Source of the DNA: Rikenellaceae bacterium
GTDB lineage: Bacteria; Bacteroidota; Bacteroidia; Bacteroidales; UBA932
Direction of reading: 5' to 3'
Length of the DNA: 43,457 nucleotides
Assembly (NCBI GenBank): GCA_022777205.1
Contig: JALFGP010000071.1
Coordinates: 1-43,457, forward strand
This document shows positions 1-43,457 of this stretch, piece by piece; position 1 is the stretch's first letter, and each line of letters begins with the position of its first letter. The position numbers were made by a program, and so were the translations under genes. Under the pieces are notes generated by a model that ran no database searches, had not been told where the DNA came from, and worked only from the letters and a program-made list of their open reading frames with translations.

Positions 1-959
1 ATCCTTGGATTTTGTGTAAGTATGTTCCTCATAGCCTGTTCCACAGCCCTGCATTCAGAGGCAAGTTCCTGGTCATCCAAAGAACGCATAAATTCTATGG
101 CCTGAATGAAACTGGTTTGCCCTATGAAATTCTGGGTGCCGGCCTCAAACTTCATAGGCAAGGGAGCAAAAGTCGTCTGCTCTAAACTTACATTTCCCAC
201 CATTTCTCCACCGAAGAGGAAAGGAGGCATTTTCTCGAGATATTCATTCTTGCCATAGAGCACTCCGGTGCCGGTTGCGGCATACATCTTATGACCGGAA
301 AAAGCATAGAAATCGCAATCAGTCTTCCGAACATCGATTCCGCAGTGCACTATACCCTGAGCCCCATCGACGAGTACCGGGACCCCTTTTGAATGGCAGA
401 TGCGAACAATTTCATCAACAGGATTCATAATTCCGAGCACATTGGAAACCTGGGTTACAGCCAATATCTTCGTACGGTCATCAATCAGCCTTTCCAGAGC
501 CTGAATGTCAAGTCTTCCATCATCCAGGACTGGTATAAACCTCAATTGGGCTGATTTGCGAAGACAATGCTGCTGCCAAGGTACAAGATTGGAATGATGC
601 TCTGCAGCAGATACTATCACATTGTCCCCTTCTCCGACAAATGCCTCGCAGAAGGAATATGCAACCAGGTTAATGGAAGCAGTGGTGCCTGAAGTGAAGA
701 TGATTTCTGAGGTTGATTCAGCCCCTATGAATTCCCTTACAGCCTCTCTGGCGGTCTCATAGTGTTCCGTGGCCTGATCAGCAAGATGATGGACAGCACG
801 GTGTATGTTTGAATTGGCTGTCCGTGCCCATTCATCCTGCATTTTCAATACAGAATCCAGCCTCTGGGATGTGGCGGCATTGTCAAAATAGACAAGCGGC
901 TTACCGTAAACTGTCCTGGAAAGGGCTGGAAAATATTTTCTTATATCCTGTACAGTCAT
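1..959 (-). CDS. sufS: Cysteine desulfurase, SufS/Csd-type aminotransferase class V (C-terminus truncated by window edge)
   Basis: Not in the ORF track because it runs off the window. Reverse translation from the ATG at 959 reads MTVQDIRKYFPALSRTVYGKPLVYFDNAATSQ...IHRAVHHLADQATEHYE...VSAAEHHSNLVPWQ...DGAQGIVH...FSGHKMYAATGTGVLYGK, with class V aminotransferase motifs and the PLP-lysine SGHK. Confidence 0.93.
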   Translation of the reverse strand, partial: MTVQDIRKYFPALSRTVYGKPLVYFDNAATSQRLDSVLKMQDEWARTANSNIHRAVHHLADQATEHYETAREAVREFIGAESTSEIIFTSGTTASINLVAYSFCEAFVGEGDNVIVSAAEHHSNLVPWQQHCLRKSAQLRFIPVLDDGRLDIQALERLIDDRTKILAVTQVSNVLGIMNPVDEIVRICHSKGVPVLVDGAQGIVHCGIDVRKTDCDFYAFSGHKMYAATGTGVLYGKNEYLEKMPPFLFGGEMVGNVSLEQTTFAPLPMKFEAGTQNFIGQTSFIQAIEFMRSLDDQELASECRAVEQAMRNILTQNPR

Positions 960-982
960 AATCGTTTTAATAATTTGAACCG

Positions 983-990
983 CAAAATTA
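983..990 (-). promoter_or_regulatory. Putative Bacteroidota -7 element (TAATTTTG) for sufS
   Basis: Minus strand TAATTTTG matches TAnnTTTG about 24 bp upstream of the sufS ATG; no clear -33 element. Confidence 0.4.
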
Positions 991-1023
991 CAAAATAGTA
1001 TTCTATCTTGGGATAATTTGTTT

Positions 1024-1031
1024 TAATTTTG
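1024..1031 (+). promoter_or_regulatory. Putative Bacteroidota -7 element (TAATTTTG) for ruvA
   Basis: Plus strand TAATTTTG matches TAnnTTTG upstream of ruvA; divergent from the sufS motif. Confidence 0.4.
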
Positions 1032-1098
1032 CGCCTGCGGCTGATTAATTCAAGTCTCCAAAATGATTAATTTGTGAATATTTCAGAACTGGAACGAT

Positions 1099-1689
1099 AT
1101 GATTGACTACATCAAAGGCGAGATTACGGAATTGAATCCGACAGAAATGACATTGGAGTGTAACGGAATAGGCTATAAAATCCTGATTTCCCTCCAGACC
1201 TACGACAAACTCAAGCAAAGCCGTGATGCCAAAATCTATATCCATCACTATCTGAGGGAAGACGACGAGCAGTATTTCGGGTTTGCGGGAAAGGATGAAA
1301 GGGAATTGTTCCGTCTTCTGATAGGAGTTTCAGGCATAGGTGCAGCAACTGCCAGAATGATGTTGTCATCCTTGAGTTCTGATGAATTGAGGAATGCAAT
1401 TCTATCCGAAGACATCAATAAAATCAAGAGCATCAAGGGAATCGGACTCAAATCCGCCCAGAGACTCATACTTGAACTCAAGGATAAAATTTCAAAAGGT
1501 GAAGGCAGCAGTCAGAACACCATTTTCCAGACATCCGGAGCAAATCCGAATTTGGAAGAAGCAACCACTGCACTCGTTATGCTTGGATTTACAAAACCCA
1601 ATGTTACAAAAGCCCTTGCTGCAGTACTTAAGGAAACACCGGATGCCAATCTGGAACAATTGATTAAATTAGGTCTGAAACGACTCTGA
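1099..1689 (+). CDS. ruvA: Holliday junction branch migration protein RuvA
   Basis: 196 aa, MIDYIKGEITELNPTEMTLECNGIGYKILIS...GVSGIGAATARMMLS...IKGIGLKSAQRLILELKDK: RuvA N-terminal fold and helix-hairpin-helix motifs. Confidence 0.96.
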   Translation: MIDYIKGEITELNPTEMTLECNGIGYKILISLQTYDKLKQSRDAKIYIHHYLREDDEQYFGFAGKDERELFRLLIGVSGIGAATARMMLSSLSSDELRNAILSEDINKIKSIKGIGLKSAQRLILELKDKISKGEGSSQNTIFQTSGANPNLEEATTALVMLGFTKPNVTKALAAVLKETPDANLEQLIKLGLKRL

Positions 1690-1729
1690 GCAAACTGCGA
1701 TAAGTGAGTGGACTGCCCGACAAAAGCTA

Positions 1730-3742
1730 TCACCGTCCGAAATAGACAAGCAAGACAGAAATATCAGACGGGGAAACCCCGGAAATACGTGAAGCCTGAG
1801 CAATGGTCCGCGGAGCATATTTCTTAAGTTTCTGACGACATTCAATTGAGAGGCTCTGCACGCGGTCAAAATCAAAATCCTCAGGAATGATGAGATTCTC
1901 CAGACGGTGAAGTTTGTCAGCCTGCTGTTTTTCCCTGTCAATATATCCCTTGTATTTAATCAGAATATCAGAAACGCTCAAAACAGATTTTCTTGTCTGT
2001 TCATCCAGCACTCCTCCCCTATCCTCAACATCAGGAGCAAGTCCATCGAAATTCTTCAAATTCCTCATAGATTCAAAAAATGCGGAACCTTCAAAAGCAT
2101 TTTCTGAATCAAACCGAAGAACATTATCCATCTCATACTTATCAAAAGTTCCACGTGGAACAATTTCGAATAAATCGGAAACAAAAACATCAGGACGAGA
2201 TACAAGGTCAGAAATGGTTTTCTTATGAGGAATCTCTGCTGAATTCTTCTGGATAAGATAAGAATTCACTATTTCGGGCTTCAATGAAACAGTAGAACAG
2301 AAATCAATAACTTTCTGAACTGATTCATACTTGCGCATTGTAAAATCATATCTTTGCTTATCAGCTAAACCAAGTTCATAAGCGAGCGGGGTGAGTCTGA
2401 AATCAGCATTATCCTGACGCAAAAGAATTCGATATTCTGCTCGTGAAGTAAACATACGATACGGTTCATCCACACCTTTTGTAATAAGGTCATCAATGAG
2501 GACACCTATATAAGCCTGATCTCTTTTGAGTATAAACGGCTCTTTTCCGGCAACCTTCAAATGAGCATTTATACCGGCAATCAAACCTTGTGCAGCAGCC
2601 TCCTCATAACCTGTTGTGCCGTTAACCTGGCCAGCGAGGAATAAACCCGGGATATTTTTCAACTCTAAGGAAGCAGACAACTGGGTAGGGTCAAAATAAT
2701 CATACTCGACTGCATAGGCAGGTCTGAAAATCTTGACATTCTCCAAACCTTTGATATGGTGCAGGGCATTGAGTTGAGTTTCCAATGGCAGTGATGAGGA
2801 AAATCCCTGAAGGTAATACTCATTGGTATATCTCCCCTCTGGTTCGAGAAACAGCTGATGCTCTGTCTTGTCTGCAAAGGTACGGAGCTTATCTTCTATA
2901 CTCGGACAATAGCGAGGACCTATGCCTGTAATTTTGCCGGAGAAAAGAGGTGAATCCATAAATGAATCTCTAAGTATGGAATGTACCTCTTCATTGGTAT
3001 GAAGTATAAAACAAGGCATTTGACCGGGACCTGATTGAGCTGCGGACAGAATAGGTAGATATGAAAATCTCTCCGGGTCAGAATCTCCGGTTTGGACAGG
3101 AAGTGTGCTAACATCAACGGAAGAAATATCTATACGCGGAGGAGTACCGGTTTTCATCCTTCCGGTAACAACGCCCATAGACTTCAACTGTTCCGTGAGA
3201 CCATAGGAAGACAACTCCCCTATCCTTCCGCCTGAAAAATCATTATGACCTATGAAAAGGCGACCGGACAAGAAGGTTCCGGCTGTTAAAACAACTGCTT
3301 GAGATTTGAAAATTGCTCCGGTGGTTGTACGACAGCCCACAATTTTTGAATTCTCAAACAGAAATTCGGTCACAATATCTTGATAAATATCTAATTTACA
3401 AGTAGTTTCGAGAATTTTGCGCCATATTCTTGAAAATCGTTCTTTGTCACATTGTGCTCTCGGACTCCACATTGCAGGACCCTTTGAACGGTTCAGCATT
3501 CTAAACTGAAGAGTGGAAGCATCTGTAACCACACCCATACATCCTCCGAGAGCGTCAATCTCCCGGACAATCTGTCCCTTAGCTATACCACCTACGGCAG
3601 GATTACAGGACATCTGGGCAAACTTATTCATATCCATAGTAATCAGAAGGGTGCGGGAGCCTAAACGGGCGGATGCAACAGCAGACTCGCATCCTGCGTG
3701 ACCGCCTCCGATTACTATTACATCATATTCAAGATTCAGCAT
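1730..3742 (-). CDS. mnmG: tRNA uridine-5-carboxymethylaminomethyl(34) synthesis enzyme MnmG (GidA)
   Basis: 670 aa, [62 protein letters not shown]...[29 protein letters not shown]. Confidence 0.97.
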
Positions 3743-3764
3743 TATTTAATTAGTAATCAAATAA

Positions 3765-4184
3765 TTACAATAATTCACGCAAGGAAAGATAATAATTCTC
3801 CTTCATTCTCATAACTGCGGTTTCCTCTACCGTATGGTCATCATATCCGATCAAATGGAGCAGTCCGTGGATAATGACTCGGTTTAGTTCATCCTTAAAA
3901 TCAGTACCGTACTCAATGGAATTCTCCTTGACAGAATCCACACTGATGAAAAGGTCACCTGAAAGGCTGTCCCCTTCGCAATAATCAAAGGTGATAATGT
4001 CGGTGAAATAATCGTGACCGAGGTATTTCTGATTTATGTCGAGTATATATGGATCCGAACAGAAGATAATGGATATATCTGCTATTCGGCGGATTTCACT
4101 CTCGGCAGCGAGACGGAGCCATTGATTGGTGCAGCGCTTTTCCCTGAACTTGAAATCGACGTCTTGAAAATAGTATGATATCAT
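3765..4184 (-). CDS. ybeY: Endoribonuclease/rRNA maturation factor YbeY
   Basis: ORF extends to 4217; likely start MISYYFQDVD at 4184. Signature HGLLHLIGYDDH near the C-terminus. Confidence 0.93.
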   Translation of the reverse strand: MISYYFQDVDFKFREKRCTNQWLRLAAESEIRRIADISIIFCSDPYILDINQKYLGHDYFTDIITFDYCEGDSLSGDLFISVDSVKENSIEYGTDFKDELNRVIIHGLLHLIGYDDHTVEETAVMRMKENYYLSLRELL

Positions 4185-4253
4185 AAAAAATGCTCTGACA
4201 GAGTGATCGGCTGTCAAAATTCGTTCGCAAATTTACTATATATAAACAAAAAA

Positions 4254-4284
4254 TTTGCTATAAAAATTATTATTTCTAACTTTA
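4254..4284 (+). promoter_or_regulatory. Bacteroidota-type promoter for the TonB-family gene
   Basis: TTTG (4254-4257), exactly 19 nt, then TAACTTTA (4277-4284); fits TTTG-N19-TAnnTTTG with one mismatch. Confidence 0.6.
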
Positions 4285-4339
4285 CACGACTTTATGGGCA
4301 GCGCCCTGCAAAAGGAAACAAATAAAGTAAATCATAGCT

Positions 4340-5029
4340 ATGGAAGTAAAAAAGACACCAAAAGCAAGTCTGGAAAACAAGAGAGCCATATTCATTGAAA
4401 TAGGTCTCATCGTTGCTCTTGCAGTAGTGTACATTGCATTCAACTGGACTTCTAAGGATGTTCAGGTTAGCACTCTCGAAGCAGAAAATCAGGTAGTGCA
4501 GGAAGAGGAAATCATCCCGATTACCCAGGAGACTCCCCCACCGCCACCAGAAGCTCCGAAGATTCCTGTCCTTTCAGACCAGATCGACATCGTGGATGAC
4601 GAAATCGAGGTTGACAACGATTTCCTTTCACTCGAGGACAGCGATGATATGGGTGTTGAAATTATGGACTATGTAGAAAACGTGCAGGAAGAGGTCGTAG
4701 AAGAGGAAGCTATTCCTTTCCAGCTCGTGGAGGAAAAACCTTCATTTATGGGCGGTGATGCGAACCAGTTTTCTGCTTGGGTGAACAAGAGGCTCGTATA
4801 TCCTGAAATCGCTAAGGAAAACGGTGTTCAGGGTCGAGTTACACTCCAGTTCACAGTGGAAAAAGACGGAAGCGTGACAAAGGTCAAAGTTCTTAGGGGC
4901 GTTGACCCGTCTCTTGACAAGGAAGCAGTCAGAGTGGTGTCTATGTCTCCGAAATGGAAGCCTGGCAAGCAAAGAGACAGGGCCGTTCCGGTTACATACA
5001 CATTCCCTGTATATTTCCAGTTGAGATAG
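4340..5029 (+). CDS. TonB-family energy transducer protein
   Basis: 229 aa: single N-terminal TM (IFIEIGLIVALAVVYIAFNW), PPPPPEAP linker, C-terminal TonB domain (YPEIAKENGVQGRVTLQFTVEKDGSVTKVKVLRGVDPSLDKEAVRVV). Confidence 0.93.
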   Translation: MEVKKTPKASLENKRAIFIEIGLIVALAVVYIAFNWTSKDVQVSTLEAENQVVQEEEIIPITQETPPPPPEAPKIPVLSDQIDIVDDEIEVDNDFLSLEDSDDMGVEIMDYVENVQEEVVEEEAIPFQLVEEKPSFMGGDANQFSAWVNKRLVYPEIAKENGVQGRVTLQFTVEKDGSVTKVKVLRGVDPSLDKEAVRVVSMSPKWKPGKQRDRAVPVTYTFPVYFQLR

Positions 5030-5079
5030 CTCCGTGTACATACTACACACACTAAAAATAGCACAAACTACACAAAAAT

Positions 5080-5112
5080 GGGATGGCCAGAAGTGATTTT
5101 GGCTATCCCTTA
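5080..5112. terminator. Putative hairpin terminator after the TonB-family gene
   Basis: GGGATGGCCA ... TGGCTATCCC inverted repeat (9 of 10 pairs) in the intergenic gap before hflX. Confidence 0.5.
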
Positions 5113-5149
5113 TTATTGGAATAAGTAAGTATATTCATATTGCTAAACT

Positions 5150-6349
5150 ATGCTGAATTCAGAGCCTATAATCATTAAAAAATACGTAGAAAAGGCAATA
5201 TTCATAGGTGTGATACGTCAGGACGATGATGAAACAACCGTAAATGAATACCTTGATGAACTCGAATTCCTGGCTGAGACAGCGGGGGTTGAGAAAAGAG
5301 GAAGGTTTGTACAGAAGGTGGACAAGCCTGACCCGAGAAGTTATATAAGAAGCGGTAAATTGGCAGAGATTAAGACCTATATTGATGCAAATGAAATAGA
5401 CGTAGCTATATTCGACGATGAATTGTCTGCCACTCAAATAAGAAATATAGAAAGGGAACTTCAGATAAAGATATTGGACAGAACAAGTCTGATTCTGGAT
5501 ATTTTTGCGCAGAGAGCAAAGACTGCTTATGCAAAAACACAGGTCGAACTTGCTCAATATCAATATCTTCTACCGAGACTTACGAGGATGTGGACCCACC
5601 TGGAGAGACAGAAGGGAGGAATCGGAATGAGAGGCCCTGGAGAGACTCAGATTGAGACCGACCGAAGGATAATTCAGGACAAGATTGCAAGACTCAAAGA
5701 ACAATTGAAGAAGATTGACAGACAAATGGCTTCCCAAAGGGGAAACAGAGGGTCTATGGTAAGGATTGCGCTTGTGGGCTATACCAATGTCGGGAAGAGC
5801 ACACTGATGAATCTGATGGCCAAAACAGACGTTTTTGCTGAGAACAAGCTCTTTGCGACCTTGGACACAACGGTAAGAAAGGTCGTGATTGAGAATGTGC
5901 CATTTCTTTTGAGTGATACTGTGGGATTTATCAGAAAACTGCCTACTCAGCTTGTGGAGGCCTTCAAAAGCACACTTGATGAGGTCAGGGAAGCCGATAT
6001 TCTTATGCACGTTGTGGACATATCACACCCGGGTCACGAAGACCAGATAAGAGTGGTAAATGAAACACTTAGGGACATAGGGGCAGCCGACAAGCCTATA
6101 TATGTAGTCTTCAATAAGATAGATGCTTACAAACACGAAGAATACGACGAGTTCTCTCTTGAACCGAAGAAGCCTGAAAATTACACTCTCGAGGAATATA
6201 ATCATTCCTGGATAGCAAGGGAAAATACTCCTTGCGTGTTCATTTCCGCAAAGCAGAAGATAGGTATTGACAAAATGAGGTCTGACCTATATAAGATGGT
6301 CGCTGAAATACACGCCGGGAGATATCCTTTCGATAATTTCCTGTGGTAG
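5150..6349 (+). CDS. hflX: GTPase HflX
   Basis: 399 aa; GPGETQIETDRR, G1 GYTNVGKSTLMN, DTVGFIRKLPTQLVEAFKSTLDEV, NKID. Confidence 0.97.
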   Translation: MLNSEPIIIKKYVEKAIFIGVIRQDDDETTVNEYLDELEFLAETAGVEKRGRFVQKVDKPDPRSYIRSGKLAEIKTYIDANEIDVAIFDDELSATQIRNIERELQIKILDRTSLILDIFAQRAKTAYAKTQVELAQYQYLLPRLTRMWTHLERQKGGIGMRGPGETQIETDRRIIQDKIARLKEQLKKIDRQMASQRGNRGSMVRIALVGYTNVGKSTLMNLMAKTDVFAENKLFATLDTTVRKVVIENVPFLLSDTVGFIRKLPTQLVEAFKSTLDEVREADILMHVVDISHPGHEDQIRVVNETLRDIGAADKPIYVVFNKIDAYKHEEYDEFSLEPKKPENYTLEEYNHSWIARENTPCVFISAKQKIGIDKMRSDLYKMVAEIHAGRYPFDNFLW

Positions 6350-6359
6350 TGTATCAACA

Positions 6360-6398
6360 AAAAAGCCGGGGATGATAAGTGTCATTCCCGGCTAAATT
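6360..6398. terminator. Bidirectional terminator between convergent hflX and sdhB
   Basis: AGCCGGGGA ... TTCCCGGCT stem with flanking A-rich and T-containing sequence between two convergent genes. Confidence 0.7.
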
Positions 6399-6413
6399 AT
6401 TGATATTCAAGAA

Positions 6414-7193
6414 TTAATCCTTGAATTTTGCAGAGAGGTACTCCCTGTTCAGACGAGCGATATGTCCCACGGTGATATGCTTAGGACATTCCATCTCGCA
6501 GGCCCTGGTGTTGGTGCAGGAACCGAATCCGAGTTCGTCCATCTTTGCAACCATAGCCTTAGCCCTGCGTGCAGCCTCAACCTTACCCTGAGGAAGAAGT
6601 GCGAGCGAGCTGACTCTTGCAGCCACAAAGAGCATTGCAGAACCGTTCTTGCAGGTGGCAACACAAGCACCGCAACCAATACAAGCTGCTCCGTCCATAC
6701 TTTCCTCAGCATTTTCACGCTTGATAGGAATGGCATTGGCATCAGGGACACCGCCAGTGCGGACTGAAACATATCCTCCCGCCTGGAGTATCTTGTCGAA
6801 GGCCTGACGGTCCACAACAAGGTCCTTGATTACAGGGAAACCCTTGCTTCTCCACGGCTCGATGGTGATGGTGTCACCATCCTTGAACTTGCGCATATGG
6901 AGCTGGCAGGTGGTAACCTCATCGTCAGGTCCGTGAGCACGTCCGTTGATGTAAAGTGAGCAGGCTCCGCATATTCCCTCACGGCAGTCGTGATCGAAAG
7001 ACACGGGACCGGAAGACTTGCATCCCTTCTCCACAGCCACAGGGTCCATACCCTCGGTTATAAGCTGCTCATTAAGGATATCAAGCATTTCGAGAAAAGA
7101 GCTGTCAGGAGATATGCCCTTGACCTTGTAGGTCTCGAAATGGCCCTTTTCCTTGGCGTTTTTCTGGCGCCATACTTTCAAAGTCAAATCCAT
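6414..7193 (-). CDS. sdhB: Succinate dehydrogenase/fumarate reductase iron-sulfur subunit
   Basis: 259 aa; [30 protein letters not shown] and [14 protein letters not shown]...[15 protein letters not shown] iron-sulfur ligand sets. Confidence 0.95.
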
Positions 7194-7198
7194 AGTCC

Positions 7199-9145
7199 TT
7201 AATCCTTATAATTTCTTGTTGCGATGTGAATATTCTCGTAGTTGAGAGGTTCCTTATGGAGTTCAGGCTCCTGGCCTTCTCCCTTGTACTCCCACGCAGC
7301 CACGTACATAAAGTTCTTGTCGTCCCTCTTGGTTTCGCCGTCCTCAGTCTGCATTTCCTCACGGAAGTGTCCTCCGCAGGATTCGTTGCGGTGAAGGGCG
7401 TCGATGGCCATAAGTTCTCCGATTTCAAGGAAATCCGCAAGGCGAAGAGCTTTTTCGAGTTCCTGATTGAAGGTTCCCTGCTCTCCTGCCACATAGACAT
7501 TGCTCCAGAACTCCGTCTTGAGGTCCCTGATCATCTTGATACCCTCTTTCAGACCAGCCTCATTGCGGGCCATACCGACGTGCTCCCACATTATGTGACC
7601 GAGTTTCTTATGGATGGAGTCCACGGTTTCGGTACCTTTGATGGAAAGCAGACGCTCAATCTTCTCTCTTACAGCCTTTTCAGCCTCGTCAAACTCAGGG
7701 GCTCCGATATCTGTCTTAGGCTCCTTGAACTTTGAAGCGAGATAATCGCCGATGGTATATGGAAGGATGAAATAACCGTCTGCAAGACCCTGCATAAGCG
7801 CAGATGCTCCGAGGCGGTTTCCACCGTGGTCGGAGAAGTTTGCCTCACCTATTGCATACAGACCCGGAACAGTTGTCTGAAGATTGTAGTCAACCCAAAG
7901 ACCACCCATAGTGTAGTGGATAGCCGGATAGATCATCATAGGCTCCTTATAAGGGTCTGTGGCAGTAATCTTCTCATACATCTGGAAGAGGTTGCCGTAG
8001 CGCTCAGAAATCACCTTCTTGCCCAGACGCTCGATTGCAGTCTTGAAGTCGAGGAATACAGCGAGACCTGTCTCATTCACACCGAAACCGGCATCGCAGC
8101 GCTCCTTTGCTGCACGGGAAGCCACGTCACGAGGCACGAGGTTTCCGAATGCAGGGTAACGGCGCTCGAGATAGTAATCCCTATCCTCTTCCGGAATATC
8201 AGAAGGCTTGATTTCGTGCTTGCGGAGCTTTTCTACATCTTCCTTTTTCTTAGGCACCCAGATACGGCCGTCATTACGCAGAGACTCTGACATAAGAGTC
8301 AGTTTGGACTGCTGCTCGCCGTGTACAGGAATACAGGTAGGGTGAATCTGCGCGAAACAAGGGTTTGCGAAGAAAGCGCCCTTCTTGTAGCACTGCCAAG
8401 CTGCTGAACCATTGGAGTTCATTGCATTGGTTGAGAGGAAATAGGTGTTGCCGTATCCTCCGGAAGCGATTACTACAGCGTGTGCTCCGAAACGCTCGAT
8501 TTCACCTGTAACGAGATTGCGGGCTATGATACCCTTAGCCTCACCATTGATGAGAACAACATCCAGCATCTCGTGACGCGGATATGACTTCACGGTACCT
8601 GCGGCAATCTGGCGGTTCAAAGCGGCATAGGCTCCGAGAAGAAGCTGCTGTCCGGTTTGTCCGCGGGCATAGAAGGTACGGCTAACCTGCGCACCTCCAA
8701 AAGAACGGTTGGCGAGAAGTCCGCCATATTCCCTTGCGAAAGGAACTCCCTGTGCGACACACTGGTCGATGATGTTGTTGCTGACCTCAGCCAGACGATA
8801 GACATTGGCTTCGCGGCTGCGGTAGTCACCTCCCTTGATTGTGTCGTAGAACAGACGATAGATTGAGTCATTGTCGTTCTGATAGTTCTTGGCTGCATTG
8901 ATACCTCCCTGAGCTGCAATTGAGTGCGCCCTGCGCGGAGAATCGCTGATACAGAAGACTTTTACATTGTAGCCGAGTTCGCCGAGTGAAGCAGCTGCAG
9001 ACGCTCCACCGAGACCGGTACCGATGACAATGATTTCCAATTTTTTCTTGTTGCCGGGAGAGACAACTTTGATCTGAGACTTGTGCTTTGTCCATTTTTC
9101 GGCCAAAGGACCCTCAGGAATCTTTGAAATCAATTCTTTTGCCAT
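7199..9145 (-). CDS. sdhA: Succinate dehydrogenase/fumarate reductase flavoprotein subunit
   Basis: ORF extends to 9178; likely start [12 protein letters not shown] at 9145. [73 protein letters not shown]. Confidence 0.96.
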
Positions 9146-9180
9146 TATATATAAAGGTTTATAGATATTGCGTAACAATT

Positions 9181-9230
9181 AGCCTGCAAAAATAATAAAA
9201 CTTTCATCAAGTTCCACCATTTTGCAGGCT
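9181..9230. repeat. Perfect 11-bp inverted repeat upstream of sdhA / downstream of ruvB
   Basis: AGCCTGCAAAA (9181-9191) and TTTTGCAGGCT (9220-9230), 28-nt spacer. Confidence 0.7.
9187..9194 (-). promoter_or_regulatory. Putative -7 element (TATTTTTG) for sdhAB
   Basis: Minus strand TATTTTTG matches TAnnTTTG about 42 bp upstream of the sdhA ATG and overlaps one arm of the inverted repeat. Confidence 0.45.
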
Positions 9231-9252
9231 GAAAATAGGCTATGTAAGAAGA

Positions 9253-10278
9253 TTAATCGAAAAGCAGGTTTTCGTCGGGTGCAGCCCTGTCCAATCCGAG
9301 GTGCCTGTAGGCCAATTCGGTCACTTCCCTACCCCTCGGTGTCCTGACTATAAAACCTTCTTTGATGAGGAATGGCTCATAGACTTCCTCGAGAGTACCC
9401 TGGTCCTCCCCCACCGCCGTGGCAATGGTATTTGCTCCCACAGGTCCGCCCTTGAACTTCGTGATGATGGTCTTGAGTATCTTGTTGTCTATGGCATCCA
9501 GTCCCCTCTTGTCTATGTTCAGAGCATCCAGGGCGTAACGCGCTATCTTGAGGTCAATCACCCCATTGCCTACAACCTGGGCAAAATCCCTTACCCTGCG
9601 CAAAAGCGAATTGGCTATACGTGGAGTACCCCGGCTTCTGAGGGCAACCTCGTGGGCAGCCTCCGCATCTATATCCACCTTAAGTATTGATGCACTGCGA
9701 CATACGATTTTTTCCAAAGTGGAAGTATCATAATATTCCAATGCGCATTTGATGCCGAAACGGGCCCTCAGCGGCGAAGTCAGAAGTCCGCTGCGGGTGG
9801 TGGCTCCAACCAAAGTGAAAGGATTGAGGGAAAGTCTTATGGAACGGGCTCCAGGACCCTTGTCCACCATTATGTCTATCACGAAGTCTTCCATCGCGGA
9901 ATACAGATACTCTTCCACCACAGGCGATAGCCTGTGTATTTCGTCAATGAAAAGCACGTCACCTTCCTCAAGTGAGGTCAAAAGTCCCGCGAGGTCCCCC
10001 GGTTTGTCCAGCACAGGCCCTGATGTCACCTTCATATTCACTCCGAGTTCATTGGCGATGATATGTGCAAGTGTGGTCTTGCCCAAACCCGGAGGTCCGT
10101 GAAAGAGTACGTGATCAAGTGTCTCCCCTCTCATTTTGGCAGCCGCAACGAAGATTTTCAGATTCCGTACTATCTTCTCCTGTCCGGAGAAATCCTCAAG
10201 TTCCTGCGGTCTTATTATTCCGTCTATTTCCTTATCTTTGCCCGCATTCACGTCGTGCGGATTGAAATCAGTCGCCAT
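9253..10278 (-). CDS. ruvB: Holliday junction branch migration DNA helicase RuvB
   Basis: ORF extends to 10305; likely start MATDFNPHD at 10278. [65 protein letters not shown]. Confidence 0.97.
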
Positions 10279-10343
10279 CGGCATCAAAATTAATATTGAA
10301 TACAAAGATAAATTTAATTTTAATTCTAATGATGATATATCTT

Positions 10344-10552
10344 TGTTGAAAATGTTGATAACATAGACAAGCTTCGGAATATCAATATATTATAATGTTA
10401 AAAACTGTTGATTTCGCTATGGAAAAATTCTTGGAAAATAGTTTTTGAAAAGTTTGGAAGTTTGAAAAAATCACGGATATGTACGAATAAAATTCTTATG
10501 CAAAATTAGTTTTCATTAGATTTGCACAGGTTTTCAACAGGTTTTCAACAGG
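10344..10552. promoter_or_regulatory. AT-rich intergenic region with DnaA-box-like 9-mers; candidate replication origin or mfd regulatory region
   Basis: TGTTGAAAA (10344-10352), TGTTGATAA (10353-10361), TGTTGATTT (10406-10414), TTTTCAACA (10531-10539), TTTTCAACA (10542-10550); left and right groups are in opposite orientation. Confidence 0.35.
10517..10524 (+). promoter_or_regulatory. Putative -7 element (TAGATTTG) for mfd
   Basis: TAGATTTG matches TAnnTTTG 33 bp upstream of the mfd ATG. Confidence 0.4.
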
Positions 10553-10556
10553 TAAA

Positions 10557-13500
10557 ATGGGTGAATTGTTAATAAGTCGAAGAGCAACGGAAAAACTATC
10601 CGAAAAATTGGCTGAAGAAAGGAAGGTCTATTGTTCCGGACTGCATTTGTCTGCAAGGTGGTTTGTGGCAGCAAATTCCAGGGTGGAAGGTATCAATTTC
10701 ATTATTCTTCCCGATAGGGAGTCTGCGGAATACTGTGCAGCGGACCTCTATTCCCTTGTGGATGGAGATACGGTATTCTTTCTCCCCGACTCTGGCCGCC
10801 GTATGGAAAGAAGCAGTTACAAGTTTTCTCTCAGTGTGCAGAGGACTTCCGCAATAGGCAAATTGATGGATTATGACGGGAAGTCCAGGCTTTTCTTTGT
10901 GACCTATCCCCTCGCCCTGACGGAAGGTGCTGTAGCGAAGTCTTTTGCAACGGACAGCAATCTGCTTAGGCTCAGGTGTGGCGACAGTATTGACCGTGAT
11001 GAACTTCTCAACCGTCTGGGAGAAATGGGATTCGTGAGGACTGATTTTGTGGGGGAACCGGGACAGTTTGCCGTAAGAGGCTCTGTAATAGACATATTCT
11101 CCTATTCCGACAATAATCCCTACCGATTCACCTTTTTCGGTGATGAGATTGACGGCATAAGTGTATTTGACTGCGGCACCCAATTGTCGAAGGAAAAGCG
11201 GGAGGATGTGGAAATATATCCGGACCTCTCGGCTATGGAGGATGCGTCGGTGCCGGTGCTGTGTCTTCTGCCTCCGGAAAAGACCACCTTGTGGATGGAC
11301 TCTGCCGAACTGTATTCAAAAGAGGAGTTCTATTCCCTCACTGACGACTTCCGAAAAGTATTTCTGCAAGTACCCACCGGCGAGCAGGGGGTGGAACCTG
11401 TGAAATTCAACATAACTCCCCAGCCTGTCTTCAACAAGAATTTCGAACTTCTGTCAGCGGATATAAGGGAAAAGTCCGACAACGGTTACCGCATATTAGT
11501 CTTTGGTGAGAAAAAATCCCAATTGGAGAGGCTTCAGAGCATACTTTTGCAGAATGAGTGCCATTTGCCGGAATTCATCGAAGGAAAGAATATCCACAAC
11601 GGTTTCATTGATAATGACGATAAAATATGCTGCTACACCGATCACGAAATCTTCGACCGCTTCCACAGGGTAAGTCTGCGGCGTACGGTTGAACGCAGTG
11701 AACAGTTGACCATCAATGACCTGACCTCATTCACGGTGGGGGACTACATAGTCCATATTGACTACGGAGTGGGAATTTTCGGAGGGCTGGTGCGCATAAG
11801 GGACGACAAGAACCGTATGCACGAGGTGGTGAAAATCATCTACAAGGACAACGATACTGTCTATGTTTCAGTACATTCCCTGCACAAGATTTCGCGCTTC
11901 AAGTCCAAGGATGGTGAACCGCCGAAAATCTACAAATTGGGGTCGAAGACCTGGCAGAACCTCAAGGCAAATGCAAAATCCAAGGTCAAGGACATAGCGA
12001 AAGACCTGATTCAGCTATATGCAAAACGCAGGGCTTCAAAGGGTTTCGCATTTTCCTCCGACAGTTTCCTGCAGACGGAACTGGAATCTTCATTCATATA
12101 CGAAGACACTCCGGATCAGGAAAAGGCCGTGCAGGCCGTCAAGAGAGATATGGAAGCGGAATGCCCTATGGATCGTCTGGTATGCGGAGATGTAGGCTTC
12201 GGAAAGACGGAAGTGGCCATAAGGGCTGCATTCAAGGCGGCTACGGACGGCAAACAGGTGGCTGTACTTGTACCTACAACTATTCTTGCCCTGCAACATT
12301 ACAAGACTTTCACTGCCCGTCTGAAGGATTTTCCATGCAATGTAGATTTTGTGAGCCGTCTGCGCAGTGCAAAGGAATTGGCTGAAATCAAGAAGAAACT
12401 CAAGAGCGGGGCCATAGACATTCTGATAGGTACTCACAAGATACTCGGTGCAGGTTTCGAATTCAGGGACCTTGGGCTGCTGATAATCGATGAGGAGCAG
12501 AAATTCGGTGTGGGCGCAAAGGAGAAATTGCGTCAGCTCAAGGAATCCGTGGACACTCTGACCCTTACTGCTACACCTATACCGAGGACTCTGCAATTTT
12601 CGCTTCTCGGAGCCCGTGACTTGTCCATAATATCCACACCTCCGCCTAACCGCATACCTGTCCAGACTGAGATTATGCTTTTCGACCCGGATGAAATTCG
12701 AAAAATCATAAACTACGAGCTCAACAGGGGAGGACAGATATTTTTCCTTCACAACAGGGTGGAGGAACTGCAGTCCATTTATGATATTCTGTACCGCCTC
12801 GTGCCCGATATGAAAATCTGCATAGCCCACGGACAGATGGAATCCAAGCAACTGGAAGACAAAATTCTGGATTTTATGTCCGGAGACTACGACCTTCTTC
12901 TTTGTACCACCATCATAGAGAACGGACTGGATATCCCGAATGCCAATACCATCATTATCAACCAGGCTCAGAACATAGGCCTTAGCGATTTGCATCAGCT
13001 GAGGGGCAGGGTAGGGCGTTCGAACCGCAGAGCATTCTGCTACCTAATCGTGCCACCTCTCGTGTCCATAACAGAGGATGCAAGAAGGCGTCTGAAGGCC
13101 ATAGAAGCCTTTTCCGACCTGGGCAGCGGATTCAACATAGCTATGCAGGACCTGGACATCAGGGGTGCCGGAAACCTTCTGGGAGCCGAACAGAGCGGAT
13201 TCATCACCGATATGGGTTTTGAAACCTATCAGAAAATACTGTCGGAGGCAATGGAAGAATTGGGAGTGGAGACAGGACTCACTTCCGGAAATATCAAAGG
13301 CTCTTATGTTTCTGATTGCACCATCGAGACTGACCAGTTGGCTCTAATTCCGGATTCCTATATAAGTCTTTCAGCGGAAAAGATACGCATCTACAAAGAA
13401 TTGGACTCTCTTGGTTCAGACTCTGAAATCGAGACTGTCAAATCCCGTCTTGAAGACCGTTTCGGACCAATACCTGAGGAACTTGCGGCTTTGCTTATGA

Positions 13501-13757
13501 TTGTGAGAATAAGACACAGGGGAGAGAAACTCGGATTTGAGAAAATCATTATCAAAAACGGAATAATGATACTTTTCTTTATAAACAATCCTATGTCCCA
13601 ATATTATAAATCCCCTGTATTTCAATCTGTTATAGAAAGTCTTAACAAAAATCACGATTTTGAACTCAAGCAGAATGACAACCGTCTCAGGCTTGTGAAC
13701 AGAAAGGTTGAAAGCCTGGACAAGGCCTATGCCCTCCTGGGGAAATTGGGAAAATGA
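10557..13757 (+). CDS. mfd: Transcription-repair coupling factor Mfd
   Basis: 1066 aa; RNAP-interaction region (GDYIVHIDYGVGIFGGLVRI), helicase motifs MDRLVCGDVGFGKTEVAIRAAFKA, IIDEEQKFGVGAKEKLRQL, TATPIPRTLQFSLLGARDLSII, LRGRVGRSNRRAFCYL. Confidence 0.97.
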   Translation: MGELLISRRATEKLSEKLAEERKVYCSGLHLSARWFVAANSRVEGINFIILPDRESAEYCAADLYSLVDGDTVFFLPDSGRRMERSSYKFSLSVQRTSAIGKLMDYDGKSRLFFVTYPLALTEGAVAKSFATDSNLLRLRCGDSIDRDELLNRLGEMGFVRTDFVGEPGQFAVRGSVIDIFSYSDNNPYRFTFFGDEIDGISVFDCGTQLSKEKREDVEIYPDLSAMEDASVPVLCLLPPEKTTLWMDSAELYSKEEFYSLTDDFRKVFLQVPTGEQGVEPVKFNITPQPVFNKNFELLSADIREKSDNGYRILVFGEKKSQLERLQSILLQNECHLPEFIEGKNIHNGFIDNDDKICCYTDHEIFDRFHRVSLRRTVERSEQLTINDLTSFTVGDYIVHIDYGVGIFGGLVRIRDDKNRMHEVVKIIYKDNDTVYVSVHSLHKISRFKSKDGEPPKIYKLGSKTWQNLKANAKSKVKDIAKDLIQLYAKRRASKGFAFSSDSFLQTELESSFIYEDTPDQEKAVQAVKRDMEAECPMDRLVCGDVGFGKTEVAIRAAFKAATDGKQVAVLVPTTILALQHYKTFTARLKDFPCNVDFVSRLRSAKELAEIKKKLKSGAIDILIGTHKILGAGFEFRDLGLLIIDEEQKFGVGAKEKLRQLKESVDTLTLTATPIPRTLQFSLLGARDLSIISTPPPNRIPVQTEIMLFDPDEIRKIINYELNRGGQIFFLHNRVEELQSIYDILYRLVPDMKICIAHGQMESKQLEDKILDFMSGDYDLLLCTTIIENGLDIPNANTIIINQAQNIGLSDLHQLRGRVGRSNRRAFCYLIVPPLVSITEDARRRLKAIEAFSDLGSGFNIAMQDLDIRGAGNLLGAEQSGFITDMGFETYQKILSEAMEELGVETGLTSGNIKGSYVSDCTIETDQLALIPDSYISLSAEKIRIYKELDSLGSDSEIETVKSRLEDRFGPIPEELAALLMIVRIRHRGEKLGFEKIIIKNGIMILFFINNPMSQYYKSPVFQSVIESLNKNHDFELKQNDNRLRLVNRKVESLDKAYALLGKLGK

Positions 13758-13800
13758 TGAATTATTTGTAATTTTACGCCCCGTATGCAAAAACGCTAAT

Positions 13801-14526
13801 ATGGCAAATCTATTGGTCGATGTGGGTTATACCGCTCTGAAAGCGGCTTGGGTTGACGGAATCACCCTTGGCAAGACTTTCAGATACCAGGGAGAAAGGA
13901 CTTATGATTTCATAGCAGGTCTGGTCAAAAGGAACAGACCGGAAATAATGGTAATATGCAGTGTTTCCGAAATCACTGAACAGAACATTGCAAGACTCCG
14001 CAAACTTTGCGACCGTCTGCTTCTCATAGATCCGGTCCACACGGAGATTTTATCCGAATTGTCGCTTCCTTCAGAGTGTCTGACTCCGGACCGTGCCTCC
14101 TCCGCAGTTGCCTGCCGTCACCTTTTCAAGGGACGCGGTTGCACGATTTTCGATTTCGGAACTATGATGACCGTGGACTTTCTCGACAAGGAAGGCAATT
14201 ATGATGGTGGAAATATTTCCCTGGGCTGCAGAACCCGTTTCAAGTCGGTTAACCGTTATTCCAAGACTCTTCCTCTACTTGATACTCCTGATGTTTTTCA
14301 GGATATGGGAGACAGTATCCCATCCTCCATTTCCTCCGGCGTTGTGTTGGGCATGGAGTATGAAATCAAGGGCTATATCGAGAGATATCCCGAAAATATG
14401 GTGATTTTTACGGGTGGAGATGCGAATTATTTCGCAAAAAGAATGAAAAACTCTATCTTTGTAGTTTGCAACCTTGTGCTTATGGGGTTGTCGTTAATAG
14501 CAGTCAGATATGATGATAGACAATAG
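13801..14526 (+). CDS. coaX: Type III pantothenate kinase (CoaX), divergent
   Basis: ATG at 13801: MANLLVDVGYTALKAAWVDG...FDFGTMMTVDFLDKEGNYDGGNISLGCRTRFKSV...VIFTGGDANYFAKRMKNSIFVVCNLVLMGL; CoaX architecture with an altered first motif. Confidence 0.85.
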   Translation: MANLLVDVGYTALKAAWVDGITLGKTFRYQGERTYDFIAGLVKRNRPEIMVICSVSEITEQNIARLRKLCDRLLLIDPVHTEILSELSLPSECLTPDRASSAVACRHLFKGRGCTIFDFGTMMTVDFLDKEGNYDGGNISLGCRTRFKSVNRYSKTLPLLDTPDVFQDMGDSIPSSISSGVVLGMEYEIKGYIERYPENMVIFTGGDANYFAKRMKNSIFVVCNLVLMGLSLIAVRYDDRQ

Positions 14527-15892
14527 AAACGGTATCGTAAGAAAACTTCTCACGGCCATTTCCGCTCTTTTCGTGTGCTTGGCACTCTTTGCTCAGACGG
14601 AGACGACCGGAAGTTACGGTGCATATTCCCCATATTCTATATACGGTCTCGGAGGTATAGCCAAAGAGGGCACTGCACATACTCAGACTATGGGAGGAGT
14701 AGGCATTGCTTCCCGTAACAACCGTTTTATCAACACCACCAATCCTGCTGCCATTCCTGCAAGGGACACCTTGGCCTTTATGTGTGACTTGGGAATGTAT
14801 GAAAACAATGTAATCTATGCCCAGGGCAGCGGAATGGATGCGAAAAACACTTTCAATGTCAACAATATAGTCTTTTCCTTCCCGATTTGGAGGTCTTCCG
14901 CGTTTATGGTCGGACTTGCGCCGTTCAGTGATGTGGGATATAGTTTCAGCCGCAAGGAAACCGATGAGGAAATCATTGCCCACACAGGCAACATCACCTA
15001 CGATTCTTACGGGGACGGAAGCCTCTATCAATTGTATGTCGGTGCAGGAGCTACTTTCTGGAAAAGATTTTCCGTGGGGGCACAGTTCATCTATTATTTC
15101 GGAAATATAGACAGGATTTCCAACGAGACTTTCTCCAATTCAAGTTATAGGTCAATAAATTACGGAAGCCGGATGAATATCAGTGCCTACACCGGCAAAT
15201 TCGGAGTGCAGTATGAACAGAAACTGGCTTCAAAGGTTTCAATGATAGTTGGAGCAACTTACAGACTCGGTACGGATATGAGGGGTTATTCCAATCACTT
15301 TGCCTATGCAAGCCAGTCCAGTATAGTTGACACCCTGAAAACAATGACCTGGACAGATACCCTGGCCACTATGGACAAGCTTAACCGTCCGAGGATAGCA
15401 GACGAGATAGGAGTGGGTATCTCTTTCAAGGGAGACGACAGATGGGCCGTGGAATTCAACTATCTCCGTTCCGATTGGAGAAATTCCAATTTTGAGAAAA
15501 ACAGAGGCTTTTCCGCTTCATCAGACGGGACCATTTTCACTTCATCAGTATCCCAGTCCTTCCGTGCAGGTTTTGAAATCGTGCCCGGCAGAAACGACAT
15601 AAGATATTATTTCCGGCGTTGTACCTACAGGGGAGGAATATATTATGAGCAGGATTATATGAGGATGAACGGGGCAAGGGTGGATTCCTATGGTCTGACT
15701 TTTGGTATGACATTGCCTGTCTTCAGATGGTACAACGGCATTACGGTCGGGATGGACATAGGACGCAGAGGTAACAACAAATTGGTGACGGCTGGGGAAA
15801 GGAGTGCCAGATTGACCTCGGAAACCTATTTCAAAATCTGCATAGGTTTCAATATCCACGATATATGGTTCCAGAAACCTCGTTACAACTAA
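14510..15892 (+). CDS. Predicted outer-membrane beta-barrel protein
   Basis: 460 aa; signal peptide (KLLTAISALFVCLALFAQ), SPYSIYGLGGIAKEGTAHTQTMGGVGIA, repeated amphipathic/aromatic strands; overlaps coaX by 17 nt. Confidence 0.75.
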   Translation: MMIDNRNGIVRKLLTAISALFVCLALFAQTETTGSYGAYSPYSIYGLGGIAKEGTAHTQTMGGVGIASRNNRFINTTNPAAIPARDTLAFMCDLGMYENNVIYAQGSGMDAKNTFNVNNIVFSFPIWRSSAFMVGLAPFSDVGYSFSRKETDEEIIAHTGNITYDSYGDGSLYQLYVGAGATFWKRFSVGAQFIYYFGNIDRISNETFSNSSYRSINYGSRMNISAYTGKFGVQYEQKLASKVSMIVGATYRLGTDMRGYSNHFAYASQSSIVDTLKTMTWTDTLATMDKLNRPRIADEIGVGISFKGDDRWAVEFNYLRSDWRNSNFEKNRGFSASSDGTIFTSSVSQSFRAGFEIVPGRNDIRYYFRRCTYRGGIYYEQDYMRMNGARVDSYGLTFGMTLPVFRWYNGITVGMDIGRRGNNKLVTAGERSARLTSETYFKICIGFNIHDIWFQKPRYN

Positions 15893-15931
15893 GCCATTGT
15901 CATAATCTGAAATAAATTAAAAATTATAGAT

Positions 15932-17257
15932 ATGAAAAAAGTATTGCTCATTCTTTTGGCAGTCCTGATCGGAGGGTCGGGAGCCACTTTGTCGGCTCAG
16001 GGTAAATATGGTGCCGACAGTGCAAACTGCATAAAGTATCTTTCCTATTACAAGGAGTACTACAAGCAGAAGAATTATGATGACGCACTTCCGAATTGGC
16101 GTAAGGCATACAGCATTTGCCCTCCTACCGCAAATCAGAATATGCTCATCGACGGAACAACACTTATCCGTCGTCTGATTTCCAAGAATGCGAAGAATGC
16201 CATTTATAAGGAGGCTCTTGTGGACTCTCTGCTCAAAATTCACGACCTTAGGGCTGAGTATTATCCTAAATATGCTGTCACTGCCCTGAACAACAAGGGT
16301 TTGGACCTCGTAAATTATGTGAAGGACGATGATAAGGCTCTCTTTGAAGGCATTTCCGACATTGTCGGCAGGAACGGTCTGCAAACCAAGCCAAGCCTTT
16401 ATATTTTCCAACTCCAGTCTGCGGTTGAACTCTACAAGGCTGGAACTATGGACGAAGAAAAGATAATCGATGTCTATGAGAAAGCCATTTCCAACCTTGA
16501 GAATACCCCTTGCAAGACAGACAAGGATAAGGAAGACCTTGCAAATGTGACTGAAACCGTGGAAAATATCTTCATTCAGAGCAAGGTTGCTTCAGTGGAG
16601 TCTCTCGTTGCCTTGTTTACTCCGAGACTTGAGGCTGCAATGGACGACCTGGCACTTTCCAAGACCATTGTGAATATGCTCAGCAAGACTGAAGGCGGAG
16701 TGGATACAGATCTCTTCCTCCAGGCGGTAAACAATATGCACAGGCTTGAGCCTTCCTACCAGTCAGCATATTTCCTCTTCAAACTCTATTCTTCAAAGGG
16801 TAATGTGGATGAGGCTGTGAAATATATGGGGGATGCCATCGAATATCCTGAATCCGATGACAAGGTGGATGCTTCATATTATTATGAACTTGCAACCTAC
16901 TGCTACAAAAACGGACTCTCTTCAAAAGCTTTTGCATCAGCGAAGAAAGCGGCAGAAATGGATGAAACTCTTGCTGGAAAATCCTATATGCTCATCGGAA
17001 CCATCTGGGGTTCACAGGTTTGCAAGGGTAATGAAATCGAATCCAGGGCACCATACTGGGTTGCTGTGGATTATATGGTTAAGGCAAAGAATGCAGATGC
17101 TTCACTTGCGGAGGAGGCTAACAGTATGATTGCACAGTATGCAAAATACTATCCTCAGAAGTCTGAAGCTTTTATGTACAATGTGCTTGACGGACAGTCC
17201 TATACGGTAAATTGCGGAGGTATGACTGCCGTGACCACCGTAAGAACCCAGAACTGA
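15932..17257 (+). CDS. Secreted tetratricopeptide-repeat-like protein
   Basis: 441 aa; signal peptide (MKKVLLILLAVLIGGSGATLSAQ), helical repeats such as YYKEYYKQKNYDDALPNWRKAYSICP and ELATYCYKNGLSSKAFASAKKAAEMDETLAGK. Confidence 0.75.
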   Translation: MKKVLLILLAVLIGGSGATLSAQGKYGADSANCIKYLSYYKEYYKQKNYDDALPNWRKAYSICPPTANQNMLIDGTTLIRRLISKNAKNAIYKEALVDSLLKIHDLRAEYYPKYAVTALNNKGLDLVNYVKDDDKALFEGISDIVGRNGLQTKPSLYIFQLQSAVELYKAGTMDEEKIIDVYEKAISNLENTPCKTDKDKEDLANVTETVENIFIQSKVASVESLVALFTPRLEAAMDDLALSKTIVNMLSKTEGGVDTDLFLQAVNNMHRLEPSYQSAYFLFKLYSSKGNVDEAVKYMGDAIEYPESDDKVDASYYYELATYCYKNGLSSKAFASAKKAAEMDETLAGKSYMLIGTIWGSQVCKGNEIESRAPYWVAVDYMVKAKNADASLAEEANSMIAQYAKYYPQKSEAFMYNVLDGQSYTVNCGGMTAVTTVRTQN

Positions 17258-17258
17258 T

Positions 17259-17885
17259 TTGAAAAGGATTCTGAACATAATCAAGAGAATGGCAACCGCT
17301 GCGGCGGTTGCTTTCGTCGTTTATTCCTGCGGGGGAAATCTCAAGCAGGAGGATGCGAAGGATATAAGCAATCTGCCTGTCCAGACTGCTGACGACCTTG
17401 TTAGTGTTCAGACTGAGAACGGACAGATTCAGAACCGGATGGAGGCTCCGAGGATGGAAAGGTATGAAAATGACAGCCTTTCAGTCCAGCTTTTTCCCGG
17501 TGGGGTATCCGTTTACGGTTATGTAGAAGGGGGCTTGCTTGAGACTTCCATCACTGCCGACAATGCAAGACACGAAAAATATAAGGACGGCAGGGAGACC
17601 TGGTCTGCATTCGGCAATGTTGTGGTGAAAAACCTCATAAAGAAGGAAGTGATGCTCACCGACACTCTGTATTGGGACCGTCAGAATGAAAAAATCTACA
17701 CTGACTGCTATGTGAGGATATATTCTCCGGACGGATTTATGCAGGGTTACGGTATGGAATCTGACCAGAGAGCCAGGGATTACAAACTTTTCAATCCTGT
17801 AAACAGTTATGGAGTTGTGGTGCAGGACAGTACTGCGGTGAACATAGATTCTGTCAATTTCATAGGCCCTTTCAGGCGCAAATAG
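17259..17885 (+). CDS. lptC: LPS export periplasmic lipoprotein LptC-like (TTG start)
   Basis: 208 aa; lipobox VVYSCGG; RMEAPRMERYENDSLSVQLFPGGVSVYGYVEGGLLETSITADNARHEK...VMLTDTLYWDRQNEKIYTD. The start codon is TTG; the next ATG would remove the basic n-region. Confidence 0.8.
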   Translation: MKRILNIIKRMATAAAVAFVVYSCGGNLKQEDAKDISNLPVQTADDLVSVQTENGQIQNRMEAPRMERYENDSLSVQLFPGGVSVYGYVEGGLLETSITADNARHEKYKDGRETWSAFGNVVVKNLIKKEVMLTDTLYWDRQNEKIYTDCYVRIYSPDGFMQGYGMESDQRARDYKLFNPVNSYGVVVQDSTAVNIDSVNFIGPFRRK

Positions 17886-18015
17886 CAATTCCTTTCAGAC
17901 ATAAATAGCAATTAGAGAGGAAAAGTTAGTGCTTTTTGAGGAAAAATTACTACCTTCGCACCCCATATCCCAACGAGGGAACAAACGGATAATAACTAAA
18001 ATTAAGATAACAATT

Positions 18016-19821
18016 ATGGCAGTTCTCGAAACTATTCGCGTGAAGTTCGGTGTGCTTATTACAGTGCTCATTGCAGTGGCGCTGCTTTCGTTCATCATCG
18101 ACCCGACCACGCTTCAGAACGTGGCTTCATCTATGTCGTCAAAATACGATGTGGGTGAAATTGACGGTAAATCAATCTCTTACACAGATTACCAGAAAGA
18201 TGTGGAAAAGACCAAGGACGTTATGGAACTCCTCGGTTTCCAGGCAAATTCAGAGCAGGCTCAGTCCTATGTCAGGGATGAGGCCTGGAAGGAACTTTTC
18301 GACAAGTATTATTTTATTCCGAATGCTGAGAGTGCAGGTATCTATGTAGGTGATCAGGAGGCTCTTGACCTCATTTCAGGCGACAATATCTCACCTGTAA
18401 TCGCACAGATGTTCTCTGACGAGAACGGTTTCAACCGTGAGGCTTTCCTCAATTTCGTCGATTATTGCCGTGCTGACCAGACCGGAAGATACAAGGAACT
18501 TCTCAACTATCTCTGCAATGCTGCGATTTCACAGCAGTACTATTCCAAGTATTTCTCCCTTTTCTCCGCATCCAATATCACCAACGAACTTGATTTGCGC
18601 AAGGAAATTGCCGACAACAACAATTCGGTGAATGCAGAGTTCGTGATGGTGCCTTTCGGTTTCGCAAAAGATACCACAGTGCAGGTCAGCGATGATGAAA
18701 TCAAGGCTTGGTACAAGTCTCACAAGAAAGTTGCGGCATATAAGGATTTGCTTACCCGCAAGGCCAGCCGTGACATCGAGTATGTGGTTTACGACATTCT
18801 TCCTTCTGCTGAGGATATTGCAGAGGCAAACAATGAGATCGCTTCATTGGTCGAGGATTTTGCCAATACAAGCAATGTGAAGTCCTTCCTGAGTGCCAAC
18901 TACTGCTCATTCGACGAAAAATACTACAAGGAGGGTGAGTTGAAGTCAATAGCTCCTGAAGTGGATGAGTTTGTTTTCAATAATGGCGGAAAGAACATTT
19001 CAGGCGTACTTGCCCACGGAACAGATTTCTATGTGGTACGCATTCTCGACACGAAGAAGGAGGAGGGCGTTGTGAAGAAGCAGGTTGCAGTGCTCAAGAA
19101 AGAGTCTGTGGCAGGCAAGGCTACCGTCAATGAGATTTACTCAAGGGCAAGGGATTTTGCAAATCAGGCAGGAAACAGCTACAAGGATTTCCGTGCAGCT
19201 GTGGACTCACAGTCAGTTTATGCCCACTCTGCAAACCTTCTGGAAGGTGCTTCAAGGATAGGTTCTCTTGAGAATGCCAAGGAAATCACCCGCTGGGCTT
19301 ACGAGGCAAAGAAGGGTGATGTTTCAGAAATCTTCGATATCAATAAGGACTACTTTGTTGTGGCAGTGCTCAAGGGTATCAACAAGGAAGGCTACAAGGA
19401 TGTCAGCGAAGTTTCCTCTACCATCAGGGAAATCCTTTATTCCCAGAAGATTGGAGATGTCAAGGCAGCCGAGGTGGCCGGAAAGATTGCCGGTTTGAGC
19501 GATATGTCTGCCATTGCAGAGGCTCTCGGAACCACTGTCAGCACTAAGGAAGGCATCACCTTCTCATCCCTCACTTCTCAGGGTCTGGATCCTGCATTCA
19601 TAGGTGCAGTCACTTCTGCTGAGGAAGGTGTGATTTCCGCTCCTGTCAAGGGCAGTTTCGGAATCTATGTGTTCAAGGTTACCGGCAAAGAGACCGGAGC
19701 GCACTACACTGAGGATGACGCTGCCAACAAGACAGCTCAGATGAACCAGTATCTTTCCCAGATGCTTATGGCATCTATGACTGACGGGGTTGTTACTGAC
19801 AACAGGGCAAGATTCTATTAG
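18016..19821 (+). CDS. Membrane-anchored peptidyl-prolyl cis-trans isomerase (SurA/PpiD-like)
   Basis: ORF opens at 17929; likely start MAVLETIRVKFGVLITVLIAVALLSFIIDP at 18016. SurA_N-like region (VGEIDGKSISYTDYQKDVEKTK) and a PPIase-like C-terminal part. Confidence 0.85.
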   Translation: MAVLETIRVKFGVLITVLIAVALLSFIIDPTTLQNVASSMSSKYDVGEIDGKSISYTDYQKDVEKTKDVMELLGFQANSEQAQSYVRDEAWKELFDKYYFIPNAESAGIYVGDQEALDLISGDNISPVIAQMFSDENGFNREAFLNFVDYCRADQTGRYKELLNYLCNAAISQQYYSKYFSLFSASNITNELDLRKEIADNNNSVNAEFVMVPFGFAKDTTVQVSDDEIKAWYKSHKKVAAYKDLLTRKASRDIEYVVYDILPSAEDIAEANNEIASLVEDFANTSNVKSFLSANYCSFDEKYYKEGELKSIAPEVDEFVFNNGGKNISGVLAHGTDFYVVRILDTKKEEGVVKKQVAVLKKESVAGKATVNEIYSRARDFANQAGNSYKDFRAAVDSQSVYAHSANLLEGASRIGSLENAKEITRWAYEAKKGDVSEIFDINKDYFVVAVLKGINKEGYKDVSEVSSTIREILYSQKIGDVKAAEVAGKIAGLSDMSAIAEALGTTVSTKEGITFSSLTSQGLDPAFIGAVTSAEEGVISAPVKGSFGIYVFKVTGKETGAHYTEDDAANKTAQMNQYLSQMLMASMTDGVVTDNRARFY

Positions 19822-19836
19822 GATTTGATATAATTA

Positions 19837-19878
19837 AATAATGGGGATGAACAATTGCTTGCTCATCCCCATTATTTT
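19837..19878. terminator. Strong bidirectional terminator between the PPIase gene and ychF
   Basis: Perfect 14-bp stem AATAATGGGGATGA (19837-19850) / TCATCCCCATTATT (19863-19876), followed by TT. Confidence 0.85.
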
Positions 19879-19919
19879 TATTGGCACGTTACCCCCTCCA
19901 TAAATGCGGGTGGCTATTA

Positions 19920-21020
19920 TCAGACGTTGAACAGGAAGTGCATAATGTCTCCGTCCTGCACGACGTACTCCTTGCCTTCCACTCCGAGTTTGCCCGCAGC
20001 ACGGCAGGCTGCCTCGGACTTTAGAGTAATGAAGTCGTTGTACTTTATCACCTCTGCCCTTATGAATCCTTTCTCGAAATCCGTGTGGATTACCCCGGCG
20101 GCCTTTGGAGCCTTATCTCCCACGTGAATGGTCCAGGCCCTCACCTCATCAGCTCCGGCGGTGAAGAATGTGCGCAGATTCAGCAGGGAATAGGCTGATT
20201 GTATGAGTCTTACACATCCGGATTCCTCCAGACCGAGTTCCTCGAGAAACATCTGCCTCTCCTCGAAAGTCTCCATCTCGGCAATGTCCGATTCAATCTT
20301 GGCTGAAATCACAAGTATTTCGGCTTCCTCGTCCTTCACGGCCTCCCGTACCGCATCCACATATCTGTTTCCGTCCTTTGCAGAAGCCTCGTCCACATTG
20401 CAGACATACATCACAGGCTTGTCCGTAAGCAGGAAAAGCTCTTTTCCAAGGGCGATGTCCTCCGGAGAATCCATTTTCACGCTGCGGCAGTTCTTCCCGC
20501 TCTCCAGAGCATCCTTGTAACGCAGGAGTATGTCCAGAAGCTTCTTCGCGTTCTTGTCGCCCACCTGTGCCTGCTTGCTGACTTTGGCAAGCCTGTTTTC
20601 CACCGTCTCCAAATCCTTGATCTGGAGTTCCAGGTCAATCACCTCCTTGTCCCTCACCGGGTCCACACTTCCGTCCACGTGAACTATGTTCGGGTCGTCA
20701 AAACATCTGAGAACGTGCAGGATGGCATCAGTCTCCCTGATATTTGCGAGAAACTGGTTGCCGAGTCCTTCTCCCTTGCTGGCACCTTTGACGAGTCCTG
20801 CGATGTCCACGATTTCAACTGTCGCGGGCACCAGAGACTTCGGATGACAGAGTTCATTCAGGGCATCCAGCCTCTTGTCAGGCACTATGGTGGAACCTAT
20901 ATTGGGATCTATTGTACAGAATGGAAAATTGGCGCTTTGGGCCTTGCCCGAACTGATGCAATTGAAAAGAGTGGATTTACCGACGTTCGGAAGCCCTACT
21001 ATACCGCATTTAAGTGACAT
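19920..21020 (-). CDS. ychF: Redox-regulated ATPase/GTPase YchF
   Basis: 366 aa; [42 protein letters not shown]...[17 protein letters not shown]...[41 protein letters not shown]. Confidence 0.97.
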
Positions 21021-21046
21021 TTTTTCTTTTTTTTACAATTGGAACG

Positions 21047-21054
21047 CAAAAATA
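21047..21054 (-). promoter_or_regulatory. Putative -7 element (TATTTTTG) for ychF
   Basis: Minus strand TATTTTTGCG matches TAnnTTTG about 27 bp upstream of ychF. Confidence 0.4.
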
Positions 21055-21128
21055 GCAAATGTTTTTCTTTTTTCATCAATGAATCAGGGGGATAATGCCG
21101 ATATTGCGGGGTTGAAAAAATACGGATT

Positions 21129-22136
21129 ATGGAACTGAAAAACATATTCACAACCGCCCTTGTCACTCTGATACATCTGATTCCCCTCCAAGCCCAGGAC
21201 ATAATGTTCTGGAACCTGGAAAACTTCTTCGACACTCACGATGACGGGACATCCACTTCCGATTCCGAATTTTCCTCCTTCGGAAGCCGCCATTGGACCC
21301 GGGCAAGATTTGAGAAAAAGCGGAATATGATAGCCAAGACCATACTCTGGGCTGCAGGATGCTGTTCTGACGGACAACCTCCGGAAGTGGTCGGCTTTGC
21401 GGAGGTGGAAAACCGCAAGGTTGTGAACAGCCTTATTTATTGCGATGTGCTGGCAAAGTGCGGTTATTCCTGCATACATTATGATTCGCCTGACCGCAGA
21501 GGCATAGATGTGGCTCTGATATACCGCAGGGATTCACTCGAACTGTTACATTCGGAAAGCCGGACTGTGAGGGACAGTTCCGGGCAGGTGCTCCCGACCA
21601 GGAATATGCTGCTTGCAACTTTCAGGAACCATAGGGGACGGACATTCCACATTATGGTGAATCATCATCCGTCCAAGTTCGGTGGGGCAAAGGCATCGGA
21701 AGGCAGGCGCTTTGCAGTGATGGCTGAAATGGCCCGCATCTGCGACTCTCTTGCCCGAACCGGCACAGGTCCTATAGTGTGTATGGGTGATTTCAACGAC
21801 CTGCCTGATGCCCCTCAATTTGCCGTTCTGGACGGGATAATGGAAAATCTCGCTCTGCCTTTGCACAAAAACGGTCTTGGTACCATAAAATATCAGGGCA
21901 AATGGGAACTCATAGATCATTTTCTCCTTTCGTCCGGCTATGAGCCAGCCCCCATTACCAACGACGTGAGTCCCGATTCCGGCAATATGCAAATTCTCTA
22001 TCCGCCCTTCCTGCTTGTCAGAGACAATGCACACACAGGCGAAAAACCATTCCGCACCTACTCCGGTCCGCGTTATATCGGGGGAGTCAGCGACCATCTG
22101 CCCATATTGATGCATCTTTCCCCGATGAGATATTAA
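21129..22136 (+). CDS. Secreted endonuclease/exonuclease/phosphatase family protein
   Basis: 335 aa; signal peptide, FWNLENFFDTHDD, EVVGFAEVENRKV, HIMVNHHPSKFGG, VCMGDFNDLPDAPQF, GVSDHLPILMHL: EEP-fold motifs. Confidence 0.93.
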   Translation: MELKNIFTTALVTLIHLIPLQAQDIMFWNLENFFDTHDDGTSTSDSEFSSFGSRHWTRARFEKKRNMIAKTILWAAGCCSDGQPPEVVGFAEVENRKVVNSLIYCDVLAKCGYSCIHYDSPDRRGIDVALIYRRDSLELLHSESRTVRDSSGQVLPTRNMLLATFRNHRGRTFHIMVNHHPSKFGGAKASEGRRFAVMAEMARICDSLARTGTGPIVCMGDFNDLPDAPQFAVLDGIMENLALPLHKNGLGTIKYQGKWELIDHFLLSSGYEPAPITNDVSPDSGNMQILYPPFLLVRDNAHTGEKPFRTYSGPRYIGGVSDHLPILMHLSPMRY

Positions 22137-22145
22137 AAAATTTGC

Positions 22146-22153
22146 TAACTTTG
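22146..22153 (+). promoter_or_regulatory. Putative -7 element (TAACTTTG) for galK
   Basis: TAACTTTG matches TAnnTTTG 53 bp upstream of the galK ATG; -33 element poor. Confidence 0.45.
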
Positions 22154-22206
22154 GCGGGATATGGATAAACCCATCTGCATATAATTAACACTAACAATAT
22201 CAAACA

Positions 22207-23349
22207 ATGGACAAACAGGCAATCAGCAACAAATTTGCAACTCTCTTCGGGGGAGAAGGCGAGTGGTTCGCATCTGCGGGCCGAATCAATCTTATCGGTG
22301 AACACACTGACTATAACGGCGGTTTCGTGTTCCCGGGTGCCATCGACAAGGGTATGGTGGCAGAAATCAGACTCAACGGCACTGACAAGGTGAGGGCATT
22401 TGCATTGGACCTCGACGAATATTGCGAATTCGGACTCAAGGAAGAAGATGCTCCTTCACAGTCTTGGGCAAGATATATTTTCGGAGTTTGCCGCGAAACC
22501 GAGAAGAGAGGCGGCAAAGTGGGAGGTTTCGACACGGTTTTCTCCGGAGACGTTCCTCTCGGAGCCGGTATGTCTTCTTCCGCAGCGCTTGAAAGTGCTT
22601 TTGCTTTCGCTCTCAACGAGCTTTTCGGCAACGGAATAGACAAATTCGAATTAGCAAGAATAGGACAGAGCACCGAGCACAACTACTGCGGTGTGAACTG
22701 CGGTATTATGGACCAGTTCGCTTCCGTATTCGGCAAAAAGGGCAATCTTATGAGGCTCGACTGCCGTTCTATGGAATTTGAATATTTTCCTTTCGACCCT
22801 GCACAGTACGGCTACAAACTCGTTCTGCTCAACTCCTGCGTAAAGCACGAACTCGTGGGTTCACCTTATAACGACCGCCGTGCATCCTGCGAAAGGGTGG
22901 CAAAGGTTTTGGGACAGGAATTCCTCAGGGGAGCCACTATGGACCAGCTTGAGGCCATCAAAGATCAGATTTCCGAGGAGGACTATATGAGAGCGCGCTA
23001 TGTCATCGGAGAGGAGCAAAGGGTTCTGGACGTTTGTGACGCACTCAAGGCCGGAGACTATGAGACCGTCGGAGCACGTATGTACGAAACCCACTGGGGT
23101 ATGTCAAAGGATTATGAAGTTTCCTGCGAAGAACTCGACTTCCTTGCAACCGTGGCAAAGGAATGTGGGGTTTCCGGTTCCAGAATTATGGGCGGCGGCT
23201 TCGGAGGATGTACCATCAACCTCGTCAAGGCTGAACTCTACGATTCATTCATAGCCACAGCAAAGGCCAAGTTTGCGGAGAAATACGGCCACGAGCCTAT
23301 AGTCATCGACGTGGTAATCAGCGACGGTGCACGCAGACTCGAAGCCTGA
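22207..23349 (+). CDS. galK: Galactokinase
   Basis: 380 aa; GRINLIGEHTDYNGGFVFPGAI, PLGAGMSSSAALESAFAFAL, CGIMDQFASVFGKKG, GSRIMGGGFGGCTINLV. Confidence 0.97.
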   Translation: MDKQAISNKFATLFGGEGEWFASAGRINLIGEHTDYNGGFVFPGAIDKGMVAEIRLNGTDKVRAFALDLDEYCEFGLKEEDAPSQSWARYIFGVCRETEKRGGKVGGFDTVFSGDVPLGAGMSSSAALESAFAFALNELFGNGIDKFELARIGQSTEHNYCGVNCGIMDQFASVFGKKGNLMRLDCRSMEFEYFPFDPAQYGYKLVLLNSCVKHELVGSPYNDRRASCERVAKVLGQEFLRGATMDQLEAIKDQISEEDYMRARYVIGEEQRVLDVCDALKAGDYETVGARMYETHWGMSKDYEVSCEELDFLATVAKECGVSGSRIMGGGFGGCTINLVKAELYDSFIATAKAKFAEKYGHEPIVIDVVISDGARRLEA

Positions 23350-23374
23350 AATCCGCGGTTATCTCTTGCGGAAA

Positions 23375-24022
23375 TTATCTGATGCAGGAGTTAATCCACT
23401 CATCATCAATATGAACGAAACCCTGGCCCGGAAGGATGCCGGGGTTTCTTGTCAATATGCCTTCGCAATCTTCATAGACGTTCCAGCCCACCTTCATTCC
23501 GACCATCTGGCCTCCTTTGGCAAAACTGAAAACTATATTGCGGGCCTCTCCTTCCCCCTCAAGACGGTAGAAACGCAATTTTGCGGCAAGACTGGCGTCC
23601 TTTTGTTTCAATTCGTTGAGAGTGACCCATTTGCATAATTCAATCACGGCGTCGTCCAGCCCTGCATCGTCTATCAGTACCTTTTCCATCAGCTCGCCCA
23701 TATCTTTCACAAGCCTCAACTTGTAGCCTCCCATGGCCTTGGTGTGGTTGGTGATGGCGGTCATCTGCGACTCGGAGAAATCATTCCCCGGCACCATCCA
23801 GAACATAAGTTTGCGCTCTGGATCGTGGTAAAGCACTTCGTATTTTGCGAGATTCACCCCTCCGCAATGGGGACATTCCCAGAGGAAGAGGGACCCGTCC
23901 CGCACTTTGGCCTTGAGTTCGGGATTTTCAGCAGTGTTGATGCTTTTGTAAATCGGAATAATATGGGACTGTCCGCATTTTGGACAAATCGCGTTTGCTT
24001 GTGCTTGTATTGACATTTTCAA
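23375..24022 (-). CDS. CpXC domain-containing protein of unknown function
   Basis: 215 aa; N-terminal paired CPKCG...CPHCG zinc-ribbon-like cysteines; QAQANAICPKCGQSHIIPIYKSINTAENPELKAKVRDGSLFLWECPHCG. Confidence 0.8.
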   Translation of the reverse strand: MKMSIQAQANAICPKCGQSHIIPIYKSINTAENPELKAKVRDGSLFLWECPHCGGVNLAKYEVLYHDPERKLMFWMVPGNDFSESQMTAITNHTKAMGGYKLRLVKDMGELMEKVLIDDAGLDDAVIELCKWVTLNELKQKDASLAAKLRFYRLEGEGEARNIVFSFAKGGQMVGMKVGWNVYEDCEGILTRNPGILPGQGFVHIDDEWINSCIR

Positions 24023-24036
24023 AAAAGTTAGTAATA

Positions 24037-27000
24037 TTAAAACATATCGAAACTGAACACAGGTCCGATGTAGAATTTAGGTATATTGTTTACTCCCAAT
24101 TGGTTCCCGACATTGGCAAGCCCGTTCCAGCCCGGGGCACCGTTGAAATTCACGCTTATGCCTATGCTGCAGGGGATGAGCAGCCAGAGTATGCACTGCA
24201 GATCCACTGCCAGGTCGAAGCCGTAGGTCATCAGGCAGCCGGGGCCACTGAGTTTGTTGTTGGGGATGTCGGCCTTGTTGAAGAGGGTGAGGTCTATGTG
24301 AGGGATGAACTGAAGCCTGCGGATATAGATGCAGGAGGCGAGCAGGGAACGGTCTCCGACATAAATCGGGATGGAATAGTCGGCTGACAGTTTGTACAGA
24401 TTGTCGGTCTTGTTGGTCAGGACACTGCGCAGTGTGGCATCCTGGAGGCCTCGGGGGAGTATGTCCACCACGGTGGTGCGGAAAGGGGCACTGTCGTAAA
24501 GGGCCTTCTTTTCTATGCTCGGAATCTTGCCCTGCCACATTCCCGTGAGTTTGACTCCCTGTTCCGGCACCACTCCCGGAAGATAGGCATAACCGTAGGC
24601 GAAGGCGGAAGGGGAGAACCAGTGTGTCATACCCAGAGGTATGTTCACTCCGGCCTGCACTCCTCCTCCCCAGCGGGGATAGATGGCTGAATTGGTGGTC
24701 GGGAGCAGGCTGTAATAGCTCAGGCTGGCCCTCAGATTCTGGGCGGGGAGATTCTTGAGGGAAGATTGCTTGCCGGAGAAATGATACATTTTGCTTCCGT
24801 CCTGAATCTCAGGGAAGACGACTTCGCCAGTGGAAGTCTTAATGGAGTATGGTCTGAAAATATAGGCGTTGGCATCCCTCCAGTCGTTGCTGAGGCTGTA
24901 GCTTATGCGTGGAGTGAGCCCTCTGGACCAGCCGCCGGAGGAGAAGTGGAAAGGTATGTAGGCACTCAGGCTGCCCGTGATGTAGGGCACAGACTGGTCG
25001 CGAAGTTCGGAATAGCTGATTCCGAATCTGCCCGGCTGCAGTTCGTAGGCTGACACCTGTCCCTGTTTTGCCCCCCTGTCGTTGAAGTCCAGATTGAACT
25101 CGAATACAGGGTAGAGCCCGCTGTACTTGAGGTTCAGATGCAGTCCGTTTCTCCAGTGCTTCTTGTCGTATGGGTCCGGATGGACTGAATATCCCGCTAT
25201 ACCTGAAAATGTGCCCAGCTGGTTCTGGATTACGGCTGTGGCTCCGAGTTTTATGTTGTCGAAGATATTGTCTCCCAAGTCCCCGTTCATCAGGGCCGGC
25301 AGGTTCACATAGACCGGAGCCCAGGAATGTACGCGGAACATCTGAGGGAACTTGCGGTAGCGTTTCGGTTCAGACAGCTGCATCGTGTCCGCTCTTGCGC
25401 TCTCACTGGCTATGAAATCCTTGTCTGAGTAGATTTTTTCGGCTCTTCTGCGGGCCTGTTCACTGAGTTTGTCGGCAATGGGCCAGGAGTATCTTTCGTT
25501 CCAGTCCACCTCTTTGTCGAAGAGATGTTCCGTCGCAGTCCTGTATATCATCTTGCCCTTGCGGGTCATGGAAGCGTAATACAGATAATTCCGGTCTTTG
25601 TCGAAGACATAGTCACTTGCTCCATAGCGGGTTGATGTGAGCTGCCTTATGCTTCCGTCCCCAGGCCGGAAACTGTAGAGCTCGTTCACTCCGGTACGGT
25701 CGGAGGTGAAAAGGAGCCTGTCCCCGTCGCTCTGCAAGTCCTTCATCTGTACCGGAGTGGGCCTCAGCAATACTTTCCAATTCCCGTTTTCGAGTTCGGT
25801 GCAATATATGCCGAAACCGTTTTCCGAAATGGCGGTTGCACAAACGATATTTTCATCCATCCACGCAAGGTCCACCAGCTGCAGCGAATCCGGAGCATCC
25901 AGGCATTGCATCAAGGCTCCGTTTTCGGAATCAAGTATATTGAGCATACTGCCTCCTTCGGGTTTAACTCCCACTGCTGCAATGCGTTTACCGTCCCGGG
26001 ATGGCACTGGGTTATAGTCCCAGTTTCCGTGCCGCAGTGTCTTTTTGGACTTGCTGAAAGGTTTTGAATATCTCAAGTCGGAAGTATATCTTACAGTCCA
26101 GCGGGCATCGGGGGTGGCTTCGCTCCAATAGAGCTGCTTTCCGTCAGGAGAGGGGTAGAGTTGGCCGCTGTTGCCGTTGAAAAAACTTATGAATTTCTCT
26201 GGAAATTGTCTGGCAGGTCCCAGGGTGTCTGCGAAATGTCCGCTGAGGTCTATGCGGACAAGCTTGTAATTGTCGTTGAATCCGTGCTTTATGCTGAACA
26301 GGGAGTGCCCGATAATGGTAAAATTCTCATAATCGGCGGTTTTGCGTGGCTCTGCCGTGATTTGCTCCATTGGCATATAGGGCTTTCTGACTTCCGCGTC
26401 CTTCTGCCACACAGCCGTAACGCTGTCCCTTATGGCCGGAAAGGAATGTACCAGGTTCTTGCCTGTGGTGCGCTTGGCCATCACATCCCTCACGTCGAAG
26501 CGGAAAAAATGCTTTGCGGCATAGTGGAGATATTCATCAGTGTAATCGTCCCTGTCATATAGCCAGCGCATTCCCCCGTAGGTGAGATAGCCGAGGGCAT
26601 ACCAGTCTGGGGTATATTTCTTCTGTGACCCGAATCTCCACTGGTCCCAGTCCCTGAGGTCTCCCTGGTCGAAACTTACCATATAATAGTTGAGGAAATC
26701 GGCTTTGCGTCCCCTTCCTGAGCGGGTGAGTTCCGTTTCAGCAATCACAGCATCGCCTTCGAGAAAGGAGGATTCGGTGTAGATGGCCGCTGTGAGTCCG
26801 TTCCACATTTCGCCGAGGAACCAGCCGATGACTCCCTGGGTACTGTCCAGTCCGAATTGCATCTGGCTGATGTGGCGGGATTCGTGAACTGCCAGCTGGG
26901 TTATCCAGGGATGGGCTTCTGAACCGTAAATCTGGGGAATGGTGAAAGCATCCATTCGCTTCGGTGCCCAGGCCACGGAGCCGTTTGAGATGGCGTTATG

Positions 27001-27276
27001 CGGGTGGAGCACCACAGGCATTCTGCCCCTGATTTTTTCACCAGGAAGGTAGCCTGAAGTGAGCCCCACAGGTCTGCGGAACTTTTCAAGTTCGCGGGCG
27101 TATTCCCGTGCCAGGGAATCTAAACCAAGAGGATAGATGACTTTGTAGTTTTCCGATTCTATGCTGTACCACCTGCTGAACCTGTCGTCCCCCACAGAAT
27201 AGAACTGCGCCCCTGCTCCCAAATGGACCAGAGTCAGCAAAACTGCAAGGGCGAGTCTTTTCAAATTCGCTTTCAT
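24037..27276 (-). CDS. Large secreted or outer-membrane protein: HExxH metalloprotease-like domain, beta-propeller-like repeats, C-terminal beta-barrel-like region
   Basis: ORF extends to 27429; likely start MKANLKRLALAVLLTLVHLGAGAQ at 27276. QLAVHESRHISQMQFG ... SSFLEGDAVIAETEL; propeller-like strands (SPDGKQLYWSEATPDARWTV, VPSRDGKRIAAVGV, LLFTSDRTGVNELYSF); C-terminal amphipathic strands ending FSFDMF. Confidence 0.8.
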   Translation of the reverse strand: MKANLKRLALAVLLTLVHLGAGAQFYSVGDDRFSRWYSIESENYKVIYPLGLDSLAREYARELEKFRRPVGLTSGYLPGEKIRGRMPVVLHPHNAISNGSVAWAPKRMDAFTIPQIYGSEAHPWITQLAVHESRHISQMQFGLDSTQGVIGWFLGEMWNGLTAAIYTESSFLEGDAVIAETELTRSGRGRKADFLNYYMVSFDQGDLRDWDQWRFGSQKKYTPDWYALGYLTYGGMRWLYDRDDYTDEYLHYAAKHFFRFDVRDVMAKRTTGKNLVHSFPAIRDSVTAVWQKDAEVRKPYMPMEQITAEPRKTADYENFTIIGHSLFSIKHGFNDNYKLVRIDLSGHFADTLGPARQFPEKFISFFNGNSGQLYPSPDGKQLYWSEATPDARWTVRYTSDLRYSKPFSKSKKTLRHGNWDYNPVPSRDGKRIAAVGVKPEGGSMLNILDSENGALMQCLDAPDSLQLVDLAWMDENIVCATAISENGFGIYCTELENGNWKVLLRPTPVQMKDLQSDGDRLLFTSDRTGVNELYSFRPGDGSIRQLTSTRYGASDYVFDKDRNYLYYASMTRKGKMIYRTATEHLFDKEVDWNERYSWPIADKLSEQARRRAEKIYSDKDFIASESARADTMQLSEPKRYRKFPQMFRVHSWAPVYVNLPALMNGDLGDNIFDNIKLGATAVIQNQLGTFSGIAGYSVHPDPYDKKHWRNGLHLNLKYSGLYPVFEFNLDFNDRGAKQGQVSAYELQPGRFGISYSELRDQSVPYITGSLSAYIPFHFSSGGWSRGLTPRISYSLSNDWRDANAYIFRPYSIKTSTGEVVFPEIQDGSKMYHFSGKQSSLKNLPAQNLRASLSYYSLLPTTNSAIYPRWGGGVQAGVNIPLGMTHWFSPSAFAYGYAYLPGVVPEQGVKLTGMWQGKIPSIEKKALYDSAPFRTTVVDILPRGLQDATLRSVLTNKTDNLYKLSADYSIPIYVGDRSLLASCIYIRRLQFIPHIDLTLFNKADIPNNKLSGPGCLMTYGFDLAVDLQCILWLLIPCSIGISVNFNGAPGWNGLANVGNQLGVNNIPKFYIGPVFSFDMF

Positions 27277-27321
27277 CTTTTCTTTCAAATGCCGGGATGA
27301 CTCCCATCCCAATTCAACTTG

Positions 27322-27329
27322 CAAATATA
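27322..27329 (-). promoter_or_regulatory. Putative -7 element (TATATTTG) for the propeller-protein gene
   Basis: Minus strand TATATTTG matches TAnnTTTG about 46 bp upstream of the inferred ATG; the adjacent upstream DNA is the dispersed repeat. Confidence 0.4.
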
Positions 27330-27343
27330 GAAATCTTCGATAA

Positions 27344-27391
27344 GTAATCCTCAAAAAATAACCTGCATCATCTTTGAAAATCTTTGCGGTC
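27344..27391 (-). repeat. Dispersed intergenic repeat, copy A
   Basis: GTAATCCTCAAAAAATAACCTGCATCATCTTTGAAAATCTTTGCGGTC; differs from 43206-43250 by one 3-nt insertion (CAT) and one substitution. Confidence 0.85.
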
Positions 27392-27462
27392 AGAAAAAGA
27401 AATAATATTTTTCTTGATTTGATTGGCAATAGTTTTTAACTTCGCAGGATATGATTTTTTGT

Positions 27463-28422
27463 ATGAAGAGGATTCTCATATACGCAATGGCAGTGCTTGC
27501 GGTTGTGGGCTGCGGCGGAAGGACGACATCAAAGAAGGCGGATATATCCCCCACCCTTCCGTTCCCCCAGGTGCAGGTGCCGGCAATGATTGAAGACAGG
27601 GAAGAGGCTATGGAATACGCTGCGTTGCACTATTTCGACAAGCTCGCAGATCCGGCCCGCAAAGGCGTATGCGATTCCCTGACTGTGGCTTCCGTGGCGG
27701 CCGGGGAGGTGGAACAGGCGGTGTCTTCCTGGTGCTACCTTTTGGACAATTTGCCGCTGCCGACTGCACGCAAGGCTGCTTCAAGGCTTTTCCAGAGAGC
27801 GGAATCCTGCGAAATGGCAGACACTTCCTCCAATGTTTTCGAGTCCATAGTGGCCCTTGTGGACAGATATCTCTACGACCCCAATTCGCCCGTGCGCAAT
27901 GAGGACATTTATCAGGCCTTCGTGCAGGAAAAATCGCTTTCAAGCCTCTTTACCGATGAACAGAGGCAGGGCTTTGCAGAGACTGTCAGACGCTGCGGAC
28001 TCAATCAGGTGGGTACCAGGGCCGCGGATTTCATTTTTTCCGACCGCAACGGCCGCACGGGGCATCTCTATGGAGTGAAAGCCGAGACCACAATCCTATT
28101 TTTCTCGAATCCCGGCTGCAATGCCTGCAAGGAAATCATAGATGCCCTCAAATCCCGGCCTGAAATGGAGGATATGATAAAATCGGGAGATTTGGCCGTG
28201 GTGAACGTATATATAGACGAGGACCTCGGGGAATGGTACGGATATATGGGCGAATACCCATTGTCGTGGCATAATGTATATGACCCCAATCTGGTAATCC
28301 GCAACGACCTGCTCTATGATGTGAGGGCTATTCCTTCGCTCTATCTGCTGAACAGGGACAAAATAGTTTTGCTCAAAGACACCACTACAGAGAAACTGCT
28401 GGCCTCTGTATTCGGCAACTGA
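27463..28422 (+). CDS. Thioredoxin-like lipoprotein (DUF5106/TlpA-like)
   Basis: ORF opens at 27451; likely start MKRILIYAMAVLAVVGCGG at 27463 (lipobox VVGC). C-terminal thioredoxin-like: ETTILFFSNPGCNACKEIIDAL...YDVRAIPSLYLLNRDKIVLLKD (CNAC motif, cis-Pro context). Confidence 0.85.
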   Translation: MKRILIYAMAVLAVVGCGGRTTSKKADISPTLPFPQVQVPAMIEDREEAMEYAALHYFDKLADPARKGVCDSLTVASVAAGEVEQAVSSWCYLLDNLPLPTARKAASRLFQRAESCEMADTSSNVFESIVALVDRYLYDPNSPVRNEDIYQAFVQEKSLSSLFTDEQRQGFAETVRRCGLNQVGTRAADFIFSDRNGRTGHLYGVKAETTILFFSNPGCNACKEIIDALKSRPEMEDMIKSGDLAVVNVYIDEDLGEWYGYMGEYPLSWHNVYDPNLVIRNDLLYDVRAIPSLYLLNRDKIVLLKDTTTEKLLASVFGN

Positions 28423-28444
28423 ATGAATACTAATAAATAAAGAT

Positions 28445-29497
28445 ATGGCAACTATAACCAAAGAACTTTGGGGCAAATCCAAAGACGGAAAGGAAATTTA
28501 TCTCTACACATTGACAAATGAATCCGGAGCCTGCATCAAGGTTTCCAGCGTGGGTGCGGGCCTTGTGGCTGCCTGTGTGCCGGACAGGAAAGGTAATCTC
28601 GCAGACGTGGTGCTCGGATATCCGGAGGCTGCAAGTTATTTCGCAGATGGTCCCTGCGCGGGAAAAGTGCCGGGACGTTATGCCAACCGCATAGCCAGGG
28701 GCAAGTTCGAACTGGACGGCAAAGTCTATGAATTGCCGGTAAACAACGGTCCGAACCATCTTCACGGAGGTCCGGAAGGCTTCCAGAATCAGGTTTGGGA
28801 AAGCCGCATCGAGAATGGGGGAGTGGAGTTCCTCTATGATGCCGCAGACGGAGAAATGGGCTATCCCGGTGCATTGAAGGCTGTGGCAAGATACGAGTGG
28901 AGTGAGGAGAACGAAATACGTCTGACTCTCACCGCCAAATCCGATGCGCCTACGGTGGTGAATCTGACCAATCACGCCTATTTCAACCTCAACGGAGAAG
29001 GTTCCGGTACTGTCCTGAACCACCTTCTCAGGCTCAACGCATCCGAATGGCTTCCGACCGACGAGACTCTCATTCCTCTCGGGGATTCAGAGCCGGTGGC
29101 AGGTACTCCTATGGATTTTGTGGTGGAGAAACCTATAGGCAGGGACATCAAGGCGGATTTTCCGGCCCTGAAATACGGCAAGGGTTATGACAACTGCTGG
29201 GTCATCGACGGCGGAGAACCTGGCCAGCTCCAAGAGGCTGCTGAGCTCAGGTCCGAGGAGTCGGGACGCTGTCTGAAGGTCTATACCACCCAGCCTGGTG
29301 TGCAGGTTTATACCGGAAACTGGCTTTCAGGTTGTCCTGTGGGCAAATGCGGACGCAGTTACGAGGACTATGAGGGGGTGGCCCTGGAGTGCCAGAACTT
29401 CCCTGATTCTCCGAACAAGGCGGACTATCCTTCACCTGTGCTCCGTCCCGATGAAACTTACGAACAGGCTATAATCTTTGCGTTCTCAGTAAGATAA
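28445..29497 (+). CDS. galM: Aldose 1-epimerase (galactose mutarotase)
   Basis: 350 aa; [96 protein letters not shown]. Confidence 0.97.
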
Positions 29498-29499
29498 CT

Positions 29500-30294
29500 A
29501 TGAAGCAATATCTCGACCTTTTGAAACTGATACGTGAGACAGGAGTGCTGAAATACGACCGCACCGGGGTGGGCACACAGAGCATCTTCGGACACCAGAT
29601 GCGTTTCGACCTTTCTGAGGGCTTTCCGCTTCTGACCACGAAGAAAGTGCATCTGAAATCCATTATCTACGAGCTGCTCTGGTTTATTGCGGGGGATACC
29701 AACATCAAGTATCTCAAGGACCACGGAGTCTCAATCTGGGATGAGTGGGCGGATGAGAACGGAGACCTGGGTCCTGTATATGGACATCAGTGGCGCAGTT
29801 GGCCCACTCCTGACGGAAAGACCATAGACCAGCTTTCGGAGGTGATTCAGACCATAAAGCGAAATCCTGATTCGAGGAGAATGATAGTCTCGGCGTGGAA
29901 TGTGGCGGAGGTGTCCAAAATGGCTCTTCCGCCCTGCCATACGCTGTTTCAGTTCTATGTGGCTGAAGGCAGGCTTTCCTGTCAGCTCTATCAGCGCAGT
30001 GCGGACGTTTTCCTTGGAGTGCCGTTCAATATAGCCTCCTATGCCCTCCTGACTATGATGATAGCCCAGGTCTGCGGTCTGCAGCCGGGAGAGTTCATCC
30101 ACACCACCGGTGACACCCACATCTACCAGAACCATTTCGACCAGGTGGCCGAGCAGTTGTCCCGCACACCCAAGGCCCTGCCCCGAATGGTCCTGAATCC
30201 GGAGGTCAAGGATATTTTCGATTTCAAATACGAAGACTTCCGACTCGAAGGCTACGACCCCTGGCCGGCCATCAAGGCTCCGGTGGCTGTGTGA
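29500..30294 (+). CDS. thyA: Thymidylate synthase
   Basis: 264 aa; [77 protein letters not shown]. Confidence 0.98.
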
Positions 30295-30331
30295 TTATGT
30301 GACTCAATAAGAATTGCGAAACTTGAGGAGA

Positions 30332-31705
30332 ATGAAAAGGGTTTTGATTATTACATATTATTGGCCGCCTTCCGGGGGATCGGGGGTGCAGAGATGGGTC
30401 AAGTTTGCGCGTTATCTGCCTGAACTTGGGTGGCAGCCTGTGGTTTATACACCTGAGAATCCGGAACTTACCAGCACTGACACTTCACTTGAAGCTGAAA
30501 TTCCTTCGGAAGTGGAGGTAATTAAGACTCATATTTTCGAGCCTTATTCTCTTATGCGCTGCCTCACGGGCAAGAAGGAGAAATCTGCCCGCAGCAACGA
30601 CCCCAATGCTGTCGTCACCCCTATCAATGCCCAGAAAAAGAGTTTCGTGCAGAACCTTATGCTTTGGATCCGGGGAAACTGCTTCATTCCGGACCCCCGC
30701 TGTATGTGGATACTGCCGTCCATAAAATATCTCAAGAAATACCTCAGGGAATATCCGGTGGATCTCATAGTCAGTTCCGGTCCGCCCCATTCAATGCATC
30801 TGATTGCCAGGAAAGTCTCTCTCGATATGGGGATTCCGTGGATTGTAGACTTCCGTGACCCGTGGACCAAGATGTTCTATTTCAAGCACTTGAAACTTAC
30901 AGCCTTCACCCGCAGAATGCACGAGAAGCTGGAAAAGAAAGTGCTGGACGATGCCAATCTCATCGTTTCTGTCTCCCCTATGGTGCAGGAAGATTTCAGG
31001 AAAATGACCTCTACGCCTGTCGAACTCGTAACCAACGGATACGATCAGCAGGATGTGGACGATGCCATAGAGCAGCTTGATGTGTCCGAAAAAAACTATG
31101 GTGAAGAGAATACTGAACTGTTCAATATTGTGCATACGGGAGTGTTTGCTTCCGACGGCAATCCGGACAAACTCTGGAAGGTGCTCGGGGAAATCGCTGA
31201 GGAAAATCCGGAGTTCCGCACCCGTACCAGAATCAGGCTGGTGGGTAAGACCGATATACAAATTCTGGATTCAATAGAGAGGGCCGGACTTGAGGGAATG
31301 ACTGAAAATCTCGGATATGTGAGCCATGAAACGGCAGTTATGGAGCAATGTGCCGCAGGAGTGCTTATTTTGCCGCTGAGGAAGGAACCCGAGTGCAGGG
31401 CCACACTTCCCGGCAAACTTTTCGAATATCTCGCTTCCAGAAGACCTGTAATCGGCTTCGGGGACCCGGACGGGGCAATGGGCCGCATAATCACCGGTGC
31501 AAAGGCTGGGAAAACCTTCGACTGGGATGATGAATCCAATCTGAAGGCCGAAATCCTGCGTCTGTGGGACCTGTTCCGGCAAGGCAGGCTTTCAGACAGC
31601 GAAGAAGACATTGAAGCATTTTCCCGCATACGCCTTACCCGCCGGATGGCCGAACTGTTCGACAAGGTGCTGCTGGAAAAAGCAACGGAATATGGCAACA
31701 ACTAA
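30332..31705 (+). CDS. Glycosyltransferase (GT-B, family 4-like)
   Basis: Start MKRVLIITYYWPPSGGSGVQRWVKFARYLPELGW at 30332; C-terminal CAAGVLILPLRKEPECRATLPGKLFEYLASRRPVIGFG. Confidence 0.9.
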   Translation: MKRVLIITYYWPPSGGSGVQRWVKFARYLPELGWQPVVYTPENPELTSTDTSLEAEIPSEVEVIKTHIFEPYSLMRCLTGKKEKSARSNDPNAVVTPINAQKKSFVQNLMLWIRGNCFIPDPRCMWILPSIKYLKKYLREYPVDLIVSSGPPHSMHLIARKVSLDMGIPWIVDFRDPWTKMFYFKHLKLTAFTRRMHEKLEKKVLDDANLIVSVSPMVQEDFRKMTSTPVELVTNGYDQQDVDDAIEQLDVSEKNYGEENTELFNIVHTGVFASDGNPDKLWKVLGEIAEENPEFRTRTRIRLVGKTDIQILDSIERAGLEGMTENLGYVSHETAVMEQCAAGVLILPLRKEPECRATLPGKLFEYLASRRPVIGFGDPDGAMGRIITGAKAGKTFDWDDESNLKAEILRLWDLFRQGRLSDSEEDIEAFSRIRLTRRMAELFDKVLLEKATEYGNN

Positions 31706-31731
31706 TATTGAATAGGGAAACTGATTCCCGA

Positions 31732-34341
31732 ATGACAGTGCAAATGAATATAAAACTGAATCCGATAATGAAGAACCTGCTGATAGCGGCAGGCATAGTT
31801 CTGTTTTTTCTCTTCCTGTCCTATTTGTTCGTACCTCAGGTCCTCAGCGGTAAAATCGTGAACCAGGGCGACATATCTTCCTGGAAGGGAATGGCAAACG
31901 AGGCCGTAACCTACAATGCGGACCATCCCGACGACAAGACCCGATGGACCGGATCAATGTTCTCCGGAATGCCCACCACTGGCACCGTGGATGACTATGA
32001 TGGAGACTGGACCAAATGGCTCTACAATCTCCTGCTCACGGGAAAACGTCCCGCCACCTATTTCTTCATTGCGCTTCTCGGAGGTTTCCTGCTCTTCCTC
32101 TCTTTCGGAGCAGGCATCATTCCGGCCATAGGAGGTGCCATAGCCATAGCCTTCTGCTCCTACAATATGCAGATTATCCAGGTGGGCCACAACACCAAGA
32201 TGCAGGCCATAGCCTATTTCCCCTGGGTACTCGCCGGAGTGGTCTATACCTATCGCGCGGCAATGGGCAAAGGCCGCAAATGGCTTCCGCAGACCATATT
32301 TGGAGCCGTGCTCTTCGCCCTTGCTCTGAGTTTCCAGATTAAGGCCAACCATCCTCAGATTACATATTACCTCGCCATAGTCATATTTGTGCTGGCTCTC
32401 ACTCTGATGATATGGACCTTTACCCGTAAGGACAAGGCTCTGACCGGACGGTTTTTCGCGGCATCGGCACTGCTGCTGGTCGTGGGCTGCGTAGGCATAG
32501 CCACCAATGCCAACAAACTTCTGCCCACCTATGAATATTCATCCTATACCATGAGGGGCGGGTCGGAACTTGTGGCTGAGAAGGCGGAGGGGAAGGCCGG
32601 CGACGGATTGGATCTGGAATATGCAACTGCCTGGTCCTACGGCATAAATGAAATGCCCAACTTGCTCATACCTGCGTTCAACGGAGAGGCATCGGCCTGT
32701 GATCCGCGCCTGAAGAACGGAGCCACGGAACAGCTTCTGCGTCAGGCAGGACAAAAGAATGTGAAGGAGACCGTGAAGGCTCTGCCTATGTACTGGGGAC
32801 CGCAACCTTTCACTGCCGGGCCTATGTACCTGGGTGCAATAAGCATTTTCCTGTTTGTGCTCGGACTCTTCCTTTTCAGGGGCCGGGACAAAATATGGAT
32901 ATTGACAGCCACGGCACTCGCCATTCTGCTCTCCTGGGGCAGTCATTTTATGTGGTTCACGGAGCTCTGGTTCAAATATGCGCCTATGTACAACAAGTTC
33001 AGGACGGTTTCTATGGCCCTGACCGTGCTGCAGGTGACGGTTCCATTGCTGGGCTTCCTCACTCTGGACAAAATCATAAAGGAGGAGTATAACCACAAGA
33101 AGGTCGTCAAGGCAGTGCTTTGGGCATTGGGGATTACAGGCGGTTTCTGCCTGATTTTCACTCTCTTCCCGGGCCTGGCCGGCAGTTTTACCTCGGATGC
33201 GGACAGGGGCATTCAGGATATGCTTGTGGAAGCGCTCAGGGAGGACCGCAGGACTATGTTGCGCCACGATGCCCTGCGCAGCCTGCTTCTGGTTGCGGCG
33301 GCAGCAGTCTCCCTTATATGGTGCTACAGGACCAAGGAACCTTTCGTGGCAAAGGGCAGGGTGTACATAGTCGGAGCTTTCCTGTCATTGCTTTGCCTGA
33401 TTGACCTTTTCGGAGTGGGCAAACGCTACCTCAATTCAGACCATTTCATCTCACCCAAGAAATGGGAGGCGCAGTTCAACGAAAGGCCTGTGGACAACTA
33501 CATTCTCGCCGATGAGGACCCATCCTTCAGGGTGCTGGATTTGAGCGTGAACACTTTCAACGATGCCCATCAGAGTTTCCGCCACAAATGCATAGGCGGT
33601 TACAGCCCGATCAAGATGCAGCGTTATCAGGACCTTATAGAGAAATACATATCCCCGGAAATCAATAAGATATACAAAACGGCCGGGGAATGTGCCACCA
33701 TAGGGGAATTCGAGGAGAAACTGCCATATCTGCCTGTGGTGTCGATGCTCAACGGGCGCTATGTCATACTTGACGGGAACATTGCTCCGGCAGTGAACGG
33801 CTATGCCTTCGGCAACTGCTGGTTCGTGGATGCTTTCCGCAAGGAAGAGACTGTGAATGCGGAATTTGAAGCCCTCTCAAGCACTGATTTGAGTTCAGTG
33901 GCCGTGCTTGGGCCGGATTTCAGCCATCTTGAATTTGAAGAAGATGCCTCTTTTGCAGAGAGCGACTACATAGGAATGACCTCTTATGAACCTAACGAAC
34001 TCCACTACGAATGCAGACTGTCAGGCACCAGGCCGGTGATTTTCAGCGAAATCTATTATCCGGAGGGATGGAAGGCGTGGATAGGACCGAAGGGCGGGGT
34101 CGGAGAGACCGTGGGGGGCAGGTTTGTCAAATCCCAGGAGGCCGTCGAGGCTGAAATTTTCCGTGCCAACTGGACTTTGAGGGGTATGATGGTTCCTGAG
34201 GGGGAATATGAAATCGTGATGAGGTTTGAACCCCAGTCCTATATGGTGGGAGAAAAGATTTCCCTTGCGAGCTCAATTACCCTTATTCTGCTGGTGCTGC
34301 TCTCCGGAGGCTTATTGTTGATTTGGAAGAAGAAGGACTGA
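31732..34341 (+). CDS. YfhO-family multi-TM membrane protein
   Basis: ORF opens with TTG at 31708; likely ATG at 31732. Multiple TM segments, GDISSWKGMANEAVTYNADHPDDKTRWTGSMFSGMPT, NMQIIQVGHNTKMQAIAYFPWVLAGV, C-terminal IFSEIYYPEGWKAWI. Confidence 0.88.
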   Translation: MTVQMNIKLNPIMKNLLIAAGIVLFFLFLSYLFVPQVLSGKIVNQGDISSWKGMANEAVTYNADHPDDKTRWTGSMFSGMPTTGTVDDYDGDWTKWLYNLLLTGKRPATYFFIALLGGFLLFLSFGAGIIPAIGGAIAIAFCSYNMQIIQVGHNTKMQAIAYFPWVLAGVVYTYRAAMGKGRKWLPQTIFGAVLFALALSFQIKANHPQITYYLAIVIFVLALTLMIWTFTRKDKALTGRFFAASALLLVVGCVGIATNANKLLPTYEYSSYTMRGGSELVAEKAEGKAGDGLDLEYATAWSYGINEMPNLLIPAFNGEASACDPRLKNGATEQLLRQAGQKNVKETVKALPMYWGPQPFTAGPMYLGAISIFLFVLGLFLFRGRDKIWILTATALAILLSWGSHFMWFTELWFKYAPMYNKFRTVSMALTVLQVTVPLLGFLTLDKIIKEEYNHKKVVKAVLWALGITGGFCLIFTLFPGLAGSFTSDADRGIQDMLVEALREDRRTMLRHDALRSLLLVAAAAVSLIWCYRTKEPFVAKGRVYIVGAFLSLLCLIDLFGVGKRYLNSDHFISPKKWEAQFNERPVDNYILADEDPSFRVLDLSVNTFNDAHQSFRHKCIGGYSPIKMQRYQDLIEKYISPEINKIYKTAGECATIGEFEEKLPYLPVVSMLNGRYVILDGNIAPAVNGYAFGNCWFVDAFRKEETVNAEFEALSSTDLSSVAVLGPDFSHLEFEEDASFAESDYIGMTSYEPNELHYECRLSGTRPVIFSEIYYPEGWKAWIGPKGGVGETVGGRFVKSQEAVEAEIFRANWTLRGMMVPEGEYEIVMRFEPQSYMVGEKISLASSITLILLVLLSGGLLLIWKKKD

Positions 34342-34342
34342 A

Positions 34343-34864
34343 ATGGAAATTTGTATAATAGCTGCAGTGGCTGCAGATGGGGCAATAGGACGTGGCAATC
34401 AGTTGCTTTGGCATCTGCCCGAAGATTTGAAGAATTTCAAGGCCACGACTATGGGCTGTCCAATCATTATGGGAAGAAGAACTTTCGAGTCCCTGGGTAT
34501 GCCTTTGCCGGGCAGGAAAAATATTATTGTTTCCACCAAAATAGAGTCCAGGCGATTGATTTTCACAAGGGAAGGCAAATCCAGCCTCGAGGCTATGACC
34601 TGTCCTGACCTGGATTCAGCGCTTGCTCTCGCCTCTGAAAACGCCGACAAATGTTTCATCATAGGAGGGGCAAGGCTCTATGCGGAGGCTCTCGGAATTG
34701 CCGACAGGCTCTATATCACTCATATCGATGCCACAGCGGAAGATGCGGACGCCTTTTTCCCTCCAATCGACCCGAAAAACTGGAAGGAGATTTCCCGTTC
34801 GGAAACCCGCAGCGATGCCGCCACAGGAATCACTTTCTACTATTCCGAGTATGTGAGGGCCTGA
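34343..34864 (+). CDS. folA: Dihydrofolate reductase
   Basis: 173 aa; AAVAADGAIGRGNQLLWHLPEDLKNFKATTMGCPIIMGRRTFESLGMPLPGRKNIIVS, FIIGGARLYAEAL. Confidence 0.97.
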   Translation: MEICIIAAVAADGAIGRGNQLLWHLPEDLKNFKATTMGCPIIMGRRTFESLGMPLPGRKNIIVSTKIESRRLIFTREGKSSLEAMTCPDLDSALALASENADKCFIIGGARLYAEALGIADRLYITHIDATAEDADAFFPPIDPKNWKEISRSETRSDAATGITFYYSEYVRA

Positions 34865-34916
34865 CTTGCCGATTTCATCATTTCTGACTAAATTAGCCGA
34901 CTAATTCGCGAAACAA

Positions 34917-37568
34917 ATGGCAAAGGACAATTCCGGTCTCACACCGATGATGAAACAGTATTTTACTGTCAAGGCGCAGCACCCTGAGGCGTTGCTGCTG
35001 TTCCGGTGTGGGGATTTTTATGAGACTTACGGGGATGATGCGGTGCTTGCCAGCAAGATATTGGGACTGGTGCTCACCCGCCGTTCCAACTCCTCTCCGG
35101 ATTCAGTACCTATGGCCGGTTTTCCCTTCCATTCCCTCGACAGTTATCTTCCGAGGCTGGTGCGTGCGGGTTACAAAGTGGCTGTCTGTGACCAGCTGGA
35201 GGACCCCAAACTTACCAAGAACATTGTAAAGAGGGGAGTTACCGAGGTGGTCACCCCGGGAGTGGCCTTCAACGAGCAGCTGCTGGACCAGAAAGAGAAC
35301 AACTTCATTGCCGGACTGAGTTTTGATGCGGACAAATGCGGGGCGGCCTTTCTGGATGTCTCCACGGGCACTTTCCAGGTGGCGGAGGGCAAGTTGGACT
35401 ATGTGTTGAACCTTCTGGACTCATTCAAGCCCAAGGAATTGCTGGTTCCCCGAGGATATGAAAAAGGCATAAGGGAAAAGACAGGAGACCGCTATTACAT
35501 TTCAACTTTGGAGGAGTGGGCCTTCGTCTATGACAATTCGGTCGAGAAACTGAAGAAACAGCTCAAGGTGGATTCGCTAAAGGGTTTCGCCATAGACAAT
35601 TTCGCGCTTGGAGTGACCTCCGCCGGGGCTTTGCTCATATATCTGGAACAGACCCAGCACGCGGGTTTGGGCAATATCTGCTCCATTTCCCGCATTGACG
35701 GCGACCGCTATGTCTGGATGGACCAGTTCACTTTCCGCAATCTTGAAATTTTCTCCGCAAGCTCGGGCAAGGACGGGGTGAGCCTTGTGGATGTTATGGA
35801 CCGCACCGTCAGCCCTATGGGTTCCCGCCTTCTTCGCAACTGGATGGCCCTTCCGATTATGGATTTGGAAGAACTCAGGGAGCGTCAGGATGTGGTGGAA
35901 TGGTTCGTCAGCCATACGGACAGGCTGGATGCTTTGAGGGAACTTGTGGGGGATATAGGCGACCTCGAAAGGGGAGTTTCAAGGGCTTCTGCGGGCAAAC
36001 TCCTGCCTCGCGGGGTGCTGATGGTCAAGCGGGGACTGTCGCAGCTGGGACCGGTAAAACAGTTGTGCGAAAGCAGTGACAGCGATGCTTTGCGAAAGTT
36101 GTCCGGGGCCATTTGCGAGTGCCGCGAACTTCTGGATGACATAGAAAAGACCATAGACCCGGATACTGCCTCTATGCTGGGCAAGGGAGATGTGATAGCT
36201 CCGGGAGTTTCGGAAGAACTGGATGAACTCCGCCGTATCGCCCGTCACGGCAAGGATTATCTGCTTGAAATCCAGCGCAGAGAAACCGAGCGCACCGGCA
36301 TATCCTCCCTCAAGGTCAATTACAATTCCGTTTTCGGCTATTATCTTGAGGTCCGCAATGTCCATAAGGACAAGGTGCCGGAGGACTGGGTGCGCAAACA
36401 GACTCTCGTGAATGCGGAAAGATATGTCACCAAGGAACTCAAGGAATATGAGGAGAAGATACTTGGGGCCGAGGAAAGGATATATGTGCTTGAGACACAG
36501 ATATTCAATAATCTCGTAGCAAAAATCCGCGAGAAGGTGGCGGTGATTCAGAACAACTGCCGTGCGATTGCGAAGATTGATGTGCTGGCCGGATTTGCCC
36601 GCATTGCCATAGACAGGAACTATTGCCGTCCACAGATCAACGACGGCAAGTCTCTGGACATAGTCTCAGGCAGGCATCCCGTCATCGAGACTATGATGGG
36701 GCCGGGCGAGGAATATGTGCCCAATACTGTCCATCTGGACTCTGACTCGCAGCAGATTATCATCCTCACCGGTCCGAATATGGCAGGAAAATCGGCTCTT
36801 CTTCGTCAGACTGCCCTCATAGTGCTGCTGGCTCAGACAGGTTCATTCGTGCCTGCGGAAAAGGTGGTTATGGGCCGTTTCGACAAGATTTTCACCAGGG
36901 TGGGTGCATCGGACAACATATCCCGCGGGGAGTCCACCTTTATGGTCGAGATGCTGGAGACGGCTATGATTCTGCATAATATTTCGGCAAGGTCCCTGGT
37001 GCTGCTGGATGAAATCGGCCGTGGAACCTCCACTTACGACGGAATGTCCATAGCCAGGGCCATAGTGGAGTACATCCACGAAAACGGTCAGGGGGCAAAG
37101 ACCCTTTTCGCCACCCACTATCACGAACTCAACGATATGGAGCAGACCTTCGCCCGTGTGAAGAATTTCCACATTGCAGTGAAGGAAGTGGGCAAGCAGG
37201 TGATTTTCCTCCGCAAGATGGTGGAGGGAGGCGTGGCCCACAGCTTCGGACTGCACGTTGCTCGTATGGCGGGAATGCCTTCGCAAGTGATAGTTTCGGC
37301 AGAAAAGACCCTTGCAGCGCTTGAAAGCGGGGAAGGAAAATCCGGAGCCGCAAAGTTTAGTGCAGCCAAGCAGATAAAGCCCCACAATGTGAAGGAAGGA
37401 AGAGTGGAGGGAGACGGTTCTCTGCAATTGAGTTTCTTCCAGCTGGAGGACCCGCTGCTGTCTTCGCTCAAGGATGACCTGGAGGCAGTGGACCTCAATT
37501 CCATCACTCCTCTCCAGGCCTTCGACCTGCTCCGCAAGATGAAAGAAAAAATGGGATTAAATAAGTGA
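34917..37568 (+). CDS. mutS: DNA mismatch repair protein MutS
   Basis: 883 aa; [100 protein letters not shown]. Confidence 0.98.
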
Positions 37569-37575
37569 GATTGAT

Positions 37576-38676
37576 ATGACAACTATTTCAGATATAAGGA
37601 CTTACCTTAAGGAGGTTACCCATCCGGCCAAGGCCGACAAAAGCATAGTTGAGCTGGGAATGGTGGACAAAGTGAGCGTTTCGACAAATGCGGAAGGAGC
37701 GCCGAAAGTCTCGGTGACACTCGCATTCAGCCGTCACCGCGACCCCCTTGCGGAATACCTCATAGGCAGCACAAGAGCAGCCCTCATACGCAATCTTCCG
37801 AAGGGGGCGGATGTGGAAGTGCTGACGGTGGTCAAGGATGAGCCGAAACCTAAGAAAAAGCCGGGTCTGGACCTGGGGCTTGAGGAAGTGGCAAATGTGA
37901 AACACATAATAGGAGTTGCTTCAGGCAAGGGCGGAGTGGGCAAATCCACTGTGGCTGTAAACCTTGCAGTGGCTCTTGCCCGCCTGGGATACAAGGTGGG
38001 GCTTGCAGATGCGGATGTCTATGGCCCTTCCGTACCTAAGATGACAGCTACGGAGGATGCAGTGCCTGAGTCCTTCCAGATTCCTGCCACAGAACCGGGG
38101 GAAGAGCCCCGCGATGTGATTATGCCTATAGAGAAATACGGAGTGAAGTGGATGTCCATAGGCTATTTCGCCCGCCCGGACCAGGCTCTGATATGGCGTG
38201 GCCCTATGGCCTGCAATGCGCTCAAACAGATGATTCTGCAAGTGCGGTGGGGAGAACTGGACTTCCTGCTCATAGATATGCCTCCGGGAACAGGTGACAT
38301 ACACATCAGTCTGGTCCACGACATTCCAATGTCCGGTGCGGTCATAGTGAGCACCCCTCAGGATGTGGCCCTTGCCGACGTGGAGAAGGGCGTGAATATG
38401 TTCCGCAATGAAAATGTAAACAAGCCTATTTTCGGCCTTGTGGAGAATATGTCCTGGTTCACTCCGGAGGAACTCCCTGATAACCGTTACTACATTTTCG
38501 GAAAGGACGGCGGCCGCAAGATGGCAGAAAAATACGGACTTGACCTTTTAGGGCAGATTCCTATAGTCCAGAGCATAAGAGAAGACGGGGACGCAGGAAC
38601 ACCGGCCGCACTCGGAACCGGACCCCAGGCCCTCGCCTTCATATCCCTTGCTGAAAAACTCGCCGGCAAACTGTGA
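37576..38676 (+). CDS. mrp: Mrp/NBP35 (ApbC-like) Fe-S carrier P-loop ATPase with N-terminal MIP18-like domain
   Basis: 366 aa; [76 protein letters not shown]. Confidence 0.96.
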
Positions 38677-38678
38677 TG

Positions 38679-40847
38679 TCAGCGGACGATGTCCATCTCC
38701 TCAATCAGGTGGGATGCTCCGCCGAACTTGTCTATAATCAGGAGCACATAGCGTATGTCCACATTGATGCACCTCTGGAGGTTCGGCTCGAACATTATGT
38801 CGGAACTCATTGATTCCCAGTTGCCGTCGAAGGCCAGGCCTATGAGTTCGCCCTTGGCATTCATTATAGGGGAACCTGAGTTCCCGCCGGTGATGTCGTT
38901 GTTGCTGAGGAAGCAGGTGTGCACCTTGCCGTCCTTGTCCGCGTACTGGCCGAAATCTTTTGCAGCGTGGATTTGCTTGAGTTTTTCAGGCACAGCAAAT
39001 TCCCAGCTTGTCTGGTCGTCCTTCTCCATCACTCCGTCCAGTGTGGTGAACCAGTCGTATTCCACTGCATCGGCAGGGGAGTAGCCCATAACCTTGCCGT
39101 AGGTCAGCCTCATAGTGAAGTTGGCATCCGGGTAGGAAGGCTGTCCTTTCTTCCACTCGAGATTGCCCGCAGTCCAGGCTTTGCGGCCCTTGGCCAATTG
39201 TTGGCCGTATTCTGCTGCTGAGGCCCCGAAACTGAGGTATTTGCTTAGTATTGATGAGTAAAGTTTGGTGGCAGGGTCGGAGTAAACTGCACTGATGCCC
39301 TGGTTCTCAATGGCTTCATAAGCCTTTTCCGCACTTGTGAAGATGCTTTCGGCAAAGAGCCTGTCCACATAGGCAGAAATGCTGTCCTTGCTGTAGTCCG
39401 GTATGATCCAGTAGGCTGAGTCTGTCTTTTCGTGGTAGAGGCGGAGCATTGCTTCCGTGATTTTCCTGTCGGTGGAAAGGGAGTAATCCTTGTACGGGTC
39501 GCGTTCCCTGATGAAGTCTATGGTAGCCTTCACCACAGCTGCGCTGTCCAGTCCTTGCTTGACGGCTTTGCGTGCACCTGAGGATGCCATACCTCCCATA
39601 CGGGCGAGCTCACTCATATATACGGTCTCGATAATCCAGGTGGAGATTTCGGAAAGCTTTTGCGTGCCTTCGACTGCCGTGCGGATGTCGCTGAGCGCGT
39701 TTGCATATTTCTCTGTCCTTTCCGGATCGGCTGCTGTCCATTCCATAAATGCCGCTTCTTCCTCTTCGGCCCTCTCGATCACTCCCAGTTTGCGGAAGGC
39801 TATTTTCATTCCCTTCCATTTTTTCCATCCGTTGGATGAACCGGAGTATTTGCTGGCATACTGGATTTTCACTTTAGGGTCTGCCTGCATATCTTCCATC
39901 ATAAGGTTCTGACGGAGGGTACGGGCCTCGATGCGGATGTCGTTCTGTGCGAGCATCTGACGCAATTCCGCAGAGGTGCCGAAACGGTTGGTGCGCCCTG
40001 GATAGCCCATAATCATAGTGTAGTCCCCGCTCCTGACTCCCTTGAGGGAAATTTTCAAATGGTTCTTAGGTTGCAGAGGCTTATTTTCCGGACTGTAGTC
40101 TGCCGGTTCGTTGTCCGCTCCGGCATAGACACGGAACATAGAGAAGTCGCAGGTGTGACGCGGCCACATCCAGTTGTCGGTGTCAGCTCCGAATTTGCCT
40201 ATGGTGGAAGGCGGCGCTCCGACAAAACGGACATCACGATAGACCTTATACACTACGAGCAATTGCATATTGTCGTTGTAGAATGAGAAAACCTCGGCTT
40301 CACAGTTGGGATATTTTTCTTCTGAGGCGCTGACGAGTTCATCCTTCTTTGCCTTTACGGCATCCTGAATACGGACATATACATCTGCACTGTCCCTGTA
40401 GCTTTCCCGGGCCAGAGCCTCGGCTGCAGCAATTTCATCTGTGACATCGCTTATGCTTTCCAGGAATTTTACAGTGAGGCCCTCGCAAGGCAGTTCCTCG
40501 CTGCGCTGCATTGCCCAGAATCCGTCCTGGAGGTAGTTGTGCTCAATGCTGCTGAGGGCCTGGATGAAGGAATAACCGCAGTGGTGGTTGGTGATGAGCA
40601 GGCCCTCGTCGGAAATCATTTCGCCTGTGCATCCTCCTCCGAACTGCACGATGGCATCTTTGAGGGATATTCCGTCGGCGTTGTAGATCTGTTTCGGGGA
40701 GAGTTTGCAGCCCATCTTCTTCATCTGTTTTGCGTTCATTTGTTCGAGCCGCTGGAGCAGCCACATTCCTTCGTCTGCTTTCAGGCTGAACGCTGAGCCT
40801 GCCAGGAGTGCTGTCACTACAGACAGCGATAACAAGATTTTCTTCAT
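38679..40847 (-). CDS. S46 family dipeptidyl-peptidase, DPP7-like by specificity residue
   Basis: 722 aa; signal peptide, GCTGEMISDEGLLITNHHCGYSFIQALSS (catalytic His), DTDNWMWPRHTCDFSMFRVY, SNNDITGGNSGSPIMNAKGELIGLAFDGNWESMSSD (catalytic Ser). Confidence 0.95.
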   Translation of the reverse strand: MKKILLSLSVVTALLAGSAFSLKADEGMWLLQRLEQMNAKQMKKMGCKLSPKQIYNADGISLKDAIVQFGGGCTGEMISDEGLLITNHHCGYSFIQALSSIEHNYLQDGFWAMQRSEELPCEGLTVKFLESISDVTDEIAAAEALARESYRDSADVYVRIQDAVKAKKDELVSASEEKYPNCEAEVFSFYNDNMQLLVVYKVYRDVRFVGAPPSTIGKFGADTDNWMWPRHTCDFSMFRVYAGADNEPADYSPENKPLQPKNHLKISLKGVRSGDYTMIMGYPGRTNRFGTSAELRQMLAQNDIRIEARTLRQNLMMEDMQADPKVKIQYASKYSGSSNGWKKWKGMKIAFRKLGVIERAEEEEAAFMEWTAADPERTEKYANALSDIRTAVEGTQKLSEISTWIIETVYMSELARMGGMASSGARKAVKQGLDSAAVVKATIDFIRERDPYKDYSLSTDRKITEAMLRLYHEKTDSAYWIIPDYSKDSISAYVDRLFAESIFTSAEKAYEAIENQGISAVYSDPATKLYSSILSKYLSFGASAAEYGQQLAKGRKAWTAGNLEWKKGQPSYPDANFTMRLTYGKVMGYSPADAVEYDWFTTLDGVMEKDDQTSWEFAVPEKLKQIHAAKDFGQYADKDGKVHTCFLSNNDITGGNSGSPIMNAKGELIGLAFDGNWESMSSDIMFEPNLQRCINVDIRYVLLIIDKFGGASHLIEEMDIVR

Positions 40848-40910
40848 ATCGTATTACATTGATTGTATCATTAGATGCCAGGGATATTTGATGCCTGAAG
40901 GTCCGGAAGG

Positions 40911-41600
40911 TTAAAACAGCGTGTTTTCCAGTTCCTTGACGTGGAAGGTCCTCCTGTGGTGAGGAGTGAACCCGTATTTGCGTATGGCTTCGATGTGCGA
41001 GGCCGTGGGATAACCCATATTGCTGTCCCATCCGTATTCGGGATATTCCTTAGCAAGGGAGCGCATATAGTCGTCCCTGTAAGTTTTTGCGAGCACCGAA
41101 GCTGCCGCAATGGAAGCAAATCTCCCGTCTCCCTTGACAAAGGTATTCCACGGCAGTCCCTTCCACCGGTCCATACAGTCGCAGAGCCGCTGTCCTCCCG
41201 CATATTCCTGTGCAATAGCCGCTTCCGGCAGAAATCCCAGGTCCTTGAATTTGTTCCCGTCCACAATCAGGGCCTCAGGCCTGACCTGCAGCCGTGTCAC
41301 CGCCCTCCACATCCCCGTGATTGATGCATTGAGTATGTTGATGCGGTCAATTTCTTCGGCGCTTACCATCTCCACAGCCCAGGCCACCGCTTCCTTCCGG
41401 ATAATCTCCCTGAGCGTTTCCCTGTCCCTTTCATTCATCTGCTTTGAGTCATTCAACAGCGGATGGCTGAAGTCTTCCGGCAGAATCACCGCAGCAGCAA
41501 ACACCCCGCCCGCGAGCGGCCCTCTCCCCGCCTCGTCGCATCCCGCCTCAAGTTTCCCCGCCTCATATCTGGCCGGCAGTGCTGTTTTCAATTTTGCCAT
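40911..41600 (-). CDS. rnhB: Ribonuclease HII
   Basis: ORF extends to 41618; likely start MAKLKTALPARYEAGKLEAGCDEAGRGPLAGGVFAAAVILP at 41600; LLNDSKQMNERDRE, VKGDGRFASIAAASVLAKTYRDDYM. Confidence 0.95.
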   Translation of the reverse strand: MAKLKTALPARYEAGKLEAGCDEAGRGPLAGGVFAAAVILPEDFSHPLLNDSKQMNERDRETLREIIRKEAVAWAVEMVSAEEIDRINILNASITGMWRAVTRLQVRPEALIVDGNKFKDLGFLPEAAIAQEYAGGQRLCDCMDRWKGLPWNTFVKGDGRFASIAAASVLAKTYRDDYMRSLAKEYPEYGWDSNMGYPTASHIEAIRKYGFTPHHRRTFHVKELENTLF

Positions 41601-41639
41601 AGCTTTAATAATCCTCAAACTTCTGCAAATTAACGAAGA

Positions 41640-43094
41640 TTATTTGAAAAGGGAGTCAAGTGTTACCGTGTGATTTACCACATCGGAATTTGCTCCTGTT
41701 GAGATGCCGAAAGACGCGACTATGGCAACCTGTATAGAGTGTGTCCTACTATGTTGCGGACTCTCAGAAAAAGCCATAATTTTCTTCCTGATGTTCTGAT
41801 TGTATTCCGAATTGATTGAAAAGATACTTTCAGAAAACTTCATTTCACACAAATAGTCAGTCCTTGAAGCATCGTTTACCAGAATTAGGTCAATCTGTGC
41901 ACCCGCCCCATCTTGTGTTTTCCCGCTCCAGCAGAAGCTATTGTCCACAGAATAAATGTGAAGAGCCTCCTTCAGCTGATTCAAGTGCGAGACGCACAGC
42001 AATTCGAATGTCTCCCCTGCCCAGGAATAGAATTTTCCGGTCCGGTTGATGGTGTGCCACATCCCGCTTTTGTTCTGAATCCCATCAATGAACCTCAAGT
42101 AGAACAAAGAGAAAAAATCTGTGAGCTGATAGACCGTCTCAATGCGGTCTTTCCCGTATCTCGGGTACTTTCGTATTATCCCGGATTCATACAGATTGTC
42201 CAAAAGTTTTGAGAAAGTTCCACCGCTCTTCAATCCGGTCGCATCTATCATCTCCGTTTGAGTCATACCGTAGAATCTGCTGCCGAGAGCCTTGACGATT
42301 TCAACATATTTCTCCCTGCTTGAGTACAGTCCGGCATAAACATCTTTGAACTCCTGATGTATGTTTACATCCGCAAAGAACAGTCTGTCTATGTTGTCCG
42401 TCAGAGAAAGGTCATTACGGAGTTTACCCATATAGAAGGGAACACCTCCGAATGCCATGTAACTCAGAGCAATCTCATATCTGGACATATGGAACCCTTC
42501 ACTCTTGTAAAACTGTTCGCACTCTGCCAGAGTAAAAGGTAATAGTTTGATTTTTTCCGTCAGTCGTCCGTGCAGTCCCCCATAGTCCCGGATTACATTA
42601 TCCAGCATCCAACTCGTGGCAGATCCGCATACAATGAGTACAATGTTTCTCTGGCTGTCAGCCCATGAGTTCCAGAAATAGCCCAGTTCGGAAATCAACT
42701 CCGAGGACTGTGGTCCTGCAAGCCATGGAAGTTCATCTATGAAGATCACTTTTCTCCTGTTTTTCTTTCCGGACAAGAGCACCCTGAGAAGGAGAAACGC
42801 CTCTCTCCAATTGGCAGGAGCCGGATTCTTCTGGTCCAGTCCAGCGAGTATCAGCGAATCATAAAAGTGGGATAACTGCAATTTGCGATAAGACTCGTAA
42901 TCCTTATCATCATCCTTAATATAAGTACCAACTGCAGAAAACAGTATCTTTTCCCTGAAAAATTCGCTGACAAGATAAGATTTGCCAACCCTCCTTCTGC
43001 CATAGATGGCCACAAATTCAGACTTTCTTGACCGATATATGCGTCCGAGGAGTTCCTTCTCGTTTTCCCTTCCTATTATTGTTTGTTTCGCCAT
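41640..43094 (-). CDS. AAA ATPase, archaeal-type ATP-binding protein with DUF234-like C-terminus
   Basis: ORF extends to 43274; likely start MAKQTIIGRENEKELLGRIYRSRKSEFVAIYGRRRVGKSYLVSEFF at 43094. Walker B KVIFIDELPWLAGPQS; C-terminal FYSWAGETFELLCVSHLNQLKEAL...GAQIDLILVNDASRTDYLCEMKFS. Confidence 0.92.
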   Translation of the reverse strand: MAKQTIIGRENEKELLGRIYRSRKSEFVAIYGRRRVGKSYLVSEFFREKILFSAVGTYIKDDDKDYESYRKLQLSHFYDSLILAGLDQKNPAPANWREAFLLLRVLLSGKKNRRKVIFIDELPWLAGPQSSELISELGYFWNSWADSQRNIVLIVCGSATSWMLDNVIRDYGGLHGRLTEKIKLLPFTLAECEQFYKSEGFHMSRYEIALSYMAFGGVPFYMGKLRNDLSLTDNIDRLFFADVNIHQEFKDVYAGLYSSREKYVEIVKALGSRFYGMTQTEMIDATGLKSGGTFSKLLDNLYESGIIRKYPRYGKDRIETVYQLTDFFSLFYLRFIDGIQNKSGMWHTINRTGKFYSWAGETFELLCVSHLNQLKEALHIYSVDNSFCWSGKTQDGAGAQIDLILVNDASRTDYLCEMKFSESIFSINSEYNQNIRKKIMAFSESPQHSRTHSIQVAIVASFGISTGANSDVVNHTVTLDSLFK

Positions 43095-43146
43095 AGCTCT
43101 ACTGCAAAAATTCTTGATGCGAATGTATGAAAATCTTCCGAGAAAA

Positions 43147-43183
43147 TCAGCGAAATTGCTCAAAATTTCATCATTTTCGCTGA
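43147..43183. repeat. Inverted repeat upstream of the DUF234-type ATPase gene
   Basis: TCAGCGAAA (43147-43155) / TTTCGCTGA (43175-43183). Confidence 0.6.
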
Positions 43184-43205
43184 ATTTCAAGTCGGCTTGA
43201 ATTAT

Positions 43206-43250
43206 GTAATCCTCAAAAAATAACCTGCATCTTTGAAAATCTTTTCGGTC
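43206..43250 (-). repeat. Dispersed intergenic repeat, copy B
   Basis: GTAATCCTCAAAAAATAACCTGCATCTTTGAAAATCTTTTCGGTC, near-identical to 27344-27391. Confidence 0.85.
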
Positions 43251-43273
43251 CATATTTCCTCCCTCATCAGTCA

Positions 43274-43289
43274 CATAGCTACGGCTATG
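43274..43289. repeat. Short hairpin with UACG tetraloop (plus-strand sense)
   Basis: CATAGC-TACG-GCTATG: perfect 6-bp stem; as plus-strand RNA it has the C(UACG)G loop. Confidence 0.65.
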
Positions 43290-43311
43290 CTCCTTCTTCG
43301 GGTGAAAATCT

Positions 43312-43376
43312 GACCTCGAAAATCTAATTCAAATCTGACGCAACTTATTATTTTCGGATTACTAGATTTTGAGGTC
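43312..43376. repeat. Long inverted repeat in the non-coding block at the right end
   Basis: GACCTCGAAAATCTA (43312-43326) / TAGATTTTGAGGTC (43363-43376); 14 complementary positions with one bulged G. Confidence 0.65.
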
Positions 43377-43457
43377 CGCAAAGTCCCAAAATTGACAGTG
43401 AGGAAGGAATTAGCAATTATGTACAAATTGTTTGAAACCTAATGGTATTTTGTGTCC

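Follow-up and report, generated by a model that had tools for sequence, protein, structure and literature searches.

The gene studied here encodes a protein of 1079 amino acids in a Rikenellaceae bacterium, and it raises the question of whether one polypeptide can join a zinc peptidase, a β-propeller and an outer-membrane barrel and, if so, what such a chain might do for the cell. Within the window (the whole 43,457-nucleotide stretch of DNA that we analyzed), the gene occupies 24037..27276, exactly the interval given in an initial annotation. That annotation had left out the strand, which is minus: the open reading frame sits on the minus strand, and the plus strand across 24037-27276 holds many stops. 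A mechanically called frame reaches 27429, where it begins with a TTG. Because beginning at the ATG at 27276 results in a clean signal peptide, this ATG, rather than the TTG at 27429, would be the sensible choice of true start for the 1079-residue product. Read from the ATG, residues 1–23 (27208..27276, minus strand) make up a Sec-type signal peptide, as had been noticed initially, with predicted cleavage before Gln24; the junction with the mature protein reads MKANLKRLALAVLLTLVHLGAGA followed by QF, the signal ending in AGA before the Gln. Gln24 was kept in all 55 aligned sequences that reach its column, in agreement with the Q-rule described for Bacteroidetes (PMC5837995).

The gene is present in one copy in its source genome, and its closest named relatives come from metagenome-assembled genomes labelled Rikenellaceae and Bacteroidales. 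Its dN/dS was 0.12 and 0.11 in comparisons with two near relatives, and was lowest in the peptidase part (0.09, a value resting on few changes). The gene is under purifying selection.

Peptidase, propeller and barrel domains

The initial annotation had singled out the motifs HESRHISQ and EGDAVIAET, which are present at residues 131–138 and 173–181, respectively. We assessed their conservation in an alignment of 59 sequences, which counted in the window protein and excluded two near-duplicates. The HExxH residues H131, E132 and H135, within HESRH (residues 131–135; 26872..26886, minus strand), were kept in 58 of the 59 sequences, the one true loss being in L005; in L053 the motif reads HEYRHALQ. 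Within EGDAVIAET (26734..26760, minus strand), E173, G174 and A176 were found in 59/59. A third motif, YALGY (residues 226–230; 26587..26601, minus strand), contains a conserved pair of tyrosines (58/59 and 57/59) that are possibly catalytic. Because the HExxH and EGxA positions within HESRHISQ and EGDAVIAET are near-invariant over the 59-sequence alignment, these motifs are not chance occurrences. The segment spanning residues 116–235 was the most conserved of the regions compared, with a mean entropy of 1.83 bits, versus 2.53 bits for the propeller and barrel in the same 59 sequences. Gluzincins take their third zinc ligand from the Glu of such an EGxA motif. H131 and H135 would correspondingly be candidate zinc ligands, with E173 as the proposed third ligand and E132 as the proposed catalytic residue.

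The window protein itself matched no Pfam peptidase model. The family profile did reach distant relatives of similar length from the same phylum, and six that we fetched (L152, L155, L081, L084, L080 and L070) matched PF13485 (Peptidase_MA_2) above its curated cut-off. Aligning the N-terminal profiles of the family and of the distant (L070) group with hhalign gave an E value of 2.2e-23 over 256 columns, and the motifs paired in register, HExxH on HExxH and EGD on EGT. In addition, three family members matched DUF2268, a predicted Zn-dependent protease. Together, these comparisons support the assignment of residues ~24–300 (26377..27207, minus strand) to a putative MA-clan peptidase domain of the gluzincin type, in line with what had been guessed from the motifs, and on the strength of the conserved residues we consider it probable that the domain binds zinc and has peptidase activity. 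A PDB search with the peptidase profile of the distant relatives found no solved relative of this domain. AlphaFold models built from an input of four sequences, of which three were almost the same, were of low confidence for both the full protein (pLDDT 31) and the peptidase domain (pLDDT 37.5).

The idea of a large subfamily lacking HExxH was dropped when five suspected relatives turned out to carry HExxH after all, only without the Q/H three residues on. In L146, L147 and L151, which belong to other families of the phylum, HExxH takes the form HE(M/L)VHVF and the pattern [N/E]EGxA gave no match; these three may represent a sister subfamily.

The central part of the protein, which had been described as propeller-like, matched PD40 above the cut-off, and the family profile matched TolB structures with an E value of 8e-14, indicating a TolB/WD40-like propeller at residues ~311–620 (25417..26346, minus strand). 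TolB is a protein with a propeller of the same type, but it is soluble and has neither peptidase nor barrel. We ruled out identity with TolB itself, because the score was 18.9 bits against an equivalog cut-off of 343, as well as an S9 peptidase of the DPP IV type, because DPPIV_N scored 22.6 against a cut-off of 22, yet there was no match to the S9 catalytic domain.

Residues ~636–1079 (24040..25371, minus strand) required comparisons both direct and through intermediates. On its own, the window protein gave no match to PF01103 (Omp85). A first profile comparison, made with a shallow alignment, reached Omp85 at an E value of 0.011 and placed PRGL on the Omp85 RG(W/Y); a deeper direct comparison with the Omp85 proteins of the phylum gave 1.4e-4, which is weak, against 0.013 for a FadL-type control. 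The chain through intermediates was much stronger: the C terminus of the family aligned with that of the distant relatives at 3e-8 over 313 columns, and the C terminus of the distant relatives aligned with Omp85 at 2e-15 (FadL control, 0.17). Nine distant relatives were matched by the Omp85 profile with E values of about 2e-5 or better. PRGL itself (residues 941–944; 24445..24456, minus strand) aligned in register by hhalign with the Omp85 RG(F/Y/W) motif, and within it G943 was kept in 57/59 sequences and R942 in 44/59. Moreover, in L147 a single chain of 957 amino acids carries PD40, Omp85 (PF01103, 55 bits against a cut-off of 24) and Peptidase_MA_2 at 32.0 bits, just missing the cut-off of 32.4, and the family profile matched L147 across all three parts. 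These results, weak directly and strong through intermediates, support a predicted Omp85-type barrel, which narrows the more general C-terminal barrel proposed at the outset. The terminal Phe that had accompanied that proposal is present in the window protein, and 42 of the 59 sequences have an aromatic residue within their last three positions. At the level of sequence comparison, profile methods establish the identities of the domains and the conservation of the motifs, and with them they support the initial three-part reading.

Distribution and gene neighbourhood

The initial annotation had regarded the fusion as unusual, a view that the distribution of the family contradicts. Matches were found in 174 of the 295 genomes of the order, with 121/295 lacking a match at the cut-off, and in 253 of 393 genomes of the phylum at E 1e-10, although in some of the weak matches the propeller may be the only part that aligns. 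No further relatives came to light in viral contigs, and a protein search gave no match among plasmid records. The three-part protein is widespread, conserved and built from known parts, and it is undescribed in the open-licence literature that we searched, where we found no paper describing its function.

The gene neighbourhood is mostly kept in near relatives. A CpXC gene (23375..24022, minus strand; PF14353, E 9e-35) lies 14 bp downstream of the gene for the three-domain protein, adjoins it in all four loci compared, and is probably co-transcribed with it. On the other side, the divergent neighbour at 27451-28422 (plus strand), encoding DUF5106 and a thioredoxin-like domain, is likewise retained here by near relatives. 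The window also contains a variable slot at 30314-31705 (plus strand), where a glycosyltransferase-like gene shows 73% identity to its counterpart in L001/L002 while neighbouring genes show 94–100%, and a Peptidase S46 gene at 38679-40847 (minus strand; PF10459, E 8e-233), of the family of DPP7/DPP11-type dipeptidyl peptidases. We saw no functional hint in the neighbourhood, either in the window or in the loci compared.

Possible roles at the outer membrane

Among published proteins, those of the WD40-Omp85 subfamily come closest; in this subfamily, a WD40/TolB-like propeller lies N-terminal to an Omp85 barrel (Heinz & Lithgow 2014, PMC4104836). The window protein resembles this subfamily in having its propeller (PD40 above cut-off; TolB structures at E 8e-14) before the barrel, in the Omp85 type of that barrel, which was reached from the window protein convincingly only through intermediates, and in its lack of POTRA, a model absent from the matches of the window protein and 28 family members at E values up to 0.1. 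Unlike the subfamily, it has an MA-clan peptidase domain ahead of the propeller. The word 'peptidase' is absent from the main text of the survey, and the 'Metallo' subfamily named there rests on PF00149, a domain other than the MA-clan peptidase (PMC4104836).

The main text of the same survey proposes a general role for WD40-Omp85 proteins (PMC4104836), and the protein could accordingly be a purely structural, non-catalytic member playing that role. This alternative draws on a tandem duplicate in a genome of the same genus (L156, in G008:C2). In the copy at 6407-9373, NMSRR replaces HExxH and the Tyr pair 226/230 is lost too, while E173 is kept; the copy at 9396-12458 is intact, with HESRH and EGDA. 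Such a joint loss of HExxH and the Tyr pair, next to a copy that keeps both, is the pattern to be expected if one duplicate no longer had to be catalytic. Because this same-genus tandem copy lacks HExxH, catalysis is not required in every copy, and because it retains the whole architecture, a putatively non-catalytic form of the three-domain protein also exists. (In the same locus, a sodium/phosphate cotransporter-like gene at 12582-14363 lies between the duplicated genes and a lipoprotein gene, a position at which the window has no gene.) A structural role for the whole family, however, would leave the conservation of HExxH in 58/59 sequences unexplained, and it sits poorly with the absence of POTRA from the window protein and the 28 family members; we consider it rather unlikely.

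The reading that we prefer, with our confidence evenly balanced, is that of a zinc peptidase anchored in the outer membrane and working in the periplasm, perhaps for the quality control of outer-membrane proteins, a role that we infer. After Sec export and cleavage before Gln24, the C-terminal Omp85-type barrel would insert into the outer membrane, and the propeller, with the zinc peptidase N-terminal to it, would lie on the periplasmic face. There, H131, H135 and E173 would hold zinc, E132 would activate water, and the propeller would probably recognize a substrate or a partner protein close to the membrane. Such a protein would most likely clip or remove envelope proteins at the outer membrane, as BepA does in E. 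coli, but with peptidase, propeller and barrel in one chain. BepA is an M48 periplasmic metalloprotease without fused barrel or propeller, whereas the window protein is of the Peptidase_MA_2 type; identity with BepA or another M48 protease was ruled out by the absence of an M48 match in the window protein and its family. The likeness is functional only, BepA being a zinc protease that acts on outer-membrane proteins at BAM and, together with YcaL and LoiP, one of the zinc proteases in outer-membrane protein biogenesis (PMC13067283). This analogy (PMC13067283) points to a part in the quality control of outer-membrane proteins, and we advance a quality-control or maturation role only tentatively. 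A link to barrel assembly is not supported, because the available text of the 2025 papers on the Bacteroidota BAM complex names no subunit of this kind (PMC12611786, PMC12578637).

A narrower possibility is that the peptidase matures a single dedicated substrate or a handful of them, for instance an envelope protein whose gene lies elsewhere, instead of exercising general quality control. The propeller could confer the specificity that this would take, and the patchy presence in the order, with 121/295 genomes lacking a match at the cut-off, would be surprising in a protease with general housekeeping duties. On the other hand, no candidate substrate gene is linked to the locus, and the gene is widely spread in the phylum, so that we judge such dedicated processing unlikely.

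The periplasmic placement in our preferred reading draws on other Omp85 proteins. As in the window protein, an N-terminal enzyme domain is joined to an Omp85 barrel in the Patatin-Omp85 protein PlpD, which differs in having a lipase-type patatin domain and POTRA where the window protein has a zinc peptidase and a propeller; the absence of both patatin and POTRA matches ruled out identity with PlpD. The enzyme domain of PlpD has been shown experimentally to stay in the periplasm, as N-terminal domains do in the Omp85 proteins studied so far (PMC11116518). Because the N-terminal domains of Omp85 proteins, including the PlpD enzyme, are periplasmic, the peptidase and propeller are likely held just inside the outer membrane, and we are fairly confident that the peptidase would be on the periplasmic side. 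A barrel with an even number of strands normally has both of its ends facing the periplasm. Quite improbable, then, is a surface-exposed protease whose barrel displays the other two domains on the outside of the cell for external protein digestion or surface-lipoprotein processing: much Bacteroidota machinery does lie outside, with BAM accessory proteins largely extracellular in the available text of the 2025 papers (PMC12611786, PMC12578637), but an even-stranded barrel would argue for the opposite orientation, and PlpD, formerly thought to work in this way, retains its enzyme domain in the periplasm (PMC11116518).

In E. coli the corresponding roles are split, BepA being the zinc protease and BamB the propeller, with an Omp85 barrel in addition. 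A bolder extension of our reading, which we hold to be fairly doubtful, is that an undescribed, phylum-wide class of single-chain outer-membrane quality-control proteases fuses the roles of BepA, BamB and the Omp85 barrel, and that in some species a duplicate has turned into a non-catalytic partner. Little is known of how Bacteroidota keep watch over an outer membrane so rich in protein, and the first structures of their BAM complexes date only from 2025. A widespread protein that has its own zinc peptidase, propeller and Omp85 barrel provides a concrete candidate for this task, and the natural pair of an intact and an HExxH-less copy within the same genus would offer a direct route to learning which of its functions need catalysis.
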